Shown: positions 1 to 64,000 of the stretch, piece by piece
Layout: every line of letters begins with the position of its first letter
How positions within the stretch are numbered: the stretch's first letter is position 1
DNA from: Liolophura sinensis
Taxonomy: Eukaryota; Mollusca; Polyplacophora; Chitonida; Chitonidae
Length of the DNA stretch: 64,000 nt
Reading direction: 5' to 3'
Assembly: GCF_032854445.1 (NCBI RefSeq)
Contig: NC_088300.1
Span: 66,624,984 to 66,688,983, forward strand
Translations under genes and position numbers: made by a program
The notes under the pieces: model-generated
The model's input: only the letters and a program-made list of their open reading frames with translations
What the model was told of the DNA's origin: nothing
The model's database searches: none

Positions 1-128
1 TTAGCGTTTCCAAAAAAGGTGGATTTCATCCACGAGCGGAACACACGTGATGAGCCGTAGAGCCATTTTATGATATTTTATTATATAAACGCTAAAGGCA
101 GTAATTCATTTATTGGACTGGGGAACAT

Positions 129-275
129 TTGTGACCTTGACCAGAAGCCTCTCACCGATGCAATCGCTGAGAGTTCAAGATCGGCTCAGGTGAGCTTTCT
201 CTCCGATCGTATACCATCTAGCAGCAACCGACGGATGATAGTGAGCGACAGGTTTTTATCGTTCCATCAAACAGG
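129..275 (+). mobile_element. Decayed SINE-1 copy, tRNA-like head
   Basis: The stretch aligns in order with the head of the better preserved copy at 6032-6297 (read on its minus strand). Shared blocks are the AGCCTCTCACC block, GAGTTCAAG (B-box-like) and CTTTCTCTCCG. It is diverged and lacks the ATTGGTGTTTTACGCC tail. Confidence 0.55.
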
Positions 276-3200
276 AGAAAATCACGAATTTAAGCCAGGT
301 TCCTGACAAACCTCCTGATCAACAACCCAGCCTTATCAAACAGATAGCTGGACGACTCTGCGATCACATTGGTCAACGGCCAATCGGATGCCACGAGAAA
401 AACGCTTAGTTGACAAAACCACCTAAGCGAAGTCCCTGTATATATTCAAATCTGTTGAGAAAATCATGATGGTAATGAATCGTTACCTTTTCAATGACCA
501 TCAAGGACACTACAAAACTGGTAACTTACACGGGTTTTATTAAAAATATTTGCTATACATGAATATAGATTACAACAAATTAGATCACAAAGCTTCATGC
601 TGAGGTCTTGTATCTTGAAATGGCTTATATTTTAGATATAATCAACATTTTTCATGATTAAGTAACTACACCCGTGCTTGACATCAAGCAGATATAAGAA
701 ACTCCGAGATCAGGAGAAAAAAATAGTTAATCTCATAAATGTGAATACTTTATTATTTGTCTAAGAGTATCACCCATGATCAGACACTGTCAAATACTCC
801 GCAAGCTCTTCAGAAAGGTCACTAACTCCCGTCTATGGTGCAAATATGGACGCCATAAGGAATATATAGAATACTAGATACGAAGGAAAGCCCATTCATA
901 CCATGCCCATTGTTCAGTGAAAATATACTAGACCCGCTCCCAACAAAACGGACTGAGCACAGCCTCCTTCGCCCAAAACACTTCCATTATGGACAGCTTG
1001 GAACCAAAACGACGCACGTTGTCCCGGGACAAGCTGAAATGCTGATACCATTAGGCCATCAAATCTCGCAGTAAATAATGAATAATTAAATTACAGTTAC
1101 CTAAATGATATACGAATACTTGTATTGCGCTCAGTAAAATCTGTAACTATACATGTATATTTTAAAAGTCTGGAGCGATAAATTACAACAACAGCCAAAG
1201 GTAAGTCTGAAAGTTTTGACAGATTTTTATGAGCTCGACACTTGTCATAGATTTTTTATTATGATAAAGCCAGCATTCTAATTTGAAAACAAAAATCTCA
1301 ACAAAAACCCTAACACACCAGCTTATCTCGGCAAGTTTGGAACAAAAACAATATCCTAAAATGCATGACTTACGTACAGCAAATATCGAACTGATAATTA
1401 TAGGTACCATACATCTGAATGGACCGCGCAAGTTACATAACAGCCAACCCTTTACAGCAGCACCAGTGCGGTTTCTCCACAATGAATGGTCTGTACTTTA
1501 GATGAGTTTTTCAGCTGATCACAATGTCACCGCCAACAGAAAGAAACAATTTCATCATAAGGAAACTCACGATTGGCGTACTTGAAAAGTTCTCGTTCCC
1601 GTATACTAATGCTTCATGGAATTAGTGCCAAATCTGTTCTTCATGGTTATCTAAAGAGTCATACCCTAGAACCTGAGACTAATATTAGTCCCAGCTAGAA
1701 CTAAGGACTCCTCTTATGAAGGGTTTACCCAGCCTTTTGACTGACAATTCTTCTGGGGTATACAGGTGATTTGCAAATGTGAAGCACTTTGAAGTATGAC
1801 AACTTGAAATATACATCATCACACTAGGTAGCTATAGGTATCAATAAAGTATTTTTCTCGATATACATACACACGCGGTTTAATGGTGGATGAATTGTAT
1901 CATTATATCACAAAGTCTACTGACAGTAATGTTGTTTAATGCCGGGCCACATTACCGAAGAGACTGGGTTAAAGCAGGTATACCTGAAACAGCAACCATG
2001 CCAATTATATCCGTTTTTTCTCGGCAATAACATCTAAGTTATAATACTATGAGGGAAATAATCCGAAAACTAGACACACATCTACTAAGCTCTGTGAACG
2101 GGTCTAATGACCTGTTCCTTTCATGAAAATAGAATCTTGTTTCTGTCTACACAGGTACATGTCAAAATAGGATTTAAAGTGGGAAAAACTCGATGTAAAA
2201 TCAGAGCTCACAAAGAACCGCTTTAAAGGGTGCAAACATGTTAAGAAATCAGTCATTCTTGTCTACTTAAAGTCTAAAATTGTACAAGAAAATGTCAAAT
2301 GTCAAAATGTTAATACTTTCAGAGCTGCCCTTAGCATGGATGTTAAGAAAATATGACCCTCGGTACGAACACTGATTAATATTAGTACTGACAAACATAA
2401 ATCACACATGAAAATTCTAATCCTGAAGTTGTTCTATGGAAAGAAATGACAGGACATCACAAAATTTTGAATTTAAAGATCAAATAACTGTGAACTACAT
2501 ATATGCTTGTATATAGGCTATTCAAATTTGTTTACCTGAAAACCTGTTGTGCATGTAGATATATTCTAGGTGAATTTCCCCCATTTGTCAACATGTAGTT
2601 TCTTAAGACATTTACTTTCAGGCATGTATGCTTCCAATATGTCTCAAGTAATGACAAAATGGTGTGTGACAAGGAATGAAATATTGCAAACAAAACACTT
2701 TCAAGACAAGCCACTTCAAAAATATAAAAACAAACAAAAACCACCAATGAATGCCTAAATTTTGGCATATAATACAAAGGGACAAGCAGGCTAAATTTCA
2801 CTTATGTGCATGAAACAATGTAAAGTGTGACAGTCAATAAATGCCCAATGGTCAGTCCAAGGCTTAGAAAAAAACATGTACTTATTCATAACTTTGTTAT
2901 TCAATCAGGTGATTCAAAGTTGTAATACCTCCAAACTGTATCAAAGCAATTAACAAGATGTTGGTCAAATGTTACAGCAACTGCTGTAGAACTAGTGGAG
3001 AGGTTAAGTTCGCCCACACCTACAGGATCAATTTATGTACACGGAGCACTATCTCTTATCAAAAGTCCAGAACTAAAAGTGTACAACTCTCATAAAGTAA
3101 ATATATTACCTGAAAGGTCATGGAAACCACATACCCTCATATAAGCTATATGATGATCTACCTCTAACAGAGAAATTCTTTACAAACAGTGTCCAAAAAA

Positions 3201-3386
3201 AACACTGATGCATGATGGGAAATTAATTGGCTTGATGAATTGGATCCTCAAACATATTCAACATTTTTAATATTCAAAACAAGTAACATTGTCATAATTT
3301 CTAACTGTGTGTTCGCACTTCACTGAATATAGCTATGAACACTTTAATTTAAGGTGTATTGTATAAAAACATTGTATTGTGTCCTA

Positions 3387-3599
3387 CACAAATTCCTCAA
3401 CCTTCACATATGATAGAGCAACTTCTAGTTGCAATTTATGCACATTTTTAATATGACTGGAGACAAAACTACATGGTTGGATTGGCCAGTTTCAGGGCTT
3501 CACGAAAAGTGCAATTTTATCAGTCAACACAGAAAAATGCATTCAGAATGTGCTTGAGTAAACACCTTGCAAACATGCGGAAAGGTTGGAGAATTACAG
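3387..3599. mobile_element. MITE family M1, copy 1
   Basis: About 213 bp flanked by TA on both sides (3385-3386 and 3600-3601). The ends are imperfect inverted repeats: the left reads AATTCCTCAACCTT and the complement of the right reads AATTCTCCAACCTTT. The interior contains AATTTATGCACATTTTTAAT and CCTTGCAAACATG, shared with the copies at 18249, 26714 and 57919. It has no coding capacity, consistent with a non-autonomous DNA transposon. Confidence 0.75.
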
Positions 3600-3945
3600 T
3601 ATTGTACTAACATGTAATTAACCAAGAGTTCAATGCTATTTGGCTAGCCTAGAGATGTACACTTTTTGTCCATGGTCCTCAGCATATTTATAAATCTATA
3701 TATACATGCATATGCCATCAAAACATAACAACACTTCAAAAGCTGCCATGATTTAGTACTTAACAATGATAACAACTGACAAACTCGCTTCAGTGCAATG
3801 CTGAATGATAAGTACATGTATTATATCTGTTAGAGGGAATGACATGATATCTGACACCTGATAAAAATAACGACCGAGGGCATGAACTATCACAGACGGA
3901 GAAATAAAATGTGGGACAATGGCTAAAAATGTTGTTGTTGTTATA

Positions 3946-6900
3946 TCACTGCAGGCAGCGAGGAATCACTGTAAAGGGGACAATAGGACTAGTTAGCTCA
4001 AGTTCCATCGCAGTCACCTGACACTGAGACGCCTCCTGGTGGTGACCTATTGACTGAAGGATTTGACCTAGACTGTACCTGCAAAGATCATACACAATAA
4101 TTTTATCAGGTCATCAAGATTTGTAAAGATTACACTTGATTAATTATTTCATTATGGTTTAATGCAATACTAGAGACTTTTGCTTTTATACAATGACAGT
4201 CCGTTTTTATTTATTTGTGATTGGTGCTTTATACCGTCCTCAAGAATATTTCAATAATTATGGTGGGAGGAATCTGGGCAGAGCCAAGGGAAACCCACGA
4301 CCATCCGCGGGTTACTGGGAGGCCTTCCCATGTACGGCCATAGAGCAGCAGTCAGTTTTGAAAGGAAACTGGAAAACTGGAATGCTTTGGGCTCAGTAAA
4401 CGCCATAATAGTTTAAGACATGGTCTTCAATAAACATTAGACTGCACGAACAGCCACACAAGTGTCACTGAGTGTTTATTGTTGTGAAGGCACCATGAAC
4501 AGTTAGGGCAAGACCATGTTTCAATCCAAGACTATGTTTCAATCTAGGACTATGTTTCAATCCAAGACTGTTTCAATCTAGGACTATGTTTCAATCCAAG
4601 ACTATGTTTCAATCCAGGACTATGTTTCAATCCAGGACTACGTTTCAATCCACACTTTGTGTATCCCAGTGAATGAAGGCAAAGTATTTAAACAACTCAA
4701 CCATGGCCAGCGTCTCAACTTATTTAAATTTCAAAGTCCAATTCAGTGATAAAATATGGGTAGGTATCTGAGCAGGTTTCTGCCTTTTCTGGCTTTTCTC
4801 CTCTGCCTATAAAACTAGCTGCCATCCAAATGAAAATAAATATTTCTGAATGAGATTTAAAACATCAATTAAATAATTTAATACATTAATAAAAGATCAG
4901 GTTAATTTCTGACAATTTTAAACTTTTTTCAGAGGCACTTTCATCCCAATAGTGATACTAAAAGTAAATATGAAATGCCAAAATGGTAAAAATAGACCAC
5001 TGAGATCCAAGCCTCCCGCTTAACCATAGCAGAAAAAGTGACATCGTTTGATCGACAGAATGCTGAACATCACCATCCCTAAATTCCCTCTTCAAACTGT
5101 TCCTGGTTGGAGTTGGGGGACAATTAATTGTAGATAGTTACCAGGAGAGATGTGAAGTGGGATCAGCATTGACAGCATCTCGTAGCACTTTCTCTGCCAA
5201 TCTGTCATTATTCATGTAATGTAGCACCAAACCCTGGCAAAAACGAAAGCAGCAAATCATTAATCATAATCACTAATACTACATGACCCAAATATTTCAA
5301 TGGAATTTAACTAAGTAATTAATATTCAGTTGACAGGTCAGGTGATGTCCCAAAATATTATTTTCGGTGCTGAAACTTAAAATTTCCCAGTAGAATATGA
5401 TCATCCCATGTTCCAAGTAAGCCTCAAAACACCTTTCTAAAATAAATAAAACTGTTAGAATCATGAAAAATGGGCAAGTTATGTGACAAAGTTTATGGTC
5501 ATTTAGGGTATATTGTTCCTGCTAATCATCCTAGAACTGTCTTAACTGACCTGTACTTGACAGAGACAAACATTTTCATATCCTGATGCGACCGATTTGA
5601 TCGATATTTCTTGTAACATACAAGAGGCTATCATACTTTATATACGGTATGTGGGTGGAGAAAATCTGGGCCAACCTAATGTAGGAGTCTTTTTCAATAC
5701 ATCTCACACATGTAACTTTAACATTGCACGCTAATGATGAAGATGAAAACCTCACCAAATGATGTCAACTTTTGGTGTTCATGCATGTCAATCCTGTTTA
5801 TATCAAGCAAGATATAATTGGTATTTGACATGGTAAATTTTCCAGCTATCCACACATTATTTAAAATATTGCAATGTTTAATATTTCCATGACAGTTTCA
5901 GTTTGTCGGTCACAAACACTTGGTGCCTGTCAAATGTTGTTTGGCGCAAGACAGCGTCCTTCTCCTGCAGCATATTTCCAAGCTTGCATGTAAGCATACT
6001 GTACTTACTCAGTCCTACAACACACAGTGTATTTACTTATTCATTTGATTGGTGTTTTACGCCGTACTCAAGAATATTTCACTTATACGACGGCGGCCAG
6101 CATTATGGTGGGAGGAAACCAGGCACACCTCAGAAGAAACTCACGACCATCCACAGGTTGCTGGAAGACCTTCCCACCTATGGCCAGAGAGGAAGCCAGC
6201 ATGGGCTGGACTTGAACTCACAGCGGCCGCACTGGTGAGAGGCTCCTGGGTCATTACGCCGCGCTAGCGCGATAACCAACTGAGCCATGGAGGCCCCCAC
6301 ACAGTGTAATATCAGCATTACAACGAGTAGGCTTCACTAATGGTGACTCACCAGATGATGTAAACTTTTAATGTGGCCTGGGTTGATTGACACGGCATTC
6401 TCGTAGTTAGACTTGGCCTCAGAGTAGTTCTGTTTGTATTCAAACACTCTGCCCTTCTGTGAAACAAACAATACATGTACATGAATAGTTTATATATTTG
6501 TCATAATGATCGGGGCTTCGTACCATACTCAAGAATATGTCACAAATATCACATCAGTCAGGTTTAGAAGAAAACAGCCAGGCTGGAGAAGTGTTTCAGC
6601 CTTAACCAGGTTTCTGACAATGCCTGACATGGTTCTGTAAGAGGTCAGGTGCTAATCTTAGATTGCAAGATGAATGCTCCATCTACATAAGCTAGTCAGG
6701 GCCCTATGGACATGAATCAGGGCTATGTGTAACAAAAAAATGTTTGATCTCAAACATTATGCGTGTGCATGAAGACCTTTTTATACAACGCACCTCAAAA
6801 TCATACTTTCTGAGAGCTTTTAGGTCTGTGGATGGAAGAAATTTTGTATGAAAACTTTACCTTTTTATTGGTATACCATCATATTTTGGTTTAACTCACT

Positions 6901-9900
6901 TGTCAGTTTTAACACAACTTAATTAGTTTGGGCACTCAACAGTTTGTGAACCTGAAGCTACAACGGCTCTAGATATGACCCTGTGTCTGGGTAAATCATT
7001 GACAACATTTGTATGATAGGAATGACATGCAAGATTGTGCTGCTGTACAAACCATTATTTAATTCAAATGCAAGACACAATCTCATCAATATTATAAATC
7101 AAAATCTATAAATTTTACATGAAATATTGTTATATTTTCAAAACCAGTCTATCATATGCATGTTTATTCAATTAAATCCAACCTTGATAAAAGGAAATGC
7201 CTCTGTCAACAATTACACCTGGATTCCAAAATGTTAAAAACTGAGAAAAGTAACATGAACAAATTTACCACTATAGGAAAATGTACAATGTAAGCCTAGA
7301 GCTACTTCAGGTTGTGTCCCCTTACCATGTAGGCCACCTGGTGAGAGAGCGGGAAAATACCAGAGGTTTCTATGACACAGGATTCTGCCTCACACACTTT
7401 ATCCATGTCCAGGTACAGCTCAGCTGGACAAAAACAAAGAAATATTTCTGTTACAGGTAGTTTTATGGCGCTCAGTTGTATCCACCCTTTACTGCATCAC
7501 GAACAGCAGATTATTGACATCATTGTAACAAGAAAAAGGATGAGGAAGTGAGTGCTTGGGATTTAACGTTGTACTTCACCATTTTTTAGTCATATGACCA
7601 CAGAGGGGTCCTTAGAGTGCATGTAATGTGCCTCCTAGTTGCAGGACCGATTTCCAACGCTCATTTATCTACTACTGCTTCATTGAGATGACGTACCGAA
7701 GGCAAACAAGCTGCCCCGCCCAAGCCATTATGTTGATACGAGTCAACCAGTCATTGCAATATCCCCTTAATAGATGCCTTGTTTATATTTGTGTTAACTG
7801 CAATGTTATGGGCTTTATTATTTCTGCATAATGAGGTGAAATGACATGTGCTTTAAAATCATAGGAAACTTTGTTTTCGTCGCATACAGGTTTGACACAG
7901 CGCATGCGACAAGGCCAAGTTCCAGATTCAGATAGGTTAATGTAGAAGCTAAGCTGGGAACATACATGGAGCCAATCAACCTCAGAGCTACCATGGCCTA
8001 TGCTTTACATTTCACAGAATTTTCAAGAGCGAGGAATGGATCAGCATACTGTATAGCACATCATGGGGCAGATACATGTTGAGAAAAGTGTAGAGTGCTT
8101 TGTGCAGCCTACCAAGATGGAGCCAGATCTGCGCCTGTAGATACCAGGTCTGCTGAGGTCCTGGTCTGGGCTGGAAGCCGCTGTTCACCGTGGAAGCCAC
8201 TTCTGAGAGAGCTTGTTCTACTCGCGAGGCTGCCAGCGATTCTGCACGGATAGAACCTACAGACAGACGCACAGATAAATGAATAGACATCAATCAGTGG
8301 GGAAAGCTGTTAATCAACAGCTCCACCCTGTCAGTGCATGTATAAATTTAATACATTTATAGTAAATATTTCACATTAAGGCCTTGAAAGTGGGGTCATC
8401 TGGGCACACAAGATTCAAACAATTAAGCACATGCATACACAAGAATATTTCAAACACCCATAAAACAGCAGCCTGTTTACTGAGTGAAGAAAACTGGATG
8501 GCCTTCGGCAAATACCTAACAAGGTTTTACTCATGTCACATTGGTGGCCAGTGATTTCCAATGAAATCTGTACTACCAACTAAACAGTGGCTTTGTTCCC
8601 ACCCAAGCCTTAAGAGGCTCCCCAAGGCTCCTCACTACAAGTGTGACTGGTAGGCACTTATGGTTTGAAATATTCAGAACATGTTTAGAATCTTCAATAG
8701 AGTTCAGAACCATGAAAGGAAATGTTTCGAGAATGTTTAAGGGCCTAATATGCTATGTTCTCTAGCACGTCAAAGGTCATTCAAATATTCTATGTTACAG
8801 CAGAGATGCCAAGTACAGTAATATGACTGGCAACAAAAGACAGGTTAAGCAAATAATTACATTCTGCAATGAGTGTAAGCTTGTCAGCCTGAAAATGATG
8901 CCATTGTTATTTCAAAAAAAGAGAAAAAAAAATTCAGGGTGTACAGAACGATGCATATATCAGTATAATTATTGAAGGAGGTGGGGATGCTAAACAATCC
9001 AAAAATTGAAACTTTTCAACATGAAGCCGCAGCTGTATTCGATGTAGGTCCCTGAAGAGAATCACTTTCTGGTCATTTGTTTGCAGTAGACTGAGCTTAA
9101 GTTGAATGTCTCACTTTTTTTTGTCTGATCGTAATGAACTCAATTATAAAAAGTCAGTTTTACAGGCATTTTTGTTTGAAAAGTTTCCTTTCAAACACAG
9201 ATTCAAGATTTTGAAACTTAACAAAATTAAGATCTTTAAAAAAATCTAAGGACTGTGTGAACCCTGGTACATTCAGAAATCAAAATGGGGACATAGCATA
9301 AACGTACAGCTTTGTTGTTATTACAAACAGAAAAATGAGGAATAAAAATGATAATGAAAGCTATGACCCAAAAGAGTCGTCTCGTTTTAAGATGCCAGAT
9401 TAATCAGACAACTGTAGGGAACTCGACAAAAATTATCGGTAAATAATCTTTTAAGAAAACGAGTCAAATTACGAATGTAAAATATAAAATGTTATGACTT
9501 TATAAACTGATACACTACAAACTGTCACCGTGCCAGTGGTATGCAAACAGGCCTGACCAGAGAAATGCAGAACTTGTACCACTTGTATGAAAATGGTGTA
9601 AGCATTTGTAAGCAAAGAGCAGTTTCGAGCAATCAGTGAGTGCAGCACCTGAAAATTTGGTTTCAGATTCAATTTCATTATTAATATGCCAGATGGACCA
9701 TACAAGTTGCAGAAAGAGCCCGCAGAAAGAGCCCGCAGAATGCTGCGGTCAATTCTGTTATCATGGATGACCATAAACTTCAAAGCAAATTTAATGTCAA
9801 AGAACAAGAAAGTTTTTCACCCTTAGTGGATAGATGATGTGTGTAAGGAACATGATGTTTGTTTGTGAGCAACAGAGATACCAAGACGAAAGAGAGTATA

Positions 9901-12900
9901 CAATGCCCAGACAAACGTCATGACTGACAGAAGAGAAGAAAGCTTGGCAGCCATTCTAGATTCATTTGGCTAATATGCAAAATGTATAAAATGTAGAAAG
10001 TTTTAAATTGTGAAAAAAAAAAACACTTATAAAGCTGTGCAGAGTGTGAGCAAAACCAGAATTGGTGGCAAAATTTGTGCAATGGAATCTTCGGCACAAT
10101 GTTTAGAATGATGTATCATATTCAAGTAATAAAATGATGAGTAGCGGTATCACAGCTTAAAACACAAAAACATCATTTGAAATTCTCTGTGAAAAAATTA
10201 ATGTTATTAACCCTAATTAGTACTTTTAAATAATCTAATAACAAAAGTTAAAGAGACTGAAATGAACAGTGAAAACAAACAAGAATTGTTTAATACTGGA
10301 CTGAATTGGATCTTGATTATAATAAGTATAAAAGATACACTCATGACATGACAATCACAAAACAGACAAAGAAACATGTATTTATTTGACCTTTAACAAA
10401 CTGCTGTTTATCATCAAAAAAAAAAGAAAGAGAGCTAAAAGTCGCGAACTTAAGTGGTAGCCACAGTGGATTACTGAGAGGTCAAACTACTTGTGATAGC
10501 CCCCACCCCCCACCCCTGTGAAAATGAGAAAAATGATGAAGTCAACTTTCACAATGTCATGGATAAAAGAGGAATGAGAAAGCTTGGGATATTGTGTGAA
10601 TAAATAAAACTTAAAAGCTGTCAAACCAAACACAATAAATTACAAAGGTTCCACGTCCCATACCATGCCATGTGATAAGGGGAGACAAACCATGCTGTCC
10701 TTATAGGATACAAACAAGATTTACCTGCTCTTGACTTCTCCCACAGTGCAGGTACTTCGAGTAAATTTCCTACACCGGAGTACACAAGCTATTTATCAAA
10801 AGTGTCTGGTAATGAATATTCAAAGAGTAGCGTTTAGCGTGTTTGTTGAAATCAAAAATCACATTTCACAATCATGCTGTTCAAATAATAATGCTGAGCC
10901 TCAGGAATGCATAATGCCCATCTACTGGAGATGTGAAATGAAGATTAGAAATATTGATCTCGAACTTGATCTTCAACATCTTTCTGCATGCTGCAATAGT
11001 GTACCCAATACAGTAATGTGATGAAACAGTTCTGCTCCAAATCACTGACTGATGTGTGTCTTTAACACTTCTACAACTATCAAACTCAGCAAGCACAAGT
11101 TTTGTGACAGAACTATTTTACAAGAGTATTTTTTTTACAAGAGGACATACACATACACAAATAGAAGAATAAAAAACAGGGGAACGTTAAGTTCAAACTC
11201 TTTTGTTGTTACAAGTAAAATCTGTCCTCCTCTTTTGGGGGGGGGGGGGGGGGGGGGGGAAATTAAACCTTTGTTGACATTAATTTATAGATCAAGTGCG
11301 TCATCATGTTCCAGAGGTACAAATGACACTTCAAGTTCACTAACATTCAGCTCCTTATCATTCATCTACTCAAAATTACTACTTGTGGAACTTTCTTCAG
11401 AGGACCATGTTACAGTAAATGTGAAAGGTTGCCTTATCTTGCCGACAGGTCACATGACACAGCAGGACTTTTTTACCTTTAGTGATAAAAGAGTTCAATC
11501 TCAAAACTCCCCTATTAAATGTTGTTCAAAGGTAACCATACCAGAGTCCCTTTCGCTGAGCTCTGACATTTGTAACTGAGCCACACTCCTCCTGTCAAAT
11601 GTTGCTCGGTCCATACGCACTGACTTCCTCTGAGACAAGGCACTGGCACAGGAGAACAGACCACAAAATCACAATTATTCCATGTTTTTTTTGTATTTAC
11701 TGGTTTGATAAGTGTGCATCAGTGTACTTAAGAAATTATTTCTTGTATGACGCGGTAAGATTTATGGCAGGAGGAAATCAGAGAGCACAGATGATTTATT
11801 TATTCATTTTATTGGCGTTGGCACCGTACTCAAGGATATTTCACTAATATCACGGTGACCAGCACTATGGTGTCAAGAAACTGGGCAAAAGAGCACAGGT
11901 GAAACCAGACCACTTAGTATTAACCAGGTTCTGTTTTACACCTAAAATCTGGTATGTAAAAATGCACTTTCCAAAGCACATAAAACTCTTTAATTCATAT
12001 TTCTGATACTCACACGTACAATTTTCAGGTAAGAAATTAAGCAATCTTCACAAAAAAGTGGCCATGTAAGGTGGAGGAATCAATCAAAATTAAGCAAAAT
12101 GTGTCATCTGAAAAATGCTTATCATTAGGTGAATTACAGCACCTGAGCAACACCCTGTTTAAGGGTAGACCTATCTGTTTTATGCAGAACAGCTCAATAG
12201 CTGGTTTAGGGCAAATCATTATCTATTTAGTAATAGACATTTAGTTTATGTAAGAAAGCCAAATGCATGTTGGAACATCATTATTTGCCAGCTGATGTAA
12301 AACTCACAATGACGTTCCACTCTTGAGCATGCCATAAACTGTACAATATAATTGTTGAATTCCACTATGTATCAAGCAATTTCTAAAATCTTCAAAGTGC
12401 AGGTATCAACAACTAAGGAGGGATGCACAGACATGAACGGAGACAGGGACCGACATCTTTGAGGCACCTGTGTTGAGCTATGCCCTGAGTGGGCTTGAAA
12501 CAAATTGTAATATTTCCGGCAGGTTTCCATACTCCTGACAGTACAAGTTTCTGTTACTACAATGTTTGGAAACACTATCACACTCCTTTACGTGAGGCTC
12601 TGTCCACGTTACTGGCATATGCCAACTGCTAGTTATACAGAATTTTCACATGGTGCAGAACAACAACTACAGGCACCAATGTAAAACTAAATGTTTTTCT
12701 GTGGATTTGGAACAAAAGTCAGCAGGATTAGTGGATAAATGTAAGACCATCTCTAGACTCACTCATCATCCTCGATCTCATGCAGCCCCTTCCACAGCTC
12801 TAACATCTGTTTACAGGTGATCAGCGCCTCCTCTGGGCCACAACACACTTCCTCTAGTTTACTCTTTGTCAGCAAGAGGCTGAGAAAAAAAGCATTAAAA

Positions 12901-15900
12901 TATAACACATTTGTTTTTCCTTAGTAATGCCGTGTAAATTTTATTAGTCACACAGTTACTAAGTGATAGGATACAGAAATATATGGCGTCACTTATCCTC
13001 ATATTGACACTCAGCCTAATGAGGACTACTGACACCATATATTTGCGTATCCTATCACTGAGTAACCATTACTTCAGCGATGTTCTTCAGAATAAGCCCT
13101 CAAACAAAGATGTATGTTAAGAGTAAATCATCGAGTAATAAGGGCAAAAAAATAAGAACAGAGAATGGTAGTTCTACAATTTAAATGGTTACATATTTTA
13201 AAACAAAGCAAAGACTGCTGAAAGATAGCAAAAAGACAATGTTTAAAACCTGAACCATCATCCACATTAGGCAACTGTTAAGCAATTGCTCACTTTTAAA
13301 AAGCATCCAGTGCTGACATGATCAGTTGGTGGACTCACTTGAGATGGTCAGTTAGTGGACTCATCTGAGGTGATCCGTTAGTGGACTCACCTGAGGTGAT
13401 CAGTTAGTGGACTCACCTGAAATGATCCGTTAGTGGACTCACCTGAGATGGTCCACTAGTGGACTCTCCTGAGATGGTCTGTAAGTGGACTCACCTGAGA
13501 TGGTCCTTTAGTGGACTCACCTGAGATGGTCCGTAAGTGGACTCACCTGAGATGATCTGTTAGTGTACTCACCTGAGGTTGTCAGGGTACTCATCCAGAG
13601 CAGCCAGTAACAGAGTCATGGCCTCCTGATGGTGTTTCTGGGCAGTCAGCAGTAATACTAACAGGTGTAATGACTGGATGTGATCACTCCTCAACTTCAG
13701 GGCCAGTTTCACAAACTTAATGGCATCAGGAATCTACACACACAAAAGCATGTATGGAAATCTTGCATATTTCAATTCCACATGTGTGGTTTCCTTCTTC
13801 ACATGTATTTTCTGTACTCATCTATATGATTCATGGTAATGCTGAGTAATCAAAACTGACCTCTGCAAAGATGTTATCACCTTAAGACCACATTTAACTC
13901 AAATAACGTATATGGATGATGGAAATTTGGGTGCCACTACCTGAAGTAAACCACTGCTGTCCATCAAGTACCTGATAAACCAGGCCTGTAGGCCACTCAA
14001 AGAAAAACACTTAAGTCACATGAGACAGCTTGATCCCAATACAACATTATAAATATATCTAGACATACATGAACACTGTGGATTGTATACTATAAAACAG
14101 CAAACAATTAGTCAGTTGAAAGTCATAATAAAAAAAACAATTTGAACAATTTACCTGTCGTAGGATCGCCAGCTGCATTGCCAAGTGGAACAGCACCAGG
14201 TAATCATTAGAGTCCTCAGAATAGGCCCTCAAAGAAAGATGCATGTGAAGAGTAAAATCATCAAGTAATGAGTGGAAAAAATTAAAAAATGAAAAAAAAA
14301 AAAAATGATTTTGTGTATCAAAGAATGATAATTCTACTATTAAGTATTTAAATGATTGCACATCTTCTGAAAAATTGAAAAGAGAATGTTAAAACTTGAC
14401 GTATCATCACCATTAGTTTGATATTCAAATAGTTTTAAGTAGAAAAGCAGCTGGGGCTCTTTTATCAAAAAAATTTTAATGTTTATTACAAGACTACCCA
14501 CGGAACAAAAATGTACTAAGTCATATCAATCTACAAGACAACTGTTAAGCATTTGCTCACTTGTAAAACGCATCCAGCGCTTTTTTCTGGTAAATTTGTC
14601 TCTCTCCCTGAAGTTTCATTTCCGTAGCTTTCATGCTGTACCCTATTCCCAAGGAGACAAAAGCTCGTGACAAGAGAGGGTGATGTTGATGGATATGTAT
14701 GGCTTTCTCTGAGAATCGGATTCCCTCTTCATACTGAAAAACAGGGGCAGCAGAATTCTGAATAAGAGTTCCACAAAGTTACTTCCCTTGTCACAGCATA
14801 AAAGAGCTGAACTCACCATCCAAATGATAGCTTAAATACCGTTGTTATAAACCAATAAGATGTCAAGAGGCTTTTAGGGTTTGCCCAATACAAAGAATCA
14901 CAACTTGAAAATGGACTGTCCTTAATTTTACCTTTTTAGGTCATTCACTTGTACGTAAAAAGTGTATTTTACCTGGAAGAGCTGTTCATAGCAAGCTTTG
15001 GCAGCTTGCAGAGGAACCACAGGGTTGTTTGGCTGAAGCTGGGTACAACTCTCTAAAACCTGCAGCGCTCGACTGTGCTAAAACATTACAATACACAATT
15101 GGTATACATTACATAAACTATCAATAACCATCTCAGACAAAAATTATAAATTAAACAATGATAAATCTATAATGTCTATTACATCAGAAGAAGTCAAAAC
15201 TTGTTTCCTTTGCCTGCTTTAGTTTCAAATTTGGTTTAGGTCAAATCTATATTTACATGTTCACTGCTGCCTCACTGGAATGACTTGCTAAAGAAATCAG
15301 ACCTATCACTGCCCCTCCTCCCCAGAACTCTCCACAGTGACACTGGGCTGACAACTTTTCATGGGAGACAATCTGATGACCTGATGATGTCCACAAATTA
15401 CTTAACTTTGATCTAGCAAACATTTTTAAGCAACAGACTAGAGAAAATAACTACCTACTGCGATACCTACCTTACCAGCACATACAAGAGCTAGTGCGAA
15501 CTGGTACCAGATGTGGAATTCATCAAAAGAAAATCTCATAGCTCTCTCAAATGACTGGAAAAACAAAAAAGTGAAAAAAATGCCAATACTGTAACATTGA
15601 TTTCCAGCATTTAATACACTTATGTAAATCATGCCAAGACAAAAACTGGGCCAAATCTCAAACAAAAACAACAACAAAGAAACAACTGGCCAGAATGAAG
15701 AGCAAGATTCCCGCATGGCATTCTAAAGTATATGTATATCATAATGGTGATCTACAATAACCTTGTAATGGTGTAATACCTGAAAAGTTTTCAAAGGAAA
15801 AAAATCGAAGTAGGGATCACTTAATAGATCACTTTTTTACATTCTTGTGAAGAGAGTTGAAGGCGTCCAAACATTTGAATTTCAACGCGAGCTTTATGAA

Positions 15901-16476
15901 CCATACTATCACAGTTTAGGAACTCTGACATCACAGAAAGTTTTCCCAACTCTAATCATGACAATGAATATTGTAATAACTCTTTTTACCCATGAGTAAA
16001 AGATTACTGAAAAAATGTTCCCAAAAATTCCTTCCTTCTGGTGAACATCAGGAAAAAAGGTGATATAACAGTTCCTAGATACCGTCAGAATGGCTCATAA
16101 AGCCCACCACAGAATTCAAATATTTCATTGCCTTTCAACACTCTTGAAAAAAAAAAAAAATAAATAAATAAAAGTAACTATTTTATGCATAGTTTTCAGT
16201 TGTCTATAAGTTCAACCTTACCTCATATTTAAGCTTATCTTTACTTCAACAGCCTTATGAGTGCTGTTGACCGCTAAGGGCAATATTGACAATTTCATGC
16301 CCAAAGCTGGGATTGAACCATTATCTCTTGTTTCCTAGCAACTGTAAGACAAGCACCTTAACCACATGGTTACAACCCACTCCCTTCATGTACTTTATAG
16401 TGTTTTCACCCAGACTTAACAAACTATCATTTTGTGCCGCTTGAACAAGCTGTATATTCCTGTAAAAGCAATCCAT

Positions 16477-16507
<31 letters not shown>

Positions 16508-19500
16508 TTTGATTGGTGTTTTACGCCGTTCTCAAGAATATTTCACTTATACAACCGCGGCCAGCATTATGGTGGGTGGAAACCAGGCACAGACCGGGGG
16601 AAACCCATCTGCAGGTTACTGACAGACCTTCCCACTTACATAAAAGCAATCCAATGAAATCCGAGCACTTACCTCAGCCAGTATGTTGAACTGTGCTCTT
16701 TTGACCAATGCTATGGCTAGGAGATCGTACACGGCCATGGTCGTGTGAAATGTGTGGAGGCGAGCCTCTGTAACGTCTGGGGAACGGTTCAATACATTGT
16801 CACGGGTTGCCTGGTAACATCAACAGCAAAAGTACTTTCGATTTTAATTTATTTATTTGAACGGTATTTTCACTGGGCAAGTCCTGAAGGTGTTGGAAAA
16901 GGTAGACTTGACTGTTCTGTCAGTGTCAAAGATTGTACAAATAGTGCATGCTGAGGGGTGGGACATCAGGAATTGTCAGCTCGAGAGATATTCGAGGACA
17001 AGCTGACAATTTCTGATATCCCAACCATGCACCTCATGCACCATATGTTTTATTATACCGAAAAAAAGCAGTACCTTTTGAAGTTGTACTTTAAATAGCC
17101 AATTTTTCTGTACGTCGATAAAAGAGCTATAACCACCATCCGGTTGTTTACCTTACGAACAAGCAGACACCTGAGAGCTCTCAAAGGGAGATAACTGCTG
17201 TGGAATAAATGCATGTGATTGTTGGATGTTCTCACAAGAGATTGCCTCGTGAAAGTGGGATAATACTTTGTGAGTGTGATGTTGCACTCCTTGTACATCA
17301 TGTTTTGCGGAATATCACATGACCGTCTGTCGACCAATGGAAACCGAAAATTACCCCATGAGGTATAATAACAGTTCTTGTGCCACAATATAGCCCATAG
17401 TTTTAATATGGCATATCCATGGAACTCATTTGATAAACTTCAATAGCAATTTCCTGAGCTCTATAATTCAGCTATCAATTACTTCAGAGACAAACCTATA
17501 CAGTATTTTGAACAACATAAATTTATTTACTGATTTTTTTGATTGTTCTTTAACATTATAGATGGAGGAAACTGGAGTTCCAGAGAAACCAATGACAGAT
17601 GAAGGACAAAGTTTCAAAGGTGTGACTTACAAACCATACTGATGGAAGACAAGTTGTTTTCAGCTAGTCTTAGACTGTGTAAATAGTTCAACGATCATCA
17701 GAGAAAGCTTACTGTCCAAAAAGACTGGAAATCACTGGTTACTTACTATAGCCTCTGAGATCAGCAAAAGGAGCAAAGTCTCTTCATTTTCATCACGGGG
17801 TCTGAAGAGTCTGTCACGAGAAATCAAGACTTTCATGTCATGTCATATACAATAACACACGATCAACACAAGTAACAACATGTGCCATAATACAGTCAGT
17901 AGAAGAAACCAAATCAAACCATGTATTTTGGACTTTCTTAAAAATATACCCTTTAGAGAAAGTCATTTGAAAATATATACATAATTCTTCAACTTTTTCA
18001 ACCGCCTCTGCAACAAATATTTTGAAACATTCTGAGAGAACAGTTTTATGTGGCTTGCATCTTTAATGACACAAATAAATCATTTTTCTTAACAACTGTA
18101 TGCATAAATTCCACTGTAAAAAGTGCTTCAGTGGTTGAAAAGGTGAAAGATTTAGAGTAGTTCGGTTCATTATTTCTTAATACATGTATCTGAGACATGA
18201 CATAATTATAATACTTTAAATTTCACAATTTATTTCAGAAATATAATACCTCTATTCCTCAACCATTTCAAATATGAAAGAGCAACTTTCAGTGCAGTTT
18301 ATGCATATTCTTAATTTGATTTTGGAGACAAAACTACACTGATTGAATTGGCCAGTTTCAGCATGATTCTATCAGTCAACACACAATAATGCCTTCAGAA
18401 TATGCTTGGATAAATACCTTGCAAACATACGAAAAAGTTGAAGGATTACAGTAGGTACCTGTCGCCAGAGTATTTTCTGGGTTTGGGATTAGTCTCACTG
18501 TTGGATTTGTTTTCTTCAAAAGGTACATACGTCTTCTGGCAAACTCCCCTAAGCAAAACCTCAGCTAGCTGCCTGGCCAGCACCTGAAACATGTACCAGT
18601 CAGTCAATTACACATGTATGTAAAATGCAATTCAGCTCGTCTCCTTATAAATACTTCAAGTCATGTCCAGTGAGGTAGAAAGATTCTTTATTACCCAAAT
18701 AAAAACAAATTTATGATTCATGTGAATTTATTTAACTTTTCAACAAGGGGGAATATTTTCATTGACATTATCATATTAGAAAATGGTACATGCTTTTTTT
18801 TTATTTGATTAATGTTATACACCATACTCAATACTATTTCACTTATACTACCACTTATGAGTGAGTGAGCGAATGCTTTAGGTTTAACGTCGTACTTAAC
18901 AATTTTTCAGTCATATGACGATGACTACTGCTTCTGTAGTCTACAGCAACCAGCATTATGTTGGGAGGAAACAGGGCATGCAGAGCAGGGCAGAAACTTA
19001 CGACCCCTTGGCCACGAATACTGTGTGTTCCAAAAATGGACCAGATACTACTAACTTTCTGAAATTTTTATTATGTCTTTAACTTCTTGCAAATACTCAA
19101 AATGGCTATTACAAGTACAAACCTGCCGGAGGTTTTGTGTAAATCTGGATTCTACAGCCGTCAACAGTTCCCTGAACCTTCCTATTCCTTCCCGCAACTG
19201 TCTGATCAAAGATAAAAAACACATAATATATTGCTTTACACAACAGAATACTATTCTATAAATTAAAACCTATGCTTTTCACAGAAATGTTTGACACTTT
19301 TCTTTGTATCACTACATTAGGCAACGGATATATTCATTTATTTATGTGAACGGCACTTAGGATCCTACTCAAAAAGTTTTAATTTATACACATGAAGTCA
19401 GGTTTATGGGTGGAGGAAACCAGGGTGTCTGGATATATGTTGAGATCTTTAATTTACTCACATATTGTTTGTTAAAAATATCATGACAAAAAACACTCTG

Positions 19501-22500
19501 TTCATGATTGTTTACATAACTTTAGTGGAAGAATGAGCAATTCAAACATAATCAAATCCTACAATTCAGTGAATGAGAGCAACTTACAATCCATCAAAAC
19601 GTTAACAGAATTTGAATCATATGTACACTAAATGAGCAGAGAAGATAAATGTTGTATCGGTATAGCATAACTAAAATGTCACAAGTTTATCTTCTTACCC
19701 ATTTTTGATATAAATGATAGGAGACCTCTGGATGGCTGTCTGCAGAATGTGATCTGGTTTGTCATTTCCCTCACTTGAGGGGGTACCACTTGAACCAGGG
19801 GGTGGCACAACCAGTGCACCTGTCAACCCTCCCTGGTGAATGATCCGCTCCTTCTCCTGTAGGTAATAAATGGACAAGTCTCCAGCCTTTTGTAGACAAG
19901 ACAGGATACTCTCCTCTCTCTCAGCAGCTTTGTATTTACTTGTTGATGTGGGCTGGGTCTTCTCTAAACACAAACCTGAAATCAAACAAATTGTTTATAT
20001 TTATTTTTTTATGTCAATGGTGTTTTACACCTTACTCTACAATATTCACCTATATGATGGCTGCCAGCAGAGAGAAAAATGGGCAGATCCCGGGCGAAAC
20101 CAACGACCATTCGCAGGTTGTTAACAGACCTTCCCACACACAGCCAGACAAATTATTCATGAATCAGGCTAATTTGGCATGCAATTCAAATACACACCCT
20201 TTCAACAACATGTCAAATTGTCAGGATTATTTAATACATTTACTTCTAGTGATAGCTTTACACTTATATGTAATTAAATGTACTTATATACACATGTGGT
20301 CCACTAGAATAATGTAACCAAAAGAAATTCATTCTTTGGCAAAGTACATTAATCAGATTCCTCATAAATCAAAACCTTCTTGATCTATCATCCATGAACT
20401 TAAAAAAATTGATATTGCCACAACACTAGTGAAATCATTCCAGCCCATCAGACGAATCGATCATTCAACTTGTTTGAAGGCACTGGCAGAAAATAACATT
20501 TCCAAATAAGTTAACATGGATGGTTGAAGGGATACAGAATGGACACTGATTGGCTGACAGTGGAGACAGGATTTCCCGCATTGTTGGTAACGTTTGAATA
20601 AGTGTACTATGCCAGCACCTATAATTTGGCTTTACCATTTAGCTTAAGTATAGCCTTGGACTGCCTTGACTATCATTTTAGCCAATCAATGACTATTCTG
20701 TGTCCCTTTAAGACACCTCCATCACTTCACTTACCTTTTACAGCAAATGCCTCAGCCACTATGTGCAGCAGCCTAGTGGAGGCAGTGCTTAGATTCAGTG
20801 TTTCTAACCCAGCCTGGTCATACAAATTCAGTGCATACTGGTAAGCTCCCTTGGCAAAGTGAATCTTGCCCATGAGCAGCTGGGCTTCTAACTTTTGCTG
20901 CAAAAAGAAATAAACAACTGTACCAACAATGTGAACTCTGCAATCAAAAGGCTGGATTAAACACATGTTAGGTGTGTTTTTATCAAACATTTAATTGTTT
21001 TTTAATTACATTAAAAATCAATATTAACATATATATATGGCATGCCCACAACATGGCTGAATTTCTGAACTACATTATCATGTAGTTAAAATGAGTGATA
21101 GCTAAAGTAAAAGAAAGCTAAAATATGAAGTAAGGTTCATCTTACAGACAAGTGAAAACTATGTGTAAAAATACCTTAACTTATTCTTTCAGATTTGTTT
21201 TCAAAGAGTGTTGAAAGGCATTCAAATATTCGTAAACTATGTTAGGCTTTATGAGCCATACTGAGGGTGTCTAGGAACTCTGATGTCATCACATGGACAT
21301 CACATTTTTTTCCTGATGTTCACCAGAAGGAAGGAATTTTTGAGAACATTATTTCAGTAATTTTTCACTCATGGGTAAAAAGAGTCATCCCAACATTCCG
21401 TGTCATGATTATAGTTGAAAAAACTTCCTATGAGGTCAGAGTTCCTAACCTCTGACAGTATGGTCCATAAAGCCCACCTCAGAATTCCAATGTTTGAACA
21501 CCTTTAACTCTCTCCACAAAAATCTAAAAAAATGAATTCAAGTATATTTACAATTATGTATAGCTTTAAGTGATCTATTTAGTGATGCCTACTTCGATTT
21601 TTTGAGGCTTTTTCATTTAAGCTGGCCTTTTTTATTCGGCAAATCAGTTTACTTCATTGGCGTTCAATGCCGTATTCAAGACTGTTCCACTTTTACAACA
21701 GTGGCCAGCATTATCTCCTGGGAGGAAACCCACCTGACACCGATGACCATATGCATGTTGCAGGCAGCCCTTCCCGCCTATGACCGGAGAGGAAGCCAGA
21801 ACTCACAGCAGCTACATCGTTAAGAGGCTATTGACTTGATTTAATTATCTGATCGGTGTTTTTCGTGCTGTACACAAGAATATTTCACTTATATGACAGC
21901 GGCCAGCATCACAGTGGGAGGAAACTGGACAGAGCCTAGGGAAAACCCACAACCATTCACAGGTTGAGACACTGTTTTGTACTAGCACACCAACTACTCA
22001 GCCACACCCCCACCACCACCACCACCCCCACCAATTCTACTGGCCAATCAATATTTAGTTATCTTTATTAACTTATTTATGGGCGACTAATGCTGTACAC
22101 ACTGGTCTGGCATACCTGACAAACCACCTGAATTTAAGATGCAGCCTCAGATTTGAGCCTCAGATCTCTTTAGTCAGGGTAGATCAGCTTGGAGAAAATG
22201 CATAATAAGCCAGATGAGCTGGTGAAGGCCACTATTAACATGTAGTGGAAGTTATTCCAGCTACCTTCAATTAAAGATCTGCATACCTTAGAGTCACTCT
22301 GGCATACTGGCTCCAGATATTCCTCTGCTTCAGACAACTGACTTCTGGCACGGTAAATGTTTTTCTCATTTGGAGCATTTTCTTGCAAATATGTCTCCAA
22401 CTTCCTTTCTCCAATTATGAAGTCCAAAAGCTTTTCTGATGTCAAAATCGAAGGGAATTGCGATAATAAGCATATAATTGTACATAAATTACACAAGTTT

Positions 22501-23484
22501 GTGCTGTCAAAATGCCTGACAACAGTACAGGCAGCATCTTCCATCAAATTACCACAAATGATATTATCTATAGATATACTGTACCCCATGGAAATCACAG
22601 CCTGTTTTCACTTAAATATTTCAAAGCTGTCTGAATTGTGAAAGTGGGTGAGTGAGTGAGTGCTTGGGGTTTAACGTCGTACTTAACAATTTTTCAGTCA
22701 TATGACAACGAAGGAATCCTTAAAGTGCATGTAATGTTCCTCCTTGTTGCAGGACGGATTTCCATCGCTCTTTTATCTAGTACTGCTTCACTAAGACGCC
22801 TTACCGAAGGCAAGTAAGCCGCCCTGCCGAGCCATTATCTACCACTCCCGAAGCGCACCCTCTGCCAACTATTGGGGTTGCTTTGTGAAAGTGACAATTT
22901 GGCAAGCGGATGGTTCAGGTGGGCAACCGCGAGTTATTTCATTTCTTGGTAGTCACAGCAGCGATATAGGAAAAATATGTGTCTGTAAGGGATAGCGCTT
23001 CTGTTGTTCTTCTGCTTGATGCGGAGCACAGCTGTAGCGATGTCACACGCAAATCGAATGGTGTGTGGATCATGCCAGTTTTGAACCCGACGACTGAAAC
23101 TTGCAACCGCAATGCATATGTTACTTCAGTTACTCGTCGGAAGAGTAGTTGTATCTTGAGAACAGTACCTGCCCAAACAAAAGGTAAGAAATTACTGAAA
23201 ATAAATGCCGGGTTGTTTCGTTTATTGACTATCATTCAGAGTTAGCTAGCTACATGTTCGTGTGCAGCGCATTGCCAATGTTGCCAACGTCAGGTGGTTG
23301 ACAGTTCACTTTATGGTTATTCATAAGGCATTCATCACTAGCGCACGTCGCGTTAGCCTTTACCTTGACCTGTGGATTTAACTGAGAGTTGTCTAGCTAG
23401 CTCTTCTGCCTTCTTCCAGTTTTCCTCTGCTCTGCTTTTCTCCAACTCGGACTCGAGCCGGGTTAACTTCGTTTTGGTGGCCAT
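3946..23484 (-). CDS. TTC7: Tetratricopeptide repeat protein 7 (TTC7), complete, 20 coding exons
   Basis: TTC7 is the soluble scaffold that, with EFR3 and hyccin/FAM126, holds PI4-kinase IIIalpha at the plasma membrane for PI4P synthesis. Exons on the minus strand, in order: 23364-23484, 22287-22435, 20735-20897, 19699-19975, 19123-19201, 18459-18583, 17747-17801, 16673-16810, 15471-15554, 14973-15077, 14561-14733, 14155-14227, 13573-13733, 12763-12879, 11542-11642, 8113-8256, 7326-7423, 6352-6456, 5142-5233, 3946-4078. They total 2493 nt, 830 aa plus stop, with all phases agreeing and GT-AG borders throughout. The start [15 protein letters not shown] resembles vertebrate TTC7 starts. Other family blocks are [13 protein letters not shown] (near residues 266-278), LLLLLISEA (314-322), [12 protein letters not shown] (379-390), [12 protein letters not shown] (651-662) and the C-terminal [12 protein letters not shown] (816-827). 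TPR-like helices fill the C-terminal half. The length is close to the roughly 840-860 aa of vertebrate TTC7A/B, from which I cannot assign a paralogue. Splice calls are by eye. Confidence 0.96.
4204..4358 (-). mobile_element. SINE-1 fragment in ttc7 intron 19
   Basis: A TTTATTTATTTG tail is followed by GATTGGTGCTTTATACCGTC, CAAGAATATTTCA, a GGTGGGAGGAA block and CCCACGACCATCCGCGGGTT. These match the tail-proximal module of the copy at 6032-6297, in the same orientation. The tRNA-like head is missing. Confidence 0.75.
4515..4651. repeat. 18-bp minisatellite, about 8 units
   Basis: Tandem units of ATGTTTCAATCCAAGACT, with C/T and A/G variation and one 2-bp shortened unit, lie in ttc7 intron 19. 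There are no spacers between units. Confidence 0.9.
6032..6297 (-). mobile_element. Full-length SINE-1 with perfect 11-bp target-site duplication
   Basis: The same 11 bases, CACACAGTGTA, flank the element at 6021-6031 and 6298-6308. Read on the minus strand, it starts with a tRNA-like head containing an A-box-like ATGGCTCAGTTGG and a B-box-like GTGAGTTCAAGTCC. A body follows with GGTTTCCTCCCACCATAATG, then AAGTGAAATATTCTTGAGT, and the tail is CACCAATCAAATGAATAAG. It sits in ttc7 intron 18 and serves as the reference copy for the family in this window. Confidence 0.92.
7548..7785 (-). mobile_element. SINE-2 copy in ttc7 intron 16
   Basis: GTGAGTGCTTGG, a TTTAACGTTGTACTT block, CAGTCATATGAC-like sequence, GTGCATGTAATGTGCCTCCT, GAAGGCAAACAAGC and GGTCAACCAGTC-like sequence all match the full-length copy at 36001-36325 in the same order and orientation. 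The tRNA-end part is lost. Confidence 0.8.
11237..11259. repeat. 23-base poly-G run
   Basis: An uninterrupted run of 23 G on the plus strand in ttc7 intron 15. The length is likely variable between individuals and sensitive to sequencing error. Confidence 0.9.
11791..11912 (-). mobile_element. SINE-1 fragment next to ttc7 exon 15
   Basis: TTTATTTATTCATTTTATTGGCGTT, then CCGTACTCAAGGATATTTCAC and GACCAGCACTATGGTG match the tail half of SINE-1. A more decayed relic (AGATTTATGGCAGGAGGAAA) lies at about 11700-11785. Both are in intron 14. Confidence 0.7.
12955..13066. mobile_element. Foldback (hairpin) element in ttc7 intron 13
   Basis: The left arm (12955-13002) starts GTTACTAAGTGATAGGATAC. 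The right arm (13018-13066) ends with the near complement GTATCCTATCACTGAGTAAC. About 48 bp per arm pair with few mismatches around a loop of about 15 bp. No coding capacity; probably a small inverted-repeat transposon relic. Confidence 0.7.
13083..13315 (-). pseudogene. Decayed duplicate of the ttc7 exon 11/intron 11/exon 12 boundary
   Basis: The sequence at 13083-13130 resembles the start of exon 12 with its acceptor (compare 14213-14260). The sequence at 13262-13315 resembles the end of exon 11 with its donor (compare 14521-14585, including CAACTGTTAAGC, TTGCTCACTT and GCATCCAG). The order and orientation are as in the original. The copied exon 11 end carries an in-frame TAA just before the donor, so it cannot be used productively. 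The duplicate lies in intron 13, directly beside the 26-bp array. Confidence 0.75.
13318..13577 (-). repeat. Ten-unit 26-bp tandem array made of 5' splice sites
   Basis: Exactly 260 bp as ten 26-bp units sharing GTGGACTCACCTGAG on the plus strand. On the minus (sense) strand each consensus unit reads CTCAGGTGAGTCCAC, a strong donor CAG|GTGAGT. The first unit in sense order (13552-13577) holds the real exon 13 donor and the last five exonic bases. Seven units keep CAG|GTGAGT exactly. The unit at 13318 has CAA|GTGAGT. The units at 13344 and 13448 have lost the GT. Confidence 0.95.
15804..16226. mobile_element. Long-inverted-repeat element F1, copy A (ttc7 intron 8)
   Basis: The two halves are rough inverted copies. 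The left half contains TCGAAGTAGG, AGAGAGTTGAAGGCG and GCTTTATGAACCATACT. The right half carries their diverged complements (GGCTCATAAAGCCCACC, CCTTTCAACACTCTTG, CCTTACCTCAT). The whole unit reappears in inverted orientation at 21125-21597. It has no open frame of note. Confidence 0.7.
16300..16382 (-). mobile_element. tRNA-derived SINE head, different family
   Basis: On the minus strand, ATGTGGTTAAGGTGCTTG (A-box-like) and GGTTCAATCCC (B-box) are spaced as in a tRNA promoter. The segment does not fold into a complete tRNA with acceptor stem and is read as a tRNA-derived retroposon relic. Similar sequence is seen at 59589-59665. Confidence 0.5.
16476..16640 (-). mobile_element. SINE-1, 5'-truncated, with perfect 13-bp target-site duplication
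   Basis: TAAAAGCAATCCA occurs at 16463-16475 and 16641-16653. Between them lie a (TTTA)n tail, ATTGGTGTTTTACGCCGTT, CAAGAATATTTCACTTATAC and CAGCATTATGGTGGG, ending within the body. It is a young-looking copy in ttc7 intron 8, about 30 bp from exon 8. Confidence 0.9.
16944..17041. repeat. Inverted repeat in ttc7 intron 7
   Basis: The left arm contains GGGACATCAGGAATTGTCAGCT and the right arm AGCTGACAATTTCTGATATC, with a loop of about 19 bp. Outer blocks GTGCATG...GAGG and CCTCATGCAC extend the pairing. It may be the core of a larger foldback element; no coding capacity. Confidence 0.7.
18249..18451. mobile_element. MITE family M1, copy 2, abutting the ttc7 exon 6 donor
   Basis: The left end follows TA at 18247-18248 and the right end precedes TA at 18452-18453. 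The minus-strand end reads CTGTAATCCTTCAAC, as in copy 1. The exon 6 donor GT is at 18457-18458, so only seven intronic bases (GTACCTA) separate exon 6 from the element. Confidence 0.75.
18803..19012 (-). mobile_element. Nested retroposons: SINE-2 fragment inside a SINE-1 fragment
   Basis: A SINE-1 tail (ATTTGATTAATGTTATACACC, ACTCAATACTATTTCACTTATAC) is interrupted at about 18853 by SINE-2 sequence (GAGTGAGTGAGCGAATGC, TTTAACGTCGTACTTAAC, CAGTCATATGACGATGA). SINE-1 resumes at about 18950 with CAGCATTATGTTGGGAGGAA. Confidence 0.7.
20000..20148 (-). mobile_element. SINE-1 fragment next to ttc7 exon 4
   Basis: TTTATTTTTTTATGTCAATGG, GTGTTTTACACCTTACTC, CCCGGGCGAAACCAACGACC and ATTCGCAGGTTG match the family. 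It starts about 25 bp upstream of the exon 4 acceptor in sense direction and has diverged from the reference copy. Confidence 0.75.
21125..21597. mobile_element. Long-inverted-repeat element F1, copy B (ttc7 intron 2)
   Basis: It is an inverted-orientation copy of 15804-16226. The low end has ATGAAGTAAGGTTCATCTTA, AGTGTTGAAAGGCATTCAAATATT and GGCTTTATGAGCCATACT. The high end has GGTCCATAAAGCCCACC, TTTAACTCTCTCC and GATGCCTACTTCGA. The two ends are imperfect complements of each other. Confidence 0.7.
21645..21975 (-). mobile_element. Two adjacent SINE-1 copies
   Basis: The first (about 21645-21832) has CATTGGCGTTCAATGCCGTA, GGCCAGCATTAT, CTATGACCGGAGAGGAAGCC and AACTCACAGCAGC. The second (about 21838-21975) has GATCGGTGTTTTTCG, CAAGAATATTTCACTTATATG and GCGGCCAGCATCACAGTGGG. 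They lie head to tail in ttc7 intron 2, followed by a short CCACCACC tract near 22010. Confidence 0.75.
22647..22882 (-). mobile_element. SINE-2 with perfect 11-bp target-site duplication
   Basis: TTGTGAAAGTG flanks the element at 22636-22646 and 22883-22893. The copy has the (GTGA)n-type tail, CTTGGGGTTTAACGTCGTAC, CAGTCATATGACAACGAAGG and GAAGGCAAGTAAGCCGCCC. Compared with the copy at 36001, the part after GAGCCATTAT is different and shorter. It is in ttc7 intron 1. Confidence 0.85.
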
Positions 23485-24023
23485 CTCTGGCCAGTCTAAA
23501 TCGAGACTATACTCTCCGAACTAATATCCATCAGATGGAAATGCTACTAATCAGCACCTCTGCACTATTTTAACGGACTATTTTTTTGTAGCTGTTAATA
23601 AACATTAAAAGAGGTCCCCCACATTGATACACAAGTACGTAACCAGCATTGGAAATTGTACGTATTCCAGTAAATGTGTGTTTCAAAGCTTTACGTGTGA
23701 CAAAAAAAAATGCCAAAACTATCCCGAAAACCTGGTCAAACTGCATACTTTACGGCATTGCTGAGGGTTTAATGGCGGAGAAAAAAGTAAAGATAATTTC
23801 CTGTACCGGAACTAGTTTTCATGTCATCAACATTTTCATTATTTTGCAGTTATTCGTCTTTTTTACTTATCTCTGTGCGTAGAAATATTCGCCAAGAGCA
23901 TAAACAAGCCAAAATATTTACAATGAAGACAGAAATGTCGATACCATTTAAATATGCTTTGAAGAGACCTGGGTTTAGAGGCTATGTCCTCCCTCTGCGC
24001 TGCTGGCTGTCCCCACATTCTGT
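23485..24023. promoter_or_regulatory. Divergent promoter interval between ttc7 and rps27a
   Basis: It separates the ttc7 start codon (minus strand, 23482-23484) from the inferred 5'-TOP start of rps27a (plus strand, about 24024). About 540 bp must contain both transcription starts and the ttc7 5' UTR. No coding exon is recognised in it. The open frames there are short and unlike known proteins. No clear TATA box could be assigned. Confidence 0.55.
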
Positions 24024-24054
24024 CTTTTTATCTGGGGCTAGCCGAACTGCGAAG
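24024..24054 (+). other. RPS27A: Probable non-coding 5'-TOP exon 1 of rps27a
   Basis: CTTTTTATCTGG starts with C followed by pyrimidines, the form typical of ribosomal protein mRNAs. The short stretch ends in CGAAG directly before GTGATA, a usable donor. The first coding exon begins exactly at ATG after a TTTTCAG acceptor, so an upstream non-coding exon is required. That this is the one is inferred. Confidence 0.5.
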
Positions 24055-24538
24055 GTGATACACATGTGGAAAGAAAATAATGTCTGAATAATGACCTGTT
24101 TTCGTAGATTGTGTATTCACGGTCATTCATTTAGTGTCTGTTTTCATTAAAAAATTAAAAAGGTTTTGTTTTAGGAGGCTAGCAGCCCCGCTGTTCAGTT
24201 ATCGGGAGTTTTGAAGCCGTGTGCTTCTTGCATTTGGCAGTGTTACAACAACAACACTAATGTTAAACGTGGACTTTCTTTCAAGTTTTTCTTACGCTAA
24301 TCGTTTCCGACCAGGCAGTGGGACCTGATTTTTTTTTCCATCTCCTTTGAAAACTGGATTTCAGTTTTGATTGAATGGTTAGGAATCATTTAATTCTAAT
24401 TCTAATGAAAGATGAGCAAACCAAGTTGCTTTGGTTTCAAAATTTCATTTGTGTTAAATGGAATAGTTGAGACATTTCTTAAACTTAGAGCCAACATAGT
24501 GTGGCATGAATAATGTCCAAGATGAAAACAAGGTGGAA

Positions 24539-24612
24539 CCTCAGTGGCCGAGGTGGTTAGCATGTCTACATGGCTTCTTGACCCAGGAGCCTCTCACCAA
24601 TTAGCCCAAAGC
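24539..24612 (+). mobile_element. SINE-1 head fragment
   Basis: CCTCAGTGGCCGAGGTGGTTAGCA (A-box region) and TTGACCCAGGAGCCTCTCACC match the tRNA-like head of SINE-1. The rest is missing. It is in rps27a intron 1. Confidence 0.7.
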
Positions 24613-25296
24613 TAAGCTGGACGTTCCTACCGTAATAATCAGCTTCACTCGTATAGACTTCCACAAAAAAATTCACAAAAAAACCCCTACCGTATCTTCA
24701 TTATCCACCGAATACCTAAACTGCTGGAAATGTAATATGTCAAAGACAAGCATTCATAAACCATCTTTTAACAGTATCTAGCCATTTAAATTTTTGAATC
24801 GAACAACTCAAACCAACATCTGCCATTTTGGAGTTCATCTTCAGGCAAAGAGATGGGTTGTGAAGATTTTATCCTACCAGACATTCTGTGTTAAGAGTGT
24901 TGCCCAGTAAACAGAATGTTGGGTGGGATAACATTTTTGTGGCCCATCACCCTGCCCGAAGTTAAATTCCAATCATGCCAGATGTGGGTTTGGGTTGTCC
25001 AATTCAAAAATTTCAAACGACTGGATTATTGTTGAAAGGTGATTTACTGTCCTTCCCAGTGGCTTTCTAGTCTCGGGCCATTAATAGTTTGTACAACTAT
25101 CCACAATTTTGACAATCCGTCAAATTTTCGACCGATGCAGTGCAAATTTCTGACTTGGATTGAAGATGATGCTCTGGAAATTTTCTGATCTTCAATAACC
25201 TAGACAATTTTTTTCTTAGTTCCACATTTCTGTAAAATGTTTTAAGACCCTCCATCAAATCCTGAAAAAAATATGTACTTTTTATAATGTTTTCAG

Positions 25297-29261
<3,965 letters not shown>

Positions 29262-29301
29262 AGCACTGATTTCTGTACATTTGCCACAATCTAGTGTGAT
29301 C

Positions 29302-29307
29302 AATAAA
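29302..29307 (+). terminator. PolyA signal of rps27a
   Basis: AATAAA lies 40 bases after the stop codon and is followed within 10 bases by an A-rich stretch. The short 3' UTR fits a ribosomal protein mRNA. Confidence 0.85.
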
Positions 29308-29314
29308 TCATGCA

Positions 29315-31280
29315 AAAAAAATCCTTATACAACTCATCTGTTTACTTACAAATGGCTTGCTTATAAATTTTTCCTCAGTGTGGCAGGGAGCATCGATCAT
29401 ATAATGTATATTTTTGTGGCAAAGCTAGCCTTGTAGCCTTGGTCAAAGGCTTTTGTCATCATCATTTACATGTATTCACTTGCTGGCTACCTCTCTGGCC
29501 GTAAGTGGGAAGGTCTGCAGACGACCTGCGGATGATTGTGGGTTTCCCCCCCCCCCCCCCCCCCCCCCAGGCACTACCTGGTTTCCTTCCACCAAAATGC
29601 TGGCTGCCGTCGCATAGGTGAAATAATCTTGAGTAGGGCGGAAAACACCGATCAAATAAGTACAGCCATTAGTTATGAAAAAATGTGACAAAACAATTTG
29701 TATTGGGCCAATTGGCAAGGTGTACACTAAAATGTGACAACGCCAGTTCTGTTCTGTGATACCTGCAAAGGTTTCCTGTAGGAGCTGAAATAATGTTACA
29801 AAAGACAATAAACACAAGGTAAAGGAACAATGGTCTGAAGGGAGAAATAAACAGGTTTTGATGTAACAAAACTGACTGTAAAGCATTTGATTGGGTTGTC
29901 CAGCCCAACTCAAGAATATTTCTCTTACAAGATGGCTGATGGTCACCACTGCTGAATGCCGCCTGAATGTATCTGAGAAACGTGAAGGTGGAAATCTGGA
30001 ATGTTTTCTGTCAGATTCTGGGATTGATCCCACACCTTATGTGTTCAAGCTATAGTTTGCCCAGTCAAACACTGCTGATAATCGTCAGCCACAGGCAGGC
30101 ACTGTAACATACAAGCTATTCAAAGATCAATCACAATGATAAATGCACGTGCGACGACATACGCGTTACATAATCCAATGAGTGATATCTCTATCTAATA
30201 AATCTGCTAACTTTTATTTGGTACAATTAGGTTGATCTGAAGAGACGCGAGACATTCCATAGGGTCACATTGAGTAAACCAAATACATTTTATTTCCAAA
30301 GCAGCAAACAGAACGATCTAGTCCAGCCTTTAAACAGCAGACGACATAATTATGCAACCTGCGAAACCATGGTGGTTTACCTGTATTTCTCCACGGAGTA
30401 CATTCCTTCATTATCTCGCGAAAACTAATACTTGTAGACCTTACTGAAAACGATTTGGTGGCTTCTGTTTTTTACTTGTTGAAATGAGTGAACTAGTTCT
30501 AAATGAAAGCACGTGAGAAAGCTAACAGCACAGCGGCCACCATCACTTCAGATACGTAGGTGAAGTGGGGAGGGTACAACCAGACAAGACAAGCTTTAGC
30601 AAAGGGACAGTACTCGGTCAGACACTTACACGTGCGCGGCAGACTAGAGGGAAGTATAGGAAAAGGGCGAAGAATCCTATCGTAAAAAAAAAATGCTGGA
30701 TTCAGGTCCTGGTCGCTGCCAAACCTGAATGGATTGGTGCTTTGCTGGTTGATCGCAGAGTTTACCATAAAGACGCTGACGGACATGAAGACTTCCAAAC
30801 AGAAGACAGAAGTTGAACAACATTCTGAGAGGTTCAGGAAACTGGCCAAATCTTCAAATTACTGAATGTTTAACCTCATCCTTGACATCATAATTATTAT
30901 TTATTCACAATCTTAGCCCCTTGAGATACAAGCAAAACAAGGCCTTGAGTCACAACCCATTTTAAATTTTGATATAAATCGAAATACGCTTTATTGAATT
31001 GCGCATTGAAAGAAGTACATGTCCCGCAATTTTTCTCCCTTGCTTTACTATTGCTGTCAGCGTAGAAGTAGTCCCATTTACGAGGAAAACATAGATCCTC
31101 AAGTTTTCCAGCAGAATATTTCATAAGCCATACAGTATCGCAGTGCAATAGTTTTTTCAAGGCTTAAGCAGTGCGCTAAAATCTGAAATATCCAAACAAT
31201 CCACTAGTAATCCCACGGTTTGATTACTTGTACCGATTAGCGGATGGATACCAAATTGAGGTCAGAGGTCGTGGGAGCAG
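29315..31280. other. Intergenic region between rps27a and the CCDC88 gene
   Basis: It contains a SINE-1 at 29480-29662, a tRNA-like B box (GGGATTGATCCC) near 30023, and unassigned open frames. The frames at 30499-30849 and 30897-31160 on the minus strand are the longest that do not look like repeats. I recognise neither, and adjacent splice signals are not convincing. I call no gene here. Confidence 0.5.
29480..29662 (+). mobile_element. SINE-1 copy containing a 23-base poly-C run
   Basis: GCTGGCTACCTCTCTGGCCG, AAGTGGGAAGGTCTGCAG, CTGCGGATGATTGTGGG, then C23 at 29546-29568 where other copies have CCCCCGGGCTC, then GGTTTCCTTCCACCAAAATG and CACCGATCAAATAAG. The tRNA-like head is absent. Confidence 0.88.
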
Positions 31281-31844
31281 GGATGTGATTGGCGGACACC
31301 TGCTGCTCGAATTTACAACATTGTCAAGGGACACGCTAAGTATGAGTGGGACGACACTAGCAGGACTTTTGTGAAGTAATGGAAGGAATGTTGTATGAGA
31401 AATGAATTAGCTGACATTAGTACCGGCGAGTTTCGTGGGCACGTGTGATAAACATGTCGTTTCAGTGGGAATGGCCGGTGATCGGTTGACAGTGGCTAGT
31501 GTTTTTAGGCCGAATTGACCGGTGTTTTGGTGGAGTGGCGACGGGCCGCTGAGAGAGTGTTGTGTGGTGTTGTAGGCTGCCGTGCATGATCATACCTGTC
31601 TTACTTTATCTGCGGTCTCGTCAGTGCGTCTTAGATAGCCACATACCGACCCGCCGCATTCCATTCTATATAATACACGGAATATACCTGCTGTGTTTTA
31701 CGTCTGGAGAAAGTCACCATTCTGCAAGATTGGAATGCTAAAATGCTCTATGTGCAGGGTAGTTTCGTGCTGTGGACCAGACAGGATTTACCTTTACCTA
31801 CGTTAGGATAACTTACTTCTGTGAGTTTAGTATTATAATTACAG
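31280..31844 (+). promoter_or_regulatory. Probable promoter and 5' UTR region of the CCDC88 gene
   Basis: The stretch is more G+C- and CpG-rich than its surroundings between about 31420 and 31630. It holds a GATTGGC (CCAAT-type) motif near 31288. It ends at a possible acceptor ATAATTACAG (31835-31844) before the first recognised coding exon. The transcription start and any 5' UTR intron are inferred. Confidence 0.4.
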
Positions 31845-31871
31845 GCCAAGAGAATTTACGTGCCTGGAATT

Positions 31872-34800
31872 ATGTCTTCTGGAGTGAATTTTATGGCATC
31901 CCCTCTGGTTGTTTGGGTATGTATAAAACTGCTAGTAGTGCTACAAACGTTTAATTTACAATTGACAGATGTGAGTGTTGTAACTGAATGTGCAAGTTTG
32001 AAGTGTTCAGTAAACATGCTTTAGTTTAGAGAAGGTTTTACCTTTACTGATTATGTAACCCCATGGACTGTGGATTTATGGCTCTGTAAATTGTTATGAC
32101 AAATATTGATACTATTTGTTTTGTATGTTCTTACAGTGTTCATGGATCACTTAATTCTGTCTCATCGCATATCCTGTTCTATCATTGTGTTTACCTATAA
32201 TACTGAATTTCTCTAAACTGCTCTTCTGTAAGAAACATGTATCAATATAACATGTTTATTATTCACGATATTTAGGTGAAATTCCTTAAAAGATATATTT
32301 CCTTCACAATTGATATTTCATGCATGCATGTAATTTTGATATTTCATACATGTAATTTCACATTTATTATGTTATTAATAAAATTGACCATATAATGTAT
32401 AACAAATGGAATGGTGCGAAAATCTCATCCCAAGAAATGCTGCATAGCTGGTAGTAAAACAAATTCAAACTTCAGTGTGTCATTTGTTTGGTTATTCAGT
32501 TTTTATGATAAACTGCCTAAAATTTCACTACGGTGTGACTGCAGTTAGGTTTATGAACGGCATAGCCTGAAAGAAATCGACACACCTTGTCAGGTACATA
32601 CACATTTACCCGTCACACCCGTATAGCTGGCAACACCTTAAACCACAGAGCCATACTCATAATGAAATTTCCAATGCAGTATTATAAATCATTCCTTATA
32701 TTGTTGGTTTGTAGATTCATTTTCAAATTCTTCAATTTTTTCAACCGCCGCTGCAACCAATATTTCTAAGCATTCTGGCAGAAGGTGGGGTATAGAGAAA
32801 TGATTTGTACAGAGTCTTTCAATAATATGGTGTACATACATACGTGTGTATCATACGCATGAAAGTTTATCAGCAATTTGCCAAAGGTCGGTGGTTTACA
32901 CTGACATATCAGTTTCCTCCATCCATAAAAGTGACTGCCATTGTATAAAGGAAGTATTGGTGAGTATGGTGGTAGAAAAGAATCAAAAGAAAAAACATAT
33001 TTGTAAGTATTTACTAATCTGGCAGGAAAGAACATTTCTTCGTAAATACTTGTCAGATTTAATGTGTCTTTTACAGGTTGAAACCTTTCAGCCAGAGGGT
33101 TCTGCAGCTCTTCAGTATAAGGATTTATATGATGGGGTCTTTTTGAATGATGTTCTACAGCAAATGTAAGTCACTCACATCTCAGAAAAATATTATAAAG
33201 CTGTGCCTGCATACTCATAGTGTTCTTTCAGCTATAATTGTATGAAGGCCTAATTAACAAATTGTTCAGAGGCAAAATCACGTCATTATTGGTGTTGAGT
33301 TTATTGAGCATGACTACCATAAATTGCTCATGATTGATACATATTAATTTATCTGTCAGATAATTCTGGGCTATTACATCAGTTGTATAACTTTATTTGA
33401 TCACGCAAATTGATAAACTGGAATAAATCAGCACCTTGGAGCGGGTCATGGTGGTCAAAAGTGATTACGTAGTAGCTATGGCACACTAGATGTGGGATCA
33501 AACCTAGCCTTGGACAGAGAACTTCTAGATTCCTTATCTCTCAATCTTTTTGGGGCTTTGTTGAGAATATAAAGTTGTCTGGACTCCAGAGCAGTATCCA
33601 TTTTGGTGAACCTGCAGAAAACCCATTAACATGCCATAATTATTCGTGTATCTTAAAACAAGAAGATTTTATTCTTATCACCTCTTTGTGACATACAGCG
33701 AAATGTGTTCTCTTGACACTTGTCCAACCTTAAACAATATTACAGAAATATCAGTTCAGCATTGCAACAGCAAGACTGAAATATTGCCGATGTGGTGTTA
33801 AACCATAATCATTTATGCGTATAAATGGTACATTTTCTCCTGTCTGTACCCTCAGTGACCCCAGGCCTGGCTATAATAACATCGTCAGAGATGTGGAAGA
33901 TGAAAACACACGTCTCTTAAACTGGGATGTCCTCATCAACAACATCAGAGCTTACTACACAGTAAGTAGTCACTGACTTCATTCCCTGAAATATGGTATC
34001 TGGTGTACTTTGTAATAACCTTTGTGGAATCACCCGCTCTGGCTGTTCGTGGGCCTTTACCTTGGTAACAATAAACTGTCAACAATGTTTTTGTGATCAT
34101 TATTTACGCAGTTTAGCTTTATTTGGTGACCACTTGTCCTCCACCATCAAGATGTACATACCTCTACATCACACATGGGAAAGTTTGTCAGTAACTTGCC
34201 ACAGGGCGTTGGTTTACCCTGGGCACTGTGGCTTCCTACACTCATAAAATCAATCGCTGTCATATTTAGGTGAAAAATCTTAATTATGGTAGTAAAAAAC
34301 TATTAACTGAATAAATCGGAATTACCAGTCTCTTTCGTGTAATACTAATGCATAAGAAATGGGACTTTAGACCAGACTATATGAAAGCAATACCATGCGT
34401 AAGACTTAATGCACTTTTCAGTGACTGCATAAATATGTACTTGAATTATAGCAAAGGTTTTCAAATGTTGAACAGTGTTGTGGTAGCTAATGCCAGGTGC
34501 TAGATGTGGGAGATATATTAATTGTTATCGGTAGGCTACTACACAGTATGTATGGGGAAAGTATGCTTTACCATGTATTACTATGACTGCGTAGCTGAAT
34601 TCCTACTCGTGACTTGTAGTGAGTTAAGTTATGCAAAGCTCTGAACATGACTCTGACTTACACACACCATAGTTTGTCATATGATTACTATCGCCAATTG
34701 TTTTGCTGATAAATCATGACCTGAGACTTTAGTGATGTAGTACCTATGTATATGTATTTCTTAAATCTCATATGGATGACGGTGAATATGTGTGTGTGTG

Positions 34801-37800
34801 TCACACTGTGAAAGACGGTTTGTGGCACTTCACATTCATTATTTAAGTTAAGTATAACAGATGATATAGCTGTAAAGTGTTGTTTATCTCAATGCTGAAT
34901 CTGTTCCCATAGCTGAACAAAATACGTGTAGCTGCTTTGCATGACAACATTAAAAGGAGGTCTTTTATCATTTTTTTTTCCCAGTCATTTTATTACCATC
35001 TATTTGCTCAGTATGTTTATTTTTGTCTTTATGTCCATATACATGTACGTTCATTTACTAGCAAATTGTACCTTGCGAGAGGAAAGGGAAGAAGCCTGGG
35101 TTTTGAAGGACACCGGAATGATTTCTTAGCAATTTTCTTTTAGGCAGGAGAGTTTGGCTATGGGAAATTTGCAAGCTTTGTTTCTGGGTACAAATGAAAT
35201 GTACATAATTAAAAACACACGCAAATGGGTGAACATGTATGTGGGAAAATAAAAACCGACGAGAACATATAAATTATAGCTGCATAGAAAAACGGTTAAC
35301 CAATGAAGCTGTGATATGAACTGGCAAATTGGCCTTTTTGTTGTATAGTAAATTGGTTTATAATGTAGAATGTACATATAGTCTGCCACTCATTTGACCT
35401 GTGCATGTGCAATAGTGGGGCATGTTACAGCTGACTTGTGTTTTAAATATATTCACTCAGGCAACCAGCTGCGCAATCTCCTTGACTTCAACCTAGTCTC
35501 CTTTGCTTTGTGGGTGGGTGGGGTGGGGGGAGCCATATTGTATTGGGCCATTCTTAAAGTATTCTTTGTTAGAGGGAAACTCAGTACCATGATAAGAAAG
35601 GAAAAGGCTAGCTGAGATGAGAATGTTTTCTTTTCAAAACGGTGTACAACATTTTTTATTGTATATTGGTTGTACGATATTTTGTTAGTCACTATTACTG
35701 TACCGTTGTCCTTTATGTGCGATTATTGTACATGTACAACATCTTTGTGAAACTGGGCCCACCTTCTGACCAGCAGAGATATTTTTGAATGGCCTCTGTG
35801 GTCATCAGCTGAAGTGGGTAAAACAAAACTCTGTGTATAGAGATAGGCCCGAGGTAAACCACTAGTGCCTAAATTATCTGGTAAAGACATCTTGGTGTGA
35901 AAGAAACAGAACTTTGCTTTGGGCAGATAAGGAAGCTGTTTAGGTTCATGACTGTCAGTACAGATTTAGTCTGAAAAGTTCCACTGTCGATTTAATAGGA
36001 GTGAGTGAGTGCTTGGGGTTTAACGTCGTACTCAACAATTTTTCAGTCATATGACGACGAAGGAATCATTAGGGTGCATGCACGTGTAATGTGCCTCCTT
36101 GTTGCAGGACGGATTTCCACCGCTCTTTTATTTAGTGCTGCATCACTGAGACGACTTACCGAAGGCAAGTAAGCCGCCCCGCCCGAGCCATTATACTGAT
36201 ACGGGTCAACCAGTCGTTGCACTATCCCCTTCATGCTGAACGCCAAGCGAGGAAGTTACAACTTCCTCTTTTAAGGTCTTAGGTGTGACTCGACCAAGGA
36301 TTGATCCTGGATCTACCGGTCCCGAGATTTAATAGGATAAACCTAGAGCAATAATGGCTGTGAAGAACATTCATTTCCATTCTGCAGGAGATAGTGCTTA
36401 TCTGTTGTATTCTCAATGAAAGAAAATCAAAAGTTTTGTGTTCCTCACAGAAATTCAGTGTATTGCAGCATTTGTCCTAGACAAATTGTGCCAGTGTTAT
36501 TGAAATGGACAGGTCATTTTGTAACATTCATAACCTCAGATACTAGGATAAATGAATGTCACTTTATGCATTGTTACATGGAGTTCTACTGAAATACCCA
36601 CATGGAAGCATTTGGTGCATTACATGTACATGTATATAGGGTGTACAGCCTACAGTACTGTGCAAAAAATGCACCTTTCTGTGTTGTGTAGTGATGTCAG
36701 GAGGCAAAATCATTTACAAGGTAGGTTGAGAAAAATTGATCTACATACATGCCTTGTGTACTACATTTGAGTATCTGTTTCTTCTCGGATCTTTGATGTT
36801 ACATTTACATGTATGTTCTGTGGACAAGTGTAAACATATACATGTATATATATCTCCAAGAAAACAAACATGTATCCATATGTCCATGATGAGGGGATAC
36901 AAATCCATGGGTACATCTAGCAGAATATACTGTGGTTCTAGCATCCTTTTGATATACAAAGTTGTCAGTTTCTCCATTTTTATATATGCAAATAGCAAAA
37001 ATAGTTAGCATTTGGCATCCCAGACTTCTGACCCTAAACCTTTTTAACAGGCTCCAAAATGCCCAAAATGAGACCCTTGGGGTAGAATCTGTCTTCTGCC
37101 TCCCAGACACCACTGACTAGCTACTTCACCCCCTACTGTGTTTTCCATGAAGTGTCAGACAGATGTCAGCAGTGGTACATTGCCCTTTGTTCAGTAATCT
37201 TTGGTCACTCACTTAAGTCTGTAAATACCAATAAAAACAAAATTGTACCCAGTGACATTCTCAGTGTAAGCCAGTGCACAACCATTTAGTATCAGTAGTG
37301 GAAAATAAGTAGATTGGTTTCACGGATGATTGAATTCAATTAGGGTATAAGTCTATAAGAGGCATTTAAACAGTCTGGCACTGTTTTTGTGTTATTCTTT
37401 TGAAGAAGATTAACAGCAAGTTGTCTGCTGTCACCTGTTTGGACTCGTGGAATGTGGTTATTATCATTCATGTACATGTAATTGATCAAACACATTGGAG
37501 GCTTGAATGCACATATACCTAAGATATTGGTATTGCCCAAATCTAGTATGGTACATTCTGCAGACAAAGCGATTGAAGATTGATAATAAACCCTTTCTCC
37601 GATCCAAATAAACCTTTATCACATAATACAGGGCCAAATACAGCTGCTTATGTTGGGTGCCTTTTGGGCCATATCATTTTGCTAAAATTTGAGATGTATA
37701 TATATGTGTGTGTGTGTGTAATATCAGGCTTAACATATTATTGGATAAATAATATCAAATCACATATTCAACACGAAGTTAGATAAACACATTTAAACAT

Positions 37801-40800
37801 AACTTGTTTTAGTGGCATTTAGAAGTTGGCACGGAAGTACTCTAAACAAGGCATTGGCAATGGATTACAACTTCTTGTTTTATTGTCACGACGTTTCGAT
37901 GTATATACTAGCATCATTATCAAGTGATTGATATTTGATAACAATGCTAGTATCTGCATCGAAACGTCGTGACAATAAACCAAGAAGTTGTAACCCATAA
38001 GCAATGCCTTGTCCAGTGTACATTTTAAACAATTTCAGTCCTGCTATTTGAGGTCTGGTTGAATTTGGGAACCCAAAATATTGCCTCTACTGTCTTCTCA
38101 GTTTACGTGTAAAACTTTACCGACTTTCATTAATGAACTTTTTACATCTTCTTTGGCTCGTGAATTAGGTCAGTTTATTTGGAGTTTATCCTGGACTGGA
38201 CACCTGCTTGAAAAATCATTTCAAGTTTGCCCAGAATTTATTACACTAGGTCACAGTCTAAATCATCTATGTGCTGGTCCATCGGGAAAGAAATACAATC
38301 TCTTTTCAAACATCTAAGAGAAGGCTTTAAGTTGTTCAGCCGATTTCACCTAACAGCCATTTAACTGTCCACAGACAGGATGCATTATGTGCACAGAAAG
38401 ATAATGCAGATCTTAGTTGTGGTAATAAGATGTATGCATGCATATTTTATGTAAAATACAGGTGGTGCTTAAGAGTAAGATGTCAACACACAGTCATTAC
38501 ACGGTTTACTGAGCATGTTATTTTGACATCATGTTGCATGTTGATACCTGTTACCAAGGTGATGCATTGCCAAGGATATGCGTGTGGTACTGCCAATGTG
38601 GCATATACCATGCATCCATTCGTACAAGTGATTTGTGTACATACGGAGAAATGCTCAGGAATAGCGACCAGTTTTCAGGGTTGACAAAGGTGTAGGTCTG
38701 AAGTTAAATTCTATGACACATTGCATTCCAAGACACATTCAGTGAAACTTTCTCTCTTGTTGATGGAAAAATTTTGCTCACTTGTGTGATGACCATGTGC
38801 ATTTTATGGTAAAATTATTACGCTCTTTGGTACAAATAAGTGATGACTTTTTGTTGTACAAGTGATTGCATCCTGGTGTACTAGGGAATACATTCTTGTG
38901 CTCAAAGGATGGCTTTCTGGTGCACAAGTGATGGCTTTTTGTTGCGCAAATGATTGCATTCTGGTGTAAAAAAAAAAATGTATTCCAGTGTACAGGGGAT
39001 TGCATTTTCATAAAAACCAAAGCATAATTGTTGGGTACTCTTGAGTATGGCGCAAGAAACCAATCAAATAAATAAATAATTGTTGGATAGTGTATAATAC
39101 TTCAAGAGTATTCTTTTTGTAAGGAAATTCACTGGCTCACTTCAGTGTAAGAAACCATCTTATATTGATTGATACATGTGGGTAGGCCCATTGTTGCATT
39201 GCAACTGTTTGGTATTAAGGTGGGTCAGCTGTCATACCTGATACAGCTATACATCCTGCTCACATTTGAACAAGCTCACCTGTCTAACTCACCTGTGTTT
39301 ATCAGTATGTACTGTTAATGTTTGTACAAAGTGTTAGTACAAAGAACTTGACCTATTCCCCCAAGGATCAAAAGTTTCTTTATGGACCAAATATCCCCGG
39401 CTTCAAAGGGCTAGACTTGGCTGTAGAGTGCACTGCATGCACACATTCCAGGTACAATGTACCTATGTCAAGGTCTAACTGGCATATCACAGCCCAGCCA
39501 TGTTGACATATTACAGATTTTCCCATTATATGGTTTACTCTAATATCATATTATTGACCAAAGTAAAAGATCTGATGTCGGCTGCCAGTGTTAATGATAT
39601 AGTATACTTGATAAAACTTTCTTTATATCACCTGTGGGATATGCGCATTCTTGTGTCTGGTGTAAAATGTGAATGGCTGGGAAGATAACACAACCTGTGA
39701 ACATGTATGTACATATGTACACATACTGACTGTACATGTACCTGTATGCTTCCAGGGCGTGTCTCTGTAGGTAAAATCTGCTAATGATATATACATGTGT
39801 GCAACTTTTTTGAAGAATCTGCTGTACAAACCACATCTCTTTAGCAGGCATGGGTGTTAAAGATCAAATTTTCTTGTGGCACAGCAAGGTTTTCTTGAGC
39901 CCTTTTCTTATTTCTTAATTTTTTTTTGTATCCAGGAGTCCCCTTTACAGAAACTTGACAGTTAAATTATTTAATGATCATAATTACAAGAAAAGTAGGG
40001 TTCTTTAACTTGCAGTAACTGTATTAAGTTATTGTCGATTCTGTTGATATTATTAAATCTTTTATTAACACATTTAGTGACTTCCTTCAGGTAGAGGGAA
40101 GGATTGATGAAGTTAGGTACAATGTTTGCATATTATGGGTGATGTATATGCGAATCATGCAATTATCTCTTGGATGTACCAGTATGTCGTACTTAAACTA
40201 TTTGGAACAGAAGAGCACTATGAAAAATCATTTAAAAACAGCAGTCTACATGTACAGATTTGAACCAGTGCAAATCTGAGTCTGTCTTCGTACTGCCTAG
40301 ATGTTTAATATTACTGCAGTGAGCTAGGGGTTCCCCTTACAAAGACCTCATTCCCACAGAAAACCAGCATACATGCTGCAGTGGTTAATTGTAGTCTTAC
40401 ATCTCTTCCTACTGGATATGTAATTACAGGGTCTGCATGGTCAAGGCGAAGCATATCTCAAAACATCAAGGGCTTGAGAGCGTAAAAATGATGTGAAATG
40501 TAGATAACACTTTGTTACAAAAAACAGTTTGCAGTTATATTTTTAGATTGTTCCGTGTGTAAGATTGACTGATGTGCACTTAGCTTTTTGAAGTTTTGCA
40601 TCACTCAGGCAGTTAAAATGGATCTGATAATAATTGTTTCACTGCGTAGCTTGTATTTAGCTTCATTCACGCAACTTCGACCATATAGCTGTGCATGCAA
40701 GTAATGACAAGGTGCCGGTCTATGTAGCTATAATATAATGCCCCTTCTTGTAATTACTGAACTGGTGTCCCAAGCCCTAGTGTGCACCATCTCTAATTTC

Positions 40801-43800
40801 ATTACATTCGGTGTTACTTTACACCCACCGTAATTACGCTGACTGAGAGACGGCTGCTCTTTTGCCACCCCAGAATTAATACTCAGCAGGAAAGTGCCTG
40901 TCTTGTACCTGTAGTATTGATTTTGTAAGGTCCCCTGAATACCATTACCCTCCATTACCTGTGTCGGACCATGACCATACCAGTTCTAACTCACTCAGGC
41001 GTGTTACCGACTGCAATGCCCTGGCTCATATAATCTCCTTACTTGAATTCCGAGGTAGTTTTAGCTATTGATCTTCAAAGCTGATGTTTTAGTACTTCCA
41101 CTTTGTAAGCTCTTATCCCAAGCACTAAAAGAAATAATGATGATTTGTTAGTACCATGTGAAACCATTTCAATACTGACTTAGTATATCCGCCACACGGC
41201 TTTGTCACTGTTTATCAAGGAGGTACTTTACCCGAAATATTTGCTCACATTGCCAAAGAATTGACTTCCAGGCTATGTCATTAATGTTGATGTTCAGTTT
41301 AGTTTAGGACAACATTGTCATTTTGCCAGAGCAAATATCAAGCCTTTAAACTACATGTACCTAACTTGATTTCATTTAACAGCGCATTGTCATGCTATGA
41401 GCTTGTTTATCAGCAAACAGGGATTGCAGATCAAGAGATCCTTGTGTGGAGTTGAGTGATGTACCGTTGTTGAGTAGAGTATATGTGCGCGCACAGTTAT
41501 CATGAGTTAACTCCATTATGCACACTGAGGAGCAAGTTCAATGTGGCCACAAAATGTTGACTGCTGTGGTAGTAGTACTGTTAATTATTGATTCACAGAG
41601 CAGAGGCTCTGTTAGCGGACTGGTTGAATTATTTATGTCCCAGGTGGGGTGTGATTATCAGGTAACAGGGCTTAATGAATCCACTCATGGCGGTGCAGAG
41701 GTGTCCTACCCTGACATGAGACACCGACTCCCCTGGAAGCCTGACTGCCTCCTCACAGCTGGAAATACAGGATACATGTCCCTAATGTGATTATTTAATA
41801 TAGACTGATTGAGGAGATGATATTAACTGACTGGGCTTTGTTCTGTTGGGACACACTAGATTGATGTCTCCCGGGTGCCTTTTAATGGCTGTGCAGCCAT
41901 TTCCTTGCCAAGTGTGAAGTTAGGGAGGGTGACGCATATTTTATGCATGTTTTAATATTTTACTAGAACATTCACCTCTTAAGTCTCCAATGCTGACAAA
42001 GGCTAACGTTATGTCCAGTTATAAATTTAAGGAATTATGGAAACCAAATTCAGTAGTTTTAGTTCATAATGTGATTTGTCACAGATTATCCAGTGATTTG
42101 TGAAAAGCATAATAAAAAAAATTCTGCTATAATTATACACATGTTTATTAAAAGGAATATTTGAAAACAATAGTTTGTATATGTTAATATGAAGCTAGGT
42201 GGAGGTGTAGCCTGGTGAAACTGTCTACATAAGCATTTATTTTTATGACCACCATCATATGGATATAATGAATGTTTTGCAAGGGTTGCTTTCACAAATT
42301 CTACATTGCGATTTCATCTACAAGCTAAGTTTACTTGATTTTTTTCCCTTATATGTAAGACTTAGTTGGATCACAGAACAGGCTTTTAGATCCTTTTATG
42401 AACTTTGAATGTTGCAAGACTTGTCAGTTTTCCAAAATGGCTTTTTGGATTGAGCACTATGGTTAAGATTGCTCTTGTGTGCCAAGCTTAAATTCGTGAC
42501 ATATTTAGGAAAGTAGCTATCATCATAGAGTTATACTGTACATGGATACTATTACATGGATACTGTTCAGAGTATTCTGATGTTAAACTCCTATCAAATA
42601 AAAAAAAATGCTGCATTCTATAATGTTTATCTGCCAAGTTGTCAGCATGTTCATTGAAAACTTGTAACTCAGCAAATTTTATTCATGAAAAACACAAGTT
42701 AGATCCAAATCAACTCAGTATTATGTTTCAGCTATAAAACGCGTCTGTATCTGGACGTGCTGCCTCCTGTGAAATATCAAAATATTTGCATACATTTCTT
42801 CACTGGGTTAAGCTTTGGGAGGAATATTTTGTTTATGGCTGTGTGCCTGTAAAGAACCTTATTTTCATTTTTTCTTGAGAATGATTGATTCTGAAATAAT
42901 TTGTCTGAAAGGCCTTTTCACTTCTTTCTTCCGTGCTCTAGAATTGTGTTGTATGGGATTAGAATTATGAGTTCCTAAATCTGAGACGTTTGACAGTTTG
43001 ATGAGATTTTCTGTTGGAAATTGGAATATAGTGCACATGTATTCCAGCTTGATAATAATTGTGTTGAAGATGAAAGGAAACAATGTTGAGATAAAGAAAA
43101 GAAAATAGCTGACCATGAATGCAGTCAACATTCCATTGAAAGTTTGATAGGAGTGATGACCCTGTGTTTTGGTTTTTATCTCTGTAGGACAATTTGTTGA
43201 ATCAAGTTTAAGTTTAATAAGGCAACTTTGTTAAATAATTAGTCATCAGAAAAAAAAATGAAAAAAAAGAACATAATAGGAGTGTTGATTCATGAGTAAC
43301 CACAGCAGCAGTATTGTGAGTCACAGTTTAATGGGAGCTTACATTATATTACATCTATTGTTCTGTGCAAACCAACATGCACTGTGTTTTCTTTGGAATC
43401 TCCTTAAGTTACAGTGGTGTTGGATTAACAATATTGTGCGATGTGCATGAAGATGTGGGAAATGCCTTACAGGTGTTTTTCTATGTATATTAATATAACA
43501 CATGCAAGCAAGCGTAGATGTACAAATACTCTAATTGCTGTCAGTTCATCTGTTCTGTGGATGTTTGTTGACAAGACAAAGGTACATTCTTCCCTTCATG
43601 ATAATCTTTTAAACTTGGATTTTTTTCCATTTTTCTTAACAAATTAGGTATGTGTTTTGTGAGCAGGTAAAATACCAATTACCGTCACAGCGCATATTTG
43701 TTTGTATGCTTTTATTCATGTGCATTTTTATTCATTAATCATGTATGACATTCAGCTAAATTTAATAAAATTGAGGCATATAATTGTTTAGGATGGGATT

Positions 43801-46800
43801 TTTTTCTGTGTACCTTTCTACTTTCTGCCCAGTAGGGATCTAGCAACTTTAATTTTATTATCCAGAATATTGTACTTATAGCTTTGTCAATTTCATGGGT
43901 GGAGGAAACCGGGTTTGCCCATCATAAAATGACAGCCTTTAAATTGGCAATAACTGACAAGATTTTACACGTGGTACACAGATTTTCACCCATACGACTA
44001 CCCAAAATGACAACAAATTTCGTCCATGACTAACTTTCCCATTTTTCCTTATTCTGAGAGTTCTGTTGATTTTAGAAATGTGTTCTGTTGTTTCCTTGGT
44101 ATGTGTGATGATATTCAACTGGAAAATTGTAAGTTTCAGCATCAAAAAGACTATTTTGTGACATTTATTTGCGTCTGAAAATGCGCTTTTGTGGATGATA
44201 TTTTAGGTCATTTAGGGTAAGGGCACAGCACATGTCATGTTTGGTGGATGACAGGTTTTGTTCTACAGACTTCATGTAAGACCAATCAAACTGTCCTATA
44301 AGCACTGTGGCCCACTTCCTACCACCAAGACCCTGAGTCACATGATTTCGTAAACTGACAGAGCACCTGTTAATGCGAGTCATTAAACGGATACAGAATA
44401 GATTGTGATTGGTTGGTGTGAGATATACATGTAGGCAAGTCCAGGCTGTGGTTAGCTTGAGCTGAATCTTAGGTATTCATTGCATGACCAAGGTGTAACT
44501 CAGGAAACAGTCACTGTCTCCACATTCAATCAGTCAACATTGATTCTGTTTCCCTTCAGGAGATAGATATCTCAACTGAGAACTGTATGTTGAAAATTGT
44601 ACTGGATATGATATGACTGAATAGGCAACTGGTAACATTCTTTCATCAAAGCAGTTATCAATGTAACCACATATCAGAACACATGGGGATAAGATGTATT
44701 TTGGTAAGCGATATATGTAAATAGAAAACTACAGACAAACCTGGTGTACTAATATTTCATTCAGGGGGTACCTGAGTGACCGGTGGTTACTGGTGCTGAT
44801 ATTTAGGCCACGTACCCATTGACAGAGGAGGGAGTGTGCCACTCCGCAGATATATTTAGCTAGGGATTGGAAGTTGGGCAAAACCTGTGTCTGCATATTG
44901 TCCTTCCTGTTAGAGAGAATTTGTTACTCAAACATAACCTGGCTCGGTGGAATGTAGCTGTTCAAAGGCAATATCCATGCTCTCTTGCTTATCGACAAAA
45001 TCTTCGTGACAGCTTATAGTGCGATAATATGGGCAGGGAAAGGAAAGCAGGATTTTGACAGTTTTAGGGTGAAAGGCTCATGGAGACACGCACACATGTT
45101 TAGGCCGACCAACTCTGAACCTCATGCAGAGGTACTTGTATTGAATACAATGAAGTGATTAAACTTTTCACCTTCCATTATTGATACATTACATTCGTCC
45201 ACTGACACCCAGTTTTAAATTATTCATTTCAAGACTGTGAAAAGAAACTTCAGATCTTCCACAAATAAAACATCTTGCATGAAGCTGACTGCATACGTGT
45301 ATATGTATATCATTGCTGATCGTGGGACCAGGTTGGCGAGCCCAAACTGAGGTCTCATGAAACAGTTCATTTCCGAAGAGAAATAAATAAATAAACCTTA
45401 CGGAACAATTCATATTGAATTTTATTACAGAAAAAATTACACTTTAAGCATAAGTAGGTACACTGTGTCGAGCAGACTGTGTCTAGGATTCTGTATCAGA
45501 GCTTCCATTTTGAAATTGGCCGCAAACTCTAGAGAACAATCAAGAAATTGTTACACAAAAATTATTAAGACATTTTAGCCTAAAATCTGTTGTTGTAAAC
45601 TGTCTTCTAAGATTTATTAGAAGGAGATTTATTACCACCCCACCTTCGCCAGCTGGAGCATGATTCATTGTGCCTCTCACAAGGCCAACTTTCCAAATCA
45701 AACCTAATTTCTGCCTTGACTTTGAAAAGGAAATTGAGGGATAAAAAGCATTTCACTCACCCAACTTTTAAGCTGCTTGCATGTTCAAACACATTAATAT
45801 CAAGGGTAGGGTCAGTGCAGCATCATTTGTTCAAAACATATGCATGTGTGGCATAACCTGTGATTATGACTTCCATATTTTTTTTTAAATATAGTGTAAT
45901 TTACATATATTCATGTAGTTGTGGTAAACTTAATGTACATGTACATGTATGTGGACACGCAGATTTTTGTACAGGGGTAGTTACCCATGTAAGCTGTAAC
46001 TTTCAAAGTTTCTGATCTGGTGAGAAGAGTAGAGAGCATGTCTATGTTTATGTTAAACCTTTGTTTTATTGCCACTCCCTCTGTGTGGCCCATTCAGTTA
46101 AATTACCATGATCTTAATCAGGTCATAGGTGGCTGAGGTTAAATAAGGATGAAGAGGTCATAGTTTGTTAGTGGGTATGGGACCTGAGGTGCCAGACTGC
46201 CTCACATCCAGCTGCAGGGTGCTGATTTATGTAGTGGGTGTGTGGGGGGGGGGGGGGGTGAGGGGAAAGTCCTATGAAGTTGAGGGGGGGGGGTTAAGGG
46301 AAAGCCCCTATTAAGTTCAGGGGAGGGAGGAGGGATGTTACAGTGTTGATAGCTGACAGGAAGGAGAAGGTCTGGACAAAAAGATTGACATAAATGGACT
46401 TGAATAAAAGTGTCAAGAGGAGGCTTTGTCCTGTGCCTTTGAATTCCCTGCCCCCTGTGTCACATCACTTGACCCCATCCATTGTTATCTTGTTCCTCAG
46501 CCAGCCCTTCATGCCCCTTGTGGCTGGGCTACCTGTCTCTTTCCTGACATGCCCACTTCATGGACAAGCTGTTTGTGACTCTCCTGGCTTATTACATTCT
46601 CACAAATAACTCAATTGATGGAAGGAACAGATGATTTGTACTGTAGTATTTAGTAGGCAAGTTGGTTTTTTCGTTCTAAGTACTTCATACATTGTGGTCT
46701 TCTGCCTTTCACAGTAGGTTTACAGAAAAAGAAAGTAGTTGTCCTCATGGTGATTCAGTTTAAGGAAAAGGGTTTCAGGGCGGAGAAGTCTCATGGATTG

Positions 46801-49800
46801 TTTCTTTGATGCTATTTCTTCTATTTAATTGGCTGAAAGTCATAGAAATGTTCTTGCCTGAACATTTGATGTTTGTAAATTTACATCCAGAAAGGAACGT
46901 GTTCAAGTGGCTAAAAATTCTTGCACCACTTTTTGATGATTATTATCCAGTTCCAGAAAGGAAAACGTGAAAAGAGTTGAAAAACATCTTTCTGATATTT
47001 GTTCAGTTATGATCATTTTTTATGCATGTTCATTAAACTTAAGCAATTTTGCCAATATCAGTGATTTTATGTTTTTCATGTAGAGTCTTGCCAATTTATA
47101 ATCTATTTGTTCTTATTTGACAGACTATTTTTTCACGTATTCTTGACAGTATCTTAAAAACTTATATCCAAAATAAATCCCTCAGATCTGAAAGGTCAGG
47201 ATCAAAACACCCCATACTAGGTTTTGTGTTTTCGATTTCTCCCATGGCTGTCTGTAAAACAACAAACTTTTGGATAACTGTTTCCACCAATAGCTTTGTA
47301 AGCTTGTGCTCAGTACATGAAGGACTGGATATCACTTGGGAACAAAGAACCTTGGGACAAAGTGAACATTGAGTTAGGCAGCTCATTAAAGGGGTAAAGT
47401 TGGGTGCTAAATTGTAAGTCTTATCCAAACAAGCAGCCAGGGTTTAATCAGCTTGTCTGGAGTCAGGGATACAAGTTTTTTATGTGGCTTTTTTATGTGG
47501 ACAGGAGTAAGTATACTGATAGTATATACTAAGCTTGAGACAAGTCTGTTTCTTATTGTCTGCCTTGGTGTAAACATGTAAGTGAAACTTCCCCCAAACA
47601 TTCCACATTGAAAGTTTGACCAAGCTGAAGTAGATGTTTCTTTACATTGATTAACAATCCCTGACACAAAAGCTACCTCTTAGGAACTGAGAAGGACACT
47701 TACTTGAAGAAAGTGAAATTTTAGCTTTCATTGGCTGGCCTGTATAACATCAGAAGATTTAGATTTTCCAGATTATGACGGCTTGCCTGTACCCTAGGAA
47801 ATAAACAAAACTGTAGCTGCCTCAATGGAGCTCTCTTTTCCTCTAGTTCACATGTTAATAAGCTGCGTGAGTGAACAGATTTTAAGAATAATATAGATTT
47901 CACACAGTGAGAATTTTCTGTAGGAGGTCTCATAACCAGATCTAAAAGAGAATTTATGCATACATTTTTTTGTATAGCTTTACTAAAACTTTAACGTCCT
48001 AAGTTTTAGTGTCATATTTTTCACTTTAAGTTAAGTTAGTTGGCCTAATCAGTGCCATAGTAGACATGTACCAAGAAATTAGAACTTGTAGCCCACACCA
48101 GCTATTCCTAAACATATCTGTGATATGGGAACATCCATTAGCAAATTGATTTCTGGTAAAGAATTTCTGTAATGGGAGTACAAGTATTTAGGTCACATTG
48201 AGGATGGAATTACCAAAGTAAGCGCAGGTATTATACACAGGAAGGTAATCAAGAAGAGTGGGTTAGGCAATAAAGGTGTATGAACCCGTCTAATTAGTTG
48301 GCTATTGTCAGACAGACAAGCATAGTCTAGCAGGTGACACCTGGTGACACCTGGATGAATGTTGTATCCCAGTCCAACAATTGGAATCTGTGGCATTTGT
48401 TATATTGTCTGGTTCAGTCGGACATGATTGTTGACAGTGGCTGTTCTTAATGTCTTGCTACATAAATTTACTACCGGAGCTCAAAATGTCTTGACCTCAG
48501 TTTGTGCAAATCTGGCTTGTCTGTTGTCACTGTGAGGTGTATTTATTGGATTAGATTAAATTAGCTGGCATTTTAACAACTGATGTTTTCTCCAAATAAC
48601 TGAGCCTTGTTCAATGTTAGACTTTTGCGGAAATCTACGAGGTTCAGTCTTCAGGGGCCAGGTCAGCTCAGAGATGTCAGCTGACAATTTTTTGTAACAT
48701 TTAAACAAAGTTGTATACTGTCACTTATTACAGTTAGTTGCCACAAAAAAGTATTTTATAAGAACATTGATAGAATTTTTTAATATATTTGACAATTTCC
48801 ATGACAGTTTCTTTAAAACCCCTGTCTTTTTCATTTGTTTGAATCAATAAAAAAACTGGAAAATTCCTACTAACAGACAGGTCCTGTCGTATCCTGAGAC
48901 GTTAATGTGCTGTAGGGCTATGTGTCAAAGGGTCATGATGTATAGTACAACTACAGAATCAGGAGTGTCTTAAATTTTATATCTGCTGGAAGGTTGGGGA
49001 AACGATGTACATGTTGAAATATGCATAGGTGTGTAGATACATGATCTCAGGAGGTTTCGTCAGACGACGGAGGGGCAGTGGTTTGCTTATCAGCCACTCA
49101 AGTGTCTTCTACTGGTAAACATTACCAAGTGTCACGTACATGTAATAGGGAATAAAATTTGGAAGGGCACTAAACACCAGTCAAATAAAATAGATACACA
49201 CCTTACATTAAAACCAACTTACATTAGTTTTAATAATGGCCTTTACCTATGTGAGAAAAAGGAAGCCCAGATAGGAATAGATGGACTATGAGAGGTGGGA
49301 TAGGGCCCTGAATGGTTCTCAGAGCTATCAGTGACTAACTGTCATGCCCTGCTTACCTCTGTCAATGGCCTTAACTGTCTGACTAAGCTGGTCAGGAATG
49401 GCAGCTTTCGTAGACAAAATACACCTTGCAGGCTTGATGGCAATATCCTTCTTCTCTGTGTATTTAGCAGGGGACTAATGGTCATTACTAAGTTAGAATA
49501 CTCTAAATGAACTAAACTTTCAGCCTTACAAGTGTATTTTAAGAGATAAAGGATACAAAACATCACTTTTGATGCTGAAGCCAAGCATGTTCCCAGTTGG
49601 ATGTTATCCTACCATCCAAACAAACATCAGAATATCTTTCTAAAATCAGAAGAACTCTCAGAAGCAGGTATGATGAGGAACTTGGTCATGGATGAAATTT
49701 TAAGTTATTTAGGGTAGACTCTGTTTTAAGGTATTTAGGGTAGACTCTTTTACAGTTGAAGGGGCTCCTTTTTCAACATGTTCAATTGGTTAAATTTAGA

Positions 49801-52800
49801 AGCCAGAAATAGTGGATGCACTGTAGTAATTCTAGTGCCAGCTGGTAGAGAGGCGAGGAGTTGATTTAGGGCAGTGAATTTGTATTTTAGAAATGCTAAT
49901 TAACAGACAGTAGGCCAGCAAAAATGCACGAAGATGTTTGTTGTCTTACATGTAACATTTGGGGCATCTTACAAAGCTATGGCAACGTTACGTCAAGCAC
50001 ATTTACCATGATGGCATAATCTTTTCAGTGTATGTGGCCATGGATGTTTTGGCAGGCATATGTTATGACTGCTCAGTAATGACAGTTCCCTGGAATATGG
50101 TATATCAGGGGATTTTTTACATCTTCTAAGCGGTTTCTTAGAAGGTGCAATTAGAAGGTGTGTGGTTGCAACTTTTGTCCTGAGCAGAGAAAACAGCTAC
50201 TTCTTTGTTTTGTTTCTTTGATTGGTGTTTTGTGTCATACTCAAAAATATTTTACGGTCATTAGGTTTTCTTAAGCCCCCCAACCAGGGGTCAGTCTGGA
50301 AATTAAGTAGCTTGCAATGGTGATGTCATAGATGACCCCTGTGTAAAAAGAACTCTGTGGGGGACAGACCAAATGGGTCTGGTGCAATGGAGATGGGGTT
50401 GTGGGGAACAGACCAAATGAGGGCGAGTGTAGAGGCGTGGAGAGGGTGCTAAGCCGACCCGAAGAAGCCATGCAGTATCTGTGTAAATGTCACCTTGCCC
50501 ACACTATAGCGACACTGTTTCATCGGGCTCGGGCACTTTGTGGGTTGTTTAATGAGTTCCAAGCAAAATGAGTGATGATGTAATTCCTGAAAGAATCTGA
50601 CTGTTAACAGAAAAAAAATTTTAACAAAAGTTCCAGGGCATAGTTTTCTTGAATTGGCATAGAAACATAATCTTTGTTTTATAGTTCCTTTTCATGTATC
50701 TTTTAACAAAGGTGTTAATGAGATGGCCGTACAACATCATGGATATTTTGTGAGCTTCACTTTTTCATGCTTTTTATTTCTGTTATTATAATCATTATGT
50801 GTTGATTCTAATGTGTTTAATCTAACAAAAGAAGGTCAACATTTAATTTGAATGCAAAATATTTGAGGTCCTACATATATATTATTGTTGTTTCTTTCTT
50901 TGACCAGTAACAGAGAAGGTAAAAGAAATGTTTGTGTCTGTTCTCTCTGAGCAAACATCCTGTTCACAAATCAAAACAAAAAACCTAAAAAAAAAAAAAA
51001 ATGGCCAAGGCTTCAGACATAACATCTGTTCTGAATTGTTATCTAACCTTTTTCATCACATTTGCTGCAATACGGGATGAAACAGAAACTTTTCCACACC
51101 ACTCTTTTGTTGTCTCATTGACAGACCAGTAATGAAATGACACAACACATGATGTGCATAGGCTGTACAATCTTAGTAACAAATGTGAAATCAAATATTG
51201 TTATACCCACTAATGAGCTTAAGATAATACAGAGTGGTAGCAGCTCTGATAACAGATGTGCGGTGTTACATCATGGTTTGAAGTATCAAGTTTAATTTCC
51301 TGATTAAAAAATTAAAAAGATTTGATTCTCATTTGATCTGATGGGATTAGAAATGTGGTTCTGGCATAATACATTGACTTCAAATACAAGTGGGTGAAAG
51401 ATGGGTTTTTTGCTTTATCAGTGGTGTTACTGTATTGCACCAAAAATTTTGGGCATTAAAAGTACACTATCAGAAACAAATACAGGCCTTAAATGATAGT
51501 TTAGGTGCCATTTACACTTAAATTTTTCTGATAAGAAATTAGTCAAACTGAATTCACAAAAAAAAAACATGAAGTGGCCCAATAGGGTGGATAAATCAAA
51601 AAGGCTAAACTTCAGGTGAAATACAGTGTTCTATTTTCTTCTCTTGATTTTAAGTTGCATGATGGGAAAGTCTGTTCTGGCATGCTTGTGTGGCTTCAGT
51701 CTGCCCTCAGTTGTTGTAACCATACACCTTCACTATGTATGGCAAGGTAGACTTCCTCTCCCACTCAGCCTAGCTCACTGTTGACATATCACTACCTGGG
51801 TAATTAGGGGTTAGCCCAGATAGCCACCATTATCACCGATGGTCACCTTTTCCCACCTCTTAAACCTCTATTGTCCTTTCGGCTGAAGTGGGTGTATGTG
51901 AAATGACCTCTTATTGCCCAGGTCTGCTATTGGATGTTGGTGCCTTTTTGAAGGCTGGCAGGGCATGTGAAGGGCTTGCAAAACCCTCTAGAGCTGGCTT
52001 TGAGGCTCTTCCCTGAGCCTGTCCTAGGTATGCAGGGCTAAGCAACTGATATAATCAGCTCTGTTGTTAGAACTAAGCATGGAGCAATCCTTCAAGTTCA
52101 ACCTCAGTTTATACTAGATTATCACTCCCCAACCTTTTCAATTAGAATCTTGTTCTCTTCTCGCAGGAATGTGGCTTTGTTTCTCTCAGCTCTTTACCTG
52201 ATTGAGCTCATACCTCAGCTCACAGATAAATCAGGGATTATTGTACATGTTTTTTTTTTATCTAAAGAAATGGCAGTTGTCAAAAAAATTTGATGACAAA
52301 TTACATGTACCTAATACTTCATTGAAAAACATGTTGTGGTCTCTTTGTGGTTTGTGTACTTTCATAACTTTCTAGTCTTTTCTTTTGATACAAGGTAGTA
52401 GATATCTAAAACCTTGATGCTTTACTGTTGTGTTTAAGATAGATTATGACAAATCCAGTTTTCCTTTCCAATGTTTTACTGTCATTACATCAGCAGCCTT
52501 TGTTTGATTTAACACATTAATCAGATCTCTTGTAATAGTATTTCTTGCTCTACAGTCCTCTTCCATTTTCTGGTTTTCATGTACATATCTGAAATATACA
52601 TGTATCTACATCCTTTCTTTTTGTGCAGTTTGTGTAATGGCTACACCCCTGTGGTTAAGCATCATGGCTAAGTATCGCTTGCTCGGAGTGTTTGCACTGA
52701 GTGCTTGCCCTGTTAGGTTGATGGAGACACTCCAGCATTGTTAGCTGTGATAATCACATAAATTGTGCTGCTCTCATGATGAAGTGATTTGCCCTCAACA

Positions 52801-55800
52801 TCAGAAGAGTGGAGATCATGACATAGGTGTTAAACTAGCCTTAATGAACACTGTCATCGGCTGGTTAATGTTGCAGACAAACTCAGTTAAGTAATCGCAG
52901 AAAGAGGAGGCAGCCAGAGGCATCAGCTTTGATTAGTGGTTATTCATATTGATTAGTGGTTATTCATATTGATTAGTGGTTATTCATATTGATTATTGAT
53001 AGGAATATGCTGCCTGCATGCAGGGTGTTATGGCGATAATGGATTGTTGTATCATTTAGAGATATAAATGTAAAATTGCGGGATGGAATGCCTTCCCTGG
53101 CATGTTCGCCTATAGAATTGTACTTGTTGCAGCAAGTTTGCCTCTTACCTCTGAAGATTCCAGTTTGCTACATGTAATTTAGCTGCCGCTTTGTCATGTA
53201 CTTGCCTTGAGAAAGTTAGATGGCTTATTGTGGGTTTCATGAAACAAATACATAAATAAAATTTGTATTTGACACATCTAACAATGCATTTGTTATTTAC
53301 AGAAATGTGCATCGTACTGACAACCCTACAGTTAGACTCTGCTTTATAGCGTATTTTGTTGAGGTGAATTATATAATTATGGTAAAACAGGCAATGCAAA
53401 CTGTTTTTGCACAATAAACTTGTGATGTTGCCTACAAAGCCATAAGTATTCATGCATTTGTATAGATGTCAATATGATATTATCGCATACAGCCAAAACC
53501 TCTAGTTTCTGTATATAGATGCCTCAGGCTAATAGATGAACATTTATCCTTTTCATGGTACATCCTCCCACAGTCAAAAAATGACATTCTCCTGTAATAT
53601 ACTGAAAAAATTACGTCAGTTGTTTTTGTTTTCATTTGTTCTTCAACATCAGTTGAGTCAAAATCAGAATTGAGATGTTATGTTGTTATAGATTTCTGGT
53701 AAGGGAAACAGAACCAAGAAAAAAGATAACTGTAAAGACAAACTTCTTTCAAGTAGAGTACTCGAGTAACCTATTGAAGTGTTTCCTAACATGTACATGT
53801 GCATTGGATGTACCACTGTTAATGTAAATGCATGTTACATTAATACATTAAATATATAAATGCAAGACTTTTCTTTATAACTGAAAATCTCACCCAACAA
53901 AGGACTCAAATATTTGTATGCAAATGATTCTTTTATACAAATGAGCAAGTACATGTATTAAAGAATCGTATATAATTATTTGACCTGCTAATCTATAAGT
54001 AACGTAGACCTTAAGCTTTGACAATATCACATTGTTCAGATTGGAAGAGAGGCTAATGTAAGGCCATCTAAAGGTATGTGTTTGCTTTGGCCTGATCTAA
54101 CTGAGTCACTCAGAAAATGTGTTTTGCGGGAGTTACAGTTTTTAAAAATTCATGCTGTAAGCTATTTTGCCATTCAGAAGAATAAAGTCAGAAAGAAAAG
54201 CTAGTTTTTTATGGCACCGTCCTAATTTTTTCAGAAATGGGTACCAGTTAGTCATCAACAAACCCACGCATTTTTTTTTTTCCATTGAAGTTGGCCTGAG
54301 ATATCTATTACTGTAGCTGTGCAGCCATTGTCCTGCCCAGATCTACTGCTTATTTACCCAGGCGTTCATGTCATATCCTGGGTGACAGGTGATCAACATA
54401 GCACCCACAGCTGGCCAGTCCCAGCCCACTGCCACTTGCTCATATGCCCCAGCCTGCAGCAAGCCTTATAACAACAAACCACAGTACAAACATCAAACTG
54501 GAGGTGACCATGAAGATTTACCATGCCCCTAACTAAGCTGACAGTTGTTGTTTTTGAAGGAAGTGATATCTGTAAAGCCTGTGCTGAGCTGTGGTGATTA
54601 GTCATTTTCTGCCTCCCCATAAGGTGGTTTTGGCACTTTAGGTCAGTTTAGCTAAATGATGTTGACTGAAGATTTACATGCATATACAGTCCTTTCCGTC
54701 TTCACAGAATTGCCATATTTTCATACTGTACAAGTGCACATCTGACTTCCACAAAACTATTTGAACAACTTTTCTCTTAAATTGTGACATTCTATGATAA
54801 GATACATGCATATGGATACATGTGACCTAAACAAGGTAATTTTTGATCATATTATACAAGTAAAAAAACTTTAAAATAGAAATATTCTGTATTCTGTATG
54901 TTGTAATGATATCTTACCATGTGGTTGGAACTTTTTTTTTCAAATTGACAGCAGTGGTAGGTATAGTAGTGTTTGGGGTTGTGTTATCAACACCTGGATA
55001 ACAGCTGCTGAGGGTCTGTGCTTGAATGTACTGTCATACATGTATGTAAAGTTGTATACACTGTGATCAATGCTCACAGCATGAAAATAGGCCAACACAT
55101 TGGAAGGAGTTTTAACTTTTAAGAAAATATTAAGGAGAATGTGTATTGCCCTAAAACTACTTGTGAACGACCTAACGATGGCCTTAACTACATGTGAATG
55201 ACCTAACAATAGCCTTAAACTACATGTGAATGACCTAACAATAGCTTTAAACTACATGTGAATGACCTAACAATGCATTTTTATAGGAAAATGAATGTCT
55301 TAAAATCTTACTTTTAGTGATGAAACTTCAACTTTTCCAGTTGAATATCATCATACTTCCTAACTTCAGTACTTTTTTTGATCAATAGAACTTTGCTCTG
55401 GATGGCTCTGCCCAGTTTCCTCCCACTAGCTGGCTGCCTTCAAGTAAAATATTCTTGAGTATGGTGTGAAACAGCAATCAAATAAATAATACTCTGAATG
55501 AGATTATGGCTTGTTGTTATTCCTACACAATTCCTCAGTTACATGTAACAGACTTATATCCATATAACTGCATGTATATGTACATGTATAAATAAGACGT
55601 TTGTTCTGAACATTAGAGCTGTCTTCATTGAGTTGTAGGCGATGCCACATAACATTTTGAAAAGTCCCACGCTGCCCACAGTGTATCATTATGTTACAAG
55701 GCAATTATCTGATCACCGGAATGCATTTATCTGACCATTGCAATACAAAGTCCATTTTAAAGCATGCATAGACTTGTCAGAAGCAATATTACATTGTAGG

Positions 55801-58800
55801 AATGTACATTGTTAAATACATTTAAAGTACAGATTAAATACCTGTATATGACTGACATCTCAATAGACTGGTCGTACAGTAAAGGTGCCTTGTTCTAACT
55901 GTTTAATATAAAAGTGTATTGGGAAGAGGGCAGGGAAAGTGTTAAGATTGAGTTCTGATGTGAGACAAAGGAGACAGAAGACTGGATGGGGGGGGGGGGG
56001 GCTCATGTTTTAATCATTAGGTTAGGGCCTAGGGGAGATCAAAGTCTCTGCTCCTATGTCTACATGTGCCTTAGCTTACTGTCCTGTCATTTATGAACCC
56101 AGCAGGGTCACAAAACAATCAATTCTCAAGGCACCTACCCCAGGGGATTCAAGTTCCTTCATTGAACAGGTATCCCATAACAGCAAACCTCTATTAGAAA
56201 GCAGTACCAAGGGTGTTGGATGTAGTTCCTATTAAGTGAAACACCAGATTGAAAGATCTCACTCTGACATACATGTTGGTTAAAGTGGGTATATATTTAT
56301 GTGCATTGCCATGTTAACAGATGTCATGTGGTTGAAAATTTATGGTCTTCAACTTGTGCATTTAACTTCTTAAAAAGTGATAATACATGTGCATATAAGC
56401 ACACAGCTTTTGGTCTGTATCTCTAATGTGGGATTTAAATGTGAAATGAATGAAAAAAGTTGTTCATGTAGCACCATCAAGTTTTTCTGTTGATTAAAAT
56501 ATGTACATGGTGCATATGAGAATTACTTCACGTAAGACATTTGCATCAGGCTTCTTAAGGTACCATCACACTTCTATGTACATTGTAAGCTACTGTGCAT
56601 TAAGAGAACACTGTTACATTTCACTGTGGAAATCAGTTTTCAAAATTCAGTGAAAGCCAGCCATGAGTGCAGAAATTTTACTTTCACTGGCTTAAAAGTC
56701 TATATACTTTTAGAAAGTGCGTGTTATCAGGTTTGTAATACAGGTATGGCAACCTATTTGGTCACAATAGGGTATTTGTTCAATATCCTTGGTTACTGCA
56801 TAAAACACTCGTCAAATAAAAATAAATATTCTTTTGTGTGACCAGAAAAAAAATCATGTCCAAGGTGTTAAGTGAAATTAAATTATGCCTTCAGTTGTTT
56901 TATTATTATTTAAAAAAAAAAAAACATCCCCTGAAATCTCACAATGTCCCCTGCAGTCATTCACTTTTCCACAACTAGAAGTATTGTAAAATGATTTTAA
57001 AAGAAGATTGTAAAAGAAACATTTTTTTCTGAGAATAACCCAACTGTTAGGCTATAGAAAATATTAAAAATGGCCTTTTATTATGATACTCCTTATCAGT
57101 ATATCAGCATATTACTGAGCCTTTAACAACATCATTCATGTGTGAAACATTACTGTACGTCATTCTATGAACAGTAGCATGGGAAAACAACTTAGTATTT
57201 TAAAAATTCTTCAAATGTGTAAGTGTTATTTATTTTTTACAAAAGAAACCCTTTTATGTTGATGGCCAAGTGTCCTTTGTCACAATGTCGATGTTAATAT
57301 ATTTTTGATCTACCTGCAGTTATCAGAGGTGGCAGTTAGAGAGTAAGCTACATGTACATGTATTTACTGGATTGCAGAACACCTCAAAAGATTCCTCTTT
57401 TGACTAAGATTCCTCTTTTGAGTATAAAAATCATTGAAATCACAAGAGATTTTTAATATCTAGCATTCAGCTTAGCATGGGAGTAATGGTGCACATGTAC
57501 CTCAATTTTGTATTTGGTTGTGAGAAAAACATAGAGAAATCATAAAGACATCGTAATCCAATGTTCATGTGATCCGCAAACACAATGTAAGAAAGGTGTA
57601 AGACATGATGGCTAGTGTAAAGAATGCAGTCTGCACATAAGGTATGCTGGAAAATTCCACAGCTACATCTGTTGTTCAAGTTAGATGACGGTGTTGGCTT
57701 ACCTTGAATTTCTGAAGGTCTTATCTTAAATTTTGGATCTTGTAATTTGATGTAAAATCAGTGGGACAAGCTGCCTTGTATTGCATTGTGCTAGTTTAGG
57801 TTTTCAGTTTGAATTAAAAAAAAGGTTCAGTGAGTCTAAATGACAAGTATAGCTATATTACATACAATGATTTATTGTAATACATGTAACATGGTGCATG
57901 TAGTTGTATGTACATGTACCCTGATCCCTCAACCTTTTCGCACAGAAAAGAGCAGCTTTGAGTGCAATTTATGCACATTTTTAATTTGCTCTTGGAGATA
58001 AAACTACACTCGTTGGATTGGCCATTTTCAGGGCTTCACAAAAAGTACTATTTTATCAGTCATCACAGAATAATGCCTTCAGAAAATGCTTGAATAAATA
58101 CCTTGCAAACATGTGAAAGGTCGAAAAATTACAGTGTATGAAGCTCAAAGTTACAAATGCTGAAAGCTCAGCCTGATGGTGGCTTCCTCTCAGGTTGTAC
58201 ATGGAAATGTGTGGTAGAAACCTGTGGATGGTTGTGTGTATCTCGGGGCTCTGTAGGGTTTCCTCCCACTATAATGCTGGCAGCTGTCATAAAAGCGAAA
58301 TTTCCTTGAGTATGGCATAACATTCCAATCAGCTAATCAAAAAAACAAATGCTAAAAAGTTCATGTCAAACTGCATTTTAATATAGGCCTACTGTTAAGA
58401 TTAACAGGTTATTTACAGGAAGATTATTCAAATGTTTTGACGGATTTTAGCTTGCTATAACTGATCACTGAGATACATTTATCCACAGCAAATTAATGAT
58501 TTTGATTGGTCATTGATTTCCATGCCAATCTTTAAATTTGGCCTGCAGGTTCACTTTGTGGAACCTCTTTTGAATTTTAGAAACCAGCTGGATCCATGCA
58601 TAAGATTTGAATATTTAACAATTTCAGTGATTCTGATTTATTGTTGGTTTCCATGCGACAACTATACATCAAAGGTTGTCTGATTGTGATAGAGTTTTGT
58701 GTGCAGATTTATTCTATGGTCCCTGAGATCAAGTTCAAAGACCATTTGGAACCATCCATAAGTTTTGCTTATTTAGTCTGTAGTTTAAAAAAATTATGAA

Positions 58801-59999
58801 TTAACCTGTTAACATTACATATGTACATTTATGTTTCAACATGTGACTAGATAATAAACTTACAATTTTTCAATTTTAATAAGTGCTGCCGCAGCTCACA
58901 AAAAGTATAAGCTAAGAATTGTCAATACTTCATTTGTATTGAGACCACATATAGATTTGTGCCTTTATTGGTTGATTGTGGTGAGTTACTCTTGTCAGGG
59001 CTGTGTACTGATATGAAGAATTAATGAAAAACGCATGGCATGGCAGAAAGCTATCACACTAAGTACACCTGACAGGTAAAGCTAATATTTACCTGTTTAA
59101 CAGCTTTGCCAGTCTAGGCATGCTGTAAGTGCCCTGTTTATTGGCATAGTAATAAGGCTGATATCCCAATTCCAGCGTGCCAAGATTTCATTTCCTTCTT
59201 GAAGGAGCTTTTGAGAATTTGTTCTTCCGTTGAGTTTAACAGTAATGATCTTTATCAATGAGATGTGTTCTTGTGCACCAACTGTAGTTAATCGTGAACT
59301 TTTTACCTGCCAAAACATTAGTGCTAGTATTGTAATACAGTATCTCAGGTGAAAGCCAGTCTGTCGGTGATGTATAGAATAAAGACCATATCTGTGAACA
59401 GATTTTCATTCATTTCTTAATCCAGGGTAAACTTCCCTTAGTGATTTCTAGCTGGATAGGCTATTATGGCTTTTCTTTGAAGTCTGAGGATTTTAAATGA
59501 TAGTTTGACAAACCTAGAATGATAAAGTTTATAATAAATTCCTGCATGGACTTGCAAATCTGATTGGATAAATCAGAATGCATTAGTCAGTTAAAGGCAG
59601 GGTTAAGATGCTTTTCATACAGTCATCAGACTCACAAGGCATGAGTTCAATACCAGGAGTACATTTCCCTCTGAGAACATTTTGGGTGGTCTTACATGAA
59701 TGAAGGTCATCGATGATTACTTGTATTCAGGTGAAAATCTGTACATTACATGTGGGATTTTTTGTTAGTTACTTGGTATGTGATAGAATAGTCTTGAGTA
59801 TGTCCTTTAACATCAATGAATAAAAGCAATAAGCAGTTTTCTAGTAGTTTAGTGACACATTATTCATAACCTTGACACATGGCAACATACATACAAGAAT
59901 GTGTAATGTTGATATTCCACCTTAAAATATGTAAGACATGTATATATAGACATGTATATATAGGTTAATGACTTTTCAAAAGAAAGCTCACTCTCTCTT

Positions 60000-60032
<33 letters not shown>

Positions 60033-60674
60033 AACCCACCTAGACAAACAGAAATACACTCACAGTGAACAGAAATAAAACAGTACATGTCCTTTCCTGA
60101 AAGACTTTCTACAGGTGCAAACAGAAAAGAAAAACAATTATTTTATGTGTAAGATGTGTTTGTTCTGTTTTGTGAATATGATTGCATTATGCCAGAATAT
60201 CATACAGGCAACCTGGGCCCCCATATAATGTAGAGCAGAGTTGTTGTTGTTGGGTATGTATGTCTCAGTCAAACAAATTCCCCATGCCCCTGGACAAGGG
60301 TCAATATTGGTGTGTTTGGGAGTCCGGCCCTCGCATACATGCTGCTGAGTGGATTTTGCATCCCTGTGCCCTATTTTATGTTCATGAGAGTTGAATGGTA
60401 GGAATTGTGTTGGAAAGAATTTTGTCTGCTCCATAATGCTGTTGTCAAACTGTGAGCTATCTTGTTATCCTGGTAAAACCATATCTGTGGGGTGAGCTCC
60501 AAAGTTTGTCCGCAGTTTGAGTGTGTCGTGTAAATTAAAGTCTGCAGGCCTGTGTGGAGACGTTTAGCCAATATCATGACAAATCTCTCGCTCTACTTTT
60601 GCAGGACGTGCTGCAACAGCTGATAGTGACGAAGATGCCTAATATCCAGGTGATTTGCCGGGAGCCTGATAAAG
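31872..60674 (+). CDS. CCDC88: Girdin/Daple (CCDC88) family protein, N-terminal HOOK-domain exons, 3' incomplete
   Basis: Coding exons are 31872-31916, 33077-33165, 33856-33961 and 60605-60674, with phases 0, 2, 0 and 1 at their ends; the gene continues beyond the window. The start MSSGVNFMASPLVVW aligns with the FMTSPLVTW start region of vertebrate girdin. Exon 2 carries LYDGVFLNDVLQQ and runs across the junction into IDPRPGYNN, then NWDVLINNIRAYYT. Exon 4 is DVLQQLIVTKMPNIQVICRE. Together about 103 residues match the first two thirds of the HOOK domain, which in this family binds microtubules or cargo ahead of a long coiled coil. The next expected block (LLLxLGCAVQCE) is not in the window. 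An in-frame stop at 31836 supports the chosen Met. Invertebrates usually have one such gene, so Girdin versus Daple cannot be decided here. Confidence 0.9.
32866..32992 (+). mobile_element. Strongly decayed SINE-1 relic
   Basis: AAAGTTTATCAGCAATTTGCC, GTTTCCTCCATCCATAAA, GACTGCCATTGTATAAAGGAAG and TTGGTGAGTATGG follow SINE-1 order. It is in CCDC88 intron 1, about 85 bp before coding exon 2. Confidence 0.5.
34168..34312 (+). mobile_element. Strongly decayed SINE-1 relic
   Basis: GGGAAAGTTTGTCAGTAACTTGCC, GGTTTACCCTGGGC, TAAAATCAATCGCTGTCATAT and a CTGAATAAATCGG end follow the order of SINE-1. Divergence is high. Confidence 0.5.
36001..36325 (-). mobile_element. Full-length SINE-2 with perfect 12-bp target-site duplication
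   Basis: GATTTAATAGGA occurs at 35989-36000 and 36326-36337. On the minus strand the element begins CTCGGGACCGGTAGATCC, includes a B-box-like GGATCAATCC, and runs through CGGGGCGGCTTACTTGCC and CATATGACTGAAAAATTG. It ends ACGTTAAACCCCAAGC followed by (ACTC)n. At 325 bp it is the most complete of four copies here. A 67-residue open frame inside it appears incidental. Confidence 0.93.
37837..38021. mobile_element. Inverted-repeat element with hammerhead-like 3' cores
   Basis: Arms 37837-37923 and 37937-38021 are near-complements (ACAAGGCATTG, TTACAACTTCTTG, TTATTGTCACGACGTTTCGA), separated by about 13 bp. Each arm, read toward its outer end, has TTGATAA, a small GATG/CATC-type hairpin, then CGAAACGTC. 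This resembles the second half of a type I hammerhead ribozyme, as found in Penelope-like elements. The CTGATGA box is altered, so an active ribozyme is not claimed. Confidence 0.7.
38828..39008. repeat. Degenerate tandem repeat, unit about 30 bp
   Basis: Repeated variants of TGATGGCTTTTTGTTGTACAAG and ATTGCATTCTGGTGTAC alternate about six times. Units differ at many positions. A SINE-1 tail fragment (CTTGAGTATGGCGCAAG, ACCAATCAAATAAATAAATA) follows at 39028-39080. Confidence 0.6.
46242..46295. repeat. G-rich low-complexity tract
   Basis: TGTGGGGGGGGG-type runs, including a poly-G stretch of about 15 and a second of 9, lie within a G-rich, CpG-poor strand. A similar G run occurs at about 55988-56000. 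Confidence 0.8.
50216..50262 (-). mobile_element. SINE-1 tail fragment
   Basis: TTTGATTGGTGTTTTGTGTC and ATACTCAAAAATATTTTACGG match the SINE-1 tail module. It directly precedes repeat R3. Confidence 0.65.
50262..50725. repeat. Dispersed repeat R3, copy 2
   Basis: Same block order as 25975-26390: TCTGGAAATTAAGTAGCTTGC, GGGACAGACCAAATG twice (an internal duplication absent from copy 1), CCGAAGAAGCCATGCAGTATC, TGTCACCTTGCCC, TGATGATGTAATTCCTG and TCTTTGTTTTATAGTTCC. Its class is unknown. Confidence 0.7.
52931..52990. repeat. Three perfect 20-bp tandem units
   Basis: GATTAGTGGTTATTCATATT is repeated three times without change and followed by a partial GATTATTGAT. The perfect identity suggests a recent expansion. 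Confidence 0.95.
55154..55277. repeat. Tandem repeat, unit about 33 bp, about 4 copies
   Basis: Units of CTACATGTGAATGACCTAAC and AATAGCCTTAAA alternate. The first unit is more diverged (CTACTTGTGAACGACC). Confidence 0.9.
55398..55492 (+). mobile_element. SINE-1 fragment
   Basis: GGCTCTGCCCAGTTTCCTCC, CACTAGCTGGCTGCC, AGTAAAATATTCTTGAGTAT and GCAATCAAATAAATAA are the tail-proximal module in plus orientation. Confidence 0.8.
57919..58134. mobile_element. MITE family M1, copy 4 (best preserved)
   Basis: The left end CCCTGATCCCTCAACCTTTT follows TA at 57917-57918. The right end complements to CTGTAATTTTTCGACCTTTC. The interior GCAATTTATGCACATTTTTA, AACTACACTCGTTGGATTGG and CAGAATAATGCCTTCAGAAA is shared with the other three copies. 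Confidence 0.8.
58160..58345 (+). mobile_element. SINE-1 fragment, decayed
   Basis: TGGCTTCCTCTCAGGTTGTAC, CCTGTGGATGGTTGTG, GGGCTCTGTAGGGTTTCC, CACTATAATGCTGGCAGC and CTTGAGTATGGCATAAC follow the SINE-1 body to tail. Confidence 0.75.
59589..59665 (+). mobile_element. tRNA-derived SINE head
   Basis: GGTTAAGATGCTTTTC (A-box-like) and CATGAGTTCAATACC (B-box-like) are at tRNA spacing, with no complete cloverleaf. It is similar in layout to the element at 16300-16382. Confidence 0.45.
59987..60032. repeat. (CT)n(CA)n microsatellite
   Basis: CTCTCTCTTTCTCTCTCT runs directly into about twelve CA units. Confidence 0.95.
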
Positions 60675-60757
60675 GTATGTGATGACAAAGGCAGTTGTAC
60701 GTGATTCTCTCATCATTTCTCACATTTAGCCCTGACGAATTGAAATCACATGACACC

Positions 60758-61045
60758 TGTACCCAGAATTTCATCATAATACACTTACACTCAGAATTTC
60801 ATGGCAATACACGTGCCCGCAATTCCACTTTAAGTGTAATATGCTTGCATGCACTTGTGTACAGAATTACCTTGCAATAGACATATCATGTGCCTAGAAT
60901 CTCATTCTAATACACTGTGTACAGAGTGTCATGGCAGTACACTTGCGTGTTGAGTTTCATGGCAGTACACATATGTGCACAGAATTTTGTTGTAGTACAC
61001 TTCTACTCAGAATTTCACAGCAGTACCATTGCACTCATAATTTTC
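60758..61045. repeat. Degenerate tandem repeat, unit about 30 bp
   Basis: Around nine variants of CAGAATTTCATGGCAATACAC with a TTGCATGC/TGTGTA-type linker. Units are diverged and some are partial. It starts about 80 bp after CCDC88 coding exon 4. Confidence 0.75.
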
Positions 61046-61253
61046 AGTGATGATCATATATTCTTGTATGTTAGTGTGAGTATATGCTCTGTGTATCTTG
61101 ATGATTATAAGAGCAAAATATCATGTGCTTATCAGTTTGATTTAAGCATTATTTTATGCTCCTCCTGTTCAACTTACTGTCAGATTACTCAGGTATCAGA
61201 GATAGTCATTTTGTTCTTACAAAATACATGAGTCTAACACATACATAAATCCA

Positions 61254-61372
61254 TCAATCCAAGCACCAGACAATCCATGCACCAGACAGCCCATGCACCA
61301 GACAATCCAAGCATCGGACAATCCAATCACCAGACAATCCATGCACCAGACAATGCATGCACCAGACAATCG
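61254..61372. repeat. Tandem repeat, unit 16-17 bp, about 7 copies
   Basis: Variants of AATCCATGCACCAGAC recur, with single-base changes such as AAGCACC, AAGCATCGG and AATCACC. Confidence 0.9.
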
Positions 61373-64000
61373 ACATGTTCTTTTTATTTTCAACCTACAT
61401 GTACAAGCCCTGCATACAGCAATCTCTAACAGTGCCAGTGTCCTGAAGCCATGGGATAATGGAGATAGCATCAAAATACTTAACCCAGATAATGATAGCC
61501 AGATGCAGTACTAATGCATAAATTAAGATTTCTGTGAGATGTTTTTTGAAAGCTCACATTGTGAACTTTTCCTTAGATAAGCTGAAACAAAAATTGCAAA
61601 ATTGAAATCCAACACTCTAGTCTTGTCTAACCTCAGTTTGTTCAATATATTCATGTAATTAAATTCTTTAAAAGCTAAAGAACTATGCAAGTAACAAATG
61701 TATGATCTGAAAACCTAATTAAATGATATACATATGTATATATAGTTTTTAGTTCTGACTCATGACCTTTGTTACATGATTCTTACAAAGGTTTGCGGAC
61801 ACTCCAAAGCAGACAGCAGAAACATGTAGCAAGCCTTGATATCTTATGTGGGGTTTTTCTTTTTCAGTATTGTTGAAAATAAAATGTGTTCATCTACGTG
61901 TATGTGTTAAAGATACGAGAAAATCATGTGTACTGATGTTTTGTGGAAAGATAATTGTAGTTCTGGGTCAGTTTTAGGTTAAATTCTGCCTAATTTTCTT
62001 AATTAGGATCATAAAATAAATAGTGCTGAAACTGACACCAGACCTTAATAACATTGAAAATAATAGCAGAACAATATTCTGTGCATGTATGCAATTAGTT
62101 CAAAACATTTGCTTTCGTGATCAGCTTCTGGTTGTATTCTCCTATTATATTTGCATGAAATTGACCTGATGCACCTAGACAGATAGCAGACGGCCTTTGA
62201 TGTATCAACGTAGGTGGTCATCCCTGCTCTGCTCTAGGAAACAAACACAATCCGAGCATGTGGCGTGAATCAGCTCAGTGATGAGACTAGCTAACATTGA
62301 CAGCTCTAAGCGTCTCATTGTTTTAAGAGCTCTCTTATGCTGACTCAGGCATCACCTGTAAGCTGTTAGGACAGACACAGGTGTGTTGACGATACTTACC
62401 TGTCTTCTCACCTGAGTGTGACCTCAATCGTGTCGGAAAATACCTGACTTATCTGCACTGTTATAAGGTGTGCGTTACATGTACATACTAGTACAGCTCG
62501 GTGTGGATGCTTTGGAGGGGCATTTTGCAAGTCCATGACATAACACATGCGTTACATGTAAAAAAAAACACGTTAAAGAAAGATAGGAGATATGCTATAT
62601 ATTAAAATGCTACATATTAAAATGATCCACAGCTGCATGTAGTTAATATTTAATGTCGATATTGAAATAAACAGATGTTTCATAACATTGGGACACATGA
62701 TGAAGGAAACAATATGCGAATAAGTTTTTAGTTGTAATGTAATCAAAATCTTGGAAACTGACTGACTAGTGGAAAAAACAGACCACCAGTCATCAGCCAC
62801 TTCCCTAAAACTTTGTTCAACTTTTTTACGGGGTAGATGACGTTCTCCTAAGTTATGTCATTTAAGGCAATGTGATGTGCATAATAAGAAAAGAAAAACT
62901 GAGTTAAGAAATTGTTAATAATGTGGACTGGCAACTGTTAATATTATCCAGACATTTATTAGAGATTTGATCAAATTCTACATGTATCACCATTCAGGTG
63001 TCTTTACAATTTAGCCCACAATTGACAGCAGCATTATTTTATGACAAAGTGTGATTGATTTATTTCTTTGACACTTGCACTGTCTTTTGATGCAAATTAA
63101 TGTTCCCTGTTTTGGCTGACATTGCAACATTTTTGTTTAGGAACTGAATCCATAATCAGACTATTTTTGCTCTCAGTATAACATTGCACTGATACTAATT
63201 AAAATGCTAGCATGCCATGTCCCTTTCAACTTTTCTTCATTTAGCACATTACATTCTTCCAGATATACATGTATGACCTAAAAATACATGTATGAGGCAA
63301 ATAAATATTGTAAAATGTTATCTTTTGTGCTGAAATTTATATATTTCCAGTAAGATATCATTCAGGCTGCCAAAACGCCATTCGAGTATAGTGAACAACT
63401 TAGACATAGTCTTGGGCAAAGTTCTTTATCATTTACCATATTAATTAATATTACCTTCCCTGACCTAGTTACATATACATGTAGGTATTTCCAAATTTAT
63501 ACATTTGACCATTATTGTTTTTTTTGTTTTTTTTTTTTCAATTGTTAATCATTAATCAAGGCCTATCTCATGGGGATAGAACTTGCTGTGAGTTAAGGAG
63601 ACAGGGAGTCCTTGGGGTTGTGTTATCTTATGCCTAAACCCTGTGCCCAATACCCTCTTTGTTAGACATGTAAGGAGGGTGTGGAAGAACACACAATGGT
63701 GAAAACTTCCTCGACAGTGTTATTTTCTGCATGCCTGCTCCGTCAATGAAAACACAGCTTGACATCTACATTCCAGAGGTTCACCCTCTACACACTGGAT
63801 CTCAGTCATAGAAAGTTCCATTCATGGCTAGCTCCGTCATATTATGTCATAAGAGAGTTCATTTGGAGGAAGCAGACAGCAACTGTTGCGACGTCTGTTT
63901 CATGCTTTCCTGATATCATGTTTTTGACAGTTTTACTCTGAGGTGTTTGTGATGAAGTGAATGATTAGGGAATTTCCTACCTTCCATGTTGCTGGTGGTA

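Follow-up and report, generated by a model that had tools for sequence, protein, structure and literature searches.

The window, a 64,000-nucleotide stretch of Liolophura sinensis DNA (contig NC_088300.1), carries on its minus strand part of a TTC7 gene, in which exons 13 and 14 are separated by an intron of 693 nt whose 5' end is occupied by a tandem array of 26-bp units (Table 1). The translation of exon 13, IPDAIK...EYPDNL followed by the AG of a split codon, matches human TTC7B chains with a best E-value of 1.7e-11; the alignment extends as far as the Leu that precedes the junction codon, its final aligned residue being 577, 583 or 603 in three TTC7B chains. On the minus strand the exon terminates as AAC CTC AG|GTGAGT, and exon 14, which begins at 12879 after CTCAG|, completes the junction codon as AG|C (Ser), keeping the frame. 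Translation past this first donor (donor 1) ends at once in a stop (DNLR*), so that an earlier note's statement that any downstream donor would lead to the same immediate premature stop holds. The exon number agrees with the list of mapped exons if the frame at about 17842-17735 is taken, as judged by eye, to be exon 7. A search of the assembly (632 contigs) found no second copy of either exons 13-14 or the array outside the window, by a type of DNA search that can miss repeats.

Table 1. Features of the TTC7 exon 13-14 region, in window coordinates, and domains of the exons recognised at other donor arrays of the genome.
Feature	Position	Strand	Details
TTC7 exon 13	13573..13733	(-)	ends ...EYPDNL + AG
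Genuine 5' splice site CAG|GTGAGT	13567..13575	(-)	junction 13573/13572, in unit 1
Intron 13	12880..13572	(-)	
Exon 14	12763..12879	(-)	acceptor CTCAG|C; putative 3' end, from donor-like TGA|GTGAGT
Tandem array	13316..13575	(-)	ten 26-bp units, consensus CAGGTGAGTCCACTAACGGATCATCT
Six exact CAG|GTGAGT copies	13385..13549	(-)	first bases 13549, 13523, 13497, 13445, 13419, 13393 (units 2, 3, 4, 6, 7, 8)
CAA|GTGAGT	13333..13341	(-)	unit 10
Degraded copy of part of exon 11 (its tail), intron 11 and the exon 12 start	13084..13314	(-)	blastn and local alignment
Source of that copy (exon 11 end, intron 11, exon 12 start)	14213..14581	(-)	
Pfam exon at donor array L014			Fe_hyd_lg_C
Pfam exon at donor array L026			beta-lactamase; below cut-off
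Pfam exon at donor array L028			PHD
Pfam exon at donor array L037			EML; below cut-off
Pfam exon at donor array L042			GH31
Pfam exon at donor array L047			MH2
Pfam exon at donor array L051			RIC1
Pfam exon at donor array L055			TPT
Pfam exon at donor array L057			BTK; no PDB support

Tandem Repeats Finder delimits the array at 13313-13577, with a period of 26, 10.2 copies and 86% matches. In sense order, seven of the ten units (1, 2, 3, 4, 6, 7 and 8) carry an unaltered donor word, CAGGTGAGT, and variant forms stand in units 5 (CAGGAGAGT), 9 (CAGATGAGT) and 10 (CAAGTGAGT); AG|GT is accordingly present in units 1-4 and 6-8 and altered in units 5, 9 and 10. Outside the array, CAGGTGAGT occurs at a single place within the 64 kb (39295). 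This list of units, together with the TTC7B match of exon 13, confirms the proposal of the earlier note that the genuine donor lies in the first unit and is repeated into the intron, and yields the same count of six further exact CAG|GTGAGT units and one with CAA|GTGAGT. Starting at a genuine exon end and bearing the donor word in most of its units, the array has the layout of a splice-donor minisatellite of the IFI6/6-16 kind, although, unlike that of IFI6, its 26-bp unit and immediate TGA do not keep the reading frame, a trait that may not define the kind. The acceptor of intron 13 lies outside the array, and the 693 nt of the intron are not a multiple of 26. The resemblance of the TTC7 exon tail to the unit is modest, 39 of 2000 random 23-mers joined to CAG scoring equally well. 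Other minisatellites are found in the window at 4509-4652, 38838-38966, 52929-52995, 55150-55274 and 61255-61371; the first is inside TTC7 without overlapping the mapped exon stretches, and the other four lie beyond the mapped part of the gene.

Donor 1 is probably the one used in the normal mRNA, because the conserved protein needs it, it adjoins the body of the exon, and it combines the only A at position +7 of the ten units with a computed U1 duplex (-13.6 kcal/mol) stronger than that of the six exact copies (-12.2 kcal/mol). Masking of the copied donors by hairpins was considered and rejected as an account of donor choice, since the computed cost of opening donor 1 (5.55 kcal/mol) falls between the lowest and highest values for the six exact copies (4.86-6.49 kcal/mol); folds of 29-nt windows at the ten donors range from -2.7 to -14.3 kcal/mol, with unit 6 the strongest. 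The AG|GT of units 1-4 and 6-8 also invites a different scheme, in which CAG|GTGAGT units act as both 3' and 5' splice sites, so that the intron is removed stepwise and donor 1 is rebuilt each time. Neighbouring units are, however, 26 nt apart, below the usual length of a spliceable intron, and are not preceded by a long pyrimidine tract. Despite the enrichment of AGGT dual-specific sites in human tandem-repeat genes, as described by Duan et al. 2024 (PMC10809524), we consider such a ratchet quite unlikely.

The array is not the only duplication in intron 13. At its end begins a degraded partial copy of the exon 11-12 region (13314-13084), which blastn aligns collinearly to its source (14581-14213) in three blocks that are 89%, 77% and 84% identical; the local alignment scores 166.8, whereas 100 shuffles reach 74.6 at most, and the copy spans repeat families D2, D3 and D4. 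The simplest reading is that more than one duplication hit this stretch and that the array may have grown at or beside a breakpoint. Further into the intron, an inverted repeat at 12955-13066 (48-nt arms, 85% complementary and 16 nt apart) resembles a small MITE, and a frame in locus L100 looks similar to it by eye.

Tandem repeats can be misassembled. That the array is an artefact is nevertheless barely credible, given that its units differ from one another and that the Liolophura japonica genome paper (PMC11068029) reports a HiFi-based assembly whose mean read, at 8,347 bp, exceeds the 260-bp array many times over; RNA-seq was produced in the same study.

Arrays of the same make-up occur elsewhere in the genome. 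Three occurrences of CAGGTGAGT at short spacing give 242 overlapping matches genome-wide, against 7 for the reversed pattern, and three of the second donor word, CAGGTAAGT, give 110 against 59; the same-dinucleotide words CAGTGGAGT and CAGTGAGGT give 54 (reversed, 77) and 129 (reversed, 74), and the acceptor word TTTTNCAGG gives 123 (reversed, 84). At least 29 distinct CAGGTGAGT arrays were counted by eye among the 100 matches listed. Normalisation by single-word counts covered CAGGTGAGT, CAGTGAGGT, CAGTGGAGT and their reversed forms, not CAGGTAAGT, and gives triple matches per single word of 0.024 (242/10097), 0.018 (129/7125) and 0.012 (54/4438), respectively, with 0.0026 (7/2731), 0.021 (74/3571) and 0.020 (77/3888) for the reversed forms. 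The idea that the donor word is a repeat hot spot was dropped, there being no clear excess over word abundance after normalisation; as the normalised counts are not exceptional, minisatellites are common in this genome, and donor words seem to take part in them roughly in proportion to their abundance. Among the single-word matches listed, some of those to CAGGTGAGT form clusters with periods, such as 82 and 88 bp, that exceed the spacing searched, so that donor arrays may be undercounted.

A single rule, common to the two edges and to donor and control arrays, defined the candidate exons. A reference point was set 40 nt into the array, and of the open frames of 25 aa or more whose end fell no further than 60 nt from it the longest was taken; this one frame per edge, cut at 75 aa, was compared with Pfam at an E-value of 0.01. 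From 28 fetched CAGGTGAGT loci, 19 were searched, the others having the array near the locus edge (5), no 25-aa frame (2) or being near copies (2; L017 and L032). For CAGGTAAGT, 21 arrays were present among the matches listed, of which 19 were fetched and 16 searched, 3 having no frame; for CAGTGAGGT, 21 arrays were present among the matches listed and 2 were left out. The control set comprised 28 loci, which supplied testable frames for the search at 18 upstream edges and 24 antisense edges. Among the matches listed for the acceptor word there were 41 arrays; once 4 arrays from a single family and 6 belonging to two dispersed repeats had been dropped, 31 were fetched and 29 searched at the downstream edge by the mirrored rule, the remaining 2 having no frame.

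A Pfam-recognisable exon runs into the array at 9 of the 35 donor-word arrays (4/19 for CAGGTGAGT and 5/16 for CAGGTAAGT); seven of these exons are above the Pfam cut-off and two, those of L026 and L037, are below it. The corresponding figure is 0/18 for the upstream edges of the control arrays, 1/24 for their antisense edges and 0/29 for the downstream edges of acceptor-word arrays. The one antisense case, L078, proves to be a donor array on the other strand, in which an Ig exon with the end ...CACAG|GTTAGT is followed by copies of CAG|GTCAGT. By Fisher's test, 9/35 differs from the 1/42 of all control edges with p 0.004, from the upstream control edges alone (0/18) with p 0.02, and from the acceptor arrays (0/29) with p 0.003, the last comparison being indicative only because the acceptor word has a high T content and a lower specificity, with only 1.5x as many array matches as its reversed control. 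The TTC7 exon itself, taken as a positive control, gave only weak TPR matches below the cut-off, and the method thus misses real exons. Outside the count of nine, L048 matches GTPBP6 in the PDB (E 2.1e-11), and PDB searches with the upstream frames of L025, L027, L031 and L057 returned nothing at E 0.001; the first three of these may be GPCR-, SLC5- and ABCC-like, respectively, labels that are unproven and do not enter the counts.

As at TTC7, the arrays at other genes run from the exon into the intron. In seven of ten arrays compared (L014, L028, L042, L051 and L057, with Pfam exons, and L027 and L031, whose exons are unconfirmed), 16-35 nt of the exon tail recur in the copy that precedes donor 2; in the other three (L037, L047 and L055) the recurring stretch is just 3-7 nt. 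The GH31 (L042) and RIC1 (L051) arrays have GTATGT as their first donor and GTAAGT in the copies; if the first donor is the one used, complementarity to U1 alone would not be decisive there. In the L042 array (737-1493), the 39-bp unit is open in frame in its first copies, on account of which use of a later donor could insert 13-residue repeats. In the L014 array (772-4547), Tandem Repeats Finder gives 94.5 copies of a 40-bp donor-bearing unit over 3.8 kb; the adjoining exon matches the iron-hydrogenase large subunit family, and the gene may be CIAO3/NARFL.

For TTC7, 27 donor arrays and 16 controls, variation among units was compared between the donor word and the remaining columns of the unit, the arrays whose consensus lacks the word (L015, L044, L050, L057, L061, L062 and L064) or that have few copies (L029 and L039) being absent from this test. 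Before the removal of CpG columns, variation in TTC7 was 3/81 in the donor word versus 18/153 in the rest of the unit, and the pooled values for eight confirmed-exon arrays were 0.057 versus 0.100; 21 other donor arrays gave 0.090 versus 0.099, and the 16 controls 0.090 versus 0.090. After their removal, the donor word was less variable than the rest of the unit in 7/9 confirmed arrays (TTC7 and eight with a Pfam-recognised exon), 13/19 other donor arrays and 8/16 controls, with median variation ratios of 0.67, 0.77 and 0.99, respectively; comparison with the controls gives p 0.08 for the confirmed arrays and p 0.15 for the other donor arrays, and a rotation-rank version that includes the CpG columns gives p 0.10. 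Selection keeping the copied donors, suggestive at first, is thus not significant once CpG columns are removed; because the direction towards lower variation persists, there may be weak constraint on them.

These results bear on the suggestion of the earlier note that the copies are a U1 decoy, a splicing buffer or an on/off switch, whereby use of the downstream donors would send TTC7 mRNA to nonsense-mediated decay and so tune its expression. Such a role would fit the immediate in-frame stop behind every downstream donor, the computed U1 duplexes of the six exact copies (-12.2 kcal/mol), the trend of copied donors towards lower variation, and the precedent of IFI6, where donors in repeat units can be used (PMC4526556). 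It is nonetheless unsupported and, in our judgement, very unlikely: the copied donors are not significantly better conserved after removal of CpG columns, the strongest computed U1 duplex belongs to donor 1, whose opening cost is no different in range from those of its copies, and donor-spanning minisatellites like this one recur across unrelated genes. U1 is also known to protect transcripts from premature polyadenylation (telescripting), and six extra exact U1-complementary sites just inside intron 13 could in principle serve as a platform that binds U1 snRNP without splicing, either blocking such polyadenylation or aiding recognition of exon 13. With an intron of just 693 nt, however, protection would seem little needed, and the lack of significant excess conservation of the copies again speaks against it; we hold this platform to be highly improbable.

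The recurrence of the pattern at unrelated exons points instead to a tolerated minisatellite of a known kind, which is likelier than a functional role. A segment with the last bases of exon 13, the donor and the first bases of intron 13 would have been duplicated in tandem and, as an ordinary minisatellite, have spread into the intron, the array probably being tolerated as long as the first donor is used; the same process has probably acted at other genes of the chiton genome. Tolerance would follow from two features. The true exon end is upstream of all the extra copies, so that with splicing from the exon-proximal donor of unit 1 the remaining units would be removed with the intron; and, given the AG|GT layout, stray joining of donor 1 to the AG in a later unit is predicted to recreate an identical donor.

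By itself the TTC7 array is a curiosity. The set to which it belongs offers natural experiments on 5' splice site choice, in which position and exon context can be set against U1 strength, and suggests a route by which introns could lengthen at their 5' end; it is the recurrence and the contrast between donors and acceptors that merit further attention. A broader proposition, which we regard as doubtful, is that exon-intron junctions are a recurrent source of minisatellites in the chiton genome, at donors and not at acceptors, with the spliceosome taking the most upstream donor. If this were true, ordinary exons would be followed by a few to dozens of near-identical 5' splice sites, the most upstream of which would be reliably taken even in genes whose copies seem better suited to U1, as in GH31 and RIC1, and the arrays would survive and lengthen introns because their AG|GT units make stray in-array splicing self-healing. 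The recurrence, the asymmetry and the partial duplication of exons 11-12 beside the array appear to be new; among the open-licence papers listed, none was found to describe donor-spanning minisatellites as a set across a mollusc genome.

Several known systems resemble parts of this arrangement. The closest is the minisatellite at the splice donor of IFI6 (6-16), reportedly described by Turri et al. in 1995. It shares with TTC7 a position at the exon end and repeat units that bear donor sites, and has a unit of 12 bp that is in frame. According to PMC4526556, two downstream repeat units of IFI6 serve as donors and give rise to isoforms; the 26-bp unit of TTC7, by comparison, would lead to a stop. 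A regulated switch by nonsense-mediated decay is alike in that an alternative donor gives a premature stop. Internal tandem repeats with minisatellite units of about 30 bp at exon-intron boundaries are also described for human segmental-duplication genes (PMC2812944); those vary between paralogues, whereas the assembly search detected one copy of the TTC7 gene. Minisatellites near alternative splicing in C. elegans (PMC4039745) and tandem splice sites (PMC2423196) are further related cases. The dual-specific AGGT sites of Duan et al. 2024, exemplified by UBC and VCX3A, likewise lie within a repeat unit, and those authors suggest that expansion of the repeat is less harmful as it can be spliced out (PMC10809524); both intron ends fall within the repeat in the UBC kind, but only the donor end does so in TTC7. 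Finally, the system of Ma et al. has in common with TTC7 a short tandem duplication of an AGGT-bearing segment, with the difference that in TTC7 no new intron has arisen and an existing one is lengthened at its 5' end.
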